Shown one piece after another: positions 1-64,000 of a stretch of 64,000 bases of DNA; the first letter of the stretch is position 1, and each line of letters opens with the position of its first letter. Made by a program: the position numbers and the translations under genes. Source of the stretch: Treponema sp. (lineage in GTDB: Bacteria; Spirochaetota; Spirochaetia; Treponematales; Breznakiellaceae). The stretch covers positions 23,345 to 87,344 of the forward strand of contig JAISQJ010000162.1 in the NCBI GenBank assembly GCA_031274285.1, in the 5' to 3' direction. Below the pieces are notes generated by a model. The model had not been told where the DNA came from and made no database searches. It worked only from the letters and a program-made list of their open reading frames with translations.

Positions 1-859
1 GGGGGGACCAGAAAGCTTCCACCGCCGCGGCGGCGACCAGGAGCAGGGCCGCGCCTGAGATAATGGGCAGAGCTTCCCTCCCCGCCCTTCTAAGGGAAGC
101 GCCCCGGCTTAGGCCCCGGAGGGCAAAGAAACGGTAACCCAGGAGCAGCCCGGCCTGGGCGGAAAAGATGATCGCCGTAAGCTCGAAACTGCTGTGGCCG
201 ATGATGAAGGAAAAAAAGGTTTCCCCAAATCCCAGGTTAACGATGTGCCCCGCGGCAGCCCCCAGAACCAACGCGTTGTAGGCCAGGAAAAACAAACTTC
301 CCACACCTCCCAGGATTCCCCCCGCAAAGGTTCTAAAGGCAATGGAAATGTTGTTGTAGATATAATAGCCGAACATATCCGCATCGCCGGTAACTCCCCG
401 GGGCGTAAGAAAATGGGAGCTTTGGGGATTGTACATTTCCTCCAGGGATTCCGCCGTATAATCCGGCAGCACCTGGTAGGCCGCTTCGGGAAAACGGATG
501 CAGAGGAAGGCAAAAAACAGGGCCAGGCCGTAAAAAATAAGGCTGGCCGCGGCCAGGCCCCGCCAGTTCGCCCGCACCTGCCGGGGGAAGGTCCGGGTGA
601 TAAAGGTTAAAACCGGTTTAAGGGAAAAGGTACGGCAATCGTAGAGCCGCTGCTGGCCCTCCAGGACCATGCGGTTGAGCCGCTCAATGAGGGCGGGATC
701 GAATCCGTGGGCCCTGGCGGTGTTAAGGTCCTGGGAGAGTTCCCGGAAGTCCTGGGGAAAACGCCAGGCCCGTTCCCGCATCTTCCGGGAACTGCCCAGG
801 GTTTGGGAAAATTCCTGCCAGCAGGTAGTACGCCTGGTAACAAAGTTGCGCTCCGTCAT
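1..859 (-). CDS. SpoIIM/DUF95 family integral membrane protein (3' end runs off the window)
   Basis: Minus-frame reading from ATG at 859: MTERNFVTRRTTCWQEFSQTLGSSRKMRERAWRF...MFGYYIYNNISIAFRTFAGGILGGVGSLFFLAYNALVLG...; the YNNIxIAFRxFAGGI motif is typical of SpoIIM/DUF95. TGATG overlap with the upstream RDD gene. Confidence 0.8.
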   Translation of the reverse strand, partial: MTERNFVTRRTTCWQEFSQTLGSSRKMRERAWRFPQDFRELSQDLNTARAHGFDPALIERLNRMVLEGQQRLYDCRTFSLKPVLTFITRTFPRQVRANWRGLAAASLIFYGLALFFAFLCIRFPEAAYQVLPDYTAESLEEMYNPQSSHFLTPRGVTGDADMFGYYIYNNISIAFRTFAGGILGGVGSLFFLAYNALVLGAAAGHIVNLGFGETFFSFIIGHSSFELTAIIFSAQAGLLLGYRFFALRGLSRGASLRRAGREALPIISGAALLLVAAAAVEAFWSP

Positions 860-1626
860 CAATCCCCCAAAAGCCTTCTGCCGATGGCCAGGAGGTAGTC
901 CGCGGCCCCTTCCCGGGGCCGGTCCTCCCCATAGTCCCCCTCCCTCCTTAGGGACTCCACCAGGGGGGCGGCAATCTCATCGGCCCTGGCCCTGCCCAAC
1001 AGGGGGTAACGGCGGGTAAACATCAGAATACCCTGCCTTTCCTCCCCGCCTATGACTCCGCCGCCCTCCCCTCCCCCCTGGGGGGAAAAGGGGTCCGGGG
1101 GTCCGGGGGTCTTTCCCGCCAGCGCGGATACGGAGAGGGACTGGGCGGTGTAGACCACCAGGGTATCGGCGGTCCAGTCTCCCAGACGGCGGAAACCCCG
1201 GCTCAACATCATGGTCAGCAGGGCCACGGGACAGAGAAAGAGAAAGGTATCGGCGAAACGCAGGAGGTTCCGCAGAAAGGAAGCGCCGGGATTCACCGGG
1301 GAGCCGTCGCTTCGGAGTACCCTGATCCCCAGGAGCTTCTTCCCCGGAGTCTGTCCCCGGCAAAAGATCTCCCATAGGGTGTGGTAGAACCAATCCACGC
1401 AGAAAATCAACAGGAGCATCATCCAGGCGCCCCCGTCTTCCCCGAAGAATTCCGACACCACGTTGATAGTAATGATGATGGTCCATTGGGCGATCTGATC
1501 GATCCCCCAGGCGCAGCTTCGGATCGCCGGTCCCGCGGGGAACAGGGTAAATTCGATCCCCTCCGGGGACTCCACCGTTATGGCGGTATCGATGGATTCC
1601 GGACCGGAATAGGGAAGGGTATCCAC
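859..1626 (-). CDS. RDD family membrane protein
   Basis: ORF with RDD-like segments (FCRGQTPGKKLLGIRVLRSDGSPVNPGASFLRNLLRFAD; RRLGDWTADTLVVY). Confidence 0.85.
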   Translation of the reverse strand: MDTLPYSGPESIDTAITVESPEGIEFTLFPAGPAIRSCAWGIDQIAQWTIIITINVVSEFFGEDGGAWMMLLLIFCVDWFYHTLWEIFCRGQTPGKKLLGIRVLRSDGSPVNPGASFLRNLLRFADTFLFLCPVALLTMMLSRGFRRLGDWTADTLVVYTAQSLSVSALAGKTPGPPDPFSPQGGGEGGGVIGGEERQGILMFTRRYPLLGRARADEIAAPLVESLRREGDYGEDRPREGAADYLLAIGRRLLGD

Positions 1627-1636
1627 AGGCGGAACC

Positions 1637-2122
1637 TTAGAAAATCGAGGAAACCGCGGCGATCACGGCGACGCCGATACCGATGGGAATAAAGGCCAGG
1701 TAAACAATCGCCATAATCCCGCTGAATTTCCACAGGGACTTGTTGCTCTTAAACGCGTCTTCCAGGTCTTTTTCCGCGCCGCTGGCCAGGTAGTTCCGTA
1801 TCTTCAGCCCAAACCCATGGGTAAAACGGGCGGGAAAAAAGGCCAAGGCCCCCAGGACCACATAGATAAGGCCCATAAAGGTTGAAACCGCGGCCAATCC
1901 GATCCCCGCATCAGCGCCGCCGGTGGCCAGCAGGGCAATTGTCATAATAAGGCCCGAGCCAACAAGGAAGATCGCTCCAATATAGCCCAGGACGCCGATG
2001 AAACGGAGCCAGGGAGAGGCTTCCTTAAGGTAACGGATCATGAGCGCCGTTAAAATCCCCTGGGGGGCGGCTTCCTCCGCCGCGGCCTGTGTTTCCGGAC
2101 TTTGCCAAGGATTATCAGACAT
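1637..2122 (-). CDS. small membrane protein, DUF5362-like
   Basis: MSDNPWQSPETQAAAEEA...; several predicted TM segments. Start trimmed to the ATG at 2122. Confidence 0.6.
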   Translation of the reverse strand: MSDNPWQSPETQAAAEEAAPQGILTALMIRYLKEASPWLRFIGVLGYIGAIFLVGSGLIMTIALLATGGADAGIGLAAVSTFMGLIYVVLGALAFFPARFTHGFGLKIRNYLASGAEKDLEDAFKSNKSLWKFSGIMAIVYLAFIPIGIGVAVIAAVSSIF

Positions 2123-2227
2123 GATGGCCTCCTTAATCATCCGAGCATACTATGGATAGAGCCCAAGGGACCAGCCTTAAACCTCAGCTTGCCCTTTTTC
2201 CCTATTCGCAATACGCTCCCAGAATCC

Positions 2228-3433
2228 ATGGGCCCAAAAAAACCGGCGAGTCAGCCAGGACCTTACCGTTCTATCATCCCCGCGTTCATGGCCAACTATG
2301 CGGTCCTGGGGGTCATTTCCCCCTTTCTCCCCATCCTGATACGGACCCTGGGCTACAGCCCCTCCATGGTGGGCCTGCTCATGGGAATCTACGAGGGAGC
2401 GGGAATCGTGGGACCCTTTGTCCTGGGTTTCCTGGTGGATCGCTGGGGCCGCTACAAGCCGGGACTCCTCATCTCTGTGCTGCTCATGCTGCTGCCGGCC
2501 CTGCCCCTGGCCCTTATCCACCGGCCCCTGCCCAGCGCCCTCCTCCTCTGCGTCCTGGCCGTGGGCGTCAAGTCCGGCCTTCCCCTGATGGAGGCCATGA
2601 CCACCATCGTGGTGGGGAAGGAGGGCAACTACGGCAAGATCCGGTCCTTCGGTTCGGTGGGCTTTATCCTTTCGGTCCTCTTTCTCCAGTGGTTCCCCTA
2701 CCTGCCCAGGAACAGCGCCCTTAACATCGGTATCTGGATCGCCATCCTCTCCTCCATTGCCCTGGTGATGATGTGCCTTGTGCCGGCCCGCTTTACCGCC
2801 CTGCGCCAGGACGCCGCTCCCAGGCCGGCTACGGCGCCGCTCAGGATATGGACTCCCTTCTTTACCCTGGGGCTCCTCATGATCGCCCTGACCCGCATCG
2901 CCATGGCCCCGGTGGCTTCGTTTATCTCCCTCTACGTGGTGGAATATATCAAGTGGGACGCGGTGGGCATGATCTGGGCCATTGCGGCGGCCGCGGAAAC
3001 GCCGCTGATCTTTTTCTCCCGGCGGATCATCCGGTATTTCAAGAGCCCCCTAAAGGTCATCTTTCTTACCTGCTTCGCCCTAATTTTGCGGCTCCTTATC
3101 TATGCCCTGTTCCCCTACCCTCCCGCCATTGTGGCGGCCCAACTGCTCCACTCCCTCTGCTACGGCCTGTTCCACTCCGCGGCGGTGGCCTTTATCAGCG
3201 CCAACATCCCCCCCGAACGCCGGGCCCTGGGGATGACCATCTACCTTTCCCTGGGTACCGGGTTTCCCACCTTCCTGGGGAATATCCTGGGGGGCTTCAT
3301 CGTCGAGTACCTCGGCTACCGGGCCCTCTTCGGGAGCTACACGATTTTCTCCCTCCTGGCCATGGGGGTCTACCTCGTCATCCGCGGGGCGGGGCGCACA
3401 AGAACCGGGTATCGTGCTATACTACCACCATGA
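2228..3433 (+). CDS. MFS transporter (MFS_1-like / nucleoside-symporter-like)
   Basis: 12-TM-like ORF with LMGIYEGAGIVGPFVLGFLVDRWGRYKPGLL and FGSVGFILSVLFLQWF; internal ATG at 2228 preferred. Confidence 0.8.
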   Translation: MGPKKPASQPGPYRSIIPAFMANYAVLGVISPFLPILIRTLGYSPSMVGLLMGIYEGAGIVGPFVLGFLVDRWGRYKPGLLISVLLMLLPALPLALIHRPLPSALLLCVLAVGVKSGLPLMEAMTTIVVGKEGNYGKIRSFGSVGFILSVLFLQWFPYLPRNSALNIGIWIAILSSIALVMMCLVPARFTALRQDAAPRPATAPLRIWTPFFTLGLLMIALTRIAMAPVASFISLYVVEYIKWDAVGMIWAIAAAAETPLIFFSRRIIRYFKSPLKVIFLTCFALILRLLIYALFPYPPAIVAAQLLHSLCYGLFHSAAVAFISANIPPERRALGMTIYLSLGTGFPTFLGNILGGFIVEYLGYRALFGSYTIFSLLAMGVYLVIRGAGRTRTGYRAILPP

Positions 3434-4959
3434 AATTCCATCGCCTGTTTGGATTGTGCCTTTTCTTTGCCGCCGTCGCTTTCCCGCTCTTTTCCCAGGC
3501 CCCTGCGGAGGCGGGGGACGGCAAGACCGGCGCAGCCTGGATCATTCCCATCCGGGGTGATATTGAGCCTTCCCTGGCGGCCTTTGTGCGGCGGGAGGGG
3601 GGCAAGGCCCAGGCCCAGGGGGCCCGGTACATCATCTTTGAGATTGATACCTTCGGCGGCCGGGTGGATTCCGCCCTGCAGATCACCTCCTTCATTACGT
3701 CCATCAAGAACGCCCGGACCATCGCCTGGGTGAATTCCGGCGGGGATTCCATGGGGGTAAGCTGGTCCGCCGGGGCCCTGATTGCCCTGGCCTGCCAGGA
3801 TATTTATATGGCCGCCGGAACCTCCCTGGGGGCGGCGGCGCCGGTAACCATCGGGGCGGACGGTCAGTCCGAGGGAACCGGGGAGAAAACCGTGGCCGCG
3901 GTGCGGTCCCAGATTGCGGCCCTGGCGGAGCGGAACAAGCATCCGGTGGAACTGGCCAGGGCCATGGTGGACTACGATGTGGAAATTTGGGAAGTCCTGG
4001 TGGAGGGAGAACTGAAGGTCCTTTCCCTGCAGGAACTGGAACTGATGGAAAAAGACGCCCAGACCGGGGGGCCCGAGCCGCAGCGCCGGGGGGTAATTTC
4101 CCCCAAGGGGAAACTCCTCTCCCTGACCAGCGGGGAGGCCGTCCGTTACGGCCTGGCCAGGGGCCTGGCGGACGACCGGGAAAGCCTGCTGGCGGCAATC
4201 GGGGCGCCCTCTCCGGCGGTGGAAAGCGTCCCCGGCGCCGCGGATGAGATCGTCTCGATCCTCACCTCCGCTCCGGTCCAGGCCCTGCTCATCATCCTGG
4301 GCCTGGTGATGATCTTCCTCGAAATCAACAGCCCCGGCTTCGGAATTCCCGGCGTCACGGCGATCATCGCCTTTGTCACGGTCTTTGGATCCGGGGCCAT
4401 GCTGGGCAGGGTGGGTTCCCTGGAGATCGTCCTCTTTCTCCTGGGTCTGGGCCTCCTGGTGGTGGAGATCTTTGTGACCCCGGGATTCGGCTTCATGGGT
4501 ATTTCGGGCTTTATCCTCATCGGCCTTTCCCTGATGTTATCCATGCAGGACTTTGTGATCCCCCGCTTCGACTGGGAATGGACCATGATGGGGAGGAACG
4601 CCCTGGTGGTCTTTACCGGCCTCCTGGCGGCCGTCACCGGCATCGCCGTCATTGTGCTGCTGGGGCCCAAAATCCGGCTCTTTAACCGGCTTACCCTGCA
4701 GACCCGGCTTACCGGAACCGCCGCCGGCCCCCTCCAGCCGGGGGACCAGGGGAACGCGCCGGAGGCGGCAGGAGCGGAAAGCTACCAATCCCTGGTGGGG
4801 AAAACCGGCGTGGCCGCCACCACCCTGCACCCGGTGGGGAGGGTGGAGATCGACGGGGAAGTGTACGAAGCCCAGGCGGAGGGCCTTTTTGCGGAGCCCG
4901 GCCGGGGGGTCAGGGTTATCCGGGTCAGGGGTAACAACATTACGGTGCGGCTTGTGTAA
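3430..4959 (+). CDS. NfeD-family membrane-bound ClpP-class serine protease
   Basis: MKFHRLFGLCLFFAAVAFPLFSQ signal; ClpP-like core (IPIRGDIEPSLAAFVRREGGKAQAQGARYIIFEIDTFGGRVDSALQI...SAGALIALAC) and a C-terminal NfeD TM/OB region. Directly upstream of FloA. Confidence 0.9.
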   Translation: MKFHRLFGLCLFFAAVAFPLFSQAPAEAGDGKTGAAWIIPIRGDIEPSLAAFVRREGGKAQAQGARYIIFEIDTFGGRVDSALQITSFITSIKNARTIAWVNSGGDSMGVSWSAGALIALACQDIYMAAGTSLGAAAPVTIGADGQSEGTGEKTVAAVRSQIAALAERNKHPVELARAMVDYDVEIWEVLVEGELKVLSLQELELMEKDAQTGGPEPQRRGVISPKGKLLSLTSGEAVRYGLARGLADDRESLLAAIGAPSPAVESVPGAADEIVSILTSAPVQALLIILGLVMIFLEINSPGFGIPGVTAIIAFVTVFGSGAMLGRVGSLEIVLFLLGLGLLVVEIFVTPGFGFMGISGFILIGLSLMLSMQDFVIPRFDWEWTMMGRNALVVFTGLLAAVTGIAVIVLLGPKIRLFNRLTLQTRLTGTAAGPLQPGDQGNAPEAAGAESYQSLVGKTGVAATTLHPVGRVEIDGEVYEAQAEGLFAEPGRGVRVIRVRGNNITVRLV

Positions 4960-4992
4960 TTTCAAGCGGAAAATATTTTTATAGGAGTGTTT

Positions 4993-5976
4993 ATGCCATA
5001 CCTTATTATCTTAATCGCCGCGGGCCTTATCGCCCTGGGGTTCCTGATTCTCTTTTTCCGGTTCTTCGGTCTCTGGTTCCGGGCCTTCCTGTCCGGGGCC
5101 TCGGTGGGGATGGGGAAGCTCATCGGCATGTGGCTGCGGCACGTGAACGCCGCGGCTATCGTGGATTCCCGGATTATGCTCTCCAAGGCGGGGATCGATG
5201 TGGAAAGCGATATGCTGGAAACCCACTTCCTGGCCAGGGGGGATGTGATAAAGGTAAGCCGCGCCCTGGTGGCGGCCAACAAGGCCAATATTCCCCTGCC
5301 CTTCCAGCGGGCCGCGGCCATAGACCTGGCGGGCCGGGATGTGCTGGAGGCGGTGCGGACCAGCGTGAACCCCAAGGTCATCGACTGCCCCGATACGACC
5401 AAGGGCAAGCATACCATCGATGCGGTGGCCAAGGACGGTATCCAGCTTCAGGTAAAGGCCCGGGTCACGGTGCGGGCCAACATTGAACGGCTGGTGGGGG
5501 GCGCCACGGAGGAGACCATCATCGCCCGGGTGGGAGAGGGAATCGTTACCACCATCGGTTCTTCGGAGTCCTACAAGTCGGTGTTGGAAAATCCCGACAC
5601 CATTTCCAAGCGGGTGCTGGACAAGGGCCTGGACGCGGGGACCGCCTTCGAGATTCTCTCGATTGACATCGCCGACATCGACGTGGGGGCCAACGTGGGG
5701 GCCAAACTCCAGGCCGACCAGGCTGAGGCGGACAAGCGGCGCTTCCAGGCGGAGGCGGAAAAACGCCGGGCCGCGGCCCAGGCCCGGGAGCAGGAGATGA
5801 TAGCCCTGGTCCAGGAAAACCGGGCCAAGGTGGTGCTGGCGGAGGCGGAGATTCCCCTGGCCATCGCCGAAGCCTTTAAGAACGGCCACCTGGGGGTCAT
5901 GGATTATTACCGGCTCAAGAATATCCAGGCCGATACGGAGATGCGTTCCTCCATCGGGACGCCGGGCGAGAAATGA
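4993..5976 (+). CDS. floA: Flotillin-like protein FloA (UPF0365)
   Basis: [18 protein letters not shown]...[18 protein letters not shown]...[13 protein letters not shown]...[37 protein letters not shown] ribosome-binding site just upstream. Confidence 0.93.
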
Positions 5977-6596
5977 GGAACCTGCTAAACTTCATCTTTT
6001 CAAACCTCGTGCCCATCCTGGTGGTAACTTCCGTGGCCATCAGGATCATCGTGGGCATGAGGAATTCCGCCCGCAAGAAGCCGCAGGCCGATGATCTGGG
6101 GGAACAGGAGGACCGGGAGGAGGAATACACCGATGTGTGGACCAGGCTGAAACCGGATGATGAAGAGGACCGGCAGGCCTACGGTTCCGGCGAAGACAGA
6201 GCCCGGCCCCTCCTCTCCCCTGCCGGCGGAATGTCCCTGCCCCCGGTAAGAAGGGCCCCGGAGCCCGAAACGATCATCCGGCCCGCGAACTTCAGGCTCA
6301 GTGAGCCCGCCTTCGGCGAGCCCGCCCTTGGTGAGCCCAGCTTTGGCGGGTCAGCCTTTAGTGAGCCCGCAGGCGGTGAGCCCCCCTTTGGGGAAGCCTC
6401 CGCCGGGGAAGCCCTGTCCGGGGCCTCTCCCGCCGTGGGAGGGCCTTCCGCCGGAGAGCTCCCCCATCAGCCCCCCCACGGGGAGGCTCCCGCGAGCAGG
6501 GCCGCGGCCTTCTTCCGCCGTACCGGCCGCCTCTCCCCCCTGCGGCAGGCGGTGATTTTCTCTGAAATTCTGGGAAAGCCTAAGGCCTTCGAGTAG
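5973..6596 (+). CDS. N-terminally membrane-anchored protein with repetitive G/E/P/A/F linker
   Basis: ATGA overlap with floA; TM segment [21 protein letters not shown], then [17 protein letters not shown]... repeats and C-terminal [21 protein letters not shown]. Confidence 0.7.
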
Positions 6597-7214
6597 CTAA
6601 AATTTGTAGCCCGCGGCCAGCCTTATTGCCGGTCCATGTCCAAGTCCCATAGTTACCTGGGGACTCTCGCCGGCAAGTTCCTTTTCCAATTTGTTTCGTA
6701 GCCGCAGACCGTAGAGGAGCTCGGCCCGGAAATAAGTCTTCTCGGTGACATCAATATCCATACCGGCGCCGAATTTGAACCACAGGGCGCTGAAATACTC
6801 GGTGGCATCTGTATAGTTGAGCCTGGACCCGTCTATAAAGGAAAGGGTGACCTGGTAATCAATACCCATGAGGGGGAAAAGGGTAACGCGCCCCAGGTCA
6901 AAGGGGAATTTGCCCAGCAGACCGATGTTTAAGGCATTGAACCTGCCCTTATCCTCCGAGTAAACCCGGCGGAGAGTCATTTTGGAAGTCCCGGCGTAAT
7001 AGCTTATATCAAGTTCCGCAAAGGTGGCGTCGAGAAACCCATAGCTGCCGAAGCCGACGGTGGAACGGGAATAATATTCCTGGCCTGCCCTATCGGCCTT
7101 GGCGAAGCCCAGATCCAATAAGGCGCCCACACCGGCGCTTAGTTGAAAGGCAGGAATTTCCGCAAAGGCCGTGGTACTCACGGTCAGGGCCAGGGCCATT
7201 AATGCCTTTTTCAT
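6597..7214 (-). CDS. putative outer-membrane beta-barrel-like protein
   Basis: MKKALMALALTVSTTAFAEIPAFQLSAGVGALLDLGF signal peptide; alternating strands ending in an aromatic residue (IRLAAGYKF). Confidence 0.6.
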   Translation of the reverse strand: MKKALMALALTVSTTAFAEIPAFQLSAGVGALLDLGFAKADRAGQEYYSRSTVGFGSYGFLDATFAELDISYYAGTSKMTLRRVYSEDKGRFNALNIGLLGKFPFDLGRVTLFPLMGIDYQVTLSFIDGSRLNYTDATEYFSALWFKFGAGMDIDVTEKTYFRAELLYGLRLRNKLEKELAGESPQVTMGLGHGPAIRLAAGYKF

Positions 7215-7301
7215 GCGTCGCTCCTTTTTTGCGTTTTTTTCTGAACAGCCCAGAAAATACCCCATAAACCGGGCATTTTGCAAGCCGACCGGTCCGGCAC
7301 A

Positions 7302-8861
7302 TTATCCCATAGTCAGCATCCCCCCGCTGATATGCCATTCACGGCCCGTTAAGGCGGCCAGAAAGGCCTCGTCGTGGCTTACCAGCAGCAGGGCGCAGGG
7401 AACTTCCGCCAGGAGTTCTTCCAGCAGGCGGATGGAGCTGAGGTCCAGGTGGTTGGTGGGCTCGTCCATGATGATAATCGCGGGCTGGGAAAACACCCCC
7501 CGGGCGATAAGGAGCTTCCTGATTTCCCCGGGGCTGGGGAGCCGGGATTGGAGGAGCAGGCCGGGGTCTGAACCGAGGCGGGAGAAACGGGCCAGGATCT
7601 CCCCGCGGTCCTTTTCCGTTTCCTCCCTCATGTTCTCCAGCGCCGCTTGGCCCTCCCCGGCGCTTATTTCCTGGGGGATATACAGGAGGCGGGAGGGAAT
7701 CTGTTTTACGATATGCCGTACCAGGCTTGATTTGCCCGCCCCGTTGGGCCCGGTGAGGGCGATCCGGTCGCCGGGGCGGATGAGGAGTTCGGGAAAGGAA
7801 AGAAGGCGGCCCCCCGGGACCCCTTCCCCGCCCAGGAGGATGCTCCCCGCGGGGATAAGGGCGATCCGGTCCATCTTCCCCCGCTCCGTTAATAGGGTCA
7901 GGCCCTGTTTCCGCGAAGGAGGGACGGCGGCGGCGGCCAGGGTTTTTTCCAAACCGGCCAGGCGGTTTTCCATACGTTTGTACTGATCCGCCCCGGCCCG
8001 GTCTTTGCCGGAAAGCCGGGCCAGGTTGATCTTGCCCCTGGCGTCGCTGTCCCCGGGCTTAAGGTTCTTTTTAGACAGGCGGTTTTTTGAACCCTCCACC
8101 ACCCGCCGCCGGTCCTCCGCCGCCGCCGCCAGGCGGTCCCGCTCCCGGGTCAACAGAGCCCTTTGGCGGCGGCCTTCCCGGGCCTCCCGTTCCTCCTCGG
8201 CAAGCCCCCGGGAAATGCCGCCGGGCCGCAGCATCGCCCTTCCCCGCCGGATAAAAAGGCATTGGCCGCAAAGCCGGTCCAGCAGGGCGCGGTCATGGCT
8301 GACCAGCAAACCTATGCCGGAGTAGGATTCTAAGGCGGAACCAATCAGGGCCTTGGCCTCCCGGTCCAGATGGTTGGTCGGCTCATCGATGAGGAGCAGC
8401 TCCGGCTGCCGCCACAGGGCAATGCCCAACTGCAGCCGTTTGCGTTCCCCGTGACTCAGGCTTTCCCAGCGGTAGGGCCAATCGGCCTTAATGCCCAGCC
8501 GCGACATCAGACTGCCGCCGCCATCAAAGAAAAAATCTTCCCAGCCCTCGGGCACTTGGTCGGTACGCTGGGGGCAATACAGGCCCCGGGTCCCGGCGGC
8601 GGCAACGGAGGCGGCGCCGGACCCGGACCCGGCAGCGGCGGCAACGGCCCCGCCGGCGGGCCCGGACAGGGCGGCAGGGGAAATGTTCCCCGATTGGGGC
8701 TCCAGAATTCCCGCGGCCAGCATCAGGAAGGTCGACTTCCCCGCGCCGTTGTCCCCGGTAACGCCGGTCCAGTCATCGTGAAATTCCAGGCTCATATCCC
8801 GTAATACCGGTTCTATAGATTGGGGGTAGGAAAAATAAACGGAATTAAAACATAAAACCAT
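7302..8861 (-). CDS. ABC-F family ATP-binding cassette protein (two NBDs)
   Basis: Two Walker A (TGDNGAGKST, TGPNGAGKSS), signatures LSHGERKR and SPGEIRK, two DEPTNHLD Walker B motifs, no TM domain. Confidence 0.92.
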   Translation of the reverse strand: MVLCFNSVYFSYPQSIEPVLRDMSLEFHDDWTGVTGDNGAGKSTFLMLAAGILEPQSGNISPAALSGPAGGAVAAAAGSGSGAASVAAAGTRGLYCPQRTDQVPEGWEDFFFDGGGSLMSRLGIKADWPYRWESLSHGERKRLQLGIALWRQPELLLIDEPTNHLDREAKALIGSALESYSGIGLLVSHDRALLDRLCGQCLFIRRGRAMLRPGGISRGLAEEEREAREGRRQRALLTRERDRLAAAAEDRRRVVEGSKNRLSKKNLKPGDSDARGKINLARLSGKDRAGADQYKRMENRLAGLEKTLAAAAVPPSRKQGLTLLTERGKMDRIALIPAGSILLGGEGVPGGRLLSFPELLIRPGDRIALTGPNGAGKSSLVRHIVKQIPSRLLYIPQEISAGEGQAALENMREETEKDRGEILARFSRLGSDPGLLLQSRLPSPGEIRKLLIARGVFSQPAIIIMDEPTNHLDLSSIRLLEELLAEVPCALLLVSHDEAFLAALTGREWHISGGMLTMG

Positions 8862-9084
8862 GGGGACCCTCCGTATCGATACGGCGCCCCCGGTTAAAAA
8901 AGCTTAACTTTGGAATTTCAACCGGGAATAAATTAAAGAACAACAAAGAGGCCGCGCCGCCTTTGGTCTACCTCTCTGTTTTATTCTCTGTTCATCATCC
9001 CGGTCCCGTTCCTTTGGCTGATTGATTGCTTACCTGATCGATTAATGATCGATGATTTCAGTATAACGTCCCCCGGATCTTTTG

Positions 9085-10428
9085 TCAACGGGCGGGCTGC
9101 AGGACCGAAGATTTCCTAAATTGATAAAACACGATAAATGATAATGATGTCACGATCCACGAAACAGGATAGCTCCAAATCACCATCTTCAATGCCGGTT
9201 GAAAAGGAACAACAAATAAAATCCAAATAATTCTACAGGCGCAGGTGCCCAGCAGGGTCAGTATCATAGGCATAAAAGTTTCACCGGTCCCGCGGATCGC
9301 CCCGGATAGTACCTCCCCCCCTATATAAATAAAATAAAGCGGAGCTAAAAACCGCATAAGGAAGCTGATAAGGCTAATGACTTCATCGTCATTTACAAAC
9401 AACCGGCCCAGCGGCCCGCAGCCAAAGTATAGCACCGCGCTAATGGCGCAGACACAGACCAGGGACATGCCGATGCAGACACGCACCCCCTTCCCCGCCC
9501 TGGCATAAAGCCGGGCCCCGAAATTTTGGGCTACAAAGGTGGAAAGGGCGGCCCCCAGGGAATCTACGGTGAGCCAGATCAGAAAATCAAGTTTTCCACA
9601 GACCGCCCAGGCCGCAATAACATTGGTACCAAAGGCGTTGATCCTGGACTGGATCATCATGTTGGCCACCGGATACAGGGAGGACTGAATACCCACGGGC
9701 AGGCCCAAGAGAAAAATCTTTTGTAGTACGGGACTGCGGAATCTAATATCCCGCCACCTTATCCGGCAGGGCAGCCTGGTACTTAGCAGCGTTCCCATCA
9801 CCAGTACCGCGCTGAGAAGCTGGGAAAGCACGGTGGCGAAGGCGGCTCCCGCCGCATGCCAGCGAAAGACCCCCACGAATACTAGATCCAGAACTACGTT
9901 GACAGTGCTGGCGGCGATCAAAAAATAAAAAGGCGTTTTAGAATTCCCTACGGCCCGCAAGATACCCGCACCGATGTTATAAGTCATGGATACGGCCATA
10001 CCCGCAAAGTATATTCTCGCGTAAGATAATGTATAGTTATAAATATCCCCCGGAACTCGCAATAAATACAGACAAACCGGGGACAACAAAATACCGGCTA
10101 TCGACAATAGTAAACCGCCGGTAAAGGCGAATGCGACCGCTGTATGTACCGCCATGGTCAGTTTTTCGTTGTCCTTTGCGCCCAAATATTGGGAGATGAT
10201 AATAGTTGCCCCCGTGGAAAGCCCAATGAAAAAATTAACCGGAAGCTTTGTCAGGTTGTATATGGCGTCAATAGACGCCAGCGCGTCTTTTCCCGCAAAG
10301 CGGCCGATGATAACGGCGTCCGCGGTGGTATAAAGCTGCTGTAACAAGCTCCCGGCAAGAATCGGAAAAAAAAAGAATATCAGCCTTTTCCAAATATTCC
10401 CCTCGGTCAGATCATATTGGCTTTCCAT
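9085..10428 (-). CDS. MATE family efflux transporter
   Basis: MATE-like ORF (FPILAGSLLQQLYTTADAVIIGRFAGKDALASI; GLPVGIQSSLYPVANMMIQSRIN). Confidence 0.92.
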   Translation of the reverse strand: MESQYDLTEGNIWKRLIFFFFPILAGSLLQQLYTTADAVIIGRFAGKDALASIDAIYNLTKLPVNFFIGLSTGATIIISQYLGAKDNEKLTMAVHTAVAFAFTGGLLLSIAGILLSPVCLYLLRVPGDIYNYTLSYARIYFAGMAVSMTYNIGAGILRAVGNSKTPFYFLIAASTVNVVLDLVFVGVFRWHAAGAAFATVLSQLLSAVLVMGTLLSTRLPCRIRWRDIRFRSPVLQKIFLLGLPVGIQSSLYPVANMMIQSRINAFGTNVIAAWAVCGKLDFLIWLTVDSLGAALSTFVAQNFGARLYARAGKGVRVCIGMSLVCVCAISAVLYFGCGPLGRLFVNDDEVISLISFLMRFLAPLYFIYIGGEVLSGAIRGTGETFMPMILTLLGTCACRIIWILFVVPFQPALKMVIWSYPVSWIVTSLSFIVFYQFRKSSVLQPAR

Positions 10429-10436
10429 AAACCCTA

Positions 10437-12038
10437 TTACGTTCCTTTATATAAAATACCATTATCAACAAATTCACTGTCAAGCAAAAATTGCGTATAT
10501 TCATGCCCGTTGCCGCTGAATAATTGCTCTACAGGACTGATTTCGCAGAAATAGCCGTCTTTCATCACAGCTACCACATGACAAAAATTTCGTAGCACCC
10601 GCATATCGTGGGAGATCATGATTATGGAAAATCCGTATTTTTTGTGTAATTCTTCCAGCAAATCCAAAATCTGCATCTGAACCTGCGTGTCCAGGGAAGA
10701 AATAGCCTCGTCACAAATAAGAATTTCCGGTTCTAGTACCAAAGCTCTGGCTATGGCAATCCGTTGACACTGTCCCGTACTTAGTTGCGGGGGGCGGCGG
10801 ATCTGAGTTTCCGCGTCAATACCAGCCTGTTCCAGGTAGAAATACGCCTTTTCCTTCCGTTCCCTTGCGGTATCTATATGCAGATATTTCAGCGGTTCTT
10901 GCACCAACTGAAGTGCATTGCGCCTGGGATTCAGACTTGCCCGGGCATCCTGAAAAACTATCTGGATATGGCGGCATATCTCCCGCCTTGATTTTCCTTT
11001 GAGGCTTGTAATATCCCTTCCCCTGAATTTTATTGCTCCTCCGCTCGGCTTTTCGAGCCCGGCAATACATTTTGCCAGGGTAGACTTACCGCAGCCGCTT
11101 TGTCCAAGAATACCAATTATTTCCCGTTTATTGATATTCATGCCCAAGCCGCAGAGTACCTTTACATCGTCCCGGTATGCCTTATGTAATTGCTCCACCT
11201 CAAGTATGGTCTCCTGATACTCAAGTTTACCGGAAGACCGCCTTTTCGGTAAATTAAACGCCTGTATCAGCATTTGCGTATAGGGCGATTTTGGCAGGGA
11301 AAGCACCTCGCCTGTAATGCCCTCATCAACGATATTTCCTTTCTCCAAAACGATCACCCGATCGCTGGCCGCATAAGCCGCTGTTATGTCATGGGTAATC
11401 AGCAGTACCGCCACATGAAATTTTTTTTGTACACTTCTCAGTACACTCAAAACTTCTTTCTGGCTGATGACATCAAGCGCGGAAGTTGGCTCATCCGCTA
11501 TCAGAATATCAGGCCGGAGGCAGAGCGTCAGTGCGATACAAACCCGCTGGCACATTCCCCCGCTTAGCTGGAACGGGTATGATGACAGAACCCTGCCGGG
11601 TTCAGAAAAATTTAGTAAACTGAGCATATTGAAACTCATGTCCTCAATTTCCCGTGCCGCCCCCATCTTATGAAACAGGAGCGTTTCATGAAAATGGCTG
11701 CGTATAGTTTTCATGGGGTTAAGGGCAAGCTGCGCGTCCTGATAGATCATGGTAATTTTTTTTCCCCGAATCCGCCGCCAGTCAATAAGGGAATTTGACA
11801 GATTAACGGAGAGTTCCCCGACACACATTACTCCATCGCTGACAATGGCTGACGGAGGAAGCAAGCCCATCATCGCTTTGGCACAAGTTGATTTGCCTGA
11901 CCCGCTTTCACCTAGCAGGGCTAACACCTCGCCGCAGCGCAGTTCAAATGACAGGCAATCCAGAACTATCATCTGCTTGTCGTTTTGTATATAGCGGACA
12001 TTCAGGTTTTTCAGCGCCAGTACGGTTTCCGGGTTCAT
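10437..12038 (-). CDS. fused oligopeptide/nickel-type ABC transporter ATPase (DppD/NikD + DppF/NikE domains)
   Basis: Two complete NBDs in one ORF: LGESGSGKST...LSGGMCQRVCIA...LIADEPTSALD and LGQSGCGKST...LSTGQCQRIAIARAL...LICDEAISSLD. Confidence 0.92.
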   Translation of the reverse strand: MNPETVLALKNLNVRYIQNDKQMIVLDCLSFELRCGEVLALLGESGSGKSTCAKAMMGLLPPSAIVSDGVMCVGELSVNLSNSLIDWRRIRGKKITMIYQDAQLALNPMKTIRSHFHETLLFHKMGAAREIEDMSFNMLSLLNFSEPGRVLSSYPFQLSGGMCQRVCIALTLCLRPDILIADEPTSALDVISQKEVLSVLRSVQKKFHVAVLLITHDITAAYAASDRVIVLEKGNIVDEGITGEVLSLPKSPYTQMLIQAFNLPKRRSSGKLEYQETILEVEQLHKAYRDDVKVLCGLGMNINKREIIGILGQSGCGKSTLAKCIAGLEKPSGGAIKFRGRDITSLKGKSRREICRHIQIVFQDARASLNPRRNALQLVQEPLKYLHIDTARERKEKAYFYLEQAGIDAETQIRRPPQLSTGQCQRIAIARALVLEPEILICDEAISSLDTQVQMQILDLLEELHKKYGFSIIMISHDMRVLRNFCHVVAVMKDGYFCEISPVEQLFSGNGHEYTQFLLDSEFVDNGILYKGT

Positions 12039-12053
12039 GACGTTCTTTTTCCC

Positions 12054-12878
12054 TTACATCCGGATGATCTCATAGGGATCCATCCTGTCCCGTAAGCCCT
12101 CTCCGATCAGATTGAGGGCAAGGACTGTCAGCATGATAAACAGCGCCGGTCCCAGCAATATGTGGGGAGCCTGAAAAAAATGTGCCCGGCCATCAGACAG
12201 CATACTGCCCCATTCCGGGCTGGGCGGCTGGGCGCCCAATCCAAGAAAAGAAAGGGCCGAAATTGATAGGATCAGCGTACCTAGCTCGAAGGTCGCCATA
12301 ATAAACACCGGACTAATGACTTTGGGGAGCATCTCAAACAAGATAATCCTGCCGCTGGATGCTCCTAATGCTTTAGCTGCAACTACCGATATTTCATTTT
12401 TGGTTTGAAGTACAATACTACGGGCTAAACGGGCAAACGGCACCCACCACACGGCAATCACGGCGGCCAGGAGATTTAGCAAACTTGCCCCGAACAGTGC
12501 AGCGATCACCATGGCGAATACCATAAAGGGGAAAGACATCAGCACGTCTACCAACCGCATTACTACCGCATCAAAAAAGGTCCGGTTGAACATGCCGGTA
12601 AACATACCCAGCGCCACGCCCAGGGCCAGCGCTGCGCCCAGGGCCGCAAAGGATGATATGAGCGTTGTTCTGCCCCCGTAGAGGGTACGGGAAAACACGT
12701 CCCTGCCGTAACGGTCGGTACCAAAAGGGTGATCCCCGCTAAGTCCCGCCAGTCTATTATCCGCGTTAGCCGCGAGGGGATCGTGGACTGCGAAAAGGGG
12801 CCCCCCGGCAACAAGGATAATGATAAGCGTCAGAAGGACACAACCTGATGCCAGATTTAGCGGACATTTTTTTCCCAT
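12054..12878 (-). CDS. ABC transporter permease (DppC/NikC type)
   Basis: HPFGTDRYGRDVFSRTLYGGRTTL and LGASSGRIILFEMLPKVISP (EAA-loop-like). Confidence 0.92.
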   Translation of the reverse strand: MGKKCPLNLASGCVLLTLIIILVAGGPLFAVHDPLAANADNRLAGLSGDHPFGTDRYGRDVFSRTLYGGRTTLISSFAALGAALALGVALGMFTGMFNRTFFDAVVMRLVDVLMSFPFMVFAMVIAALFGASLLNLLAAVIAVWWVPFARLARSIVLQTKNEISVVAAKALGASSGRIILFEMLPKVISPVFIMATFELGTLILSISALSFLGLGAQPPSPEWGSMLSDGRAHFFQAPHILLGPALFIMLTVLALNLIGEGLRDRMDPYEIIRM

Positions 12879-12891
12879 CGGTGGTACTCCC

Positions 12892-13854
12892 TTAGCCCTC
12901 GTTCCCGCGGATCCGAGGATCGATCAAAATATAGGTCAAATCCACCATAAGATTGATGATGATGACCGCCGATACCGTAAGCACCGCATAGCCCTGTATA
13001 GCCGGATAATCGTGCATCAATATGCTGTTCATGGCATAGTTTCCAATGCCCGGCCAGGAAAAGATGCTTTCAATCACCACGGCGCCGCCGGTTAAATGGG
13101 TAAGGGACAGGCCGATGGCGGTAACCGCCGGCAGCAAGGCGTTCTGAAGGGCATTTTTTACCACCAGCCCTTTTGACAATCCCCTTGATATGGCGGAACT
13201 TACGTACACCTGTCCCAGCTCGGAAAGTATATTGGCCCGTATCATGCGGATAATCTGGGGCGCTCCCGCCAGGGCCAGGGTAAGGGCGGGCAGCCAGAGC
13301 CTATGGATTCCCCCTGAACTGCTTATTTCATAAACATGGAACTTCACCGCGCAGATCGATAATAAAAAAAGGGCAATGACAAAGCCCGGAACGGAAGCGA
13401 AAAAGACACAGACCAGCCGAATCGCCCCATCGGAGGGTTTTCCTGCCTTCACGGCGGTATAGGTTCCCCCTGCCGTACCCAGCAGTATCTGCAAAAAGAG
13501 GGCAGCGAATGATAAGAGCAGGGTCGCGGGTACGCGCTCCCCAATCTCGGTAATGACCGGCCGCCTGGTCTGTATGGAATTGCCCAGATTGAGGGTAACC
13601 AGGTTTTTGAGCCAGCGGCCGTACTGTGTCATGATACCCTGATCCAGTCCATGCTCCGCCCGTATGGCCTCAATGCGTTCCCGCATCAGTTTGGTATCAC
13701 TGATACCGAGATCACCGGGCTGGCCCATAAGGAGCATGATGGGATCCCCCGGCGCAAGACGGATCATGATAAAGAGAACCAGGGACGCCAGCAGCAAGGT
13801 CAGCAAGGATCCTCCTACCCGCCTGAAAATCGTAAGGATCATAGGTCCTCGCAC
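12892..13854 (-). CDS. ABC transporter permease (DppB/NikB type)
   Basis: FRRVGGSLLTLLLASLVLFIMIRLAPGDP and RGLSKGLVVKNALQNALLPAVTAIGL. Confidence 0.92.
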   Translation of the reverse strand: MRGPMILTIFRRVGGSLLTLLLASLVLFIMIRLAPGDPIMLLMGQPGDLGISDTKLMRERIEAIRAEHGLDQGIMTQYGRWLKNLVTLNLGNSIQTRRPVITEIGERVPATLLLSFAALFLQILLGTAGGTYTAVKAGKPSDGAIRLVCVFFASVPGFVIALFLLSICAVKFHVYEISSSGGIHRLWLPALTLALAGAPQIIRMIRANILSELGQVYVSSAISRGLSKGLVVKNALQNALLPAVTAIGLSLTHLTGGAVVIESIFSWPGIGNYAMNSILMHDYPAIQGYAVLTVSAVIIINLMVDLTYILIDPRIRGNEG

Positions 13855-15404
13855 TAATTGACAATACGAAGATTGGCGTTAACTACATTTTCAAACTGCC
13901 GGAAGTGGGGCACAAAACCTTCCAGTGAATTACTAACCGCGGTGGGTTCCGGCCGAGGGCAAAGGTAAATAGCGGGGGACAGATCGGCAATGTGCATGGT
14001 CAGCTTGGCCGCCAGATCGCGCCGGTCCTCCTCTTCCGGGGCGTTGGCTATTTGATCGAGTAATTGGTTGGTATATTCATCGTCAAATCCGCCATAGTTA
14101 CCGGACCCTCCCGGAGCGTATTGTCCTTTAAGCTGGGCCGCCAGATTGCCGAAGGTTCCCCAGGCTTCGATGCTCCCGTCCCATTCTCCGGTCTCCCGGG
14201 CGGTTTGAATAAGAGAATAGTCTCCGTGCTGCACCGTCGTATTCACCCCAAGCCGCGACCATTGAATTTGTATGGCCTCTCCTAAAGCCTTGTCGTTCCT
14301 AAAGGTCCGCAGGAACATGGTTAACGGTTTCCCGTCCTTGTAGCGTATCCCATCGGAGCCCCGCAGCCATCCCGCTTCATCGAGCAGCCTGGCCGCCTTA
14401 TCCGGGTTATAGGATTCAAAATAGGCGGTTCTTAATTCCGAAAAAGCGGGGTTAGAACCGATCCAGGTGGTGACCGGCGTACCTAATCCCTCCTCGCCAA
14501 GCCGGATCAGTTCATCCCGGTCCAAGCCCCAGCTCAAGGCCTGCCGTACACGCTTATCCTGAAGCTGGGGACTGTTCAGGTTAAGGTAAATGGTCTGAGT
14601 ATTGGCGGCGGGAACAACGCTGATATGAGAAACGTCACTGGTCTTGAATTGCTCTATGGCCGTAAAGGGAATATTCAAAACCACATGGTAACGCCCGCTC
14701 AGGGCGGCCAGGGCGCGGGCATCTCCATCGCCGATTTCCTCATGAACCACCCTCGGAATATTCGGCTTCTGCCCCCAGTAATTTTCGTTAATCGAAAACA
14801 CCATCTTTTGGCGGGGCAAAAATTCTATAATTTTATACATGCCCGTGTAGTCCGCACTTTCAATGCCGGTGTAGGTATATTTCTCGTCAGTATTGTGAAT
14901 AACAAGCTGAGCATTGGACAGGCTCTTGCTTACATCCACATTAGGCTGTTCGGTAAGCGCCCGGATGGTATAATCAGAAAGGACGGTAAAAGTGATCCCT
15001 TCCACATAGGGATAGGCTTTCATATCCAGCTTTCTTGACCGTTCCAGGGATCCGATAACGGCCTTGGCCGTCACCGGCGTTCCGCTCCAAAAGCGGGCTT
15101 CCGGCCGCAGCTCAATCTCCCAAGTATGGGCGTCAATTTTAACAATCCTCTTGGCGAGCATGGGCTGAATTTCTCCCGCCGCATCGGCCTTGAACAGTAC
15201 CTCTGCGGCCCCCATGTTCAGCAGGTAATCCGCCGCCGGGTAAACCGTAGGATCAACGCCGATGGCAATTTCATTGCCCGCCACTACTAATTCTGCCCCA
15301 CCGGAAGAGGCGGCGGTTTTTTTAGCACCGCAAGCGCCCAGCAGGGCGCATAGCAGCACGGAGCCGATTATCAGGCGCCGTAATTTTTTCCCATCGTTTT
15401 CCAT
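13854..15404 (-). CDS. ABC transporter substrate-binding lipoprotein (peptide/nickel family)
   Basis: MENDGKKLRRLIIGSVLLCALLGACGAKK lipobox; SBP family 5 features (RVRQALSWGLDRDELI; YNPDKAARLLDEAGW). Confidence 0.9.
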   Translation of the reverse strand: MENDGKKLRRLIIGSVLLCALLGACGAKKTAASSGGAELVVAGNEIAIGVDPTVYPAADYLLNMGAAEVLFKADAAGEIQPMLAKRIVKIDAHTWEIELRPEARFWSGTPVTAKAVIGSLERSRKLDMKAYPYVEGITFTVLSDYTIRALTEQPNVDVSKSLSNAQLVIHNTDEKYTYTGIESADYTGMYKIIEFLPRQKMVFSINENYWGQKPNIPRVVHEEIGDGDARALAALSGRYHVVLNIPFTAIEQFKTSDVSHISVVPAANTQTIYLNLNSPQLQDKRVRQALSWGLDRDELIRLGEEGLGTPVTTWIGSNPAFSELRTAYFESYNPDKAARLLDEAGWLRGSDGIRYKDGKPLTMFLRTFRNDKALGEAIQIQWSRLGVNTTVQHGDYSLIQTARETGEWDGSIEAWGTFGNLAAQLKGQYAPGGSGNYGGFDDEYTNQLLDQIANAPEEEDRRDLAAKLTMHIADLSPAIYLCPRPEPTAVSNSLEGFVPHFRQFENVVNANLRIVN

Positions 15405-15485
15405 TTTTATCCTCCTTACATCATGCCGCATCGCCAAACCTTATGGTTTTTATTCGTTAAGCGCATAGCCGCAATCACTATATCG

Positions 15486-15509
15486 AATAGTTAGCTATGG
15501 CTAACTATT
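15486..15509. promoter_or_regulatory. perfect inverted repeat AATAGTTAGC-TATG-GCTAACTATT, candidate operator
   Basis: 10-bp arms, 4-nt spacer, between divergent SBP and LysR genes. Confidence 0.6.
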
Positions 15510-15556
15510 ACTTGAAAACTTATACCCTCCGTGCTATTATGGTGTCAAGCGAATTA

Positions 15557-15589
15557 TTTCGATAGCTTCAATTCAATTTTTCGATAGCT
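15557..15589. promoter_or_regulatory. direct repeats TTTCGATAGCT, 22 bp apart, candidate LysR regulator site
   Basis: TTTCGATAGCT at 15557-15567 and 15579-15589, immediately upstream of the lysR-type gene. Confidence 0.5.
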
Positions 15590-15603
15590 GCCGGAGGTCC
15601 CCT

Positions 15604-16476
15604 ATGAATACTTATTTTTTGAAAACCTTTATAACCCTGGCGGAAAACGGCAGTTTTTCTAAGACCGCGAAGGAACTCTTTGCGGCCCAGTCAACCATAA
15701 GCAAACGTATAAGCGAACTGGAAAGGGAGCTGGGTCAGAAGCTGTTTGTCCGCAGCCGCAGCTATGCGGAATTAACCCTGGCCGGCAAGGCGCTGCTGGA
15801 GTACGCCGGGCAGATTATCGACCTGGAGGACAAGGCCGTTGAACAGGTAAGTTTATCCGGGGTCTTTTCCGACCGGCTGGTATTGGGCAGCGCATACGCT
15901 TTTTATGACCTGTACCTCTACGAGAACATAGAAAACTTTATGCAGCGGTATCCCGATATTTCGCTTAAGCTTGTATTCGCCCACACCATGGAGATCATCG
16001 CCTCGCTCAGGCAGGGGTCAATTGATATTGGCTACACCCATCATCCCCTGAATCATCCCGGTTTTAACTGCGCAATGATCAGCGAGGACGAGGTGATTCT
16101 TGTAACCGGGGGCCAGAACCGGGAATATATCAACGGCGTTCCCTCGTGTCAAATAAACAACCTGCCTGTTTTATATTCCAATTTTCTCTATACCCCTACC
16201 TATACCTGGCTGTTCCCCGGACACCGGCAGTTTCCCCTTGACATTGATATCTGCCACAAGGTCATCCCCTTCCTCAAGCGGGGCAGCCGCTATACCTTTC
16301 TGCCGAAAAGGTTGGTGGAAAAAGAAATCGCCGAGGGCTCAATCCTGGAGATACCCCTGCTGGACGGCAGCATACCGCCGGTTCAAAACTACCTTATCCA
16401 TAAACAGGAACATCCAAAATCAGAGACCATACGGAAGTGGATAGAGGTATTCGATCCTGCCGTCACCGGACTTTAG
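15604..16476 (+). CDS. LysR family transcriptional regulator
   Basis: N-terminal HTH: MNTYFLKTFITLAENGSFSKTAKELFAAQSTISKRISELERELGQKLFVR. Confidence 0.95.
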   Translation: MNTYFLKTFITLAENGSFSKTAKELFAAQSTISKRISELERELGQKLFVRSRSYAELTLAGKALLEYAGQIIDLEDKAVEQVSLSGVFSDRLVLGSAYAFYDLYLYENIENFMQRYPDISLKLVFAHTMEIIASLRQGSIDIGYTHHPLNHPGFNCAMISEDEVILVTGGQNREYINGVPSCQINNLPVLYSNFLYTPTYTWLFPGHRQFPLDIDICHKVIPFLKRGSRYTFLPKRLVEKEIAEGSILEIPLLDGSIPPVQNYLIHKQEHPKSETIRKWIEVFDPAVTGL

Positions 16477-17786
16477 TTAAGCCTTATTTCCACCACCGTA
16501 TCCCGGGGATCGCTTAAGGGGTAGCTGTCAAAACTCTGGGGGTTCAGGTGAAAGAAGGCGTGCTCCGGGTATTCGGCCAGGTTCCAGTAGGCGGCCCGCT
16601 TGATCTCGCTGCCGTCGCTTAAGAGCCGCAGGGACCCGATCTTCCCCGCCAGGTTTGGCAGGCAGACGCCGCCGGCCTGGGCTTCCAGAACATGGGCGTA
16701 GAGCTTCTTCCCCCTTTGGGTAAAACGGCCCCATTCCGGCTTGGGGTAGTCCGAAGCGCCGCAGCCATAAATACTTTCGCCGTTGTCCGCCATCCAGCGG
16801 CCCACCTCCTCCAGAATCTCGATGGAAGCCCCGGGGATGCGGCCCTTGGCGTCGGGCCCTACGTTAAGCAGGAGATTGCCGTTTTTTGACACGCACTCCA
16901 CCAGCATCCGTATCACCATTTCCGCGCTTTTCCAATGACGGTCGGCAGCGCAATAACCCCAGTGGTTGTTCAGGGTAATACAGGCCTCCCAGGGAACACT
17001 TTCCCCCAGCTCATTTTTTATACCCCCCGGCGGAATCATCTGCTCAGGGCAGGCAAAGTCGCCGGCAAAATCCGAAGGTTCCTCTTTTAGAATAGTCCCC
17101 GATTCCTCCCCCGAACCTTCCAGCCGGTTGTCCGTGATCACCCAGGGCTGAAGAGAACGGACCATTTCGATCAACTCCCGGGCCTTCCACTTGGGGCCCT
17201 TCATCTCGCCGTAGGAAAAATCGAACCACATAATATCCAGCCGGCCGTAAGAAGTAAGCAGCTCCCGCACCTGGCCGTGCATAAAATCCAGGTAGCGTTC
17301 AAAATCCCTCCCGTCGTTTTTCTCGGCGGGATCGTCCCGCAAAGGGTGCTGCCGGTCGCCAAAGTGGGGAAAGTCCGGGTGCCGCCAGTCAATAATAGAA
17401 AAGTAGAGCCCCACCTTTATGCCCTCCGCCCGGAAAGCCTCCAGGTATTCCCGCACCAGGTCCCGGCCCGCCGGCGTGTTGGTTGATTTAAAATCGGTCA
17501 ACGCCGTGTCCCACAGACAAAAGCCGTCGTGGTGTTTGGCCGTAAGAACCGCGTACTTCATCCCCGCCTTTTTAGCCGCCTGAGCCCAGAGCCGGGGCTC
17601 ATACTCCGCCGCCGTAAATTCCCTAAAGAACTCAAGATAGTCCTCCTGCGGTATCCGCTCCACGCTCCGCACCCACTCCCCCCTGGCCGGAATCGCGTAA
17701 AGCCCCCAATGGATAAACATCCCAAACCGGGCGTCCCGGAACCAAGCGGTCCTTTCGGCCCGTTCCGCTCTATTTTTGTTCGCCAT
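16473..17786 (-). CDS. alpha-L-fucosidase, GH29 family
   Basis: WFRDARFGMFIHWGLYAIPARGEW; YAVLTAKHHDGFCLWDT; LDIMWFDFSYGE; NLLLNVGPDAKGRIP. No signal peptide from the ATG at 17786. Confidence 0.9.
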   Translation of the reverse strand: MANKNRAERAERTAWFRDARFGMFIHWGLYAIPARGEWVRSVERIPQEDYLEFFREFTAAEYEPRLWAQAAKKAGMKYAVLTAKHHDGFCLWDTALTDFKSTNTPAGRDLVREYLEAFRAEGIKVGLYFSIIDWRHPDFPHFGDRQHPLRDDPAEKNDGRDFERYLDFMHGQVRELLTSYGRLDIMWFDFSYGEMKGPKWKARELIEMVRSLQPWVITDNRLEGSGEESGTILKEEPSDFAGDFACPEQMIPPGGIKNELGESVPWEACITLNNHWGYCAADRHWKSAEMVIRMLVECVSKNGNLLLNVGPDAKGRIPGASIEILEEVGRWMADNGESIYGCGASDYPKPEWGRFTQRGKKLYAHVLEAQAGGVCLPNLAGKIGSLRLLSDGSEIKRAAYWNLAEYPEHAFFHLNPQSFDSYPLSDPRDTVVEIRLN

Positions 17787-17964
17787 AAGATCCTCCGTCC
17801 CCAGTATAGCCTGCAAACCATAAAAGACGCCATCCCGGTACCCGGCCGGCAAAATTTTGGAAATCCACCTACTCAAGGGGGAAAAAATGGGATATACTCT
17901 TATTTAATCGGTATGAACACCGTGCCCAGGCGGGGCGGAAATCGAATATAAGGAGCGGCTACAC

Positions 17965-18186
17965 ATGAGCCATGAACAGCTTGTGGCAACCTGGATTAGC
18001 TTTATGGGAACTGCCATGAGAAAAGCCTACGGACTCTCCCGAGACCAGTATATAAGACTGGCGCAAAAGTACCGCCTTATTCATTTTCTGGCCGACAACT
18101 ACGAATTATTGCATTACTATGATAATAACTATGTGGTAGATGACATCACACGCTATATTTCAGGACAGGGCGGTACCGTACAATAA
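17965..18186 (+). CDS. DUF3791 domain protein
   Basis: Short ORF MSHEQLVATWISFMGTAMRKAYGLSRDQYIRLAQKYRLIHFLADNYELLHYYDNNYVVDDITRYI, DUF3791-like, directly abutting the DUF3990-like ORF. Confidence 0.65.
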   Translation: MSHEQLVATWISFMGTAMRKAYGLSRDQYIRLAQKYRLIHFLADNYELLHYYDNNYVVDDITRYISGQGGTVQ

Positions 18187-18420
18187 ATGATTTACCCGGA
18201 ATTAGACAATCTCCTTTATCACGGATCAATGGACAGGGTTAGTGATATTGATTTAGACAAAAGCGCCCACGGCAAGGATTTTGGCCGTGGTTTTTACACA
18301 ACAAATCAACGGGAACAGGCGGCTAAATTCGCCGCTGTCAAGGCGAAACGATTCAATAAAAAGGTTATACAACCAAGTGTTTTTTGGAACAAGGCGGGCC
18401 GTATCTTCTCTGCGGTTTAA
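18187..18420 (+). pseudogene. DUF3990-like protein, apparently C-terminally truncated
   Basis: LYHGSMDRVSDIDLDKSAHGKDFGRGFYTTNQREQAAKFAAVKAKRFNKK matches the N-terminal half of DUF3990 as I know it; stops at 77 aa where full-length members are about twice as long. Confidence 0.55.
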
Positions 18421-18434
18421 GGAGGCGTTTAAAA

Positions 18435-18659
18435 TTGGAATTAACTGAAACCTTAATTGACGGCGCCATTGACAGCATCACGGGTTTCATGGTCGCAAGG
18501 GCCGCAAAACAGTACCATGAACCCATCACAAAAATGATGGAAAGGTTTCTTTTGTCAAACACCTATAAGCTCCTCTCCGATAAAGATACCGGCCTTTACT
18601 GGGACAGCCTGAGCGAAACGTATGCTATGTTAATAAACGAGATTGAAGGGCGGTCGTGA
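18435..18659 (+). CDS. small helical protein, DUF3791-like candidate
   Basis: LELTETLIDGAIDSITGFMVARAAKQYHEPITKMMERFLLSNTYKLLSDKDTGLYWDSLSETYAMLINEIEGRS; likely TTG start after GGAGG at 18420. Confidence 0.5.
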   Translation: MELTETLIDGAIDSITGFMVARAAKQYHEPITKMMERFLLSNTYKLLSDKDTGLYWDSLSETYAMLINEIEGRS

Positions 18660-19576
18660 AACAAACCCTGGTAATCGGGTCCACGGTGGTAGATATACTG
18701 ATCACCGTGCCCCGCCTTCCCCGCCGGGGGGAGGATATCAATATCACTTCCTCCCTGTGCCGCATCGGCGGCTGTGCCTACAATGTGTATAAAACGTTAC
18801 GCCTGTTCCAAAGCCCCGCCATGCTCTGTTCCCCCGTGGGGAGCGGTATCTGGGGCCGCATGGTCCGGGACTGGCTTTCCGCCGAGGGTATAGATCCCTT
18901 TGTAAATCTGGAGGCGGAAAACGGCTGCTGCTACTGCCTTATTGAGGGGGACGGGGAGCGGAGTTTTTTGTCCCACCACGGGGCGGAGTACCTTTTTTCC
19001 CGGACCTGGATGGAGGGGCTTGACTATTCCCGGACCGACAGCGTCTTTATCTGCGGCATCGAGGTGGAGGATCCCACGGGGGGTGAAATCGTGGATTTTG
19101 TCTATGAACATCCCGATTTGGATCTCTACTTTGCCCCCGGCCCCCGGATTGCCCACATCCCCCCCGGCCGTATGGAACGGCTCCTCAGCCGCCGTACTAC
19201 CGGGAGCAGGGGCCCCGTCCTCCATCTGAACGGAAGCGAGGCCCGCGGCTTTTCCGGCAGGGATACGGTGGAAGCGGCGGCGGATTTTCTTTTCCAAAGG
19301 ACCGGAAACGATCTGGTGATCACCCTGGGGGCGGAGGGCTGTTACTACCGGGAAAGGGACAAGCCGGAGGGGCGCCTGGTCCCCGGCCTTCCCGCCGAAG
19401 TGATCGATACGGTGGGCGCCGGGGACGCCCACTGCGGCGCGGTAATCGCCTGCCTTAAACAGGGGATGACCCTGCAGGAAGCCTGCGAAAGGGCCAACGC
19501 GGCCGGCGCCGCGGCGGTAGCCGTTCGGGGGGCGACACTGGATAAACTGCCGCCCTTCCCGCTGCGGGCCGAATGA
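18656..19576 (+). CDS. PfkB family carbohydrate kinase
   Basis: VIGSTVVDILITVPRLPRRGEDINITS...IGGCAYNVYKTL and DTVGAGDAHCGAVIACL. Confidence 0.9.
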   Translation: MKQTLVIGSTVVDILITVPRLPRRGEDINITSSLCRIGGCAYNVYKTLRLFQSPAMLCSPVGSGIWGRMVRDWLSAEGIDPFVNLEAENGCCYCLIEGDGERSFLSHHGAEYLFSRTWMEGLDYSRTDSVFICGIEVEDPTGGEIVDFVYEHPDLDLYFAPGPRIAHIPPGRMERLLSRRTTGSRGPVLHLNGSEARGFSGRDTVEAAADFLFQRTGNDLVITLGAEGCYYRERDKPEGRLVPGLPAEVIDTVGAGDAHCGAVIACLKQGMTLQEACERANAAGAAAVAVRGATLDKLPPFPLRAE

Positions 19577-19705
19577 CGCCCCCCGCCGCAGAGACGCAAT
19601 GAACCTTCGGTTCGGCGGGGTATCGCCGGCCGGGAGGTTTTACCCCCCCCTTCGAATAGCGGGGGCGTTGCGGGGGCACTGGCGGCTAAACGCCGCCCCC
19701 GCAGA

Positions 19706-19777
19706 GGGGGGAACGGCGCAGCCGCCCGCGGCTGCGCCGGAGGGGGGAACGGCGCAGCCGCCCGCGGCTGCGCCGGA
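19706..19777. repeat. 2 x 36-bp tandem repeat, each unit containing an 11-bp-arm palindrome
   Basis: GGGGGGAACGGCGCAGCCGCCCGCGGCTGCGCCGGA twice, then GGGGGGAGACCGCGGCACC... starting a diverged third copy. Confidence 0.9.
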
Positions 19778-19835
19778 GGGGGGAGACCGCGGCACCTGTG
19801 CCGTCCCCCCTACAACTTAACAGGATCCGGCGGGA

Positions 19836-20123
19836 TTAGGGATTTTTTCTGGGAGGCCGGCGGGCGCCGAAGAGGGGGGCAAAATATTTGTCCACATCGA
19901 ATTTTTTGAGCACCACCTTGAGGAGCAGCCGGTACACCACAAAGCTTATGGCGATGGGGAGTATGAGGATGACGATGAGCCCCCACTGCTGGGCGGATTC
20001 CGGAATAAAGGCGATGATCCGTGAGTACATGAGCAGCAGCAGCAAAAAACTGATGATATAGAGCAGCACGTTAAATACGGTGGCCCCCAGGATAAAGAGC
20101 AGGGTATTAGTCCGTTTGTTCAT
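19836..20123 (-). CDS. small hypothetical membrane protein
   Basis: MNKRTNTLLFILGATVFNVLLYIISFLLLLLMYSRIIAF..., two or three TM segments; overlaps the lspA end. Confidence 0.6.
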   Translation of the reverse strand: MNKRTNTLLFILGATVFNVLLYIISFLLLLLMYSRIIAFIPESAQQWGLIVILILPIAISFVVYRLLLKVVLKKFDVDKYFAPLFGARRPPRKNP

Positions 20124-20655
20124 TGATCGTTCCCTCCCCCGGCGATTTTTTTGATCCGGTTATGATGGTGATAAGAAAAAGGGCGCAGCAAACTACCACA
20201 CTTGAATCGGCGATATTAAACGTGGGGAACCGCTCCATCCAAAAAAGGCCGAAAAATTTTACGCTGATAAAATCCACTACCCCGTCGGGCCTAAAGATAC
20301 GGTCGATGATATTCCCCAGGCCGCCGCCCACGATCCCCGCCAGGGCCCAGCGCTGGGGGGTGGAGAATTCCTGGGACCGCATGTAATACCAGAGCAGAAA
20401 AGCCAGCACCAGGATGGGGACCAGGATAAACAAAAAGGGCCGCAGGTTTTCCGGCAGGTTATGTCCCAGGCTGAAGGCGATTGCCTTGTTCCGCACATGG
20501 ACGATGTACACGAGGCCGTTGTCAAACACGTCTTTGATCAGGCTGCCTTCCCGGGGCCACCTGCCGACGATGAAGGATTTAACTCCCTGATCAAGCAGGA
20601 TTATCAGGGCAGTCAGGCTGAAGGGCAGCAGCTTTCCTTTGATATCTTCGCTCAC
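20107..20655 (-). CDS. lspA: signal peptidase II (prolipoprotein)
   Basis: LIILLDQGVKSFIVGRW; GGGLGNIIDRIFRPDGVVDFISVKFF; FNIADSSVVVC. GTG start at 20655. Confidence 0.93.
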   Translation of the reverse strand: MSEDIKGKLLPFSLTALIILLDQGVKSFIVGRWPREGSLIKDVFDNGLVYIVHVRNKAIAFSLGHNLPENLRPFLFILVPILVLAFLLWYYMRSQEFSTPQRWALAGIVGGGLGNIIDRIFRPDGVVDFISVKFFGLFWMERFPTFNIADSSVVVCCALFLITIITGSKKSPGEGTINEQTD

Positions 20656-20686
20656 ATATACTCCGTTTTTATGCGCCCCCGCACAG

Positions 20687-21487
20687 CTAGAGGCCGGTGG
20701 GAACGTCAAGAAATTCGCTGTCGATGGATAAATCCACGGCGCAGCGTTCCATCATCCGGCGGACTCCCCATACCTCGGTGGCATAGTGGCCCCCGGAAAT
20801 CATGTTCAGCCCCGCCTCCTGGGCTTCCGGGTAGACGGAATGACTCGCTTCCCCGGTGACGTAGAGATCGATTCCCGCTTCAATGGCCTGCAGGGCTTCC
20901 CGTGGCGCACCCCCGGAGATTACCGCGCAGGTTCCGTTCAATTCCCTGCCGAAGGGAAATACCCCCAAGGCCGGACGGCCCATAAAACTGATCCGCTTTA
21001 CCGCCTCCTCGATGGGGATGGGAGGATCGAGCAGCCCCTTATACCCTATTTTACGGCCATGGTATAGGCCGAAGGGTTCCGGTTCCTTAAGTCCCAAAAG
21101 TTCCGCCAGGGCCGCATTATTTCCCAGCCGGGGGTGCTGATCCAGGGGCAGGTGCACCGCATAGAGGGCGATGTTGTGATCCAGGAGGTACTTGAGCCGC
21201 CCCCGGTGGTTCCCTGTTACCGCCAGGGGGGCGCCCCAGAACAGGCCGTGGTGCACAAAGAGCAGCCCCGCGCCGCAGGAGGCGGCACGGGTAATGGTTT
21301 CCAGGTTCGCATCCACCGCAAAGGCGATTTTTCCTAGTTCCGACCCGTCGTTATCTACCTGCAGGCCGTTCATGGAATCGTCGATGCCGGCAAACCCGTC
21401 GATGTCCAAGAGGCTTTTGAAATACGCGTCCAGGGTCCGGGTACTAAAGGCAGATATCACCCGCTTAGTATAAATCGAGATCCCCAA
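20687..21487 (-). CDS. Nif3-like dinuclear metal centre hexameric protein
   Basis: DDSMNGLQVDNDGSELGKIAFAVDANLETI; LLFVHHGLFWG; YAVHLPLDQHPRLGNNAALAELLGL; DLYVTGEASHSVYPEAQEAGLNMISGGHYATE. Confidence 0.92.
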   Translation of the reverse strand: MGISIYTKRVISAFSTRTLDAYFKSLLDIDGFAGIDDSMNGLQVDNDGSELGKIAFAVDANLETITRAASCGAGLLFVHHGLFWGAPLAVTGNHRGRLKYLLDHNIALYAVHLPLDQHPRLGNNAALAELLGLKEPEPFGLYHGRKIGYKGLLDPPIPIEEAVKRISFMGRPALGVFPFGRELNGTCAVISGGAPREALQAIEAGIDLYVTGEASHSVYPEAQEAGLNMISGGHYATEVWGVRRMMERCAVDLSIDSEFLDVPTGL

Positions 21488-22949
21488 AATTCCAATACCG
21501 GGTTTCCAGTTCCAGGACCGGACGGCCCTGGAACCGGGTTCCGGCCTCCGAATCCCCGGCGGGAATCCTGCCGGGGACGGTAAGCTGACAGAAGCGGGCG
21601 ATGAGGGCGGCGGTGTACCGGCTGGAACTCAGGGCCTCCGAGCCCGGAAAAACACCGCGGCCCGATCCCCTAGACCGGCCCGGAAACAGGGCGGAGTAGA
21701 GGGAACGCTCCGCGGGGAAATCCGTGTAGTCCAGGGGCCCCGCCCCCTCCATGGCGGCCAGGGCCGCGGGGCCGCCGGAATTCCGCAGGGCGGAAAAGAG
21801 GGCTGCGTAGCTCCCCTCCCCGCCGCCCAGGGCCCGGTCGGAAACCAGGTACAACACAGGGCAGGCGGGCCGGGGTACCGTTCCCAGGCCGCCGATCCGC
21901 TCCGGCCGCAGCCGGGCGGCCCAGTTTCGCAGGGACTCCAGGATCCGGGGGCCGGCACTTCGTTCCGGGGCCGGCGCCGGGTCCCAGGCGGTCCACAGGC
22001 GGCTTTCCACCGCCACGAGGCCGCGGACGCCGTAGGGAAGGGGGCTCCGCGCGGGAAGGCCGGTCCGGCGGGCGGCCGCCGGGCCCCAGATCCCGGGATA
22101 GCCCGGCCCGGAGGACTCCGGGACCAGGGAAACCAGGGCGGCCCCCCCGGCGCCCCAGCCCGCAAGGAAAAGGAGGTCCCCATCCGCGGCGGGAGCCAGG
22201 GCCGCCAGGTTTTCTTTGACGTAGGGAAGGAGGAATGTCAGCTCCCGCCGCCTCCCCTCCTCCAGGGCCCGGCCGAAATCATTGGCCTTTTTTAAGACGG
22301 TCCCCTTGCGGAAGGCGGACCAAAGCCCGGCCAGGTCCAGGGGGGAAAGGAAACCGGGCCGGGTATAGCTAATCACGGTAAAGCCCCGGTCCCCCAGGGC
22401 GGAACAGACGCCGTCCACCGCATCCAGGCCGCCGAAGTCCGGGGGGACCAGGAAGATGACCGGCCGGGCCGAGGAAGGACCGGCCGGGGAATCCGCCGCC
22501 GGGGGGGATTCCCGGCCTTCCCCCCCGAAAACATGCAGCTTATAGCCGCCGAAGGCCCCGTTCCTGCCCCGCACCTGAACCACCAGCCGCGCTCCCGCGG
22601 GGGGAAGGTCCGGAGGGGCGAACCATAGGGCCATTCCGGTAACCAGGACCAGGAAAACCAGGGCGGAAACAGTGAACAGGGGGCCCCGTTGGCGGAAACC
22701 TGCGATATGGCGGCTCCCCTTGAGGAGGGGGCCGAGGTTCATCAGAGCCATAAAACCTTGATTCGCCAGCAGGGGAACACATTCGGGCCGGTACCCATAG
22801 GCGGGGAAGAGGGCGCATGCCACCCCCAGGGCCAGGACGGGAAACCATGCGATGCCGTCCAGGGGCCACAGACCCTTGAACAGGGGACGGACCAGGAAGA
22901 TCAGTACGAAAAGAGAGCTCAGAAACTCCGGAATCCAAATTTCCCGCAT
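21465..22949 (-). CDS. hypothetical membrane protein with alpha/beta-hydrolase-like segment
   Basis: N-terminal TM segments, then RPVIFLVPPDFGGLDAVDGVCSALGDRGFTVISYTRPGFLSP and LLFLAGWGAGGAAL. Confidence 0.6.
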   Translation of the reverse strand: MREIWIPEFLSSLFVLIFLVRPLFKGLWPLDGIAWFPVLALGVACALFPAYGYRPECVPLLANQGFMALMNLGPLLKGSRHIAGFRQRGPLFTVSALVFLVLVTGMALWFAPPDLPPAGARLVVQVRGRNGAFGGYKLHVFGGEGRESPPAADSPAGPSSARPVIFLVPPDFGGLDAVDGVCSALGDRGFTVISYTRPGFLSPLDLAGLWSAFRKGTVLKKANDFGRALEEGRRRELTFLLPYVKENLAALAPAADGDLLFLAGWGAGGAALVSLVPESSGPGYPGIWGPAAARRTGLPARSPLPYGVRGLVAVESRLWTAWDPAPAPERSAGPRILESLRNWAARLRPERIGGLGTVPRPACPVLYLVSDRALGGGEGSYAALFSALRNSGGPAALAAMEGAGPLDYTDFPAERSLYSALFPGRSRGSGRGVFPGSEALSSSRYTAALIARFCQLTVPGRIPAGDSEAGTRFQGRPVLELETRYWNFGDLDLY

Positions 22950-23111
22950 GGTCCCCTATTTTACCGTAAATTCTCGTATACTTATAGGGAATCGTCGGCG
23001 GGTCCGGTATCTTTATCCCCCGGAACGCATTGATCCCCGCTGCGATTCCAGGTATTATAAGATGGTCAGTGATGGCAAAGCTTTTGGAAAACCTGGAAAG
23101 GAAGGCACAGA

Positions 23112-24605
23112 GTGGCAGCCCAGGAGCTGATTGTTGATGAGGTAAAGGTAAGAAAGGCGATACAGGCAGGGGTGCCCCTTACCATCACCACGTTTACCCT
23201 GCCCCATGAAATCGAACTATACATAGAGCAGATATTGGCCCTGTTCCTGCAGGAAGTCCATCAGGAAAAACTGAAGGACTATATTGTCTACTGCGTCCAG
23301 GAGCTGGCGGTGAACGCCAAGAAGGCCAACACCAAGCGGGTCTACTTCATGGAGAAGGGCCTGGACCTGACCAACCCCGCACAGTACAAGGAGGGGATGA
23401 GTTCCTTTAAGGAAACCACCCTTTCCAACATCGCCCACTACCTTCAACTGCAGAAGGAGAAGGGCCTCTACATCAAGCTGATCCTCCAGGTGCGGAAGAA
23501 CATTGTGTATATCGAAGTCCGCAACAACGTGGCCGTAACCAAGACGGAACTTATCCGCATCCACGATAAACTGGCCCGGTCCCGGCAGTACAACTCCCTG
23601 GAAGACGCCCTTTCCCAGGTACTGGACAATTCGGAAGGCGCCGGTCTGGGGCTGGTGATTCTGGTCCTGATGCTCAAAAAGATGGGCCTGGACGAAGACT
23701 GCTTCGACATCCTCTCCACGGATAGGGAAACCGTTGCCCGGCTCATCGTGCCCCTGGATAAGACCCGTGTGGAGAATCTTTCCCTCCTATCCAAGACCGT
23801 GGTGGATCAGGTCAACTCCCTGCCCCAGTTCCCGGAGAATATCCTGGCCATCCAGAAGATGATCAACGATCCCCGCGCCGAAATGGGGGTCATTGCCCGG
23901 CATATCTCCCAGGACCCGGCCATGACCGCGGACCTCCTCAAGATCGTCAACTCCGCCCAGTACATGCTGGTTAAGAAGGTGGATACCATCGCGGAGGCGG
24001 TAAAAATGGTGGGCATCCGGGGCATCAAGAATCTGCTCTACTCCTACGGAACCCAGAAGATCCTGGGGGACGACACCACGGATAAAAAGGCCCTGTGGGA
24101 ACATTCCTACAAGGTCGCCTTCTATGCGTACAACATGGTCAGGAATTTTAAGCGGGAAAAAAACTTGCTGGATGATATTTACGTCAGCGGCATCCTTCAC
24201 GACATGGGGAAGATCGTTTTTTCCAATGTCCACCCCGAACTGCTCAACAATATCCGCAGCTTCTGCCAGGAGAAGGGTCTGCCCCTGTCCACCTTTGAGG
24301 ACCTTTCCGCCGGCCTTAACCATGCGGAAATCGGCGCCCTCATCGCGGAGAAGTGGAATTTCCCCGAACCCCTGGTCATGGCTATCCGCTACCACCACGA
24401 TCCGGATTCCGCCGCCCCGGAGTACCGGGACCTGGTCCAGGCGGTGTACCTGGCCAACATGTTCTGCGAATATGAAAATAAGAATGTCGTCTTTGATCAG
24501 TTTGATGTGGCGGTACTGGACTCCTACGGAATTACTTCGAAAAAACAGATGGACAGCATGATCTACCAATTCGCCCAGGGCTTTAACAAGGAAAAAGAAC
24601 AGTAA
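23112..24605 (+). CDS. HATPase-like + HDOD/HD domain signalling protein
   Basis: GTG start; N-terminal IVYCVQELAVNAKKAN...EGAGLGLVILVLMLKKMG (ATPase N/G-box-like), then HDOD LPQFPENILAIQKMINDPRAEMGVIARHISQDPAMTADLLKIVNSA and HD SGILHDMGKIV. Confidence 0.85.
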   Translation: MAAQELIVDEVKVRKAIQAGVPLTITTFTLPHEIELYIEQILALFLQEVHQEKLKDYIVYCVQELAVNAKKANTKRVYFMEKGLDLTNPAQYKEGMSSFKETTLSNIAHYLQLQKEKGLYIKLILQVRKNIVYIEVRNNVAVTKTELIRIHDKLARSRQYNSLEDALSQVLDNSEGAGLGLVILVLMLKKMGLDEDCFDILSTDRETVARLIVPLDKTRVENLSLLSKTVVDQVNSLPQFPENILAIQKMINDPRAEMGVIARHISQDPAMTADLLKIVNSAQYMLVKKVDTIAEAVKMVGIRGIKNLLYSYGTQKILGDDTTDKKALWEHSYKVAFYAYNMVRNFKREKNLLDDIYVSGILHDMGKIVFSNVHPELLNNIRSFCQEKGLPLSTFEDLSAGLNHAEIGALIAEKWNFPEPLVMAIRYHHDPDSAAPEYRDLVQAVYLANMFCEYENKNVVFDQFDVAVLDSYGITSKKQMDSMIYQFAQGFNKEKEQ

Positions 24606-24628
24606 CTTTAGACTGCGGAGTAAAAACA

Positions 24629-26416
24629 TTAGGCCGGTGTAGCCGGCAATGTAAGGGTTACGCGGGTCCCCCGGCCTTTTTCACTTTGGTAAAAAAGGCC
24701 ATAACCGGGTCCGTACATCAGCCTAAGGCGCTTAGCTACATTGGCCGCCCCATAGCCGCCGTTAACCCTTCCATTGTTTAGTTTTTCCGCCTCTTCGGCG
24801 GTCATGCCAATCCCATCGTCCTGTATGTATATTCTTAAAATACCATCCCCCGGTTCAATCTTCACCAGGATGCTGCCGGTCCCGGATTCTTTTTCCAAAA
24901 TACCATGGATAATAGCATTCTCCACAATGGGCTGCAGGATAGTCCTAGGCACCATACAGGAGAGGGATTCTTCAGGATATTCACAGCGGTAACATAGCAC
25001 ATTTTCAAAACGCATATTTTGTAGATCAACATAGGCCTGAACATGGGCCAATTCGTTTTGCAGGGGGACGATATTTTTTCCCCCGCCCAGAGCGGCTTGG
25101 TAAAATTGCGCCAGGGCATCCACAGCAACGCTGACCTTCTCGTTACGGCCGTTTTTTGCGAGCCAATTAATCATCTCCAAAGTGTTGTAGAGAAAGTGCG
25201 GATTGATCTGTTCCTGCAGCACCTGTAATTCATAGCTTTTTAATTCCATGCCGCTCTGGTATTTGTATTCAGCAAAATCCTGTAGATTTTTTACCATTGT
25301 GTTGTAATTGACGATGAGTTGGCCAATTTCATCCCTGCCGGCGTATTCGGTGATGGGTGTGAGGGTTCCATTATTGGTGGTCTGCATATAATCAATAAGT
25401 ATCTTGACCCTGGCAGTTAAATTGGAAAATTCTATCTTAAAGAAAAAACCCGCAATACAACTCAGCAGTATAAGTATCAAGAAGGCAGCGAGCTGTAACT
25501 GACGGCTGTCACTGCGTATGGAATTTAAAGGGATGACGGTAATAAGATTGGTACGGTAATTACCAATAGGCGCCTGATAAACAATATAGTCCCGCCCTAG
25601 TACAGTCTTGTACTGCCCCGTAGTATCATCGGCCCTGGTTTTATAGGGCACAAAATTCTCTAACTGAATATCGCCGGGAAATGATCCGATGGAGGCGATA
25701 ATTTCTTGTTTATAATTTAGGATATAGGAAATTGTACCATCAATAGAGCTATTCTTATTCAGGATATCGGTAAAATCCGTTAACGGAATATCGATTCTTA
25801 CGATGCCGAAAAGATCCTGGTAATTTTCTGAACTGCAGATAGTCCTGGCATAAAAGGTACGATGGTCTTCTCCCTGCCTGATCCAGGCCGGTGGACATAG
25901 TAAAAATGACCTCCGGTGCTGTGCAAAAAATGTTTTAAACTCCCTGAACCATATATCATTTTTTACAGCGTCGAAACTAAAATAGTTTATCCCATTGGCG
26001 AGGATACCCAGTTTACCGTCAAAGTATAAATAAAAGCCGGCAATGGAGGATCGGCTAACCGTGGTGTATATCGCATGTTCCAAGTACCTTTTTACAGTAT
26101 TCATCTCGTTGGCGGAATAATCCTCCATCCTATTCTGGTTATGATAAAGAGTTTGAAAATAATCTATTCGTGACAGGGTAAAGGCCAGGGTATCATAATT
26201 GGAAATATTTTCCTTTAAATACTGTAATGTTTGTTGAAAGTTCGCCGTTGCCGAATACTGCAGTTGATGTTCCAAAAGGCCCGCCACATAAGAAGCCAAG
26301 CCAAAATTTATTAGGAGCAGGGGGGCAATAAAAATGACAATATACAGCCGGTTAAGTTTTTTAGAAAATGGAATATCATAACGAAAAATATCAAGGATTG
26401 TACGAAGTTTACTCAT
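24629..26416 (-). CDS. sensor histidine kinase, YesM type
   Basis: Two TM segments, HAMP-like, His-kinase motif LQEQINPHFLYNTLEMINWLA, HATPase (LQPIVENAIIHGI; GIGM). Confidence 0.92.
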   Translation of the reverse strand: MSKLRTILDIFRYDIPFSKKLNRLYIVIFIAPLLLINFGLASYVAGLLEHQLQYSATANFQQTLQYLKENISNYDTLAFTLSRIDYFQTLYHNQNRMEDYSANEMNTVKRYLEHAIYTTVSRSSIAGFYLYFDGKLGILANGINYFSFDAVKNDIWFREFKTFFAQHRRSFLLCPPAWIRQGEDHRTFYARTICSSENYQDLFGIVRIDIPLTDFTDILNKNSSIDGTISYILNYKQEIIASIGSFPGDIQLENFVPYKTRADDTTGQYKTVLGRDYIVYQAPIGNYRTNLITVIPLNSIRSDSRQLQLAAFLILILLSCIAGFFFKIEFSNLTARVKILIDYMQTTNNGTLTPITEYAGRDEIGQLIVNYNTMVKNLQDFAEYKYQSGMELKSYELQVLQEQINPHFLYNTLEMINWLAKNGRNEKVSVAVDALAQFYQAALGGGKNIVPLQNELAHVQAYVDLQNMRFENVLCYRCEYPEESLSCMVPRTILQPIVENAIIHGILEKESGTGSILVKIEPGDGILRIYIQDDGIGMTAEEAEKLNNGRVNGGYGAANVAKRLRLMYGPGYGLFYQSEKGRGTRVTLTLPATPA

Positions 26417-27942
26417 ACGCGATCCTTTAAGCGGTACTGGGTTGGGAGCTGACCGGTGTTTTTCTTGAATGATCTGGTAAAATAATTGGTATTGTTAAAG
26501 CCGCACCGATGGGCGATATCATGTATCTTAAGCTGCGAGAAAGTTAATAAATTTTTTGCGGTCTCGATCCGTATCTTGTTGATATAATGGTTGATGGTCA
26601 TACCATGACGCTGTTTAAAGAGATAGCAGAGATAGGGGGCGGTCAAGGCCAGTTCGTCACAGAGCATGGTGATGGAAAGATTCAGATCGCCGAATTTATT
26701 ATCAATAATATCACGGGCCCGATCCGCAAGCCGTCCGCCGCCTTCATGTCCATGTTCAAGGAAGGCAACCCGGTCCATAATGATGCCCATGCAGCCATCC
26801 AAAGTGGAAATATTTTCAAAAACCCCTATGGGCAGGGGCTCATTTCCGCCGACTTTCCATTCAATTGCCAACAGAAGATCATGCAGTAAAGCCTTGGTAT
26901 GTTCCACCGGGGGCAGTGTCTCTGTAAAATTTTCTTTAAGTTTCTGAATATCTCTTTTTATCCCATCATACCGGCCCCGGGAAATATCGGTTTTGATATT
27001 ATTAACAGCATTACAAAGGGATATATCCATGGAGAAGGAAATATCTTTCTCGGAAAGCAATTCTGACGTGCCTAAATAAAAACTTGTTTTGAGTCGAGCC
27101 TTGGCGGTGGCAAATGCATGTGATGAACGCTCAACAGAAGGAACGGTCTCCCCCAGTGCTATGGCATATTCTAGGGGAAAGAGGTTCCGGTGATTCCTGA
27201 GTATCTGGCGGATATGTTCACCATTGTTATGGAGGTTCTTACCGTGGGCAGCAGAAAACAAAAAACAGACCACCGTATTTTCCGCATCCGCATAGATGAT
27301 AGGTATAAATCCGTGGCCCGCAAAAAGGCCGTTCACATCCTCCTGAAGCTGCCTGATGTCAAGATCTTCCCCGGGGCTGTCATCAGAAATTGCAGCCTGA
27401 AAGATAAGACAAGAAAGGGGGTATCCCGGCCCAGGGCCAATGGACCCCCTCAGCTTTATTGAACCTAGGGCTTCATAAAGCTCGGCCTTATCTGCCAAGG
27501 GGCGGCTCATCATAAGGCCTAGGGCAACTCTGGAGGATAGTTCCGCCTGCCGTCCTCTGCGCTGCCGCTCCCGAAGTTCCTCCATGATTTCCCCCAGGGT
27601 CTCGCTTAACATCTCAAGATTGACAGGCTTGTTGACGTACTGTTCCGCCTTGACTTTGATTGCCGACCGTAGATATTCCTCGTCCGAATAACCGCTGAGA
27701 AACAGTATCACACAGTCGGGGAAAGCTCCACGGATATGATTTGCCAGATCAATACCATTCATACGGGGCATCCTAATATCGGTGATCAAAATATCAGGAC
27801 GCCGATCGGATAGAACTTCCAATGCCTCAATGCCGTTCCTGGCGGTTAAGACCGTATCTATACCGATTTCATCCCAGGCGATATTATCCCGAATTCCATT
27901 CCTGGTTAATACCTCGTCATCAACCAAAAGAATTATCGACAT
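26413..27942 (-). CDS. response regulator with C-terminal AraC HTH, YesN type
   Basis: Receiver MSIILLVDDEVLTRNGIRDNI...DILITDIRMPRMNGIDLA; C-terminal AraC HTH (HDIAHRCGFNNTNYFTRSFKKNTGQLPTQYR). Confidence 0.95.
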   Translation of the reverse strand: MSIILLVDDEVLTRNGIRDNIAWDEIGIDTVLTARNGIEALEVLSDRRPDILITDIRMPRMNGIDLANHIRGAFPDCVILFLSGYSDEEYLRSAIKVKAEQYVNKPVNLEMLSETLGEIMEELRERQRRGRQAELSSRVALGLMMSRPLADKAELYEALGSIKLRGSIGPGPGYPLSCLIFQAAISDDSPGEDLDIRQLQEDVNGLFAGHGFIPIIYADAENTVVCFLFSAAHGKNLHNNGEHIRQILRNHRNLFPLEYAIALGETVPSVERSSHAFATAKARLKTSFYLGTSELLSEKDISFSMDISLCNAVNNIKTDISRGRYDGIKRDIQKLKENFTETLPPVEHTKALLHDLLLAIEWKVGGNEPLPIGVFENISTLDGCMGIIMDRVAFLEHGHEGGGRLADRARDIIDNKFGDLNLSITMLCDELALTAPYLCYLFKQRHGMTINHYINKIRIETAKNLLTFSQLKIHDIAHRCGFNNTNYFTRSFKKNTGQLPTQYRLKDRV

Positions 27943-28122
27943 AGCTTATAATTCTAATATAAGTTTATAAAAAAGAAAAGTGATTTTTTCATGTTTTTTC
28001 TACAAGATATTAAGAATATGACACGGAATCATAAAAAAGTATTGTTACAGGGATACCAAATAACCTTTATACTCACTTTATGAAATTAGGCAACCACAGC
28101 TGATTTCACTAATGGCGGGAAA

Positions 28123-29055
28123 ATGGCAATAGCGGGTAAGAAAAAAATATTTTTAACCAAACTCTGGGAGAATCGTTTTTTATGGATCATGCTTTTACCG
28201 GCCATTACTTTTATTGTCATCTTTTCCTATATTCCCATGGGCGGCATCATAACCGCCTTTAAGGACTACAAAAACAAGATGGGCATCATAGGCAGCCCCT
28301 GGATAGGACTTGCCAACTTTAGGTATCTACTAGTTTCGGATAAGTTATGGACCCTTACCCGTAATACCTTGGCCTATAATGCTTGTTTTATAGCCTTTGG
28401 CATGATCGTTGAGGTGGGAATTGCGGTTATCATCAGTGAGCTTCGTCTCAAAAACTTGAAAAAGGTGTTTCAGTCCATGACTTTCCTGCCATTTTTTATT
28501 TCCTGGGTTGTAGTTGCTTCAATAATGATGAGTATTTTTGGTTATGAGACCGGCGCCATTAACACTATCCTCAATGCTTTAGGCCGGGAGCGAATGAATA
28601 TTTACGGTAACCCCGCCTTCTTTCCCGTGGTACTGGTACTGGTGAAGCTTTGGAAAAACACCGGCTATGGCGCTATCATTTACCTGGCCTCAATTACCGG
28701 CATGGATCAGGAAATGCTTGAGGCTGCGGAAATAGACGGTGCAAATATCTGGCAGCGAATCTGGCATATCACCATCGCATACCTGCGGCCTACCATGGTA
28801 ATTATGCTGCTTTTATCCATTGGACAAATATTCCGGGGTGACTTTGGAATGTTTTATCAGATTGTAGGCCGATCTCAATTGCTTATGGAGGTAAGTGACA
28901 TAATTGATACCTTTGTATACAGATCTTTGGTTAACTCTCCAAATACCGGCATGGCTGCCGCCGCCGGTTTATATCAGAGTATCCTTTGTTTTATTTCCAT
29001 ATTAGCCGCCAATTTTGCGGTTAAAAAAATAGAGCCTGATTATACACTCTTTTAA
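28123..29055 (+). CDS. sugar ABC transporter permease, LplB type
   Basis: LLPAITFIVIFSYIPMGGIITAFKDYK; EAAEIDGANIWQRIWHITIAYLRPT. Confidence 0.92.
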   Translation: MAIAGKKKIFLTKLWENRFLWIMLLPAITFIVIFSYIPMGGIITAFKDYKNKMGIIGSPWIGLANFRYLLVSDKLWTLTRNTLAYNACFIAFGMIVEVGIAVIISELRLKNLKKVFQSMTFLPFFISWVVVASIMMSIFGYETGAINTILNALGRERMNIYGNPAFFPVVLVLVKLWKNTGYGAIIYLASITGMDQEMLEAAEIDGANIWQRIWHITIAYLRPTMVIMLLLSIGQIFRGDFGMFYQIVGRSQLLMEVSDIIDTFVYRSLVNSPNTGMAAAAGLYQSILCFISILAANFAVKKIEPDYTLF

Positions 29056-29084
29056 TCAAGGCCCAGAGAGCAAGGAAAGGTTTA

Positions 29085-30005
29085 ATGAATTTAGCATGGA
29101 TAAAAATAAACAAGCAGAGAATATCTGTTGATACGCTGATATTTCATACTCTGGGCTATCTGGTACTGGCCATTTTTGCATTTAGTTGTTTTTTACCCTT
29201 CTATCTGGTCTTAATCAACTCTTTTATGGATGAAGGTACCATACTGAAAGAGGGATATAATTTTTATGTCAAGAAATTCTCTGTCACAAGCTATAATATG
29301 ATCCTCAAAAACCCTCATGATATTCTAAATTCTTATAGTATTACTGCCTTTGTCACCGTAGTTGGTACTTGCCTGGCGCTGTTACTGGTATCTATCACCG
29401 GTTTTGTTTTAAGCCGTCGTGATTTTTATCACCGTAATATGATGAGCTTCTTTTTCTTTTTTACTACCCTTTTTAACGGCGGACTGGTACCCTGGTACCT
29501 GCTTTGCGTCAGAACCCTACATTTTACAAACCGGATCTATGCCCTTATTATTCCAAGTCTCTTTTCGGTATGGAACATGATTATCTGCAAAAACTATTTC
29601 AAGTCTATCCCATTTGAGATAATTGAATCCGCCAAAATTGACGGCGCCAATGATATAACCATTTATTTTCGGATTATACTGCCTATAAGTATCCCTCTGC
29701 TGGCAACCATAGGGTTATTCACTGCTCTTAGTTACTGGAACGACTGGTATAACTGTATGCTTTTTATCAATAATCGTCGTAGTGACTTGTGGACCCTGCA
29801 GTATTACCTTCAAAACATCCTTAACAGCGCCCAGGCCATGCGGAGAGTAGCAGAAAGGACAGGAATATCCTTTGCGGGCCAGGTTCCCATGGAAGGTATG
29901 AAGATGGCTATGACCGTTATTGCCACGGGTCCTATGCTTTTGGCTTACCCTTTTGTTCAAAAATATTTTGTTCGGGGATTGACCATCGGTGCGGTAAAGG
30001 GATAA
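29085..30005 (+). CDS. carbohydrate ABC transporter permease, YtcP/LplC type
   Basis: FEIIESAKIDGANDITIYFRIILPISIPLLATIGLFTALSYWNDW; C-terminus FVQKYFVRGLTIGAVKG. Confidence 0.93.
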   Translation: MNLAWIKINKQRISVDTLIFHTLGYLVLAIFAFSCFLPFYLVLINSFMDEGTILKEGYNFYVKKFSVTSYNMILKNPHDILNSYSITAFVTVVGTCLALLLVSITGFVLSRRDFYHRNMMSFFFFFTTLFNGGLVPWYLLCVRTLHFTNRIYALIIPSLFSVWNMIICKNYFKSIPFEIIESAKIDGANDITIYFRIILPISIPLLATIGLFTALSYWNDWYNCMLFINNRRSDLWTLQYYLQNILNSAQAMRRVAERTGISFAGQVPMEGMKMAMTVIATGPMLLAYPFVQKYFVRGLTIGAVKG

Positions 30006-30036
30006 TTTCCCTAATAAATATCCTTAGGAGGAAAAA

Positions 30037-31593
30037 ATGAAAAGAATGGTTTTATCGGTATTTCTTTGCGTCATGGCGGCAGGTTTTCTCTCTGCCGGAG
30101 GGAACAGGCAAAAAAGTGATGGAGGGGCAGCATCTTTTAAGAGCAATAGTCCTATTTATGCGGATTATGATCTATCCCAGCCCTTAAAGATATATATCTA
30201 CATGCTTGGAGATGTACCAAAAGACATGGATGAAATTATTGCCAAGGCCAATGCGGACTATTTCAAACCCACACTCAATACTGAAGTTGAAATGGTTTTT
30301 CTTGCATGGTCTGATTATGAAGTAAAGTATCCATTGGTACTTTCCGGTGGTGATGATGTAGACATTATTTTCACATCTTCTTGGGCCTTTTATGATCAAG
30401 AGGCCGGCAAAGGTGCGTTCGTGGAGTTGACCGACGATTTTGTTTCCAGATGGATGCCTAACGTGAATAAAATGCAGCCTCCAAATTCTTGGCCCCAGGT
30501 ATTGACGGGGGGGAAAATTTACGCTATTCCTCGTATGTACGCCGGAACCCAGGGCTATAAATTTGTAGGTATTCGCGATGATCTACGGGAAAAATACGGC
30601 CTTACCCCACCAAGGGATTGGGCCACTATGAAGAATTATCTATTTGCTATTGCAGAAAATGAAAAGGGTATTCAGGCATTGGCAAGTGCCGGGGAAAATG
30701 AAGAAGTTTTACTTGTCTATCTGCAGACCTTGGATGTACAGCTAACCGAAAACCCGGTCTACTTTGCATGGCAGAATAATAATCATCAGGAGCCGGCACC
30801 CAATGACCTTGTATTTTTATATACAAGTGAATGGTACCGTAATTTTGCCATGGAAATGCGGGAGTGGGCAGAAAAGGGCGTTTGGAGCAGGAATGTGATG
30901 AATAATACCATTCAAACCACCGATTCCTTTGCTCAGGGTACCAGTGCCAGTATATTTTGGAATGATGCCGTTTTTACAGCCGGGATAAATATGGAGGCAA
31001 ACCGCCTTGGTAAGGCGGGATACTATGACCTTTCGCCGGGTAAGATGGTACGGCGAGCTAGTTATAGCGGGGATTGCTGGGCAATTAGCACTTCCTCGGA
31101 GAATCCTGAACGAGCGGCCTTAGTGATCGATTTAATGAAAACGAACCTCGGTCTGGTTAATCTACTACAGGGCGGTATTGAGGGCAGGCATTATCTGGAT
31201 CAAGGCGATGGTACCTACTTACCCGGACCGGAAGCATCGGATTATAACTTTAACAGCTGGGCCTGGGCATTAGGGAATCCCAACTCCTTAAGGCTCGCCT
31301 ATGATTCGTCTACCCCGCCTGCCCGGATATCCATTTTCAATTCCCTGGAACCCCGTGTATTTGAGCCGGTTATCGACGGATTCCGGATTGACATGGGGAA
31401 GATTTCTACCGAATGGACGGTTATTTCGGCACTTATCGAAGAATATAGCAATAGTTTCGAGTGCGGCGCCTTTGGGGATCAAACTGCAGCAAAAATTGGG
31501 GAATTTAGTACCAGGCTGCGGAATGCAGGACTAGATAAGTTGACCCAGGAATTCAGAACTCAGTACGCTGCGTTTCTGGAAAAGTACAAGTAG
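30037..31593 (+). CDS. extracellular solute-binding protein, LplA-like
   Basis: Signal MKRMVLSVFLCVMAAGFLSAGGNRQ; SBP_bac_1/DUF3502-like architecture; in operon with LplB/LplC-type permeases. Confidence 0.88.
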   Translation: MKRMVLSVFLCVMAAGFLSAGGNRQKSDGGAASFKSNSPIYADYDLSQPLKIYIYMLGDVPKDMDEIIAKANADYFKPTLNTEVEMVFLAWSDYEVKYPLVLSGGDDVDIIFTSSWAFYDQEAGKGAFVELTDDFVSRWMPNVNKMQPPNSWPQVLTGGKIYAIPRMYAGTQGYKFVGIRDDLREKYGLTPPRDWATMKNYLFAIAENEKGIQALASAGENEEVLLVYLQTLDVQLTENPVYFAWQNNNHQEPAPNDLVFLYTSEWYRNFAMEMREWAEKGVWSRNVMNNTIQTTDSFAQGTSASIFWNDAVFTAGINMEANRLGKAGYYDLSPGKMVRRASYSGDCWAISTSSENPERAALVIDLMKTNLGLVNLLQGGIEGRHYLDQGDGTYLPGPEASDYNFNSWAWALGNPNSLRLAYDSSTPPARISIFNSLEPRVFEPVIDGFRIDMGKISTEWTVISALIEEYSNSFECGAFGDQTAAKIGEFSTRLRNAGLDKLTQEFRTQYAAFLEKYK

Positions 31594-31610
31594 AGGAAGG
31601 AGGGCCTGCC

Positions 31611-33980
31611 ATGATTATTTGGGTTGTACCATTGACCAATCAATGCATCACAGATATTGCTACACATTTTGTCTGGCAGGCCATGCCCAACGCCACCTCT
31701 TATCATCTGGAATACGGGTCCGACATCGACTTTATTGATTGTATAAGCGTAAATGTAGAACAAATTCCAGGCTGCAAGGTGGGATTCTTTTTTGCCCCTG
31801 AATGCCTGCTGCCCAAAGATGGAACAGTTTTTGCTCGCGTTAAGTCCAATACGGGAGAATCCTCTGAAATACTTTGCTTTACCTGCAATACCGCCCACCA
31901 AAAATCACCCTTGCGCTGGGATCTTTCCCCCGAAAAACCCTACTTTACCATCTTTGATTACGGCGATCATGATTATGGACGGGTTTACGATCTTCTGCCT
32001 GACAGTCTTAAGCCCTATTCGGCCATTGGTAACTGTGCATCATACCGTTCCCCTTCTGCAGAATTACTCAATTTCCTAATGGATATTGATGGCAAGGGCT
32101 ATCCCTGGCATCTAGGAGCGGCAGGTCCTCATCTGGTAAATGGGGAATTGTATACCATTACACCTCTTTCGACGATAGAATATTTGTTACAGCATGCACG
32201 AAATATGAAAAGTGTTGGCCTTGTGGAACAATATATGGGTATCAAGAAAGAAGGGGATTGGAAGATTGAGTATTTCAAGCGAGTCATCATGCTTTGTGCT
32301 AAATATGGTGTACCTGTTTTTTATGCTGATGGGAATCGTAATTATCTTGATCTGGCATCCTTTATCAAGCGGCCGATATATATGAATTTTTTTCGAGAGT
32401 ATCACAGCTATATTACCCTGGCTTATAAGCAGAATCACGGTAATGCGGCGTATACCAGTTTTGGCGCAATCCTAGGCGCATGGATAGATGGGGGCTGCGC
32501 CCATATCGGAGTACAGCCTGAAAACTGGTATTGGAATGACGCAGGTTTTCGGGATGATCCGGGGAACTACTACGGTTATCTTCAAGGGAATGAACAACAA
32601 ATTTCTCCCTGTATGACCGCTCAAATGATTCTTACCGGACTCTCCATCGGCGCATGTTATTATTCCATGGAGGGGGAAGGATGGCTGATACAGGCCCGTG
32701 GTAATGACGATCTTGAATGGTCAGATCAGGGCTTGGCTGCTCTTTCCTTGATGCAAAGCATTATCCATTACAAATTGATTCCTAAAAAACTACAAGTTCT
32801 GGAGAAAATATCTGCAGTGGTTGATGCGGAAGGAGAATGTGAGAATTTGGGTGATGCCTGGGTAGGTGGAAAATACCGACGGGTATTCCAAAATATTTAT
32901 GGCATAGATCACGGTTTTGAGATTTTTCTTAAACAAAGCCGGTATTTTTACCTCCCCCTGGCAACCGACCGAAAAGATAGCTTTGGTAAGTACACATTTA
33001 TCAACGCCGATAGTATCACCGATCCTGCTGAAGTAAATACCCTGCTTGATCCTCTGTATCCTGAAACATTTACCGGGGATATATACCTTACCGATACAGG
33101 CCGTACTTATGTGCTTATGAACAGTAATGAGAACAGGCAGGCTAGTCAATATTTTATAGTAGAACCCCATTCTAACCAAGAAGAGGTATTAATTGTCAAA
33201 AGAATAGAAGGAGCTCTAGGACTGTGGCAATATATGGTATTTTGGCAAAAAGAGGGAATATTTCATCTGCTGATAAATGCCCCGGCAGGAACCGGTGTAA
33301 CAATGCGGCTTTATATGGATGAAAAACCGGCTGGCATACTGACAAAGGAAAGTATCTCCATTCGCTGGGAAGCCCGAACTTCGTGTCTGGAATTATCACT
33401 GATAGGGAGCGGCCGGCAGGCGGAACTTATCTGTGCCTCATGGGTTTTCCCACCGGAACTTCACTTTCCCGATCCGGTACAGAATAAACCTGACCATGCG
33501 ATATATCTAAGCGATTTTCCCTTTTCCCGAGTCTGTACGAATGGCCCCTGGATGCCTATAAAAAACTACTGTGCCAATGGAACTTACGGTAAACTTCCTG
33601 CATCCATGAACAGCCTGCGCTATCCTCATAGTTTTAGTTTTATGCGTAACAGCGAATTAGATTTTGATATTTCCGGCCATTACCATTATCTTGAATTTAC
33701 CTGCGGTTTTGACATTGATGCATGGATGCCCATTATCATTGACAGGGATCATATTATCTGGGATCGGCATGCAAAGACGATTAACCTGTGCTTTACCTTG
33801 TTGGGAGATGGTAAGGAATTATATGTTTCACCGCCGCTGCACCGTACCGATTGGCGCCGAAAGATCTCCGTAAATGTAGAAACCGTTAAGATACTGAGCT
33901 TCCGCCTTTCCGGGGATGTAGTTTCCAACAGTCCTGGGGCCGATGTATACATGGACATAGGAAATCCGATATTATCATGA
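31611..33980 (+). CDS. GH98-like glycoside hydrolase with N-terminal FN3-like and C-terminal NPCBM-like regions
   Basis: YFTIFDYGDHDYGRVYDLLPDSLKPYSAIGN; IYMNFFREYHSYITLAYKQNHGNAAYTSFGAILGAWIDGG; DPGNYYGYLQGNEQQISPCMTAQMILTGLSIGACYYSMEGEGWL; C-terminal YLSDFPFSRVCTNGPW...SFSFMRNSELDFDISGHYHYLEFTCGFD. No signal peptide. Confidence 0.65.
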   Translation: MIIWVVPLTNQCITDIATHFVWQAMPNATSYHLEYGSDIDFIDCISVNVEQIPGCKVGFFFAPECLLPKDGTVFARVKSNTGESSEILCFTCNTAHQKSPLRWDLSPEKPYFTIFDYGDHDYGRVYDLLPDSLKPYSAIGNCASYRSPSAELLNFLMDIDGKGYPWHLGAAGPHLVNGELYTITPLSTIEYLLQHARNMKSVGLVEQYMGIKKEGDWKIEYFKRVIMLCAKYGVPVFYADGNRNYLDLASFIKRPIYMNFFREYHSYITLAYKQNHGNAAYTSFGAILGAWIDGGCAHIGVQPENWYWNDAGFRDDPGNYYGYLQGNEQQISPCMTAQMILTGLSIGACYYSMEGEGWLIQARGNDDLEWSDQGLAALSLMQSIIHYKLIPKKLQVLEKISAVVDAEGECENLGDAWVGGKYRRVFQNIYGIDHGFEIFLKQSRYFYLPLATDRKDSFGKYTFINADSITDPAEVNTLLDPLYPETFTGDIYLTDTGRTYVLMNSNENRQASQYFIVEPHSNQEEVLIVKRIEGALGLWQYMVFWQKEGIFHLLINAPAGTGVTMRLYMDEKPAGILTKESISIRWEARTSCLELSLIGSGRQAELICASWVFPPELHFPDPVQNKPDHAIYLSDFPFSRVCTNGPWMPIKNYCANGTYGKLPASMNSLRYPHSFSFMRNSELDFDISGHYHYLEFTCGFDIDAWMPIIIDRDHIIWDRHAKTINLCFTLLGDGKELYVSPPLHRTDWRRKISVNVETVKILSFRLSGDVVSNSPGADVYMDIGNPILS

Positions 33981-34014
33981 TGAATGTTATATCAAACTGA
34001 AAAATTTTAGGGAA

Positions 34015-34141
34015 ACCCTATGGCTAAGGATGCAAAGATCAACTATTCATCCTGAGTATACAATACTGGGTCTAGCGTAGAAACCCAAGAATCCTACCGC
34101 CGCTGAGATGGGCTTTAGAAAAGACCTGACATAGGCGGCGG
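34015..34141 (+). ncRNA. structured intergenic segment, possible fossil IS605/TnpB-type 3' RNA end
   Basis: Nested complementarity: ACCC/GGGT enclosing GGATG/CATCC and AGTAT-ACA-ATACT hairpins; GGGTCTAGCGTAGAAACCC; AAGAATCCTACCGCCGC...GCGGCGG. Confidence 0.3.
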
Positions 34142-34168
34142 CGTTAAGGGATTTTAGCGTTACCGTTT

Positions 34169-34191
34169 CCGCCCGGCCGTCAGCCGGGCGG
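34169..34191. terminator. GC hairpin CCGCCCGGC-CGTCA-GCCGGGCGG in convergent intergenic region
   Basis: Perfect 9-bp stem, 5-nt loop, next to the stop of the 34197 gene; no clear U-tract. Confidence 0.5.
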
Positions 34192-34196
34192 TTCCC

Positions 34197-34589
34197 TTAT
34201 AATTTTTCAAAGTATACAATAACAAAATAGGTATTGTTCGGCACATAGTCAAATACCCCGACCCAATTTCCCGTTGAATCGAGAAATGAAATAGTATTAT
34301 CCGCTTCACCGGAAGTCTTGCCGCGATCGGTTAGGAATTTATATATATCGGCCTGCGTTACGTTTCGCGATCCAAGAGATGAAACCTGATATGCCCGAAG
34401 CCTATTCCTATAATCTTTTAAAGTATCATAAGTTTCCGGATACGGACTGGTAAGGGAATTATAGTTTGTTTTTAAAATTGTGAAAGATTCATAATAGTAA
34501 TACTGTGTTTCCGATACCGGTTTCTTACAACCCGCCAATATTAACACAGCAAGCATGGGCGCAAAACAAACAAAGCTTTTCAGGCTCAT
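34197..34589 (-). CDS. hypothetical lipoprotein
   Basis: MSLKSFVCFAPMLAVLILAGCKKPVSE lipobox. Confidence 0.65.
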   Translation of the reverse strand: MSLKSFVCFAPMLAVLILAGCKKPVSETQYYYYESFTILKTNYNSLTSPYPETYDTLKDYRNRLRAYQVSSLGSRNVTQADIYKFLTDRGKTSGEADNTISFLDSTGNWVGVFDYVPNNTYFVIVYFEKL

Positions 34590-34629
34590 CCTGATTTCCT
34601 CCTTGCCTTGTCAATTAACAGGGCCGCCC

Positions 34630-35796
34630 CTATTGCTGTTCAATGCGGTATCCCCGTTCTTCCAACTGCGTCAGTAAGCCGTCGGGACCATACATGTGCC
34701 CGTTGCCGACAAGTATAAATTCAATATCCTGGGTCTTTAAATAATTTTCTATGACCGGCATCCACGCATTATTTCTATTTTTAATCAATGCTTCATAGAC
34801 GGCGGGAAAATTCTCCCGCAGGTATTCATACTGAAGGTCTTCCTCGCTGTCCTGGATACCGTTTTTCCAGCATTCGACCATGGTATCAAAGGCCGTTCTA
34901 TTCTCCTCATAGGATCCAAAATTCTGAAACAGGTAGGAATAGTATGCATTACCGTACCCGTCTCCCAGGTTTGTGATTAAGTCAAGTTGAAATTCGTCAG
35001 ATTCAAAATATTCAATATTTTTATCGCCGCCGTCTATGGATTTGTCTTTGAAAAAATTATCAACCCCCTGGGCCTGCGCAAACCGGCCCACCAAATGGAG
35101 ACTTAATACGGTATAGGCGACATAGGGCTTTAGGACCATCAGATCGGTGACAGGGTAATCGAACTCTTCGCATTTTGCCCTTAATGCGTTAAAGGTTTCC
35201 CTGTCCAGGACCGTCTGCAGCGTCCTGTTATCGGACAAAATATACCTGCCGATAATCATGTTAATCTGTTCATCTTCCAGCATGGCCAAAAGCTGCCGGT
35301 TTAATTCCATGTATTCCATAATCTGCTCATTTCCCTGGGATCTTTGAATCTCCAGGGCCATGTTGATTATATTGACACGCATTTCGGATTCTTCCGCGGT
35401 TTGAAGCTGAATGGACGGATCGGAAATACTGTTATAGACTCTTTCGTTGTCGTAGACAGCTGTCTGAAATTGCATTGCCAGGGCCAGAAAAGATTTAACC
35501 GGTTCGTCTTGTATCAACGCTGCTATTTGGCTGACTAAATTGAGAAATGCTTGAAAGGGCTCACTGTTTGATATATCCCCGGCGTTATTCGGACATTCGA
35601 ATACCATGACGCCGGACGCATCAAAGGCGGCATGAAAGGCTTCCGGCAGCGGGTAATCGGATTCACGCAAAAGATGAATGGTTCCGCCTAAATAGAGGAT
35701 CCTATCCCCGTCGTAAATCTTCCAAAGTGAGGTTTTGCCGTATGAGCAGATACAAAGAAAGCAGGAAAAGATTAGAAAAGAAAGAATTTTCTTCAT
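34630..35796 (-). CDS. TraB/GumN family protein
   Basis: TSLWKIYDGDRILYLGGTIHLLRESDYPLPEAFHAAFDAS...; C-terminal FILVGNGHMYGPDGLLTQLEERGYRIEQ. Confidence 0.9.
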   Translation of the reverse strand: MKKILSFLIFSCFLCICSYGKTSLWKIYDGDRILYLGGTIHLLRESDYPLPEAFHAAFDASGVMVFECPNNAGDISNSEPFQAFLNLVSQIAALIQDEPVKSFLALAMQFQTAVYDNERVYNSISDPSIQLQTAEESEMRVNIINMALEIQRSQGNEQIMEYMELNRQLLAMLEDEQINMIIGRYILSDNRTLQTVLDRETFNALRAKCEEFDYPVTDLMVLKPYVAYTVLSLHLVGRFAQAQGVDNFFKDKSIDGGDKNIEYFESDEFQLDLITNLGDGYGNAYYSYLFQNFGSYEENRTAFDTMVECWKNGIQDSEEDLQYEYLRENFPAVYEALIKNRNNAWMPVIENYLKTQDIEFILVGNGHMYGPDGLLTQLEERGYRIEQQ

Positions 35797-36125
35797 GATT
35801 GTACCTCCGGCCTTGAGTCTTTCACCTTCTATTTTATCCGCGGCTCAACTTTAGCGCAAGGAGCGGGGTCTTCGTTTTTTATGGGGATGGGGGCAGCGGA
35901 ATAGACCGGAATGGAGGGCGGAGGGCGGAATGAGGACTATGGAGCGAGGGGGGCCAAGGCTTGCACGCGAGCTGGCGAGCGTGTCCCGGCAATAATGCGG
36001 CATGGCCTAGGCCAGGGGAACGCTTTAGGCTGCGGAAAAAAACCGACAGGCCGGCCAAAAACCAATGCGGGGCTACGGTTCCCGTGACTGGTAAACGGCC
36101 CCCCCTTCATGGTAGACTCTAAGGT

Positions 36126-37112
36126 ATGGAAGAAATGGAATTCCCTGTCCCCGAGGCGTCCACCCTGGCGGTTGCCGGAGCGGCCGTATCGGCCCTGGTG
36201 GAAGGGGCGTCCCGGATTATCCGGGGAAAGAGGGATTTCCTGGAACTCTTGACCGCCGCCATCCTGGCGGGGGGCCATGTCCTTATCGAGGATAACCCCG
36301 GGCTGGGAAAGACCACGGTGGCCAAGACCTTTGCGAAGCTTATCGGCGGGGGGCGGCGGCCCCTGGTTTTTAAGCGTATCCAGTTTACCCCGGACCTGCT
36401 GCCCTACGACATTACCGGCGTCGAGGTGTTTGACCCTAAGACCCGGCGCTTCCGCTTTGTGCCGGGGCCGGTGCTGGCGAACATTGTGCTGGCCGACGAG
36501 ATCAACCGGACTACCCCCAAGGTGCAGTCCGCGCTGCTGGAGGTGATGGCGGAACGGCAGGTGACCATCGGGGCGGTTACCCACCGGCCGCCGGAGCCTT
36601 TTTTTGTGATTGCCACGGAGAATCCTATCGAGAGCGAGGGGACCTTCCCCCTGCCCGCGGCCCAGCTTGACCGTTTCATGATGCGTCTCTCCCTGGGGTA
36701 CCCCAGCCGGGAGGCGGAGATCGCTATCCTTGACGATATGCCTTCGGAGAAGGTCCTGGCCGCGCTGGAGCCTGTCTGCAGTCCGGGGGAATTTATGGCG
36801 GCCCGGGAGACGGCCGCGGGAGTCTTCTGCCATTCCGCCCTGAAAGAGGCTATCGTTGACACGGTCCGGGACACCCGTATTCACCGGGGTTTTACCCTGG
36901 GGGCAAGTCCCCGGGCCGCCCTGCATCTCCTGGAAGCCGCCCGGGCCCTGGCCCTGGTGAGGGGGAGGACCTACGTCACCGACGAGGACCTGGTTGCCCT
37001 GGCCGGCCCGGTGCTGGCTCACCGGCTAAGGCTGCGGGACCCCCGCTCCGAGGCCGGTAAACTTATCAGGGAGATCTGTCTTGCCCGACTTGATGGGATC
37101 AAAACAATCTAG
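36126..37112 (+). CDS. MoxR family AAA+ ATPase (copy 1)
   Basis: GHVLIEDNPGLGKTTVAKTFAKL; FTPDLLPYDITGVEVFD; LADEINRTTPKVQSALLEVMAERQVTI; ATENPIESEGTFPLPAAQLDRFMM. Confidence 0.95.
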   Translation: MEEMEFPVPEASTLAVAGAAVSALVEGASRIIRGKRDFLELLTAAILAGGHVLIEDNPGLGKTTVAKTFAKLIGGGRRPLVFKRIQFTPDLLPYDITGVEVFDPKTRRFRFVPGPVLANIVLADEINRTTPKVQSALLEVMAERQVTIGAVTHRPPEPFFVIATENPIESEGTFPLPAAQLDRFMMRLSLGYPSREAEIAILDDMPSEKVLAALEPVCSPGEFMAARETAAGVFCHSALKEAIVDTVRDTRIHRGFTLGASPRAALHLLEAARALALVRGRTYVTDEDLVALAGPVLAHRLRLRDPRSEAGKLIREICLARLDGIKTI

Positions 37113-38478
37113 CGGGCCTCTGCCCCGTCCGAGGCTGTCTCCCTGCGGCTTCTTCCTCCTTATCATTATTGCCGCGGCCTTTGGGGCGGGGAACTGGCGG
37201 CAGGAGCTTGCCCTGAGTCTGGTGGGCGCGGTCTGCCTTTCGGTCTGGATGTACTGTCTTATCCTGGGCCTGGTGATCGCCATGATTCACCGGAAAAAGG
37301 CCCGGTCCATCCGGATACGCCTGGTTCCCCGTGCTATCGCCGCCGGCGGCGTGGTGGAGATTGTCTGCCCCGAGGAGCGGTTTTTTCGGATACCGGGGAT
37401 TCTGGCCCGCTGCCGGGTCCGCATGGAAACACGGGACGGCCGGCGGGTGGAGCATACCTTTGACCCCGGCATTCCGGGAGGGCGTTTTGACATTCCCGGC
37501 CGGGGGGCCTACTACGCCGGCCGGGATGAGCTGGCGATCTTTGACGCCTTCGGGATTTTCGATTTTTCCTGGGCCCTGCCTGCGGAGGCCGTTTCCCCGG
37601 AGGGCGCTGCCGGGGGCGGGATCTTGCCGCCGGGGGGCCTTGAAGGGGCCAGGGTTCTGGCAAGCCCCCGGCCCGCGGAGGAGCCTCTGGCGCTGAGGCC
37701 CCGGACCGGGGGCCGGGAACAGCACAGCGGCCCCCACTACCGGCGTACCGATGACCTGATTGACCACCGGCCCTACATCCCCGGCGACGATCCCCGGCGG
37801 ATCAACTGGAAGCTTTACAGCCACGGCCCCGCCAATTCCCTGTTTGTCCGGGAGGGGGAGACCGAACCCCCGCCCCGGGCCCGGCTCCTTATCCTGGCGG
37901 ACACCGAGGCCGATCCCGGCCTCTTTAGCCCCCAGGCCGCCAGGGAGGCGGTGGACCTGCTCTGCGAACAGGTTCTGGCCATAAGCCTGGACCTGAGCGG
38001 CCGGGGCATGGAGGTGCTGACGGGGTACACGGGGGGAGCGCTGCGGGGCGGGGACCCGGCGGAACTGGCCAGGGCCATGGCCTGGCCCGCGGCCCTTCCC
38101 CTGCCCGCCGGGGAGCGCCGGGCCTTGGAGCGGGGCCGGGGGCCGGGCTCCGCAAGGCGGGGTTCCGCAAAAAAAAGCTCCGCAAGACCGGGTTCCGGGC
38201 AGGCCCCGGAACTCCCCGCGGCGGAAGGGGGGACCTGCATCCTGGCCCTGCCCCGGACCACCGGAGGCCAAGATTCCGGCGCCCTGGACCGTTTCCTTTC
38301 CCGCCGGGCCGGGAACGCGTTACCCTGCGATATCATCTTCCTCTACACCGGGGAGCTGCGGGAGGAGGCGGAAACCTGCGCCCGGATCTACGGCGCAAGG
38401 AACGCGGTCCGGGCCTTTGCCATGGAGGTAAGCCGGGACCCGAGGCAAGACCCCTACGGCCCGGCGGTCCCGGTATGA
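37081..38478 (+). CDS. DUF58 domain protein (copy 1)
   Basis: HYRRTDDLIDHRPYIPGDDPRRINWKLYSHG; overlaps moxR, followed by transglutaminase-like gene. Confidence 0.88.
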   Translation: MPDLMGSKQSSGPLPRPRLSPCGFFLLIIIAAAFGAGNWRQELALSLVGAVCLSVWMYCLILGLVIAMIHRKKARSIRIRLVPRAIAAGGVVEIVCPEERFFRIPGILARCRVRMETRDGRRVEHTFDPGIPGGRFDIPGRGAYYAGRDELAIFDAFGIFDFSWALPAEAVSPEGAAGGGILPPGGLEGARVLASPRPAEEPLALRPRTGGREQHSGPHYRRTDDLIDHRPYIPGDDPRRINWKLYSHGPANSLFVREGETEPPPRARLLILADTEADPGLFSPQAAREAVDLLCEQVLAISLDLSGRGMEVLTGYTGGALRGGDPAELARAMAWPAALPLPAGERRALERGRGPGSARRGSAKKSSARPGSGQAPELPAAEGGTCILALPRTTGGQDSGALDRFLSRRAGNALPCDIIFLYTGELREEAETCARIYGARNAVRAFAMEVSRDPRQDPYGPAVPV

Positions 38479-40634
38479 AGGCCGCCCTTTTCCTGCGTTC
38501 CGCGGCCCTCTTTCTTATCCTGGGCCAGACGGCCCTTTTGGCCGGAGATATGGCGGATATGCCGGTCTTTGCCGCGGCCCTGCTGGCGGCCTTTCTGGTC
38601 CCCGCTTTCCTGCCCCTAAAAAGGGCCAAGATCTTTCCCGCCCTGCTTTTCCTGGCCCTGTTGCCCCCGGCCCTGCGGCTCCTTATCGGTGTTCCCCGGA
38701 TTTTTGTGTCAGGCCCCCACGGTATGGCCCCGGTCCTGGACGGCCTGCTCCTGGACTACGACCGCAATACCTTTGTCTTTCTGCTCCCCTACTATTGGGC
38801 CGCATTCAGCGCCTATTTTTCCATCCGTTCCCGGAAATTCTTACGGGCCTGCGTGGGGATCGATCTTCTCATCCTCCTCCTGATTTACAGCTTTGCCCAT
38901 ACCGGGGACCTGGAACCCTACCGCTGGCCCGTGGTGATGATCGCCGTCTTCGCCCTGGCGGGATTTTTGGAACTGGCGGCCCTGATTCGATCCCTGCCCC
39001 CGGAATGGCATCTCCGCCGGGGGGAGCGGGTTTGGGCCACCGCCATGCTGCTGCTCCTGGTTGCCCTGGGGGGCGGCCTCTTTATCCGGCCCTCCCAGGA
39101 AAAGGCGGTGGAACAGGGGGGCGGCCTCCTGGCCCCGGATATATTCAGCTTTGATTTTTCCAAGGTCCTGAAACTGGAAAGCCAGATCAGCATGAACGAT
39201 GATCTGGTCCTCATCGTCAAGAAAGACAGTGAAGATTATCACATCCTCCTGCGCCGCTATGTACTGTCCGGCTACAGTAAGGCTCAGGGTTTTTTCCGGG
39301 TGGATGAGTACGACGAGCGGGACCATCCCCAGCGGCTGCCCAACCGGACCATGAGTCTGAGCGGCCGGGAAGCGGCGGAAAAATTACGGGCCACCGTGAC
39401 GGTCGATCAGGAATACTACCTGGTGAATTTTGATTCCCAGGCCTTTATCGGCATGAACCAGCCGGTCCAGGTGATCCCCTTCCAGAATTGGGACGCTTCT
39501 TCTTTTAGTTCGGTTTACGCGGTCCGCAGCCTTGCCAGCGACGTGATCCCCATTGAGCTCATGGACCTGGAGCTCTGGCCCCCCTCCGCGGAGAAGCTGG
39601 AATTAAGCGATGCCGAATACCGGCTCTACACCGAATACGGCGGCGACAAGCGGCTCCTGGAATATGCGGAGGAGATCACGTTAGGGCTGGAGGGTTACTG
39701 GGAAAAGGTGCAGGGAATCTACGAATGGCTTAAATTCGGGGATTACCGCTACAGCCTGAGGGCGGGGATTGCGGTGGACGGGGATCAGCTGAGTCATTTT
39801 CTTTTTACCTCGAAAAAGGGTTACTGTTCCTACTTTGCCTTTTCCTGCGCCCTGCTCCTCCGGTCCCTGGGTATACCGGCCAGGGTGGGGGCGGGCTTCT
39901 TCCTGGACCCCTCCACCAACACCTTTAACTATTACCCCGTCCGCTCCGACATGGCCCACGCATGGGTAGAGGTGTGGTTTCCCGGTTTCGGCTGGATAGA
40001 GTATGATCCTACCACGGAAAATCTGGCGGAGGGGGAGGAATTCCGCATCTCCGCCGGGGTGCCCAAGGAACTTTTTGAAGACCTGATGCGGGAGATCTTC
40101 GGCAACCGTAATAAGCTGCAGCGCCGGGAGGGGGCGGAGGAAGAGGAAAAAGCCGCGGGTCCCTCGCCGGCCGCGGATTTAGCGGCCCTGGCCCGGCGCT
40201 GGTGGCCGGCGCTGCTGGCCGCCGCGTTTACCCTGGGCTGCGCCCTGTTCCGCCTGGGACCCTTCCTTGCCTATAGCCTGACAAGGGACCGGAGGAAGAA
40301 GGCCCGGCGGCTCTGGGGGCGGGGGATCCATCTGCTCCGTCTGGCGGGACTGCGGCGGCCCGGAGACAGGGGGGAAGCGGAGTGGGCCAGGGAGATCGAC
40401 GGCCTCCTGCCCGCCCTTCCCTCGGTCAAAGCCATGGACCGCGCCTGGGTTTACCGGCTCTACGAGGGCCAGGCCAGGGCCCGCTTTGCCCCGGACTTTA
40501 GCGCCGGGGATTTTGAGGCCATGGAGGCCCTGTGGCCCTTCTTCACCGCCGCGTACCGGCGCTATGTGCCCCTGTGGCGGCGGGTCCTCGCGTGTCTTAC
40601 CTTTGGTCTTATTCCCGGGAGGCGGCCGCTATGA
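38475..40634 (+). CDS. membrane transglutaminase-like protein (TgpA-type)
   Basis: N-terminal TM bundle; SKKGYCSYFAFSCALLLRSLGIPARVGAGFFLDP...DMAHAWVEVWFPGFGWIEYDPTTE (Cys/His/Asp core). Confidence 0.92.
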   Translation: MKAALFLRSAALFLILGQTALLAGDMADMPVFAAALLAAFLVPAFLPLKRAKIFPALLFLALLPPALRLLIGVPRIFVSGPHGMAPVLDGLLLDYDRNTFVFLLPYYWAAFSAYFSIRSRKFLRACVGIDLLILLLIYSFAHTGDLEPYRWPVVMIAVFALAGFLELAALIRSLPPEWHLRRGERVWATAMLLLLVALGGGLFIRPSQEKAVEQGGGLLAPDIFSFDFSKVLKLESQISMNDDLVLIVKKDSEDYHILLRRYVLSGYSKAQGFFRVDEYDERDHPQRLPNRTMSLSGREAAEKLRATVTVDQEYYLVNFDSQAFIGMNQPVQVIPFQNWDASSFSSVYAVRSLASDVIPIELMDLELWPPSAEKLELSDAEYRLYTEYGGDKRLLEYAEEITLGLEGYWEKVQGIYEWLKFGDYRYSLRAGIAVDGDQLSHFLFTSKKGYCSYFAFSCALLLRSLGIPARVGAGFFLDPSTNTFNYYPVRSDMAHAWVEVWFPGFGWIEYDPTTENLAEGEEFRISAGVPKELFEDLMREIFGNRNKLQRREGAEEEEKAAGPSPAADLAALARRWWPALLAAAFTLGCALFRLGPFLAYSLTRDRRKKARRLWGRGIHLLRLAGLRRPGDRGEAEWAREIDGLLPALPSVKAMDRAWVYRLYEGQARARFAPDFSAGDFEAMEALWPFFTAAYRRYVPLWRRVLACLTFGLIPGRRPL

Positions 40635-42403
40635 GCGTAAAAAAACTGCCGGCCCTGATTCTCCTTATGCTGGGAGCCCTGCTCCCCGCCCAGGAGGGGC
40701 CCGACGCCCTGATGGAAGAGGCCCTGGCCGCGGAACGGGCGGAGTACTGGGAGCGGGCCATCGAACTCTACGATTCGGGGACGGAACAGTACCCCGGTGA
40801 TATCCGTTTCCCCTGGGCCCTGGGGAACCTGTACCAGAGCCGGAGCCTGTACAGCCTTGCCTGGGATGAGTACCGCCGGGCGGAAAAGATCGATCCCCGG
40901 ACGCCGGAACTCCTCTACAGCATGGCCCGGACCGCCGGCCACCTTAACCTGGATACCCTGGCGGTGGATTACCTGGAGCGGACCCTGGCCCTTGACAGCG
41001 AACACCGGGACGCCATCGGGCAGCTTGGCTGGATGTACTACAAGGTCCACCGCCAGGCCGACGGGGAACGGCTCCTCCGCTCCGCCATGGAAAAGTTCCC
41101 CGACGACCCGGACTACGCCATGACCCTGGGGACCCTGAACTCCGACATGTTCCGCTATGACGAGGGAAAACGCTGGTATCTCAGGGCCATCGCGGGGGGA
41201 GAACTGCGGCAGGACATCCATTTTTCCTCGGTGGCCCACTACAACCTTTCGATTCTGGAAAGCCGCTTCTACCGCTTTGATTTGGCCTTTGAGCAGACCA
41301 ACGCATCCCTGGCCCAGCTCAACCGCTCCTCGGGCCGCCTTGCCAGGGGGGAACTCTACCTGCGGCAGCTCGATTTCCGGTCCGCCCTTTCCGACTACGA
41401 GGCGGCCTACGAGATGGACACCTCCCCCCTCTCCCGGCTCAACCTGGCCCTGGTGTACCAGATCGCCGGCCGCCTGGAAGAGGCCAGGATCTATGCGGAG
41501 GACTGCCTTAAATCGGGGGACCTTTCCTGGATGATGAACTACGGCATTGATCCGGTACGCTACCGCCGGGACATCCACGAAATTCTCTACAAAACCTACG
41601 ATGGGCTTACCAAGACCGAGGGGGCCCGGCCCTACCCCGCGCCGGGGGAATGGATACAAAGCAGGGCCAGGGAGTTTTCCTACTGGTTTAAGGCCGAAGT
41701 CCACCGCCACCTGTTCCGCAAGTACAGCCGCCTTTCGGCCGCCTCCTACGAGGAGCCCCACCTGGACGCGCTGATTCAGTATTACCGGGCCTTTGAGGCT
41801 TACCCCCGCCGGGCCCTGAGTTACCTGCGGGAGGCCCGGAACTTTGAAGTCCCCCTGATCCCCGAGTCCGAGCCGGAGTATAACTACGAGGAGGGGCAGC
41901 TTTTGAAGCGGACGGACCTGCTGGAAAAAGCCCTGTGGGACTTTGATTCCCTTTGGGAGCGGGACATGATCGCCGACACCTTTGCCAGGCTTGCTGAAAG
42001 CAATGCCGGGCTTGCTGAAGGCAATGCCGGCGGTTCGCCTGCCCGGCGCTTCGCGGAGGAACTCTACCTCCTCAACCCCGGCGCGGTCAGGCAGCAGGGC
42101 ATCGCCCTGCCGGTGGAACTGCGCTTTAGCGTTCCGCCGGGCCCCGGCGGGACGGAACCGCCCTTCAAGCGGTTAACACGGATGCTCGGGAAGGCGGGGC
42201 TGCGGGAAACCGGTACGGCCCGCCTGAGCCTGTCCCTGAACTTTGAGGAACTGGCTGACCGGCCCGGCTGGGCGGTCTACTGCGAACTCTCCGGCCAGGG
42301 CCGATCCCTGGCGGGCAGGGACATCCTTTTGCCTTCGGCCTCCCGGCGGGATACCGCGGCCTTTGCCAGGGAACTGGCGGACACGGTGTTCGCGTGGCGC
42401 TAA
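40631..42403 (+). CDS. TPR repeat protein
   Basis: Signal-like MSVKKLPALILLMLGALLPAQEG, then TPR-type helices (AAERAEYWERAIELYDSGTEQYPGDIRFPWALGNLYQSR...). ATGA overlap with preceding gene. Confidence 0.85.
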   Translation: MSVKKLPALILLMLGALLPAQEGPDALMEEALAAERAEYWERAIELYDSGTEQYPGDIRFPWALGNLYQSRSLYSLAWDEYRRAEKIDPRTPELLYSMARTAGHLNLDTLAVDYLERTLALDSEHRDAIGQLGWMYYKVHRQADGERLLRSAMEKFPDDPDYAMTLGTLNSDMFRYDEGKRWYLRAIAGGELRQDIHFSSVAHYNLSILESRFYRFDLAFEQTNASLAQLNRSSGRLARGELYLRQLDFRSALSDYEAAYEMDTSPLSRLNLALVYQIAGRLEEARIYAEDCLKSGDLSWMMNYGIDPVRYRRDIHEILYKTYDGLTKTEGARPYPAPGEWIQSRAREFSYWFKAEVHRHLFRKYSRLSAASYEEPHLDALIQYYRAFEAYPRRALSYLREARNFEVPLIPESEPEYNYEEGQLLKRTDLLEKALWDFDSLWERDMIADTFARLAESNAGLAEGNAGGSPARRFAEELYLLNPGAVRQQGIALPVELRFSVPPGPGGTEPPFKRLTRMLGKAGLRETGTARLSLSLNFEELADRPGWAVYCELSGQGRSLAGRDILLPSASRRDTAAFARELADTVFAWR

Positions 42404-42422
42404 TGCCGTTGCGCTAGCAGCG

Positions 42423-43373
42423 TCAAAATCCCCTGGCGGATAGATCCCTGGCGATGCTTACATACAATTCGGGGATATGTACTCCCTTGTAGTTTATGCG
42501 GTAGCTGTCAACGATTCCCGCATGGGATATGCCAAAGGCGCCGCCGGTGGTTATGACTCCCTTGAAATCACCCCACTGCGCCGAATCAACCGGGCATAGG
42601 CCGTCGTTATCGCCGTCGGTTATTTTTATCAGGGGATTCAGGAACATGAGGGTGGGATCGCTGAAAAAGAATTTCATTTTAGCCGCATAGCTTTGGTAGT
42701 ATACCGTATCCATGTCGGGATTAATTTTATTAAATTCCAGGCAGCGGCGTTCGGAAAGCTGCCGGCTGCTGGTAAAAAAATCGGGGTCCTTATCGCCCAG
42801 CATTTTGAACCAGATGTCCACAAAAAATGAAGTAAATTTGTAAAGCCCGTCCGGGGTATCCACGGTCATGTCCATGGCCTTGACCCCGTGATGGGGAGTT
42901 GAAATAGTGGTTAACGAGGCAACCGCGCCGTCCATACCCAGCGAGCTTATCAGGTACCGCGCCTCAAGGCCGCCCCTTGAGTGGGCAATAATGTTTACCT
43001 TTTCTACCCCTTCCCTGACGAGTACGCCCAGTACGGCAAGCTTGATTTTTTCCGCATTCCCCTCGATGGAGCCCCAGGCATCGGTGCCGCCGTAGTATAC
43101 CGCAACGCCCTTCCGGGCAAGGTACTTAGGGATGCGGCCCCAGTAATTGATAAAGCCCAGGGTCTTGTCCCTAAACCCGGCGCCGTGAACAAGCAAAACA
43201 GGGTATTTTAAGGCGATTGGTTCATCCGTATCTTTTCCGGGGTTCATAGCTGTCTCCTGCACGTTATTTCCGCCCGCTTCAAATTCCGGTATCCCCAGGA
43301 CCGTTTTACACGATACACAGGTAAGCATAAAGCCCAGGGAGACACGGCAGAGACGGCGTAAAAATTTTTGCAC
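42423..43373 (-). CDS. lipase-like alpha/beta hydrolase lipoprotein
   Basis: MLTCVSCKT lipobox-like; YPVLLVHGAGFRDK, nucleophile elbow VNIIAHSRGGLEARYLIS. Confidence 0.85.
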   Translation of the reverse strand: MQKFLRRLCRVSLGFMLTCVSCKTVLGIPEFEAGGNNVQETAMNPGKDTDEPIALKYPVLLVHGAGFRDKTLGFINYWGRIPKYLARKGVAVYYGGTDAWGSIEGNAEKIKLAVLGVLVREGVEKVNIIAHSRGGLEARYLISSLGMDGAVASLTTISTPHHGVKAMDMTVDTPDGLYKFTSFFVDIWFKMLGDKDPDFFTSSRQLSERRCLEFNKINPDMDTVYYQSYAAKMKFFFSDPTLMFLNPLIKITDGDNDGLCPVDSAQWGDFKGVITTGGAFGISHAGIVDSYRINYKGVHIPELYVSIARDLSARGF

Positions 43374-43400
43374 GGAGACCTCCGGTATACGCTAAAACCC

Positions 43401-44306
43401 CTACTTTACCTTGTCCACTATCTCCCGGATAACATCGCCGGCCTTGTCGTTTTCCACCTGGCAGGTGCCGACCTGGCGGTGGCCGCCGCCGCCGTAGTGG
43501 TACAGGAGGCTCCCCACGTCCACCGTGGCGCTGCGGTTGATGACGCTGTAACCCACGGTGATGGCGGTGTTGGTCTTCTCCCGGCCTTCCACTATCCAGA
43601 TAGAGATGTTCTGCTGGGGGTAGAGGGTATAGATGAGGAAGCGGTTGCCCGCGTAGATGGGGTCCACCCCCCGCAGGTCCAGGATCAGGGCGTTTCCTTC
43701 GATCCTGGCGTAACGCGTGATCATTTCCCTGAACAGGGCGTCCTGTTCAAAGTACAGGTCCAGCCGTTCCTTTACATCGCTCATCTCAAGAATCTCGTCG
43801 ATGGTTTTTTCCGAACAAGCCAGGGCCAGTTTTTTCATCAGATCGTAGTTGCTAATGGTGAAATTCCTGAAACGCCCAAGGCCGGTCCGGGGGTCCATGA
43901 TGAAGCCCAGGAGCACCCAGCCCTTGGGATCCAGGATTTCGTCCTTGGTCAGGTTCCCGGAGTCCACCTTGTCCACGTATTCCACCATCCGGGAAAAACG
44001 GCCCAGCTTTTCATCCCCGCCGTAGTAGTCGTAGACCACCCTGGCGCAGCTTGGGGCCAGCCGGGAAACCCCTTCAAAGTAGGTCTTGGCCCCCAGCCGT
44101 TCGGTTTCGCTGGAATGGTGGTCAAACCACAGCCTGCAGCCCTTTACGTAGGGGATATTGGCCAAAATATCGTCCCCCGTGGCGGTTACCAGGCCGTCCT
44201 GGATATCCTTGGGATGCACAAACTTCCATTCGTCAATAACTCCCAGGTAAAGGAGCAGGGCCCCGCAGGCCAGTCCGTCAAAATCCGATCTCGTCAGCAA
44301 TCTCAT
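43401..44306 (-). CDS. DHH family phosphoesterase
   Basis: RSDFDGLACGALLLYLG; LWFDHHSSE; C-terminal DVGSLLYHYGGGGHRQVGTCQV. Confidence 0.9.
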   Translation of the reverse strand: MRLLTRSDFDGLACGALLLYLGVIDEWKFVHPKDIQDGLVTATGDDILANIPYVKGCRLWFDHHSSETERLGAKTYFEGVSRLAPSCARVVYDYYGGDEKLGRFSRMVEYVDKVDSGNLTKDEILDPKGWVLLGFIMDPRTGLGRFRNFTISNYDLMKKLALACSEKTIDEILEMSDVKERLDLYFEQDALFREMITRYARIEGNALILDLRGVDPIYAGNRFLIYTLYPQQNISIWIVEGREKTNTAITVGYSVINRSATVDVGSLLYHYGGGGHRQVGTCQVENDKAGDVIREIVDKVK

Positions 44307-44361
44307 CTTACACCCCTTACTCCTGAATGGTTACTTTGACATATTATATTATACTGTATCT

Positions 44362-47247
44362 ATGATTGTCTTCAATTCTAATCGAAAAAAGCTGACCCTT
44401 CTCGCGGTTGGAGCCCTGATTCTGTCGGCGGCTCTCTTTTCCTGTACTACGGCGCCCGGCAAGGGGCCGGGAATCGAAGCCTACGGAGGGCTGGGGGCGG
44501 GAGGGGACCCTATTCCCTTCATGGAACAGGTCCGTACCGGCGTCCTTCCGGGGGGGCTTAGGTACTTTATCCTGGAGAATTCCCGGCCGGAAAACCGCGC
44601 CTACCTTACCCTGGCGGTAGACGCCGGGTCGGTGCTGGAGGAGGAGCACGAGCGGGGCCTGGCCCACTTTGTGGAGCACATGGCCTTTAACGGTACCGCC
44701 CGGTTCCCCGAATCCGAACTCGTAGACTACCTGCGATCCCTGGGGATGCGCTTTGGGCCGGAGGTAAACGCGTATACCAGCTACAACCGCACGGTCTTCG
44801 GCATTGAGGTGCCGGTGGAATCTACGGGGGACGGGCTTAAAAAGGTCCCCGCCAAGGCCCTGGAGGTGCTGGACGACTGGACCAGGGCCATCACCTTTGA
44901 TCCCAAGGATGTGGACGACGAGCGTCTGGTCATCATGGAGGAGTACCGGTCCAGCCTGGGGGCCGTAAGCAGGATACGGCAGCAGATGATGCCGGCCCTC
45001 TTTGAAGGCTCCCCCTATGCGGTCCGCGATCCCATCGGCCTGCCGGAGATCATCCAAAACGCCCCGGCCCAACGGCTGGAAGACTTTTACCGCCGCTGGT
45101 ACCGGCCGGATAACATGGCCCTTATCGTGGTGGGAGACTTTGACGGCGCTGCGCTGGAAGCGGAACTTGCCTCCTACTTTGCGGGTCCGCCGGCCGCCGG
45201 GGCGCTGGAACGGCCCCGCTACGAACTCACGGCCCCCAAGAAGGGGAATTTCAGGACCTTCACCATAACGGACCCGGAACTTACCTTTAGCCAGGCGGCC
45301 CTCTACTTTAAGCGTTCCCCCCAGGCCCGCCGGCCGACCCTGGAAGGCTACCGGGGGGACCTAATGGACAACCTGATCCAGCGGATGCTGTCCCTGCGCT
45401 TTGACGAGAGATCCCAACAGCCCGAGGCCCCCTACATCGGCGCCATGGGGGGGACTATGCGTTACGGCAGTTCCTCCCGCTACTACCTGCTGCTGGCGGA
45501 GTCGAAGACCGGCGAGATCGAGGAAAGCCTGGGGGAACTGCTGCGGGAAAAGGAATCCCTGCGCCGTTTCGGCTTTACCCGGGGGGAGATCGATATGGCC
45601 AAGGCCGCCCTCCTCTCCGATCTGGAGCAGATGGTGTCCGAAAAGGACCGCCAGCAGTCGGGACGCTACGTTTCCGGCCTTACGGAATACTTCCTTGAGG
45701 GGGAAAGCCTGCCGGACATAACCTGGGAGTACGGGGCGGCCAGGGAACTCTTGCCCCTCATCGGCGTGGAGGATATTGCCCGGCAGGTACGGGAGTATTT
45801 TGAAAGCGGCGACCTGACGGTTCTTATCATCGCCCCGGAATCCGAAAAGGAAAAACTGCCCGGCGAAGCGCGGATCAGGGACATGGTGAGGGAAAGCGCC
45901 CGCCTGAAGCTGCAGCCCCCGGCGGAAACCGCATCCGGCGGCGCCCTGGTCCCCCAGAGGCCGAAAGCCGGATCGATCCGCTCCGAAACCCTGGACAGTG
46001 AAACCGGGGCCCGTATCTGGGAACTGGAGAACGGCGCCTCCGTGATTCTTAAGGAAACCCGGAACCGGAACAACGAGATCGTCCTTTACGCCATGGCCAG
46101 GGGGGGTACGGCAAGCGCGGTCCCGGAAGAATATGTCTCCGTCTCCCTGGCCGCGGAAATGGCGGAGGCCTCCGGCCTTGGCCCCTGGTCCCGGCCCCAA
46201 CTGGTAAAGCTCCTGACCGGTAAGCAGGTAAGCCTCTCCTTCTGGACGGGGAGCTACTACCGGGGTTTCCAGGGTTCCTCCAGTTCCGGCGACCTGGCAA
46301 GCCTTATGGAGATGCTCTACCTCTCCTTTACCGGACCCCGGCTCAGCGAGGACGCCGTCCGCACGGTGCTGGACTCCTACCGGACCAGCCTGGTCCAGCG
46401 GGGGGAGGACCCGGACACGGTCTTTGCCGATGCGGTACTCCGCATGACCTCCGGGGGGCACCCCTATTTTGAGCCCCTTACCGTGGAGAACCTGGCCGAC
46501 TTTGATTCGGAGGAGGCCGTATCTTTCCTTAAGCGCGGCCTTAACCCTGCGGACTATACCTTTATTTTTACCGGAAACCTTGACATCGAGCAGATGCGGG
46601 GCCTGGTGGAGACCTGGCTTGCCGCTATCCCCCCTTCGGAATCCTGGAACACCTGGACGGACCTCCGGCTGCGCAGGCCCGGCAAGACCGATGAAAGGGT
46701 CTACAAGGGCAAGGAGGAACAGAGCATAGTCTACCTGGGCTGGTACGCTCCCCTGCCCTTCACGGAGGAACAGAGTGTAAAAGCCTCGGTTCTCAGCGAG
46801 TACCTGGACATACTCCTTACCAGGGATATTCGGGAAAAGCTGGGGGGAGTCTATTCGATCAGCGTATACGTTTCCCTTTCCCCGATTCCAGCCGGAGAAC
46901 TGGTGATGCAGATTTACTTTGCCTGCGATCCCAGGCGGAGCGAGGAGCTTTCCGCCGCGGTGGAGGACCTGTTACGGCGGACCGCCGAAGGCCCCCTGGA
47001 CGGGGATACCCTTACCAAATCCCTGGAGGCCGTGAAAAAGGACTGGGAGGCTTCGGTGCAGAGCAACCTCTACATCGCCCAAAGCTACGCTAATTCGGCA
47101 GTGCTGCTGGATACCCCCCTCTCCCGGCTGGATAAGCGGCCGGAACTCTACCGGGGGGTCGTCCCCGCGGACATACAGGAACTCTGCCGCATGCTCCTGC
47201 CCCGGGGTCCGGCCAAGCTGGTCCTCTACCCCGAGGGCTGGAAGTAG
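44362..47247 (+). CDS. M16 family zinc metallopeptidase lipoprotein
   Basis: LSAALFSCTTAPG lipobox; HxxEH motif in GLAHFVEHMAFNGTARFPESELVDYLRSLGMRFGPEVNAYTSYNRTVF; second M16 domain. Confidence 0.93.
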   Translation: MIVFNSNRKKLTLLAVGALILSAALFSCTTAPGKGPGIEAYGGLGAGGDPIPFMEQVRTGVLPGGLRYFILENSRPENRAYLTLAVDAGSVLEEEHERGLAHFVEHMAFNGTARFPESELVDYLRSLGMRFGPEVNAYTSYNRTVFGIEVPVESTGDGLKKVPAKALEVLDDWTRAITFDPKDVDDERLVIMEEYRSSLGAVSRIRQQMMPALFEGSPYAVRDPIGLPEIIQNAPAQRLEDFYRRWYRPDNMALIVVGDFDGAALEAELASYFAGPPAAGALERPRYELTAPKKGNFRTFTITDPELTFSQAALYFKRSPQARRPTLEGYRGDLMDNLIQRMLSLRFDERSQQPEAPYIGAMGGTMRYGSSSRYYLLLAESKTGEIEESLGELLREKESLRRFGFTRGEIDMAKAALLSDLEQMVSEKDRQQSGRYVSGLTEYFLEGESLPDITWEYGAARELLPLIGVEDIARQVREYFESGDLTVLIIAPESEKEKLPGEARIRDMVRESARLKLQPPAETASGGALVPQRPKAGSIRSETLDSETGARIWELENGASVILKETRNRNNEIVLYAMARGGTASAVPEEYVSVSLAAEMAEASGLGPWSRPQLVKLLTGKQVSLSFWTGSYYRGFQGSSSSGDLASLMEMLYLSFTGPRLSEDAVRTVLDSYRTSLVQRGEDPDTVFADAVLRMTSGGHPYFEPLTVENLADFDSEEAVSFLKRGLNPADYTFIFTGNLDIEQMRGLVETWLAAIPPSESWNTWTDLRLRRPGKTDERVYKGKEEQSIVYLGWYAPLPFTEEQSVKASVLSEYLDILLTRDIREKLGGVYSISVYVSLSPIPAGELVMQIYFACDPRRSEELSAAVEDLLRRTAEGPLDGDTLTKSLEAVKKDWEASVQSNLYIAQSYANSAVLLDTPLSRLDKRPELYRGVVPADIQELCRMLLPRGPAKLVLYPEGWK

Positions 47248-47253
47248 GATACG

Positions 47254-47322
47254 CCCAGGGCAGCCAGCGTTTACTCCGCAGGGGCGTGATACACCTAATA
47301 GTGCCACCGGAGCTGCCCTGGG
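47254..47322. repeat. perfect 11-bp inverted repeat CCCAGGGCAGC ... GCTGCCCTGGG at GC/AT boundary
   Basis: Arms at 47254-47264 and 47312-47322, 47-nt spacer, starting 7 bp after the M16 stop codon. Confidence 0.7.
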
Positions 47323-47359
47323 GCTTAATGGGGAAGCGGTTTATTTGGGGGGAATATTT

Positions 47360-48301
47360 TTACTTAAATGCTTCTAAAACAGGTCTGCCAATCCATATAT
47401 CAGGGCGATGAATATTAAGTATATATGCTATTGTCGCTGCCGTATCATATGTATTTACTTCGGCTGTAATAACATGGCCCTGTTTTATTCCTTTTCCAAA
47501 AATAATAAATGGTATCTCTCTTTCAGAGGGTGTATCACCGCCATGATCCCTGCCCATACTTTTATTTACTCCTCCATGATCAGCAGATAATATAAATATT
47601 GTATCATCATACAACCCAGCGTTCTTTGTTGCCTGTACAATTCTTTCTATTTGTTTATCTAATATTTCCAATTTATCATAATAATCTTCTGTACCATGGC
47701 CGATTGCATGTCCTACGGCATCGGGTTCCTGGAATATTATACACGTTAAATCCGGTCTAAGATTTTTCAAAAAATATGTTATATCTTCTAGAACAGGCCG
47801 AGAATCTTTTGAAAAATCAGGTATATGCATCATTCTATTTATTGTCTCCGGGGGTACCAAATATTCCATTCTTCCAGATTTTTCATAAAAATAACCTATT
47901 ATAGAATCAGGTTTTTGCTTTTTCATAACTGAAAAAAAACTGGGAAAGAAACCATATTCATCGGTTATTATTGGATTTCTGTTATTTCCGGGATTTTCAG
48001 TTATACCATGCATATCTGGGGTAACTCCAGTAAACATGGATTCCCAATTTGGCGCAGTTATAGAAGGCATTACACAAAGATTTCTTAATGTATATGCCCC
48101 ATTTGACATTAATGTTCTTACAAAAGGCATATTATTCAAATGATTTTCATTTTGCAGGCTGTATGAGCCCCACCCATCTAAACCTATCAATATAACATGA
48201 GTGTCTGGATCGGGATTTTCATTTCCTGTTCCTGTATCACAAGAAAAAAAACAGAAAAATAATAATATAACACTAAATATTACATATTCTTTGATTTTTA
48301 T
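47360..48301 (-). CDS. alkaline phosphatase superfamily / type I phosphodiesterase-like lipoprotein (start codon unclear)
   Basis: LIGLDGWGSYSLQN...MPSITAPNWESMFTGVTPDMHGI; FILSADHGGVNKSMGRDHGGDTPSEREIPFIIFGKGI. In-frame upstream sequence encodes a lipoprotein signal KIKEYVIFSVILLFFCFFSC-DTGTG with no ATG/GTG/TTG. Confidence 0.75.
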   Translation of the reverse strand: MKIKEYVIFSVILLFFCFFSCDTGTGNENPDPDTHVILIGLDGWGSYSLQNENHLNNMPFVRTLMSNGAYTLRNLCVMPSITAPNWESMFTGVTPDMHGITENPGNNRNPIITDEYGFFPSFFSVMKKQKPDSIIGYFYEKSGRMEYLVPPETINRMMHIPDFSKDSRPVLEDITYFLKNLRPDLTCIIFQEPDAVGHAIGHGTEDYYDKLEILDKQIERIVQATKNAGLYDDTIFILSADHGGVNKSMGRDHGGDTPSEREIPFIIFGKGIKQGHVITAEVNTYDTAATIAYILNIHRPDIWIGRPVLEAFK

Positions 48302-48420
48302 AGCTTCTTCCCCTCAATATTGATAACTTTCATCATAAAATATTATGTCAATTTTTCAATGTCATTTTAAGAAATTTTAAAAAATAGTACATAACATGAA
48401 AACTATACAACATTTTTTGT

Positions 48421-48600
48421 GCCCTGAATAAGGAAATCGCAGGCTTCCAGGGGCGCAAAATTGCTTATAATCGGCTATCCCCCGCCAAACAGTTTTTACA
48501 CCTGGCGGGTGTCCCTGGGTGCCTGTCCAGGGCTGCCGAGATTGCCTATATGCTCCATGTTACAAAGCATCACGCACGGAAACGCGGCGAGCTTCTTATT
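48421..48600 (+). other. possible remnant coding fragment with composition unlike its AT-rich flanks
   Basis: Open frame LNKEIAGFQGRKIAYNRLSPAKQFLHLAGVPGCLSRAAEIAYMLHVTKHHARKRGELLIF without an evident start. Confidence 0.3.
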
Positions 48601-48629
48601 TTTGATATTAATTTCTTAACCAATATTTC

Positions 48630-50090
48630 TCATAAACCATTAATAGCGGTATCAAGCCAAGCCATATGATTAACAAAAAATTGCCTATCACATCCCACTT
48701 CTGCGTCAAAACTACCCAATGGAATCCCTTCAACACTAACACGGGTATTTAATATATCCCATCTTCTAAAATTCAATTTCTGCGATTGCGTAAGCTTTAC
48801 TTTTGTGTTATCGATGTACTGAAGCGCCGCCTGATTGATTGGTGACCTATATGTTGACCACAATTCTTTTAACTTATTCACAAATGCGGTATCAGTCAGC
48901 AATTTCTCATAATACCACCCGTTACATACCCAATAATTAGCGGGGCGTGGACGCGGTCCGTCATACCAGCCAATACCATTTGACCATTCAAAATCCCAAG
49001 GCGGTCCCATAAATACTTTTGATGACGGGGTAAAATCTGATTTTGTCAAATATGGGTTGGTATCCATGTTTGCTATTATGTTCTGCAATAAAAACCAGCC
49101 GGCAAAACTATCAATATCAATATATTTTTGGTATCCATCGTCAGGATCATTAAACCCATCAGAATAAAGTACCGTCTCAAATCCATTGAGGTAATTTTTA
49201 ATGTAATCCCATTGGTCATTGGTCAGATCGTCAGTGTCAGGATTCTTAAACGAATAACCAAATCCTTCATTTGTTACAAAATATTTTGGTTCCTGCAAAT
49301 AATAACCATCGCGCTCGACAATAAAACCATCGCTTGGAATATTTACACGCTTCGTATCCTGCTTAATACCCTCAACAAGTTGATAATTTCCCTGATATTC
49401 GCCGTTAAGCACTAATTCAACAAATTCTGCATCCGGAGTCCATGCAAAATTGAGAATTTTGCTCATCTCGAACGCGAGTCCTGTCCGCATGAGTGACTTA
49501 TCGCAATAATTTGCCAATAATACCCAATCCTTGTCATTCCCCATACTAAAGAAATTCGCCTTACTGTCCAATTTAATTTTATAAGGCTTTTTAGGATAAG
49601 TCCATGTCGCATTGCCCCGTCCGCGTATACGCATTGTGTTTTCATGGACAATGTTGTTATGGTCTTTTATAATCATATTGGCCGTTATATACGTTTCTTT
49701 TGAGTTTATGTGTTGCCGATTTTGAGTCTCAATATATACGACCGGCAATCCGGTATCTACCAACGTATTTTCCACAACAACATCAAAAGTGGCTGTTTTA
49801 TCGCTAAGAGAAACGGCAATCGACCTTGTTCCGGCTGTAAATGTATCACCTTGAATGGTGTATGCCGCTGTCGGTTCTTCACTTCCATCCGTATAAATCA
49901 CAGTTACGGATAACCCGCTAAGATCAAAAGCCTCTCCCATAAGGTAGTTAACTTTCAACGGGGGGGTTTCAATTATAATCTTTTCAATTGCTTTTCCTTG
50001 CGTTTTCAGTCCTGTATCGCAACCAACAACCGCCATTCCTAATGCCAGCGTTACGCCGAGTATAGCCAATAATAAACCGTTCTTTTTCAT
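48630..50090 (-). CDS. CotH-type kinase family lipoprotein with N-terminal Ig-like domain
   Basis: MKKNGLLLAILGVTLALGMAVVGCDTG lipobox; bacterial Ig-like FDLSGLSVTVIYTDGSEEP; CotH motifs MRIRGRGNATWTYPKKPYKIKLD, LNGEYQGNYQLVEGIKQDTKRVNI, FMGPPWDFEWS. Confidence 0.9.
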   Translation of the reverse strand: MKKNGLLLAILGVTLALGMAVVGCDTGLKTQGKAIEKIIIETPPLKVNYLMGEAFDLSGLSVTVIYTDGSEEPTAAYTIQGDTFTAGTRSIAVSLSDKTATFDVVVENTLVDTGLPVVYIETQNRQHINSKETYITANMIIKDHNNIVHENTMRIRGRGNATWTYPKKPYKIKLDSKANFFSMGNDKDWVLLANYCDKSLMRTGLAFEMSKILNFAWTPDAEFVELVLNGEYQGNYQLVEGIKQDTKRVNIPSDGFIVERDGYYLQEPKYFVTNEGFGYSFKNPDTDDLTNDQWDYIKNYLNGFETVLYSDGFNDPDDGYQKYIDIDSFAGWFLLQNIIANMDTNPYLTKSDFTPSSKVFMGPPWDFEWSNGIGWYDGPRPRPANYWVCNGWYYEKLLTDTAFVNKLKELWSTYRSPINQAALQYIDNTKVKLTQSQKLNFRRWDILNTRVSVEGIPLGSFDAEVGCDRQFFVNHMAWLDTAINGL

Positions 50091-50204
50091 TTTTTCCCTC
50101 CGGAGTAAATTATTTGCGGTGTTATGAGGTCTTGAGTAAACAAAAAGAAATTAAAGAGGTTTAAGGACAGTAAAATAAAACTGATACTACTTAACGAATG
50201 TCGC

Positions 50205-50216
50205 GGGGGGGGGGGG
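50205..50216. repeat. homopolymeric G12 tract
   Basis: TCGC-GGGGGGGGGGGG-TATT, 115-126 bp upstream of the CotH-type gene start. Confidence 0.9.
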
Positions 50217-50372
50217 TATTTTAGAAAATGCAAACATGATGAGTGTTATCCTCCCCTTAGGCCAGGAGCTAAATACCGGGACGGGCCCGATTGACGGGTA
50301 CTATGTTAACAGGAAATGTGAGGGATTGCAAGTGTTTTGGGGTGATGAAACAAAAATCCGGAAAACGATTGC

Positions 50373-50402
50373 GGGGACGTCGCGGAGGGGGGTGCCGTCC
50401 CC
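50373..50402. terminator. hairpin GGGGACG...CGTCCCC at pbpC 3' end
   Basis: Perfect 7-bp arms just beyond the pbpC stop codon. Confidence 0.45.
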
Positions 50403-50404
50403 CC

Positions 50405-52753
50405 TTACCTTGGTTCTACTTCGACATTTACCCGGAGGCCGGCGGAACGGCCCCGGGAGTCTACCACCGTCAGGTCCCAAAGGCCCGGCTCGCCCTGCCA
50501 GAGGAAACGCTCGTAGGGTTTGGCCCGGCCCAGGAAAAGGGTGTTGGCGAACCAGAAGAGTTCCCCGCCGTCCTGATCCGCGCCGGCCAGGAGGACGATG
50601 CGGTTGCGCCGGTCGTCCCGGGGCCGGAGGATGTAGTCGGTATTGCCGAGGGGGGAGATAATAGAGGGGGGGAAGCCCTGGGCTGACGATCCCAGGGTCC
50701 GGGACGGGGCCGCGGGGGGATAGGGGGGCGGCAGAAAGCGGGGGAGTCCGGCCTGGGCAAAGATTTCCAATACATCGGTGGGCCAGAACTCCCGTACCTC
50801 GCTCCTGATATGGGGTCCCCTTGTTTCGTCGGTGCGGTAGCCGCTGCGGGTGTCGATGTAGACCCGCCGGTGGATACGGCAGCGGCGGATGGGACTGACG
50901 CCGGGAATGAACCAGGTGTCTACCAGATGGGGGCAGTCGCCGCCGGGCAGATCGCCGGAAACCGCACAGACGGAAACCGGGGAGACTCCCTCCGGCATGG
51001 GGCGGGGGGCCAGGAATGATCCCGGGGGGATCCGGGCGGTAATGGCGTCGATGATGCTGAACTGCAGGGGCGTTGCGGTAAGCCGTCCGATAAGGGCGGG
51101 ATTCCCCTGGCCGGAGAAATTACCCAGCCATACGGCCAGGACGTAGCGGTCAAAGACCGCGATGGACCATGCGTCCTTAAAGCCGATGGAGGTGCCGGTC
51201 TTGTAGGCCACGGGGATCCGCCGGCCCGCGGCGTAGGGGGTGTCACCGGGGGCGGGGTTCCGTTCCAGCATGGCCAGGGTGACTGCCGCGGCCTGGGGGC
51301 TGAGGATCCGTTTGGGGGGCGCCTCGTCCTGGGGTTCACCGGGAAAGAAGCGGGGGGAACGGAGGAGGCCGCCGTTGGGCAGGGAGGCGTAGAGGCCGGC
51401 CAGTTCCAGCATGCTGAGGTCCGCGGCGCCCAGAACCGCCGAAAGGCCGTAATGCTCCTTTTCCTTGAGTCCCGTGATCCCGGCGTTCTTCAAAAAATCG
51501 TGGAGATCGGGGTTGCGGATGTTGGCGGCGAGCTGGACCGCGGGAACGTTGCGGCTGTCCACCAGGGCAAACCAGGCCTTGACCGGCCCCTTAAAAACCC
51601 CCTGGTAGTTGTCCGGGGTGTATTCGCTGAAGCTCCGGGGGGTATCTTTCAGCATGGTTTCGGGGTGGATGAGCCCCTGCTCCATGGCCAGGGCGTAGAC
51701 AAAGGGCTTGAGGGTGGAGCCGGGTGAGCGCTTGCTGGCAAAGCCGTTTACCTGGCCCTGAATCGAATCGTCCCCATAGTCCGCGGAGCCCAGGGCGGCC
51801 AGAATTTCCATGCTGGTCCAGTCCAGGAGCAGGACGCTTCCGTTGTTGATCCCCCAGCTTCTGTTCCGCCGCAGGTAGGACTCCATCTCCCGCTCCACCA
51901 GGTCCTGAAGGCTCCGGTTGACGGTAAGGGCGAGCCGTCCGTCCGTCCTGCCCGCCGGGGGGGCTTCCCGCGGTCTGAGGTACTCGGCAAGGTGGATGGC
52001 CCGCCGGGGAAAGCGGTTCACCAGGTAGGGGGGCAGTTCCATCTCCGTCCTGAGGGAAGAATCTCCGGGGTGGGAGGCCAGCCAGGACTCGTAGAGCTTG
52101 GACCGGGCCTCCATGAGTTCCGGGGGCAGGCCCCGGAGGGGGGCCCGGCGGCCCGGATTTTGGGGGATCACCGCCAGGGTGAGCAGTTCCCCGCCGGTGA
52201 GTTCCCGGAGGTCCTTGTTGAAGTAGTACCAGGCGGCCGCGCCGTAACCTTCGATATTGCCCCCCAGGGGGGCCAGGTTCAGGTAGGCTTCCAGAATCTC
52301 CTGCTTGGACAGGCAAATTTCCAGGAACAGGGCGCAGAGGCTTTGGAGCAGTTTCCCCCGCAGGTTCCGGGTGTAAAGGCCGTAGCGGAGCCGGGCAAGC
52401 TGCATGGTGATGGTGGAGGCCCCCATGCGGCGGCTTTTCTTAACGTAGGTCTCCCAGCCCGCCCGGAGCATGGCCGCGGGGTTGATGCCCCCGTGGCCGT
52501 AAAAGTAACGGTCCTCCTGGAGCAGCACGGCCTCCACCAGGGCGGGGGGAACATCCGCCAGGGGGGTACGGAGGCGGTACTTGTCGTCTTCGGTAAGAAA
52601 GATGTTGAGGAGCCACCCCTCCCGGTCGGTATAGGCGCGGGAGAAGGATACGGCCTCCAGGGGGTCCAGAAAAACCGCCTGGTAAGCCAGAAACAGGGCC
52701 AGGATCAGAACCGGGATGAGGATTAGGAGAGTCCGCAACCGGGGGAAGGCCAT
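50405..52753 (-). CDS. pbpC: penicillin-binding protein 1C (bifunctional glycosyltransferase/transpeptidase)
   Basis: GT51 EDRYFYGHGGINPAAMLRAGWETY...GASTITMQLARL; transpeptidase KRSPGSTLKPFVYALAMEQG, KTGTS; C-terminal BiPBP_C-like region. Confidence 0.93.
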   Translation of the reverse strand: MAFPRLRTLLILIPVLILALFLAYQAVFLDPLEAVSFSRAYTDREGWLLNIFLTEDDKYRLRTPLADVPPALVEAVLLQEDRYFYGHGGINPAAMLRAGWETYVKKSRRMGASTITMQLARLRYGLYTRNLRGKLLQSLCALFLEICLSKQEILEAYLNLAPLGGNIEGYGAAAWYYFNKDLRELTGGELLTLAVIPQNPGRRAPLRGLPPELMEARSKLYESWLASHPGDSSLRTEMELPPYLVNRFPRRAIHLAEYLRPREAPPAGRTDGRLALTVNRSLQDLVEREMESYLRRNRSWGINNGSVLLLDWTSMEILAALGSADYGDDSIQGQVNGFASKRSPGSTLKPFVYALAMEQGLIHPETMLKDTPRSFSEYTPDNYQGVFKGPVKAWFALVDSRNVPAVQLAANIRNPDLHDFLKNAGITGLKEKEHYGLSAVLGAADLSMLELAGLYASLPNGGLLRSPRFFPGEPQDEAPPKRILSPQAAAVTLAMLERNPAPGDTPYAAGRRIPVAYKTGTSIGFKDAWSIAVFDRYVLAVWLGNFSGQGNPALIGRLTATPLQFSIIDAITARIPPGSFLAPRPMPEGVSPVSVCAVSGDLPGGDCPHLVDTWFIPGVSPIRRCRIHRRVYIDTRSGYRTDETRGPHIRSEVREFWPTDVLEIFAQAGLPRFLPPPYPPAAPSRTLGSSAQGFPPSIISPLGNTDYILRPRDDRRNRIVLLAGADQDGGELFWFANTLFLGRAKPYERFLWQGEPGLWDLTVVDSRGRSAGLRVNVEVEPR

Positions 52754-52756
52754 GCC

Positions 52757-55700
52757 CTATTTGCCTATCCTCAGATTTTCCTGGGGCCGCTGGGCCCAGA
52801 GGGTCTTGTCGTACATGGCCTCCGCAAAGAGGGGGGGCACGGTGAAAAGGCCGGCGCCGACGGCCCTGGCCCGGTAGCTAAAGGTGGCCGCCTGGGGGCT
52901 CAGGCTGCCGTAAAGGACCAGCCGGTCCTCCCGGATGTCCGCATAATCGGGCCGCCACCCGCTCCCCTCCGCGGCGTCTCTGACGGACTGGATGTCCGCC
53001 TCCAGGCCCGCGGGGAACAGGTCCACCAGGGCCACATCGGCGATCCGCTGGCTGTTCAGGCTGCGGAAGGTAAGCCTCACCGTTACTTCGTCCCCGGCCT
53101 TGAGGGATTCCGGGGTCTTGCCCTGGGAATCCAGGAATTCCCGGTACACCTCGATGCCGTTTTTCTGCTCCTGGGCGGGGAGTTCCAGGTCGAAACCGGC
53201 GCTGGTCATCTGGTAGAAAAGGTTAAGGCTGCTCCGGCTTTCCAGCCGGATCTTTTCGGCCTCGGCGCTATAGGCGGCGGTAAAGAGGGGTTCCCCGGTA
53301 AAACCGAGTTCCCGGCTCCGGTTTTCCCTGAGGATTTCCAGGGCCGTAAAGGCCGTCTCCCCAGCCCCGCCCGGCGCCAGGGTCTTGAGGTACGCGTCCA
53401 GCCCCATGAGGGCGAAGTTGGCGGAAATGGTGGTGTAGCCCTGGTGTTCCAACTGCTCCGCCATGGAAAGCAGGAGCCCCTCCGACAGGTCCCGCAGGCG
53501 CTGGGGGAAGTGCCGGGACAGGATGTTCAGGTAAAGGCCGTAGTAGAGGAGGGAATCGACATAGCGCAGGGAATCGTCCTTCCGCAGGGTCCGGTTGATC
53601 CGGCCCAGGATGGAAGAGGCGTCCGCGCTTTTCTGCAGCAGCGCATAGGTCCCCGCCAGGTAGAGGCCCGGCAGATCCGTTTCCGGCTCCCGGCCGTAAC
53701 GATTCATGTCCCGCTTGAGGGATTCCAGCAGGGGGGTGGTGACGATCTCGTTGAGGGTGAGTACATAGACGGCGTAGGCCCGGTTGGAAAAGCCGTAAAG
53801 GCCGCCGGAAGCCTCGCCGGAGGAAGCCAGGCTCCGCAGCGCGGCGGTAAGCTGGTCCATGAGGCCCTGGGACACATAGTACCCGGCGTTCCGGGCCTCG
53901 GTAAGGAAATGGCACGCGTACACGGTGATCAGGGGGTCAGATTCGGAATGGCTGGTGTACATACCCACCTCGCCGTTCTCCTTCAGCCTGGCCTGGATAA
54001 TTTCGATGATCCGGTAGATTCCCTCCTCCGCCTCTTGGGGACTGTAGCCGAGATCGGAGAAAAGCCGGGGGTAGAGGAAGGGGAAGGCGGCGCTCACCAA
54101 CTGCTCGGTGCAGCCGTAGGGGTAGTTGTTAAGGTAGAAGGAAAGCCCCTTGGCCAGACCTGTGGGAAGATAGGAGAGGGCCAGTTCCCTGGTGTGGAAT
54201 TCCTCGTAAAGCCGGCGGTCCGCGGCAAGTTCAACGCTGCGGCCCCTGAGGGCCCCGGATTGCAGGGACACCCGGTAGGGGACCGCGGGGCGCACGCTCA
54301 GGTAGGCCGCCAGGGAGGAGCTTTCCCCGCCGTTGGATGCGGTAAAGCGGATCTCCGCGGCGCCCAGGGGGCCGGCGGCCTTGACGGGGATGCTCAGGGT
54401 CCGGTCCTTGCCTTCGGGGATCTCCAGGTCAAATTCCCTGGGGCCGCTAATGGAAAGATGGGCCGAGGGGCTCATGACCAGGCGCAGCCGGTCCCCTTCC
54501 CCCCGCTGCATGTTGGTAACCGTGAGGGAGACTTCGAACTCATCCCCCGGCGCGACGCTGAGGGGCCCGTTGGGAGAAAGGATGAAGGTGTTCTGCAAAA
54601 AGGAACGGTCCTCGGCGGCGCCCACGGAATCCGGGGAAACCGCCACCGCCATGACCCGCAGGGTCCCGTTGAAGTAATCCGGCACCAGGTAGCGGAGTTC
54701 CCGTTCCTCGGTCCCGGCCTCCACGATCCCCGACCAGTAGACCACCGGCTGGTTCTGTTTCCGCTTAAAGGGGTTCAGATTCCGGGCCAGCTCGTCGTAG
54801 CCGCTGCCTCCCCCCATGGCGGCCATGGATACGGCATAGGAGGGCAGGGCCAGGTCCAGAATCTGGGCGGTCCTTACCGACAGGGCCCGCTTGCGGAAGA
54901 AGAAGCCCAGGGGGTCCGGAGTGCTATAACCCGCCAACTGGAGGATCCCCTCATCCACCGCATACACCACGATCTTTCCCGGCTTGGAGGCCGAATACTT
55001 GATGATGAAATCCTCCCCCGGCTTTGCCTCGCCGGGAATATCCAGGTTGATTCGATTAACCCGGTTTTCCCTGCTGATGGAGAAGGGGGCAGCGCCGTAG
55101 CTGAGGGGGGGCATGAAGATCTCCGGGGAGGACTGGGAGCGGATAAAGTGGACGTTCACGTAGCCGTTCCCCTCCAGGTCCTGGGGTACGGTGATGGAAC
55201 TCATGACGGTCTCCTCCCCCCCGTCCGAACGGAACCACCGGTGGGCGTAAACCTTGTCCTGCTCCACGGTGATAAGCCCCGCCCCCTGGTAGGGGGCCTT
55301 GATCATGATCTTGATCTCCTCGCCGGGGACAAAATCGTTCTTGTCCAGGCTTATCTCCAGTTCCGCGCTGCGGTTAAGGCTCCGTTCCAGGTTGGCGCTT
55401 CCGGCCACGGAAAAGTTCACGGAGTTAAATTCGATTGCCTCCCCGGAGGCCCCCGCGGGGGCGCTCAGGACAAGGCGGAATTCCCCCGGCGCGGCGGTGG
55501 GGATTTCGTAGTCCATTCCCCCGGCGGGGATGGAAATTTTCCTGGTCCACAGGGGGTATTCCTTTTTGACCGACTGGTACTTGTAGAGGCCGTTGCTCTG
55601 CCTGACCAGGGTGTTGACGTAGCGAATCTCCTGAAGGCTAACGTTCAGGTCCTCCACGGCGGCGGGCCGGACCTGGCTGTCGATGGCGATGAACGATAGT

Positions 55701-58519
55701 TTCCGCACCGAGTCCCGCTGGATATAGCCGAGGTTCCCGTCCGCCTTGTAGCCCAGCAGGTAGGGCAGGGGACTTACATAGACCTGGGCTTCGGTAGATA
55801 CGCCGCGGCCGCTCCCCTTCTCTAGGGCTTCGGCGTAAAAGGAAAGGCTGTAGGCGGCCCTTTCGAATTTGGCGGTATCCAGGTTAAAGGAAACCCGGCC
55901 CTCGCTGTCGCTCACCAGGGTCCCCAGGGGCTCCTGGTAGCTTTTCTGGGTCTGGTAAGGGTCCTGAAACCGGTAGTCCCGGTAGGAGCGGAAGTATTGG
56001 CGCCCCGGCGTCAGGTTGAGCTGGGCCCTGACCTCATTCCCCGCCGCAGGGGTCCCGAAGAGGTTCCGCACCGTTACCAGGGCCTTGAGTTCCCCCGGCG
56101 CTATCCAGCCCTCCCTGGGAAGGGGTTCAAAGACCGTGCTTACGGAGAGGGTGTCGGGGAGGAATTCCTCCACCTTTACGGTCTGGGAACCCAGGAAGCT
56201 TTTCTGCTCCCGGCCGTTCTCCTGGGGGCGGATCACGTAGACCGAGGCGGTGTAGGTTCCCGTGGGGGACCAATCCTGGGTACGGAAGCTTAACTCCTCC
56301 ACCCCTTCGGCGGAAAGGTTCAGGCGGCGGTTGTAGATCTCCTGGCCCCTGGGATCGCTGACCGTACATTCCAGGGGGGTTCCCTCAAGCGATCCCCCCC
56401 AATCGCCGCTCTTAACCGCCATGGCGATATGCACCTGGTCCCCGGGCCGGTAGAGTCCCCGGTCGCTAAAGAGGAAGGCCCGCAGATTCCTGGGATTCTC
56501 CGCCCCCTGCAGGCCCCCCACGTCAAAGGAACTGTAGTCCAGAGTCCGCCCCGCGGCGCGGTAGGGCATGAAGGACAGATCCTCCCCCAGGCGGACGGTG
56601 TAGACCGTGGGGGCCTGTTCGTTCCGGTACGCGGCGAGATCGGGAAACCGGACATGGCCGTCCGGCCCGGTAAGGGCCTCGACGATGGGGTTCCCGTTAA
56701 GCCCCAGGACCTGGACCGAGGCCCCCGCCACCGGGTCCCCGGTGGCAATGGACTGGACAAAAATATCCCGGCTCCCGCCGGCATTGGTCTTAACGAAAAA
56801 TCCCAGATCGCTGACCATGATGAAACGCCGGCTGGATACGCCGCCGCCCTGGACGGTAAATATGAAAAGGCCGTGCCGGAGATTCTTTTCCTCGACCAGG
56901 TCCAGGTAGCGGGAAAAATCAAAGGAAAAGTAGCTTATGTCCCGCTCGTCCTCCAGGATCAGATTCTCGCCGGACTGGTAAACTTCGGAGACATTAAACT
57001 GGCTAAAGGCGGAATTGCTAAAATTGAAATTCTTCAGGTCCCCCTGGCTTTGGGAAACCAGGTGGTTAAGGTCGTCGGGCCGGACCCGGCTGATAAGATA
57101 GGTCACTTCGCCGATGCCCCGGCTAAAGAGGGCAAGCCGCTTATCCCCGGAAAGGGGAAGGATGGAGCCCTCCGACAGAATCGCCAGTTCCTTGGGGTAG
57201 GACTTAATCTGGTCTACCGATTCGTAGGCTTCGTTCAGATAGTAATCGCCGTAAAATTTTGCCTTGTTGTCCAGCCTGAGGTAGAGGTAGCGCCCCGGCG
57301 TGCCGGTGAATTTATAGCTGTTGATCGCATTATACCTGTTCTCGCCGGGGATGGGTTCCAGCTTCAGCTCCCTGGCCTGGGCCAGAACCTGGGGGACCAT
57401 ATCCTGAACGGTCCAGCGGTGGTTCTCCTGGGCCTTGAGCCCCGGCAGTTCCGGCCGGTCAGGGGGAAGCTCCCAAACCCGGATGTTCCTGGTAAGCTCC
57501 TCCTCCTCAATGGTCCCCCTGGTGTTTATCACCAGGACCTGATCGAATTTCTGATCGTCGTTTTTTACCAGTTCCTGGCTGAAGCCCTGGACCCGCGCAT
57601 AGCCGGTCATCCCCGGAATAGTCACGGAAAGGTTTGCCGGCCTTTCGGTCCTTCCGTCCCCCAGCGCGTCCCTAACCCCCCGCTTGATGCTAATCGCCAT
57701 GGCGACCTCCGAGGCGGGGGTGCCCAGGGGCTCGGAAACAATGTACGCTTCGGTCCGGTCCTGGTTATAGCTCACCGTAAAACCGTAGAGCCGCTTTTGG
57801 AGACGCCCGGAGTCCGCGCTGATCTGGGGCTCGATAGTAATACTGCTTTCCAGGGAAGGGCCGTCCATGGGGTAATTGGTCCTGACCGCGGCGGTAACCC
57901 GCTTGATCGCGGCGTCTTCCGGATCAATGTAGAATTCCCCCTGGTTTAAGGCCAGGGCAAAGGCCTCGGTGGTAAAGGTATAGCTCTTATAATTGGGCCG
58001 CAGGTGGGGGGCAAGGAGTCCTTCCCCGAAGGTAACGGTGTACTTCTTCCCCATTCCCCAGGGCGTTGCGGGAACAAACTCCAGGGTATCATCGCTTTTC
58101 CAGGACCAGGTCCCCTCCGTGGAGGGGTTGATGGCTGCGGGGAAAGCGGCGGAGCTGAACTCCTTTCCTATGGCCTCCAGGGGGGCCGCGGAACCCCAAA
58201 AAACAAAGCGCAGAAACCCGAACTCCCGGCTGGCGGGGGTTTCCGCATCGAAACTTACCTGGATGGGCCGGGGCCTGCGGGACCGGATAAAATTCCAGGT
58301 AAAAAGGCCCCCGGCCCCCACCAGGACTACCGCGGCGATAAGGAAGCAGAGGGCCCGGCGGGCCTTGTAAAAGGCGCCCAGGGAGGCCCCCAGTTTTTTT
58401 AATAAGACGATGCATCCGCCCCTAAAGAAAAAGCGGAACAGGGCCGGTATAAATTCCGGGGGCGTATAGGATCCCAGAAAGAATTTAAACCAATTCCTGC
58501 CCTGCCTTTTCTTTGCCAT
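52757..58519 (-). CDS. bacterial alpha-2-macroglobulin family protein (YfhM-like)
   Basis: 1920 aa; MG/A2M motifs (FLFSDRGLYRPGDQVHIAMAVKSGDW), thioester NNYPYGCTEQLVSAAFPF, paired with pbpC. N-terminal TM anchor. Confidence 0.95.
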   Translation of the reverse strand: MAKKRQGRNWFKFFLGSYTPPEFIPALFRFFFRGGCIVLLKKLGASLGAFYKARRALCFLIAAVVLVGAGGLFTWNFIRSRRPRPIQVSFDAETPASREFGFLRFVFWGSAAPLEAIGKEFSSAAFPAAINPSTEGTWSWKSDDTLEFVPATPWGMGKKYTVTFGEGLLAPHLRPNYKSYTFTTEAFALALNQGEFYIDPEDAAIKRVTAAVRTNYPMDGPSLESSITIEPQISADSGRLQKRLYGFTVSYNQDRTEAYIVSEPLGTPASEVAMAISIKRGVRDALGDGRTERPANLSVTIPGMTGYARVQGFSQELVKNDDQKFDQVLVINTRGTIEEEELTRNIRVWELPPDRPELPGLKAQENHRWTVQDMVPQVLAQARELKLEPIPGENRYNAINSYKFTGTPGRYLYLRLDNKAKFYGDYYLNEAYESVDQIKSYPKELAILSEGSILPLSGDKRLALFSRGIGEVTYLISRVRPDDLNHLVSQSQGDLKNFNFSNSAFSQFNVSEVYQSGENLILEDERDISYFSFDFSRYLDLVEEKNLRHGLFIFTVQGGGVSSRRFIMVSDLGFFVKTNAGGSRDIFVQSIATGDPVAGASVQVLGLNGNPIVEALTGPDGHVRFPDLAAYRNEQAPTVYTVRLGEDLSFMPYRAAGRTLDYSSFDVGGLQGAENPRNLRAFLFSDRGLYRPGDQVHIAMAVKSGDWGGSLEGTPLECTVSDPRGQEIYNRRLNLSAEGVEELSFRTQDWSPTGTYTASVYVIRPQENGREQKSFLGSQTVKVEEFLPDTLSVSTVFEPLPREGWIAPGELKALVTVRNLFGTPAAGNEVRAQLNLTPGRQYFRSYRDYRFQDPYQTQKSYQEPLGTLVSDSEGRVSFNLDTAKFERAAYSLSFYAEALEKGSGRGVSTEAQVYVSPLPYLLGYKADGNLGYIQRDSVRKLSFIAIDSQVRPAAVEDLNVSLQEIRYVNTLVRQSNGLYKYQSVKKEYPLWTRKISIPAGGMDYEIPTAAPGEFRLVLSAPAGASGEAIEFNSVNFSVAGSANLERSLNRSAELEISLDKNDFVPGEEIKIMIKAPYQGAGLITVEQDKVYAHRWFRSDGGEETVMSSITVPQDLEGNGYVNVHFIRSQSSPEIFMPPLSYGAAPFSISRENRVNRINLDIPGEAKPGEDFIIKYSASKPGKIVVYAVDEGILQLAGYSTPDPLGFFFRKRALSVRTAQILDLALPSYAVSMAAMGGGSGYDELARNLNPFKRKQNQPVVYWSGIVEAGTEERELRYLVPDYFNGTLRVMAVAVSPDSVGAAEDRSFLQNTFILSPNGPLSVAPGDEFEVSLTVTNMQRGEGDRLRLVMSPSAHLSISGPREFDLEIPEGKDRTLSIPVKAAGPLGAAEIRFTASNGGESSSLAAYLSVRPAVPYRVSLQSGALRGRSVELAADRRLYEEFHTRELALSYLPTGLAKGLSFYLNNYPYGCTEQLVSAAFPFLYPRLFSDLGYSPQEAEEGIYRIIEIIQARLKENGEVGMYTSHSESDPLITVYACHFLTEARNAGYYVSQGLMDQLTAALRSLASSGEASGGLYGFSNRAYAVYVLTLNEIVTTPLLESLKRDMNRYGREPETDLPGLYLAGTYALLQKSADASSILGRINRTLRKDDSLRYVDSLLYYGLYLNILSRHFPQRLRDLSEGLLLSMAEQLEHQGYTTISANFALMGLDAYLKTLAPGGAGETAFTALEILRENRSRELGFTGEPLFTAAYSAEAEKIRLESRSSLNLFYQMTSAGFDLELPAQEQKNGIEVYREFLDSQGKTPESLKAGDEVTVRLTFRSLNSQRIADVALVDLFPAGLEADIQSVRDAAEGSGWRPDYADIREDRLVLYGSLSPQAATFSYRARAVGAGLFTVPPLFAEAMYDKTLWAQRPQENLRIGK

Positions 58520-58542
58520 GCCGGCCCTCCCTTCAAAAGGTA

Positions 58543-59871
58543 CTAGAAACCGCTGATTTTTCCCAAGAGTTCCGCGTTACGGTCGTTGCTGCGGACCAGC
58601 CGCTTGGCCAGGAGTTTGGAAAGAAAGATGCCGTAGTGGGGGTAGGCGCGAATAATGCTGACAAAATTTTTGCTGGTAAGGAGGATAAGTTTTCCCGGCC
58701 CGTCGGCCCGGATAGAAGCGGATCGGCGCTGATTAAGGAGAAAGGACATCTCCCCCATAAAAATATCCTGGGGCGAAAGGGAACCGACCTTTTTAAGATT
58801 GTGGTACACCGAATAATTTCCGCTGACGATGTAGTAAAGGTAATCGCTGGGGTCATCCTCCCTAATCACGATATCCCCCTTCTTGACGTTCAGCATCCTT
58901 CCCTTCGTAAAGCCCACGGGCACATCCTGTTCCACATTGGAGTCGTGGCGGATCGTCATGGTTACCTGGTTGCCAATGTCGTTGTACCTTAATTCGGCGG
59001 CGTACAGGACGGCCATTTTTATTCCCCGGCCGTGGAGGGACATGCTGTCCTGGGCGGCGATTTTTTTAAGCAGGGCCTGCACATCAAAACCCTTCCCCTC
59101 GTCGCGGATCACAAAGGAAGTGGTTTCCTTGCCTATGTCCCAGAGGAATTCCACTCTTTTCTCCCGAATCGCCGGGTCCCTGCATTTTTCCGCCACCAGT
59201 TCCACCACCGACAGGCCCTTGTCCATGGCCGCGGTTTTTTCATCGTAGCTGATGCCGCAGTTCCCGTGTTCCACGGCGTTGACGATGAGTTCCGACAGGG
59301 CAAGCTGGAGGGGCATCTTTTTCGCCGGATCGATGAGTCCCCGCTGGGAAAGGAGCATGGCCCCCATGCCGGCATAAACGGGTATGGCCAGAATGTCGTT
59401 TTCGATAGAAAAACTGCCGGATACTTCATTCAAAAGATTTTGGTTAAATTCCCGCTGAAAAATGATCTGGTAATTCTTTTCGATGATCTGGACGGTCTTG
59501 CGGATATGAGAGGGGACCTGGTAGTTATCCAACAGGGCCAGCACGTTGATGGACTTGCACTTTTCCAGCAGCCGGTCTTCCGTATCCCTTTCGCCGTGGT
59601 AAAGCCCCACAATGCCGAAGTTGAGGAAACTCATATCATCCCGAATCCGGGAGAGGACCGTATCAATGCTGATAAGGGGATCGGAAAAATTGATAAGCAC
59701 TATCTCGGGCAGGTCGTAGCGGAGAAAGCTGAGAATATCATCCTCTTCGGTAAAAAATTTAAGATCGTACTCCGTCCGGCCCGAATCATCCGGCTCCCCG
59801 CCGTTCAGGAACGCTGTTTCTAAGGTCTTTTGCAATGCCGGATCGGAATTGATGATCCCCAGGGTATTCAT
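58543..59871 (-). CDS. receiver-like + HATPase_c_2 + cyclic-nucleotide-binding domain signalling protein
   Basis: MNTLGIINSDPALQKTLETAF; ATPase LALSELIVNAVEHGNCGI...DEGKGFD...GRGIKMA; cNMP-binding VKKGDIVIREDDPSDYLYYIVSGNYSVYH...GEMSFLLNQRRSASIRA. Confidence 0.85.
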   Translation of the reverse strand: MNTLGIINSDPALQKTLETAFLNGGEPDDSGRTEYDLKFFTEEDDILSFLRYDLPEIVLINFSDPLISIDTVLSRIRDDMSFLNFGIVGLYHGERDTEDRLLEKCKSINVLALLDNYQVPSHIRKTVQIIEKNYQIIFQREFNQNLLNEVSGSFSIENDILAIPVYAGMGAMLLSQRGLIDPAKKMPLQLALSELIVNAVEHGNCGISYDEKTAAMDKGLSVVELVAEKCRDPAIREKRVEFLWDIGKETTSFVIRDEGKGFDVQALLKKIAAQDSMSLHGRGIKMAVLYAAELRYNDIGNQVTMTIRHDSNVEQDVPVGFTKGRMLNVKKGDIVIREDDPSDYLYYIVSGNYSVYHNLKKVGSLSPQDIFMGEMSFLLNQRRSASIRADGPGKLILLTSKNFVSIIRAYPHYGIFLSKLLAKRLVRSNDRNAELLGKISGF

Positions 59872-59948
59872 TGGGACAAGTCTATCGCAATCACCGAATA
59901 AATGAAATACTAGCCTTTGGGATCTGATATCCCATGGTGGGGGTACCG

Positions 59949-60914
59949 ATGAAAGAACGGGAGGGGCCCGGTTCCGGGGCAATTCGTGCATTTGCCGGCC
60001 GTGTCCGCGCCAATATCGAAAAGGTATTTCTGGGAAAGGGCGGGGCCATCGACCTGCTCATCTGTGCCCTTCTTGCCAGGGGGCATGTGCTTTTGGAGGA
60101 CGTGCCCGGCACGGGGAAGACCATCCTGGCCAGGGCTCTGGCCGGGAGCCTGGGCCTGAGTTTTGCCCGAATCCAGTGTACCCCCGACCTGCTCCCCGCG
60201 GATATTCTGGGGGTATCGGTATGGCAGGAGGGGGGGTTTGTGTACCGCCCCGGCCCGGTGCTGAACCAGTTCATCCTGGTAGACGAGATTAACCGCGCCA
60301 CCCCCCGTTCCCAGTCCGCCCTGTTGGAAGCCATGGCGGAGGGCCAGATCTCGGTGGAGGGGAAACGGATTCCCCTGCCGGAACCTTTTTTCATGGCGGC
60401 CACGGAGAATCCCGTGGAATTTGAGGGTACCTTCCCCCTGCCGGAGGCCCAGAAGGACCGTTTTCTCCTTTCCATGGACCTGGGCTACCCGGACGCGGCC
60501 GCGGAGGGGGCGATGCTGGAAGGCCAGCGCCGGATAAGCCACCCCGTAACGGACCTGGAGCCTGTGGCGGAGGCCGCCGAGATCCTCCCCCTGCAGGAAC
60601 TGGTTACCCAAATCCACGTGGAGGAGGCGGTTAAGGCCTACCTCCTGGCCCTGGTCCAGGCCACCCGGCATGAAAGCCAACTGCGGGTCGGCATCTCCCC
60701 CCGGGGCAGCCTGGCCCTGTACCGGGCAGGCCAGGCCTTAGCCGCGATCCGGGGCCGGGGCTATGTCACCCCCGAAGATATCAAGGAACTGGCCCCGCCG
60801 GTGTTCCGCCAGCGGATGCTCCTCTCCTCCGAGGCCCTGGTCCGGGGGATCACCGCGGACCGGATCATCGCCTCCATCCTGGACCGTACCCCTATCCCGG
60901 AATACACGGCCTAA
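59949..60914 (+). CDS. MoxR family AAA+ ATPase (copy 2)
   Basis: GHVLLEDVPGTGKTILARALAGS; CTPDLLPADILGVSV; LVDEINRATPRSQSALLEAMAEGQISV; ATENPVEFEGTFPLPEAQKDRFL. Confidence 0.95.
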   Translation: MKEREGPGSGAIRAFAGRVRANIEKVFLGKGGAIDLLICALLARGHVLLEDVPGTGKTILARALAGSLGLSFARIQCTPDLLPADILGVSVWQEGGFVYRPGPVLNQFILVDEINRATPRSQSALLEAMAEGQISVEGKRIPLPEPFFMAATENPVEFEGTFPLPEAQKDRFLLSMDLGYPDAAAEGAMLEGQRRISHPVTDLEPVAEAAEILPLQELVTQIHVEEAVKAYLLALVQATRHESQLRVGISPRGSLALYRAGQALAAIRGRGYVTPEDIKELAPPVFRQRMLLSSEALVRGITADRIIASILDRTPIPEYTA

Positions 60915-62185
60915 TGGCGGGGAATCCCAGGCCCCCCGGGGTCAGGTGGGAGACCGGGGAAGCCCAGGCGCATCGGAAGGGCGGGCCGGGTCTGCTCCTG
61001 GCGGGCTTGAGCTTGTCCGTCTACCTGTTCGCCCCCTTCTACATCCTCCAGTTCCTGTCCCTTTTTGTCTTTTTTGTGATCCTGGGAGCCCGGTTGTACA
61101 GCGAATACCTGCTCCGTAACCTGCGGGTGCTCCGCCGGGACCCGGAGATCCGTTGTTTCCGCTTTGAATGGACCGATGTGGAACTGCTGGTGGAAAACCG
61201 GGGCCGCATGCCGGCCTTCATGCTGGCCCTGGGGGACCGGCCGGGGAACCTGGCGGTGTTCAGGGACCATAAGAAGCTCTGTACCCTCCCCGGCCGTTCC
61301 CGGCTGGTTTTCCTGTGGAAGGCCCACTGTTCGGAACGGGGCATCGGCAGCCTGGGGCCCGCTCAACTGCGTTGCGCCGACCCGCTGGGGCTTTTTCCCT
61401 TCTCCGCGTCCGCCCTTGAGACCACCCGTTTGGTGGTGTACCCTGCACCTGGGACGATCGCCCTCAACAGCCCCGGCGGTATCCCCCTGGGCAGACTCCC
61501 CAGCCGGAACCCCCTCTACGAGGACCTGACCCGCCGCCGGTCCCTGCGGGAGTACCGCCGGGGGGACGAACCCCGGCGGATCAACTGGAAGGCATCGATC
61601 CGGTTACATTCCGCGTCGGGCGCGCCCCAATTCCTGGTCAATGAATACGAGGCCGCCGTTTCCTACCCCCTGGTGGTGTTTCTCAACCTGGACCCCTACG
61701 AGTACCGCCTGCACAAGCGGGAACTGTGGTTCGAGCGGGCTATCGAGGGGGCCGCGGCCCTCTGCCTCATGGCCTCCCAGGAACGGCAGGACCTGGGGAT
61801 CATCCTCTACAAGCCCTGGGAAAAGGGGGAAGATTCCACTACGGGAACCGGTCCCTGCACGGTTATAAAACCGGGCCCCCTTACCCTGCTCCCCATCCTG
61901 GAACGGCTGGCCGGCATTAAGCGGCCCAAGGGTCCGGCGGAGGGGGAACTTCCGGGGGGCAGCGTCCGGGCCCTCCTGGACCAGGGGAAACGGCTGCCCT
62001 ACGGTACCCGGCTGGTTTATACCGGACCGGAGCTGCGGGATGAGGACTACCTGGCCCTGAGCGTCCTGCGGGCCTACCACCTGAGCCTTGAATGCCTGGT
62101 CCTTGACGAGCGGCGGCTGGGTCCCCTGGGGCCGGGGAATACGCCCCGCTATCAGATGAGGGAGGGCGGCCGTGATATCCTCTGA
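60914..62185 (+). CDS. DUF58 domain protein (copy 2)
   Basis: LTRRRSLREYRRGDEPRRINWKASIRL; follows moxR with overlap. Confidence 0.88.
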   Translation: MAGNPRPPGVRWETGEAQAHRKGGPGLLLAGLSLSVYLFAPFYILQFLSLFVFFVILGARLYSEYLLRNLRVLRRDPEIRCFRFEWTDVELLVENRGRMPAFMLALGDRPGNLAVFRDHKKLCTLPGRSRLVFLWKAHCSERGIGSLGPAQLRCADPLGLFPFSASALETTRLVVYPAPGTIALNSPGGIPLGRLPSRNPLYEDLTRRRSLREYRRGDEPRRINWKASIRLHSASGAPQFLVNEYEAAVSYPLVVFLNLDPYEYRLHKRELWFERAIEGAAALCLMASQERQDLGIILYKPWEKGEDSTTGTGPCTVIKPGPLTLLPILERLAGIKRPKGPAEGELPGGSVRALLDQGKRLPYGTRLVYTGPELRDEDYLALSVLRAYHLSLECLVLDERRLGPLGPGNTPRYQMREGGRDIL

Positions 62186-63812
62186 GCCTGACCATCCCCG
62201 GCCGGACGTCCCGGAGCCCCCCGCCGGGCCGGGCAATCCCCTGTACCGGGTCTTGGCCCTTTACCTGCCCTGGTCAATCCTTACCGGCGCCCTGCCCGCG
62301 GCCCTGTCCCTGATCCGCCGGCTGCTGCCGGACCTAAGCCTCCCCGGCTCCCCGGCTTTGGCCCTGGCCGTGTACCTGCCGGCTCTGCTGGTCAGCGCCG
62401 CAGTAACGCTGTACCTGGAATTCCTGGACCCCAAGACCAGCCATGGCGGCGCCCATGTCCGGGGAGCGGCGCTGGCCTGTATCGCCGCCTACCTGTTCTC
62501 GTCGATTTTGTCGATTCCGGCCTTATCTATCCCGGCCGTCCCCCCGGATTCCTCAATGGCAACGCGGGTTTTCCTCCCCTCCCTGGGCAGCGTAAGCGCC
62601 GTCCTGGCCTCCCTCTACCTCTGGGTCTTTGTCATCTACCTGCGGGACCTTTTCCGGGCCAGGGAGTTTTTCGAATCCCATACCCGGCGCTTCCGGGGCG
62701 ACGATCTGCGGCGGGTCATCCTGGAGGACTCCGATATGATGAGCGCGGCCGAAGCGCGGAGCGTGTCGGTAATCCGGTCCTACGGCATCCAGCTTGGGGC
62801 GGTCCTGGTCCTTACGCTGCTCTGCGCCTTGCTCAAAGCCCCCCTCTCCCTCTTTCAGCGGGTCCTGGTCATGGCGATCATAGCGGGGGCCGCGGTAATC
62901 TTCTCCCTCCTCAACCTGTTCCGTCAGGAACAGTTCTTTGCCGGGGAGGGCATCGCGGCATCCGGGCCGGAGCGGGGCAAGCGGCTGGGCGCGGCCGTGA
63001 TTTTCTGCGCAGCCGCCGCACTCCTGGCGGCCCTCTGCGCCTCCGACAGCAACCTGCTCCCCATCTCCATCCTAAGGGCCCTCCTGGCCGCCCTGGCCCG
63101 GCTCTTCAGCCGCCCCCGCCGGCCTGTGGAAATCCCCCCGGAGCCGCCCCCCCGGCAAACGCCCCCGGCCATGGGAGGCCAGGACCTGGCCCGCCTTTTG
63201 GGAGTTGAAGAATCGGAGCCCTGGCCCTTCTGGGATTACCTTCCCTACATCGCCCTGGCTCTGGCCATTGCGGCCTTCCTCTGGTTCCTGGTGAAGCCCC
63301 TGTTCAGCCTGAATCGGGGATCGGGAAAGCTGCCCTTCCTCCTCAGGCTTGTCCGCCTTTTCAAGGGCGGCTTTACCGGCCTCAGGCGGGCCCTGGGGGA
63401 TTTTTTCCGCTCCCTCCGGCGGGGGGGAGCGCAGATCAGAATCCCCGAAGGGGACCTGAAGGACCTGACCGGAGAGCTGATGGCCGCCTGGTCCAGGAAG
63501 GGGGAACTGCGCCAAAGCCTCAACCTCTTTGCCCGGCTCATCCTCTGGGGGGAGCGGCAGTACCACACGGCCTGGAAACCCAGCATGGGCCCCGGCGAAT
63601 TCTGCGCGCTCCTGGCCTCCGCCCAATCCGCTTCGGAACCGGCGGCGGCCGTCGGGGCGGAGGGGGAAACCGGGAAAGACTCTGGCAATCCGGCCCGCCA
63701 AATTCTGCGCTGCGGTGAAATCTTTGAGGAAGCCCTCTACGGCCCCCGGCCCCCGGACAAGGAAACCCAACGGGAATTCAAAGCGCTGGTGGAGGCTATC
63801 GTCCGTGCTTAA
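62172..63812 (+). CDS. multi-TM membrane protein with C-terminal DUF4129-like region
   Basis: GTG start overlapping DUF58 end; TM segments; C-terminal LRQSLNLFARLILWGERQYHTAWKPSMGPGEFCALLAS. Confidence 0.65.
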   Translation: MISSEPDHPRPDVPEPPAGPGNPLYRVLALYLPWSILTGALPAALSLIRRLLPDLSLPGSPALALAVYLPALLVSAAVTLYLEFLDPKTSHGGAHVRGAALACIAAYLFSSILSIPALSIPAVPPDSSMATRVFLPSLGSVSAVLASLYLWVFVIYLRDLFRAREFFESHTRRFRGDDLRRVILEDSDMMSAAEARSVSVIRSYGIQLGAVLVLTLLCALLKAPLSLFQRVLVMAIIAGAAVIFSLLNLFRQEQFFAGEGIAASGPERGKRLGAAVIFCAAAALLAALCASDSNLLPISILRALLAALARLFSRPRRPVEIPPEPPPRQTPPAMGGQDLARLLGVEESEPWPFWDYLPYIALALAIAAFLWFLVKPLFSLNRGSGKLPFLLRLVRLFKGGFTGLRRALGDFFRSLRRGGAQIRIPEGDLKDLTGELMAAWSRKGELRQSLNLFARLILWGERQYHTAWKPSMGPGEFCALLASAQSASEPAAAVGAEGETGKDSGNPARQILRCGEIFEEALYGPRPPDKETQREFKALVEAIVRA

Positions 63813-63841
63813 AAAAACGTATGCAGAAGGGGGACGGCCCC

Positions 63842-63871
63842 TTTACAAAACTTTTAATGCCTTGCTATACT
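63842..63871 (+). promoter_or_regulatory. sigma70-like promoter TTTACA-N18-TATACT
   Basis: -35 at 63842-63847 and -10 at 63866-63871, upstream of an ORF starting at ATG 63922 that is lost in poly-G. Confidence 0.5.
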
Positions 63872-63884
63872 GTTTTTGTTTACC

Positions 63885-63910
63885 GGGCGGTTTCGCCCCG
63901 TATCTTTTTT
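63885..63910 (+). terminator. hairpin GGGCG-GTTT-CGCCC followed by T-rich run in a 5' leader
   Basis: Stem at 63885-63898, then CGTATCTTTTTT, between the promoter and the ATG at 63922. Confidence 0.4.
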
Positions 63911-63950
63911 GGGAGCGGATAATGTTGACGGTTCTTAAAAAAGGCACGTT

Positions 63951-64000
63951 GGGGGGGGGGGGGGGGGGGGCGGCGGGGGGGGGGCCGGGGGGGGGGGGGG
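63951..64000. other. low-complexity poly-G terminus
   Basis: Last 50 bases are nearly all G with a few C; truncates an ORF (MLTVLKKGT...). Confidence 0.9.

Follow-up and report, generated by a model that had tools for sequence, protein, structure and literature searches.

The DNA between the genes for an M16 peptidase and penicillin-binding protein 1C (pbpC) in this Treponema genome is an accessory island, and the two lipoprotein genes that it contains were probably acquired independently at a permissive junction between convergent genes, rather than as a working pair. One encodes a member of the alkaline phosphatase superfamily (hereafter AP) and the other a CotH-family kinase. An attractive story in which kinase and phosphatase act together has been removed as unsupported, and smaller, testable points take its place: an insertion-prone convergent junction in a Treponema genus of putative termite-gut type; an NPP-like family, so far uncharacterised, that is linked to glycan loci and whose glycoside-hydrolase-like partner recurs in treponemes; and exported CotH kinases that are scattered and low in GC, one of which lies behind a poly-G tract like the switches of surface genes in T. 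pallidum. The window (that is, the whole stretch of 64,000 nucleotides analysed) is a portion of contig C36 from a MAG that is 83.5% complete, and its relevant features are as follows.

44362..47247, plus strand: M16 peptidase, left flank, position conserved
47248..50404, unstranded: accessory insert of 3,157 bp, from the M16 stop (47,247) to the pbpC stop (50,405)
47360..48301, minus strand: NPP-like lipoprotein gene of the alkaline phosphatase superfamily, with its stop codon at 47,360 and 313 codons when read from ATA
48299..48301, minus strand: ATA at the expected start codon of AP (sequence and ORF lists)
48302..48629, unstranded: spacer between AP and CotH, with a promoter-like TTGAAA-16-TATGAT before AP (48,359-48,332)
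48630..50090, minus strand: lipoprotein of the CotH kinase family (486 aa; gene intact), its N-terminal part being a Big_3 Ig-like domain
50205..50216, unstranded: run of 12 G (read as 12 C on the coding strand), 115 bp ahead of the start codon (ATG) of CotH
50405..52753, minus strand: pbpC, right flank, position conserved

The junction between M16 and pbpC

The flanking genes are convergent, and both the ORF lists and the sequence place two minus-strand lipoprotein genes between them. GC content, taken in 1-kb windows, is 0.33-0.40 at 47.5-50.0 kb compared with 0.61-0.67 on both sides, and the minimum of the whole 64 kb falls at 47,501-48,500, which bears out the AT-rich patch described in the initial annotation. 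Codon usage is shifted in the same sense; GC3 is 0.21 in AP and 0.37 in CotH against 0.76-0.82 in a reference of seven long core genes, and the two island genes also differ from each other in this respect (Fisher p = 3e-6). A second, larger AT-rich block at 24629-35796 (24.6-35.8 kb; GC 0.40-0.48) contains a sensor histidine kinase, an AraC-type regulator, a sugar ABC transporter and a GH98-like protein.

Comparison with six congeners, all of them incomplete MAGs (59-86%), shows what the junction looks like elsewhere in the genus; it could be compared in G001, G002, G003 and G005, and G004 and G006 leave it unresolved. M16 and pbpC lie face to face with only 20 bp between their ends in G005 and are 218 bp apart in G003, the gap is about 0.7 kb and holds a different ORF in G002, and in G001 it is about 5 kb and carries LPP20, CsgG-like and outer-membrane-protein (beta-barrel) genes (L130:318-4477), as read from a single contig running from within pbpC to within M16. 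The island DNA itself is absent from all six genomes (G001-G006). An island of foreign composition, as initially proposed, is therefore what we observe, its composition being atypical and its site either empty or differently filled in close relatives. Mobility genes (an integrase among them), a tRNA target and convincing flanking repeats were looked for at the island and none was seen. A 14-bp inverted pair (47,270/50,096) was considered as the island border, but it includes the ribosome-binding site of CotH and was judged to be a chance occurrence. A defence system was likewise rejected, PADLOC having given no match.

The AP and CotH proteins

The initial annotation correctly placed both genes on the minus strand, each with a lipoprotein signal whose last residues are Cys-Asp-Thr-Gly. 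This shared motif is weak evidence of a connection, since the CDTG DNA pattern occurs five times in the genome, two of these being AP and CotH, and three times in a reversed control. The protein families that it named also stood: the AP-type protein matches PF01663 with 94.9 bits (curated cut-off 23), and CotH matches both PF08757 (145.8 bits, cut-off 23.8) and PF07523, or Big_3 (37.1 bits). The two genes are 328 bp apart, and a structured RNA in this spacer was rejected, there being no match in an Rfam search; the fold z-score is -2.4.

An AlphaFold model of AP built with 29 relatives has a pLDDT of 89 and finds its best solved-structure matches among NPPs (Foldseek TM to query about 0.65-0.71). 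By alignment, AP retains all six metal ligands (D42, D194, H198, D241, H242 and H253) and has T82 as its nucleophile, so that it combines the two-metal site and the Thr/Ser nucleophile of the NPP family. We infer that the protein is exported and, as an enzyme of NPP type, hydrolyses phosphodiesters or phosphomonoesters with two metals, which the six Asp/His ligands would hold while T82 would attack phosphorus. AP resembles the Xanthomonas NPP (2gsn/7n1s; NPP/ENPP) in its PF01663 domain, six ligands, Thr nucleophile and fold, but it is a compact 313-aa lipoprotein with about 16% identity in structural alignment, and its own relatives carry a Ser nucleophile (29 of the 29 aligned). Uncharacterised AP-family proteins from polysaccharide-utilisation loci (PUL) of Bacteroidales are about 40-45% identical to AP along its full length and have the same ligands; AP differs from these in having Thr rather than Ser as nucleophile, no surrounding PUL and an ATA start.

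The two genes were initially both described as complete, which is accurate for CotH, an intact gene, but not for AP if judged by ordinary start codons. The lipoprotein signal of AP, IKIKEYVIFSVILLFFCFFSCDTG, starts at the ATA at 48,301 with GAGGGG preceding it, and the frame has no ATG, GTG or TTG before codon 38, a TTG at 48,190 that lies inside the catalytic domain. Either the ATA supports weak AUA initiation, or the start codon has been lost, or the base is wrong in the MAG. The nearest relative of AP is found in G034 (50%; tree support 89), and AP itself sits on a long branch of 1.48. This branch, the ATA start and a lone Thr where the relatives have Ser suggest that the gene may be poorly expressed or at the start of decay. 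That it is already a pseudogene, with its start codon lost and only the reading frame remaining, is a possibility that we rate as rather doubtful, and one that would be compatible with independent acquisition; while these same three features would fit such a loss, the 313 codons are free of stops, every metal ligand is retained, the GAGGGG ahead of the ATA is ribosome-binding-like, NPPs usually have Thr as their nucleophile and an erroneous base in the MAG could explain the ATA.

For CotH, a profile built from 16 relatives gives an alignment to the solved Bacillus CotH 5jd9 (E = 1e-9). D228 and D251 are inactivating positions in B. subtilis CotH (PMC7821199), and the catalytic Asp positions are both kept here as D343 and D366, their correspondence being drawn from the 5jd9 alignment and the 23-residue spacing. 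Single-sequence structure prediction reached a pLDDT of only 36, and so the homology to CotH rests on sequence. The Pfam match, the homology to a solved CotH and the Asp pair point to an exported, ATP-dependent protein kinase that would act independently of AP. Its likeness to Bacillus spore coat protein H lies in the kinase-domain profile match and both catalytic Asp positions, but here the protein is a lipoprotein with an Ig-like domain in a spirochaete, and no CotB/CotG-type substrate is known. Other bacteria are reported to have genes for polyphosphate polymerase, DUF4956 and Pel next to cotH (PMC7112168); none of these was recognised beside the island CotH. CotH-like genes also occur in a few phages (26 of 50,697 phage records, three viral contigs and PHROG 6813), but at identities below 40%, and no neighbour of the island was recognised as a phage gene, so phage cargo was rejected as an origin. 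The same genome has a second CotH-like sequence, split over two frames at a contig start (L068; G000:C123:26-560).

Relatives of the two genes and the origin of the pair

The AP family was sought in 84,980 species genomes, and the best 80 loci were taken for a study of their neighbourhoods. These come mostly from Bacteroidales, with six labelled Treponema or Spirochaetaceae; 33 of the 80 have SusC-like genes and 22 have SusD-like genes (raw counts, with no background rate), and neighbours include, for example, PL8, heparinase II/III-like, GH20, GH2, fucosidase and sulfatase genes. A GH5/GH39-like lipoprotein adjoins AP in four treponemes (G008, G034, L223 and L231). Since AP relatives adjoin glycoside hydrolases, lyases and SusC/SusD genes, the family seems to serve in degrading glycans that are phosphorylated or esterified in some other way. 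In the four treponemes, the AP and GH5/GH39-like pair lies at L050:7403-9639, L055:6412-8636, L223:8001-10234 and L231:6115-8225. The nearest relatives of CotH, on the other hand, are found in G393 and G007 (63-65%), and in the relatives inspected CotH is mostly solitary or set among other lipoproteins and usually lower in GC than its neighbours (0.41 compared with 0.55-0.60 in L309, and 0.43 compared with 0.56-0.58 in L306).

These neighbourhoods bear directly on the phospho-modification module of the initial annotation, in which, at the surface or in the periplasm, CotH would phosphorylate exported proteins and AP would strip the phosphate. The two genes are indeed adjacent on the same strand, and both products are predicted to be exported and retain their catalytic residues, but the co-localisation is not conserved: none of the best 80 AP loci has a CotH match in flanks of up to 8 kb, and none of the CotH loci checked has AP nearby. 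Nor is the co-presence of the two in the family above chance, occurring in 3 of 43 genomes where 1.5 were expected (p = 0.16; family tests 0.16-0.32). Across the phylum sample the overlap is a little higher than chance would give: two of 392 genomes carry both when the present genome is excluded, against 0.33 expected (p = 0.035, with kinship ignored). Elsewhere the two are never neighbours, G034, G031 and G405 included, and in G034 the record coordinates place AP about 0.55 and 2.4 Mb from the CotH genes. Given, in addition, that the recurrent neighbour of AP in treponemes is a glycoside-hydrolase-like lipoprotein, that AP and CotH differ in GC3 and that AP has no normal start codon, we consider a joint module very improbable; essentially, relatives carry the two genes separately, which is what the initial annotation had named as refuting it.

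This separate carriage is our reason for favouring independent acquisition. Because the genes are adjacent, co-oriented and AT-rich, and both encode CDTG lipoproteins, there is nonetheless some chance, albeit a small one, that a single transfer from a donor rich in AT, such as some other bacterium of the gut, brought both to their one insertion site without any joint function. Such a transfer does not sit easily with the difference in GC3 (0.21 in AP, 0.37 in CotH), with nearest relatives that lie in different genomes and at unlinked loci (G034 for AP, G393 and G007 for CotH), or with an island where neither an integrase nor a tRNA nor a convincing flanking repeat was seen. Under independent acquisition, the space between two convergent housekeeping genes would be a permissive insertion site, in a Treponema whose termite-gut type is itself presumed, and AP and CotH would each have arrived as a separate AT-rich lipoprotein gene. 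AP would then be an exported phosphoesterase that probably aids glycan breakdown and is possibly weakly expressed or decaying, and CotH would be an unrelated exported kinase, perhaps phase-variable.

Poly-G tracts and export

Poly-G tracts in promoters modulate the expression of surface genes in T. pallidum (PMC7864442), and the 12-G tract upstream of CotH may, by hypothesis, make this gene phase-variable. An 18-G tract accompanies the cargo at the same junction in G001 (L130:4937-4954). With such tracts ahead of the cargo both here and in G001, the junction could be read as a place where phase-variable surface genes are exchanged, in this case a kinase and a hydrolase that jointly modify surface phospho-groups, which we regard as extremely unlikely. 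Runs of at least 11 G are common in the genus (counting overlapping hits, 295 in this genome, 1,118 in G393 and five in G033). In both AP and CotH the lipid Cys is followed by Asp. An Asp at this position in E. coli favours retention in the inner membrane, a rule that may not apply in Treponema, and a surface location for the two proteins is consequently not established. Long runs of G close the contig (window 63951-64000); they are either genuine or an artefact of sequencing at which the assembly broke off.
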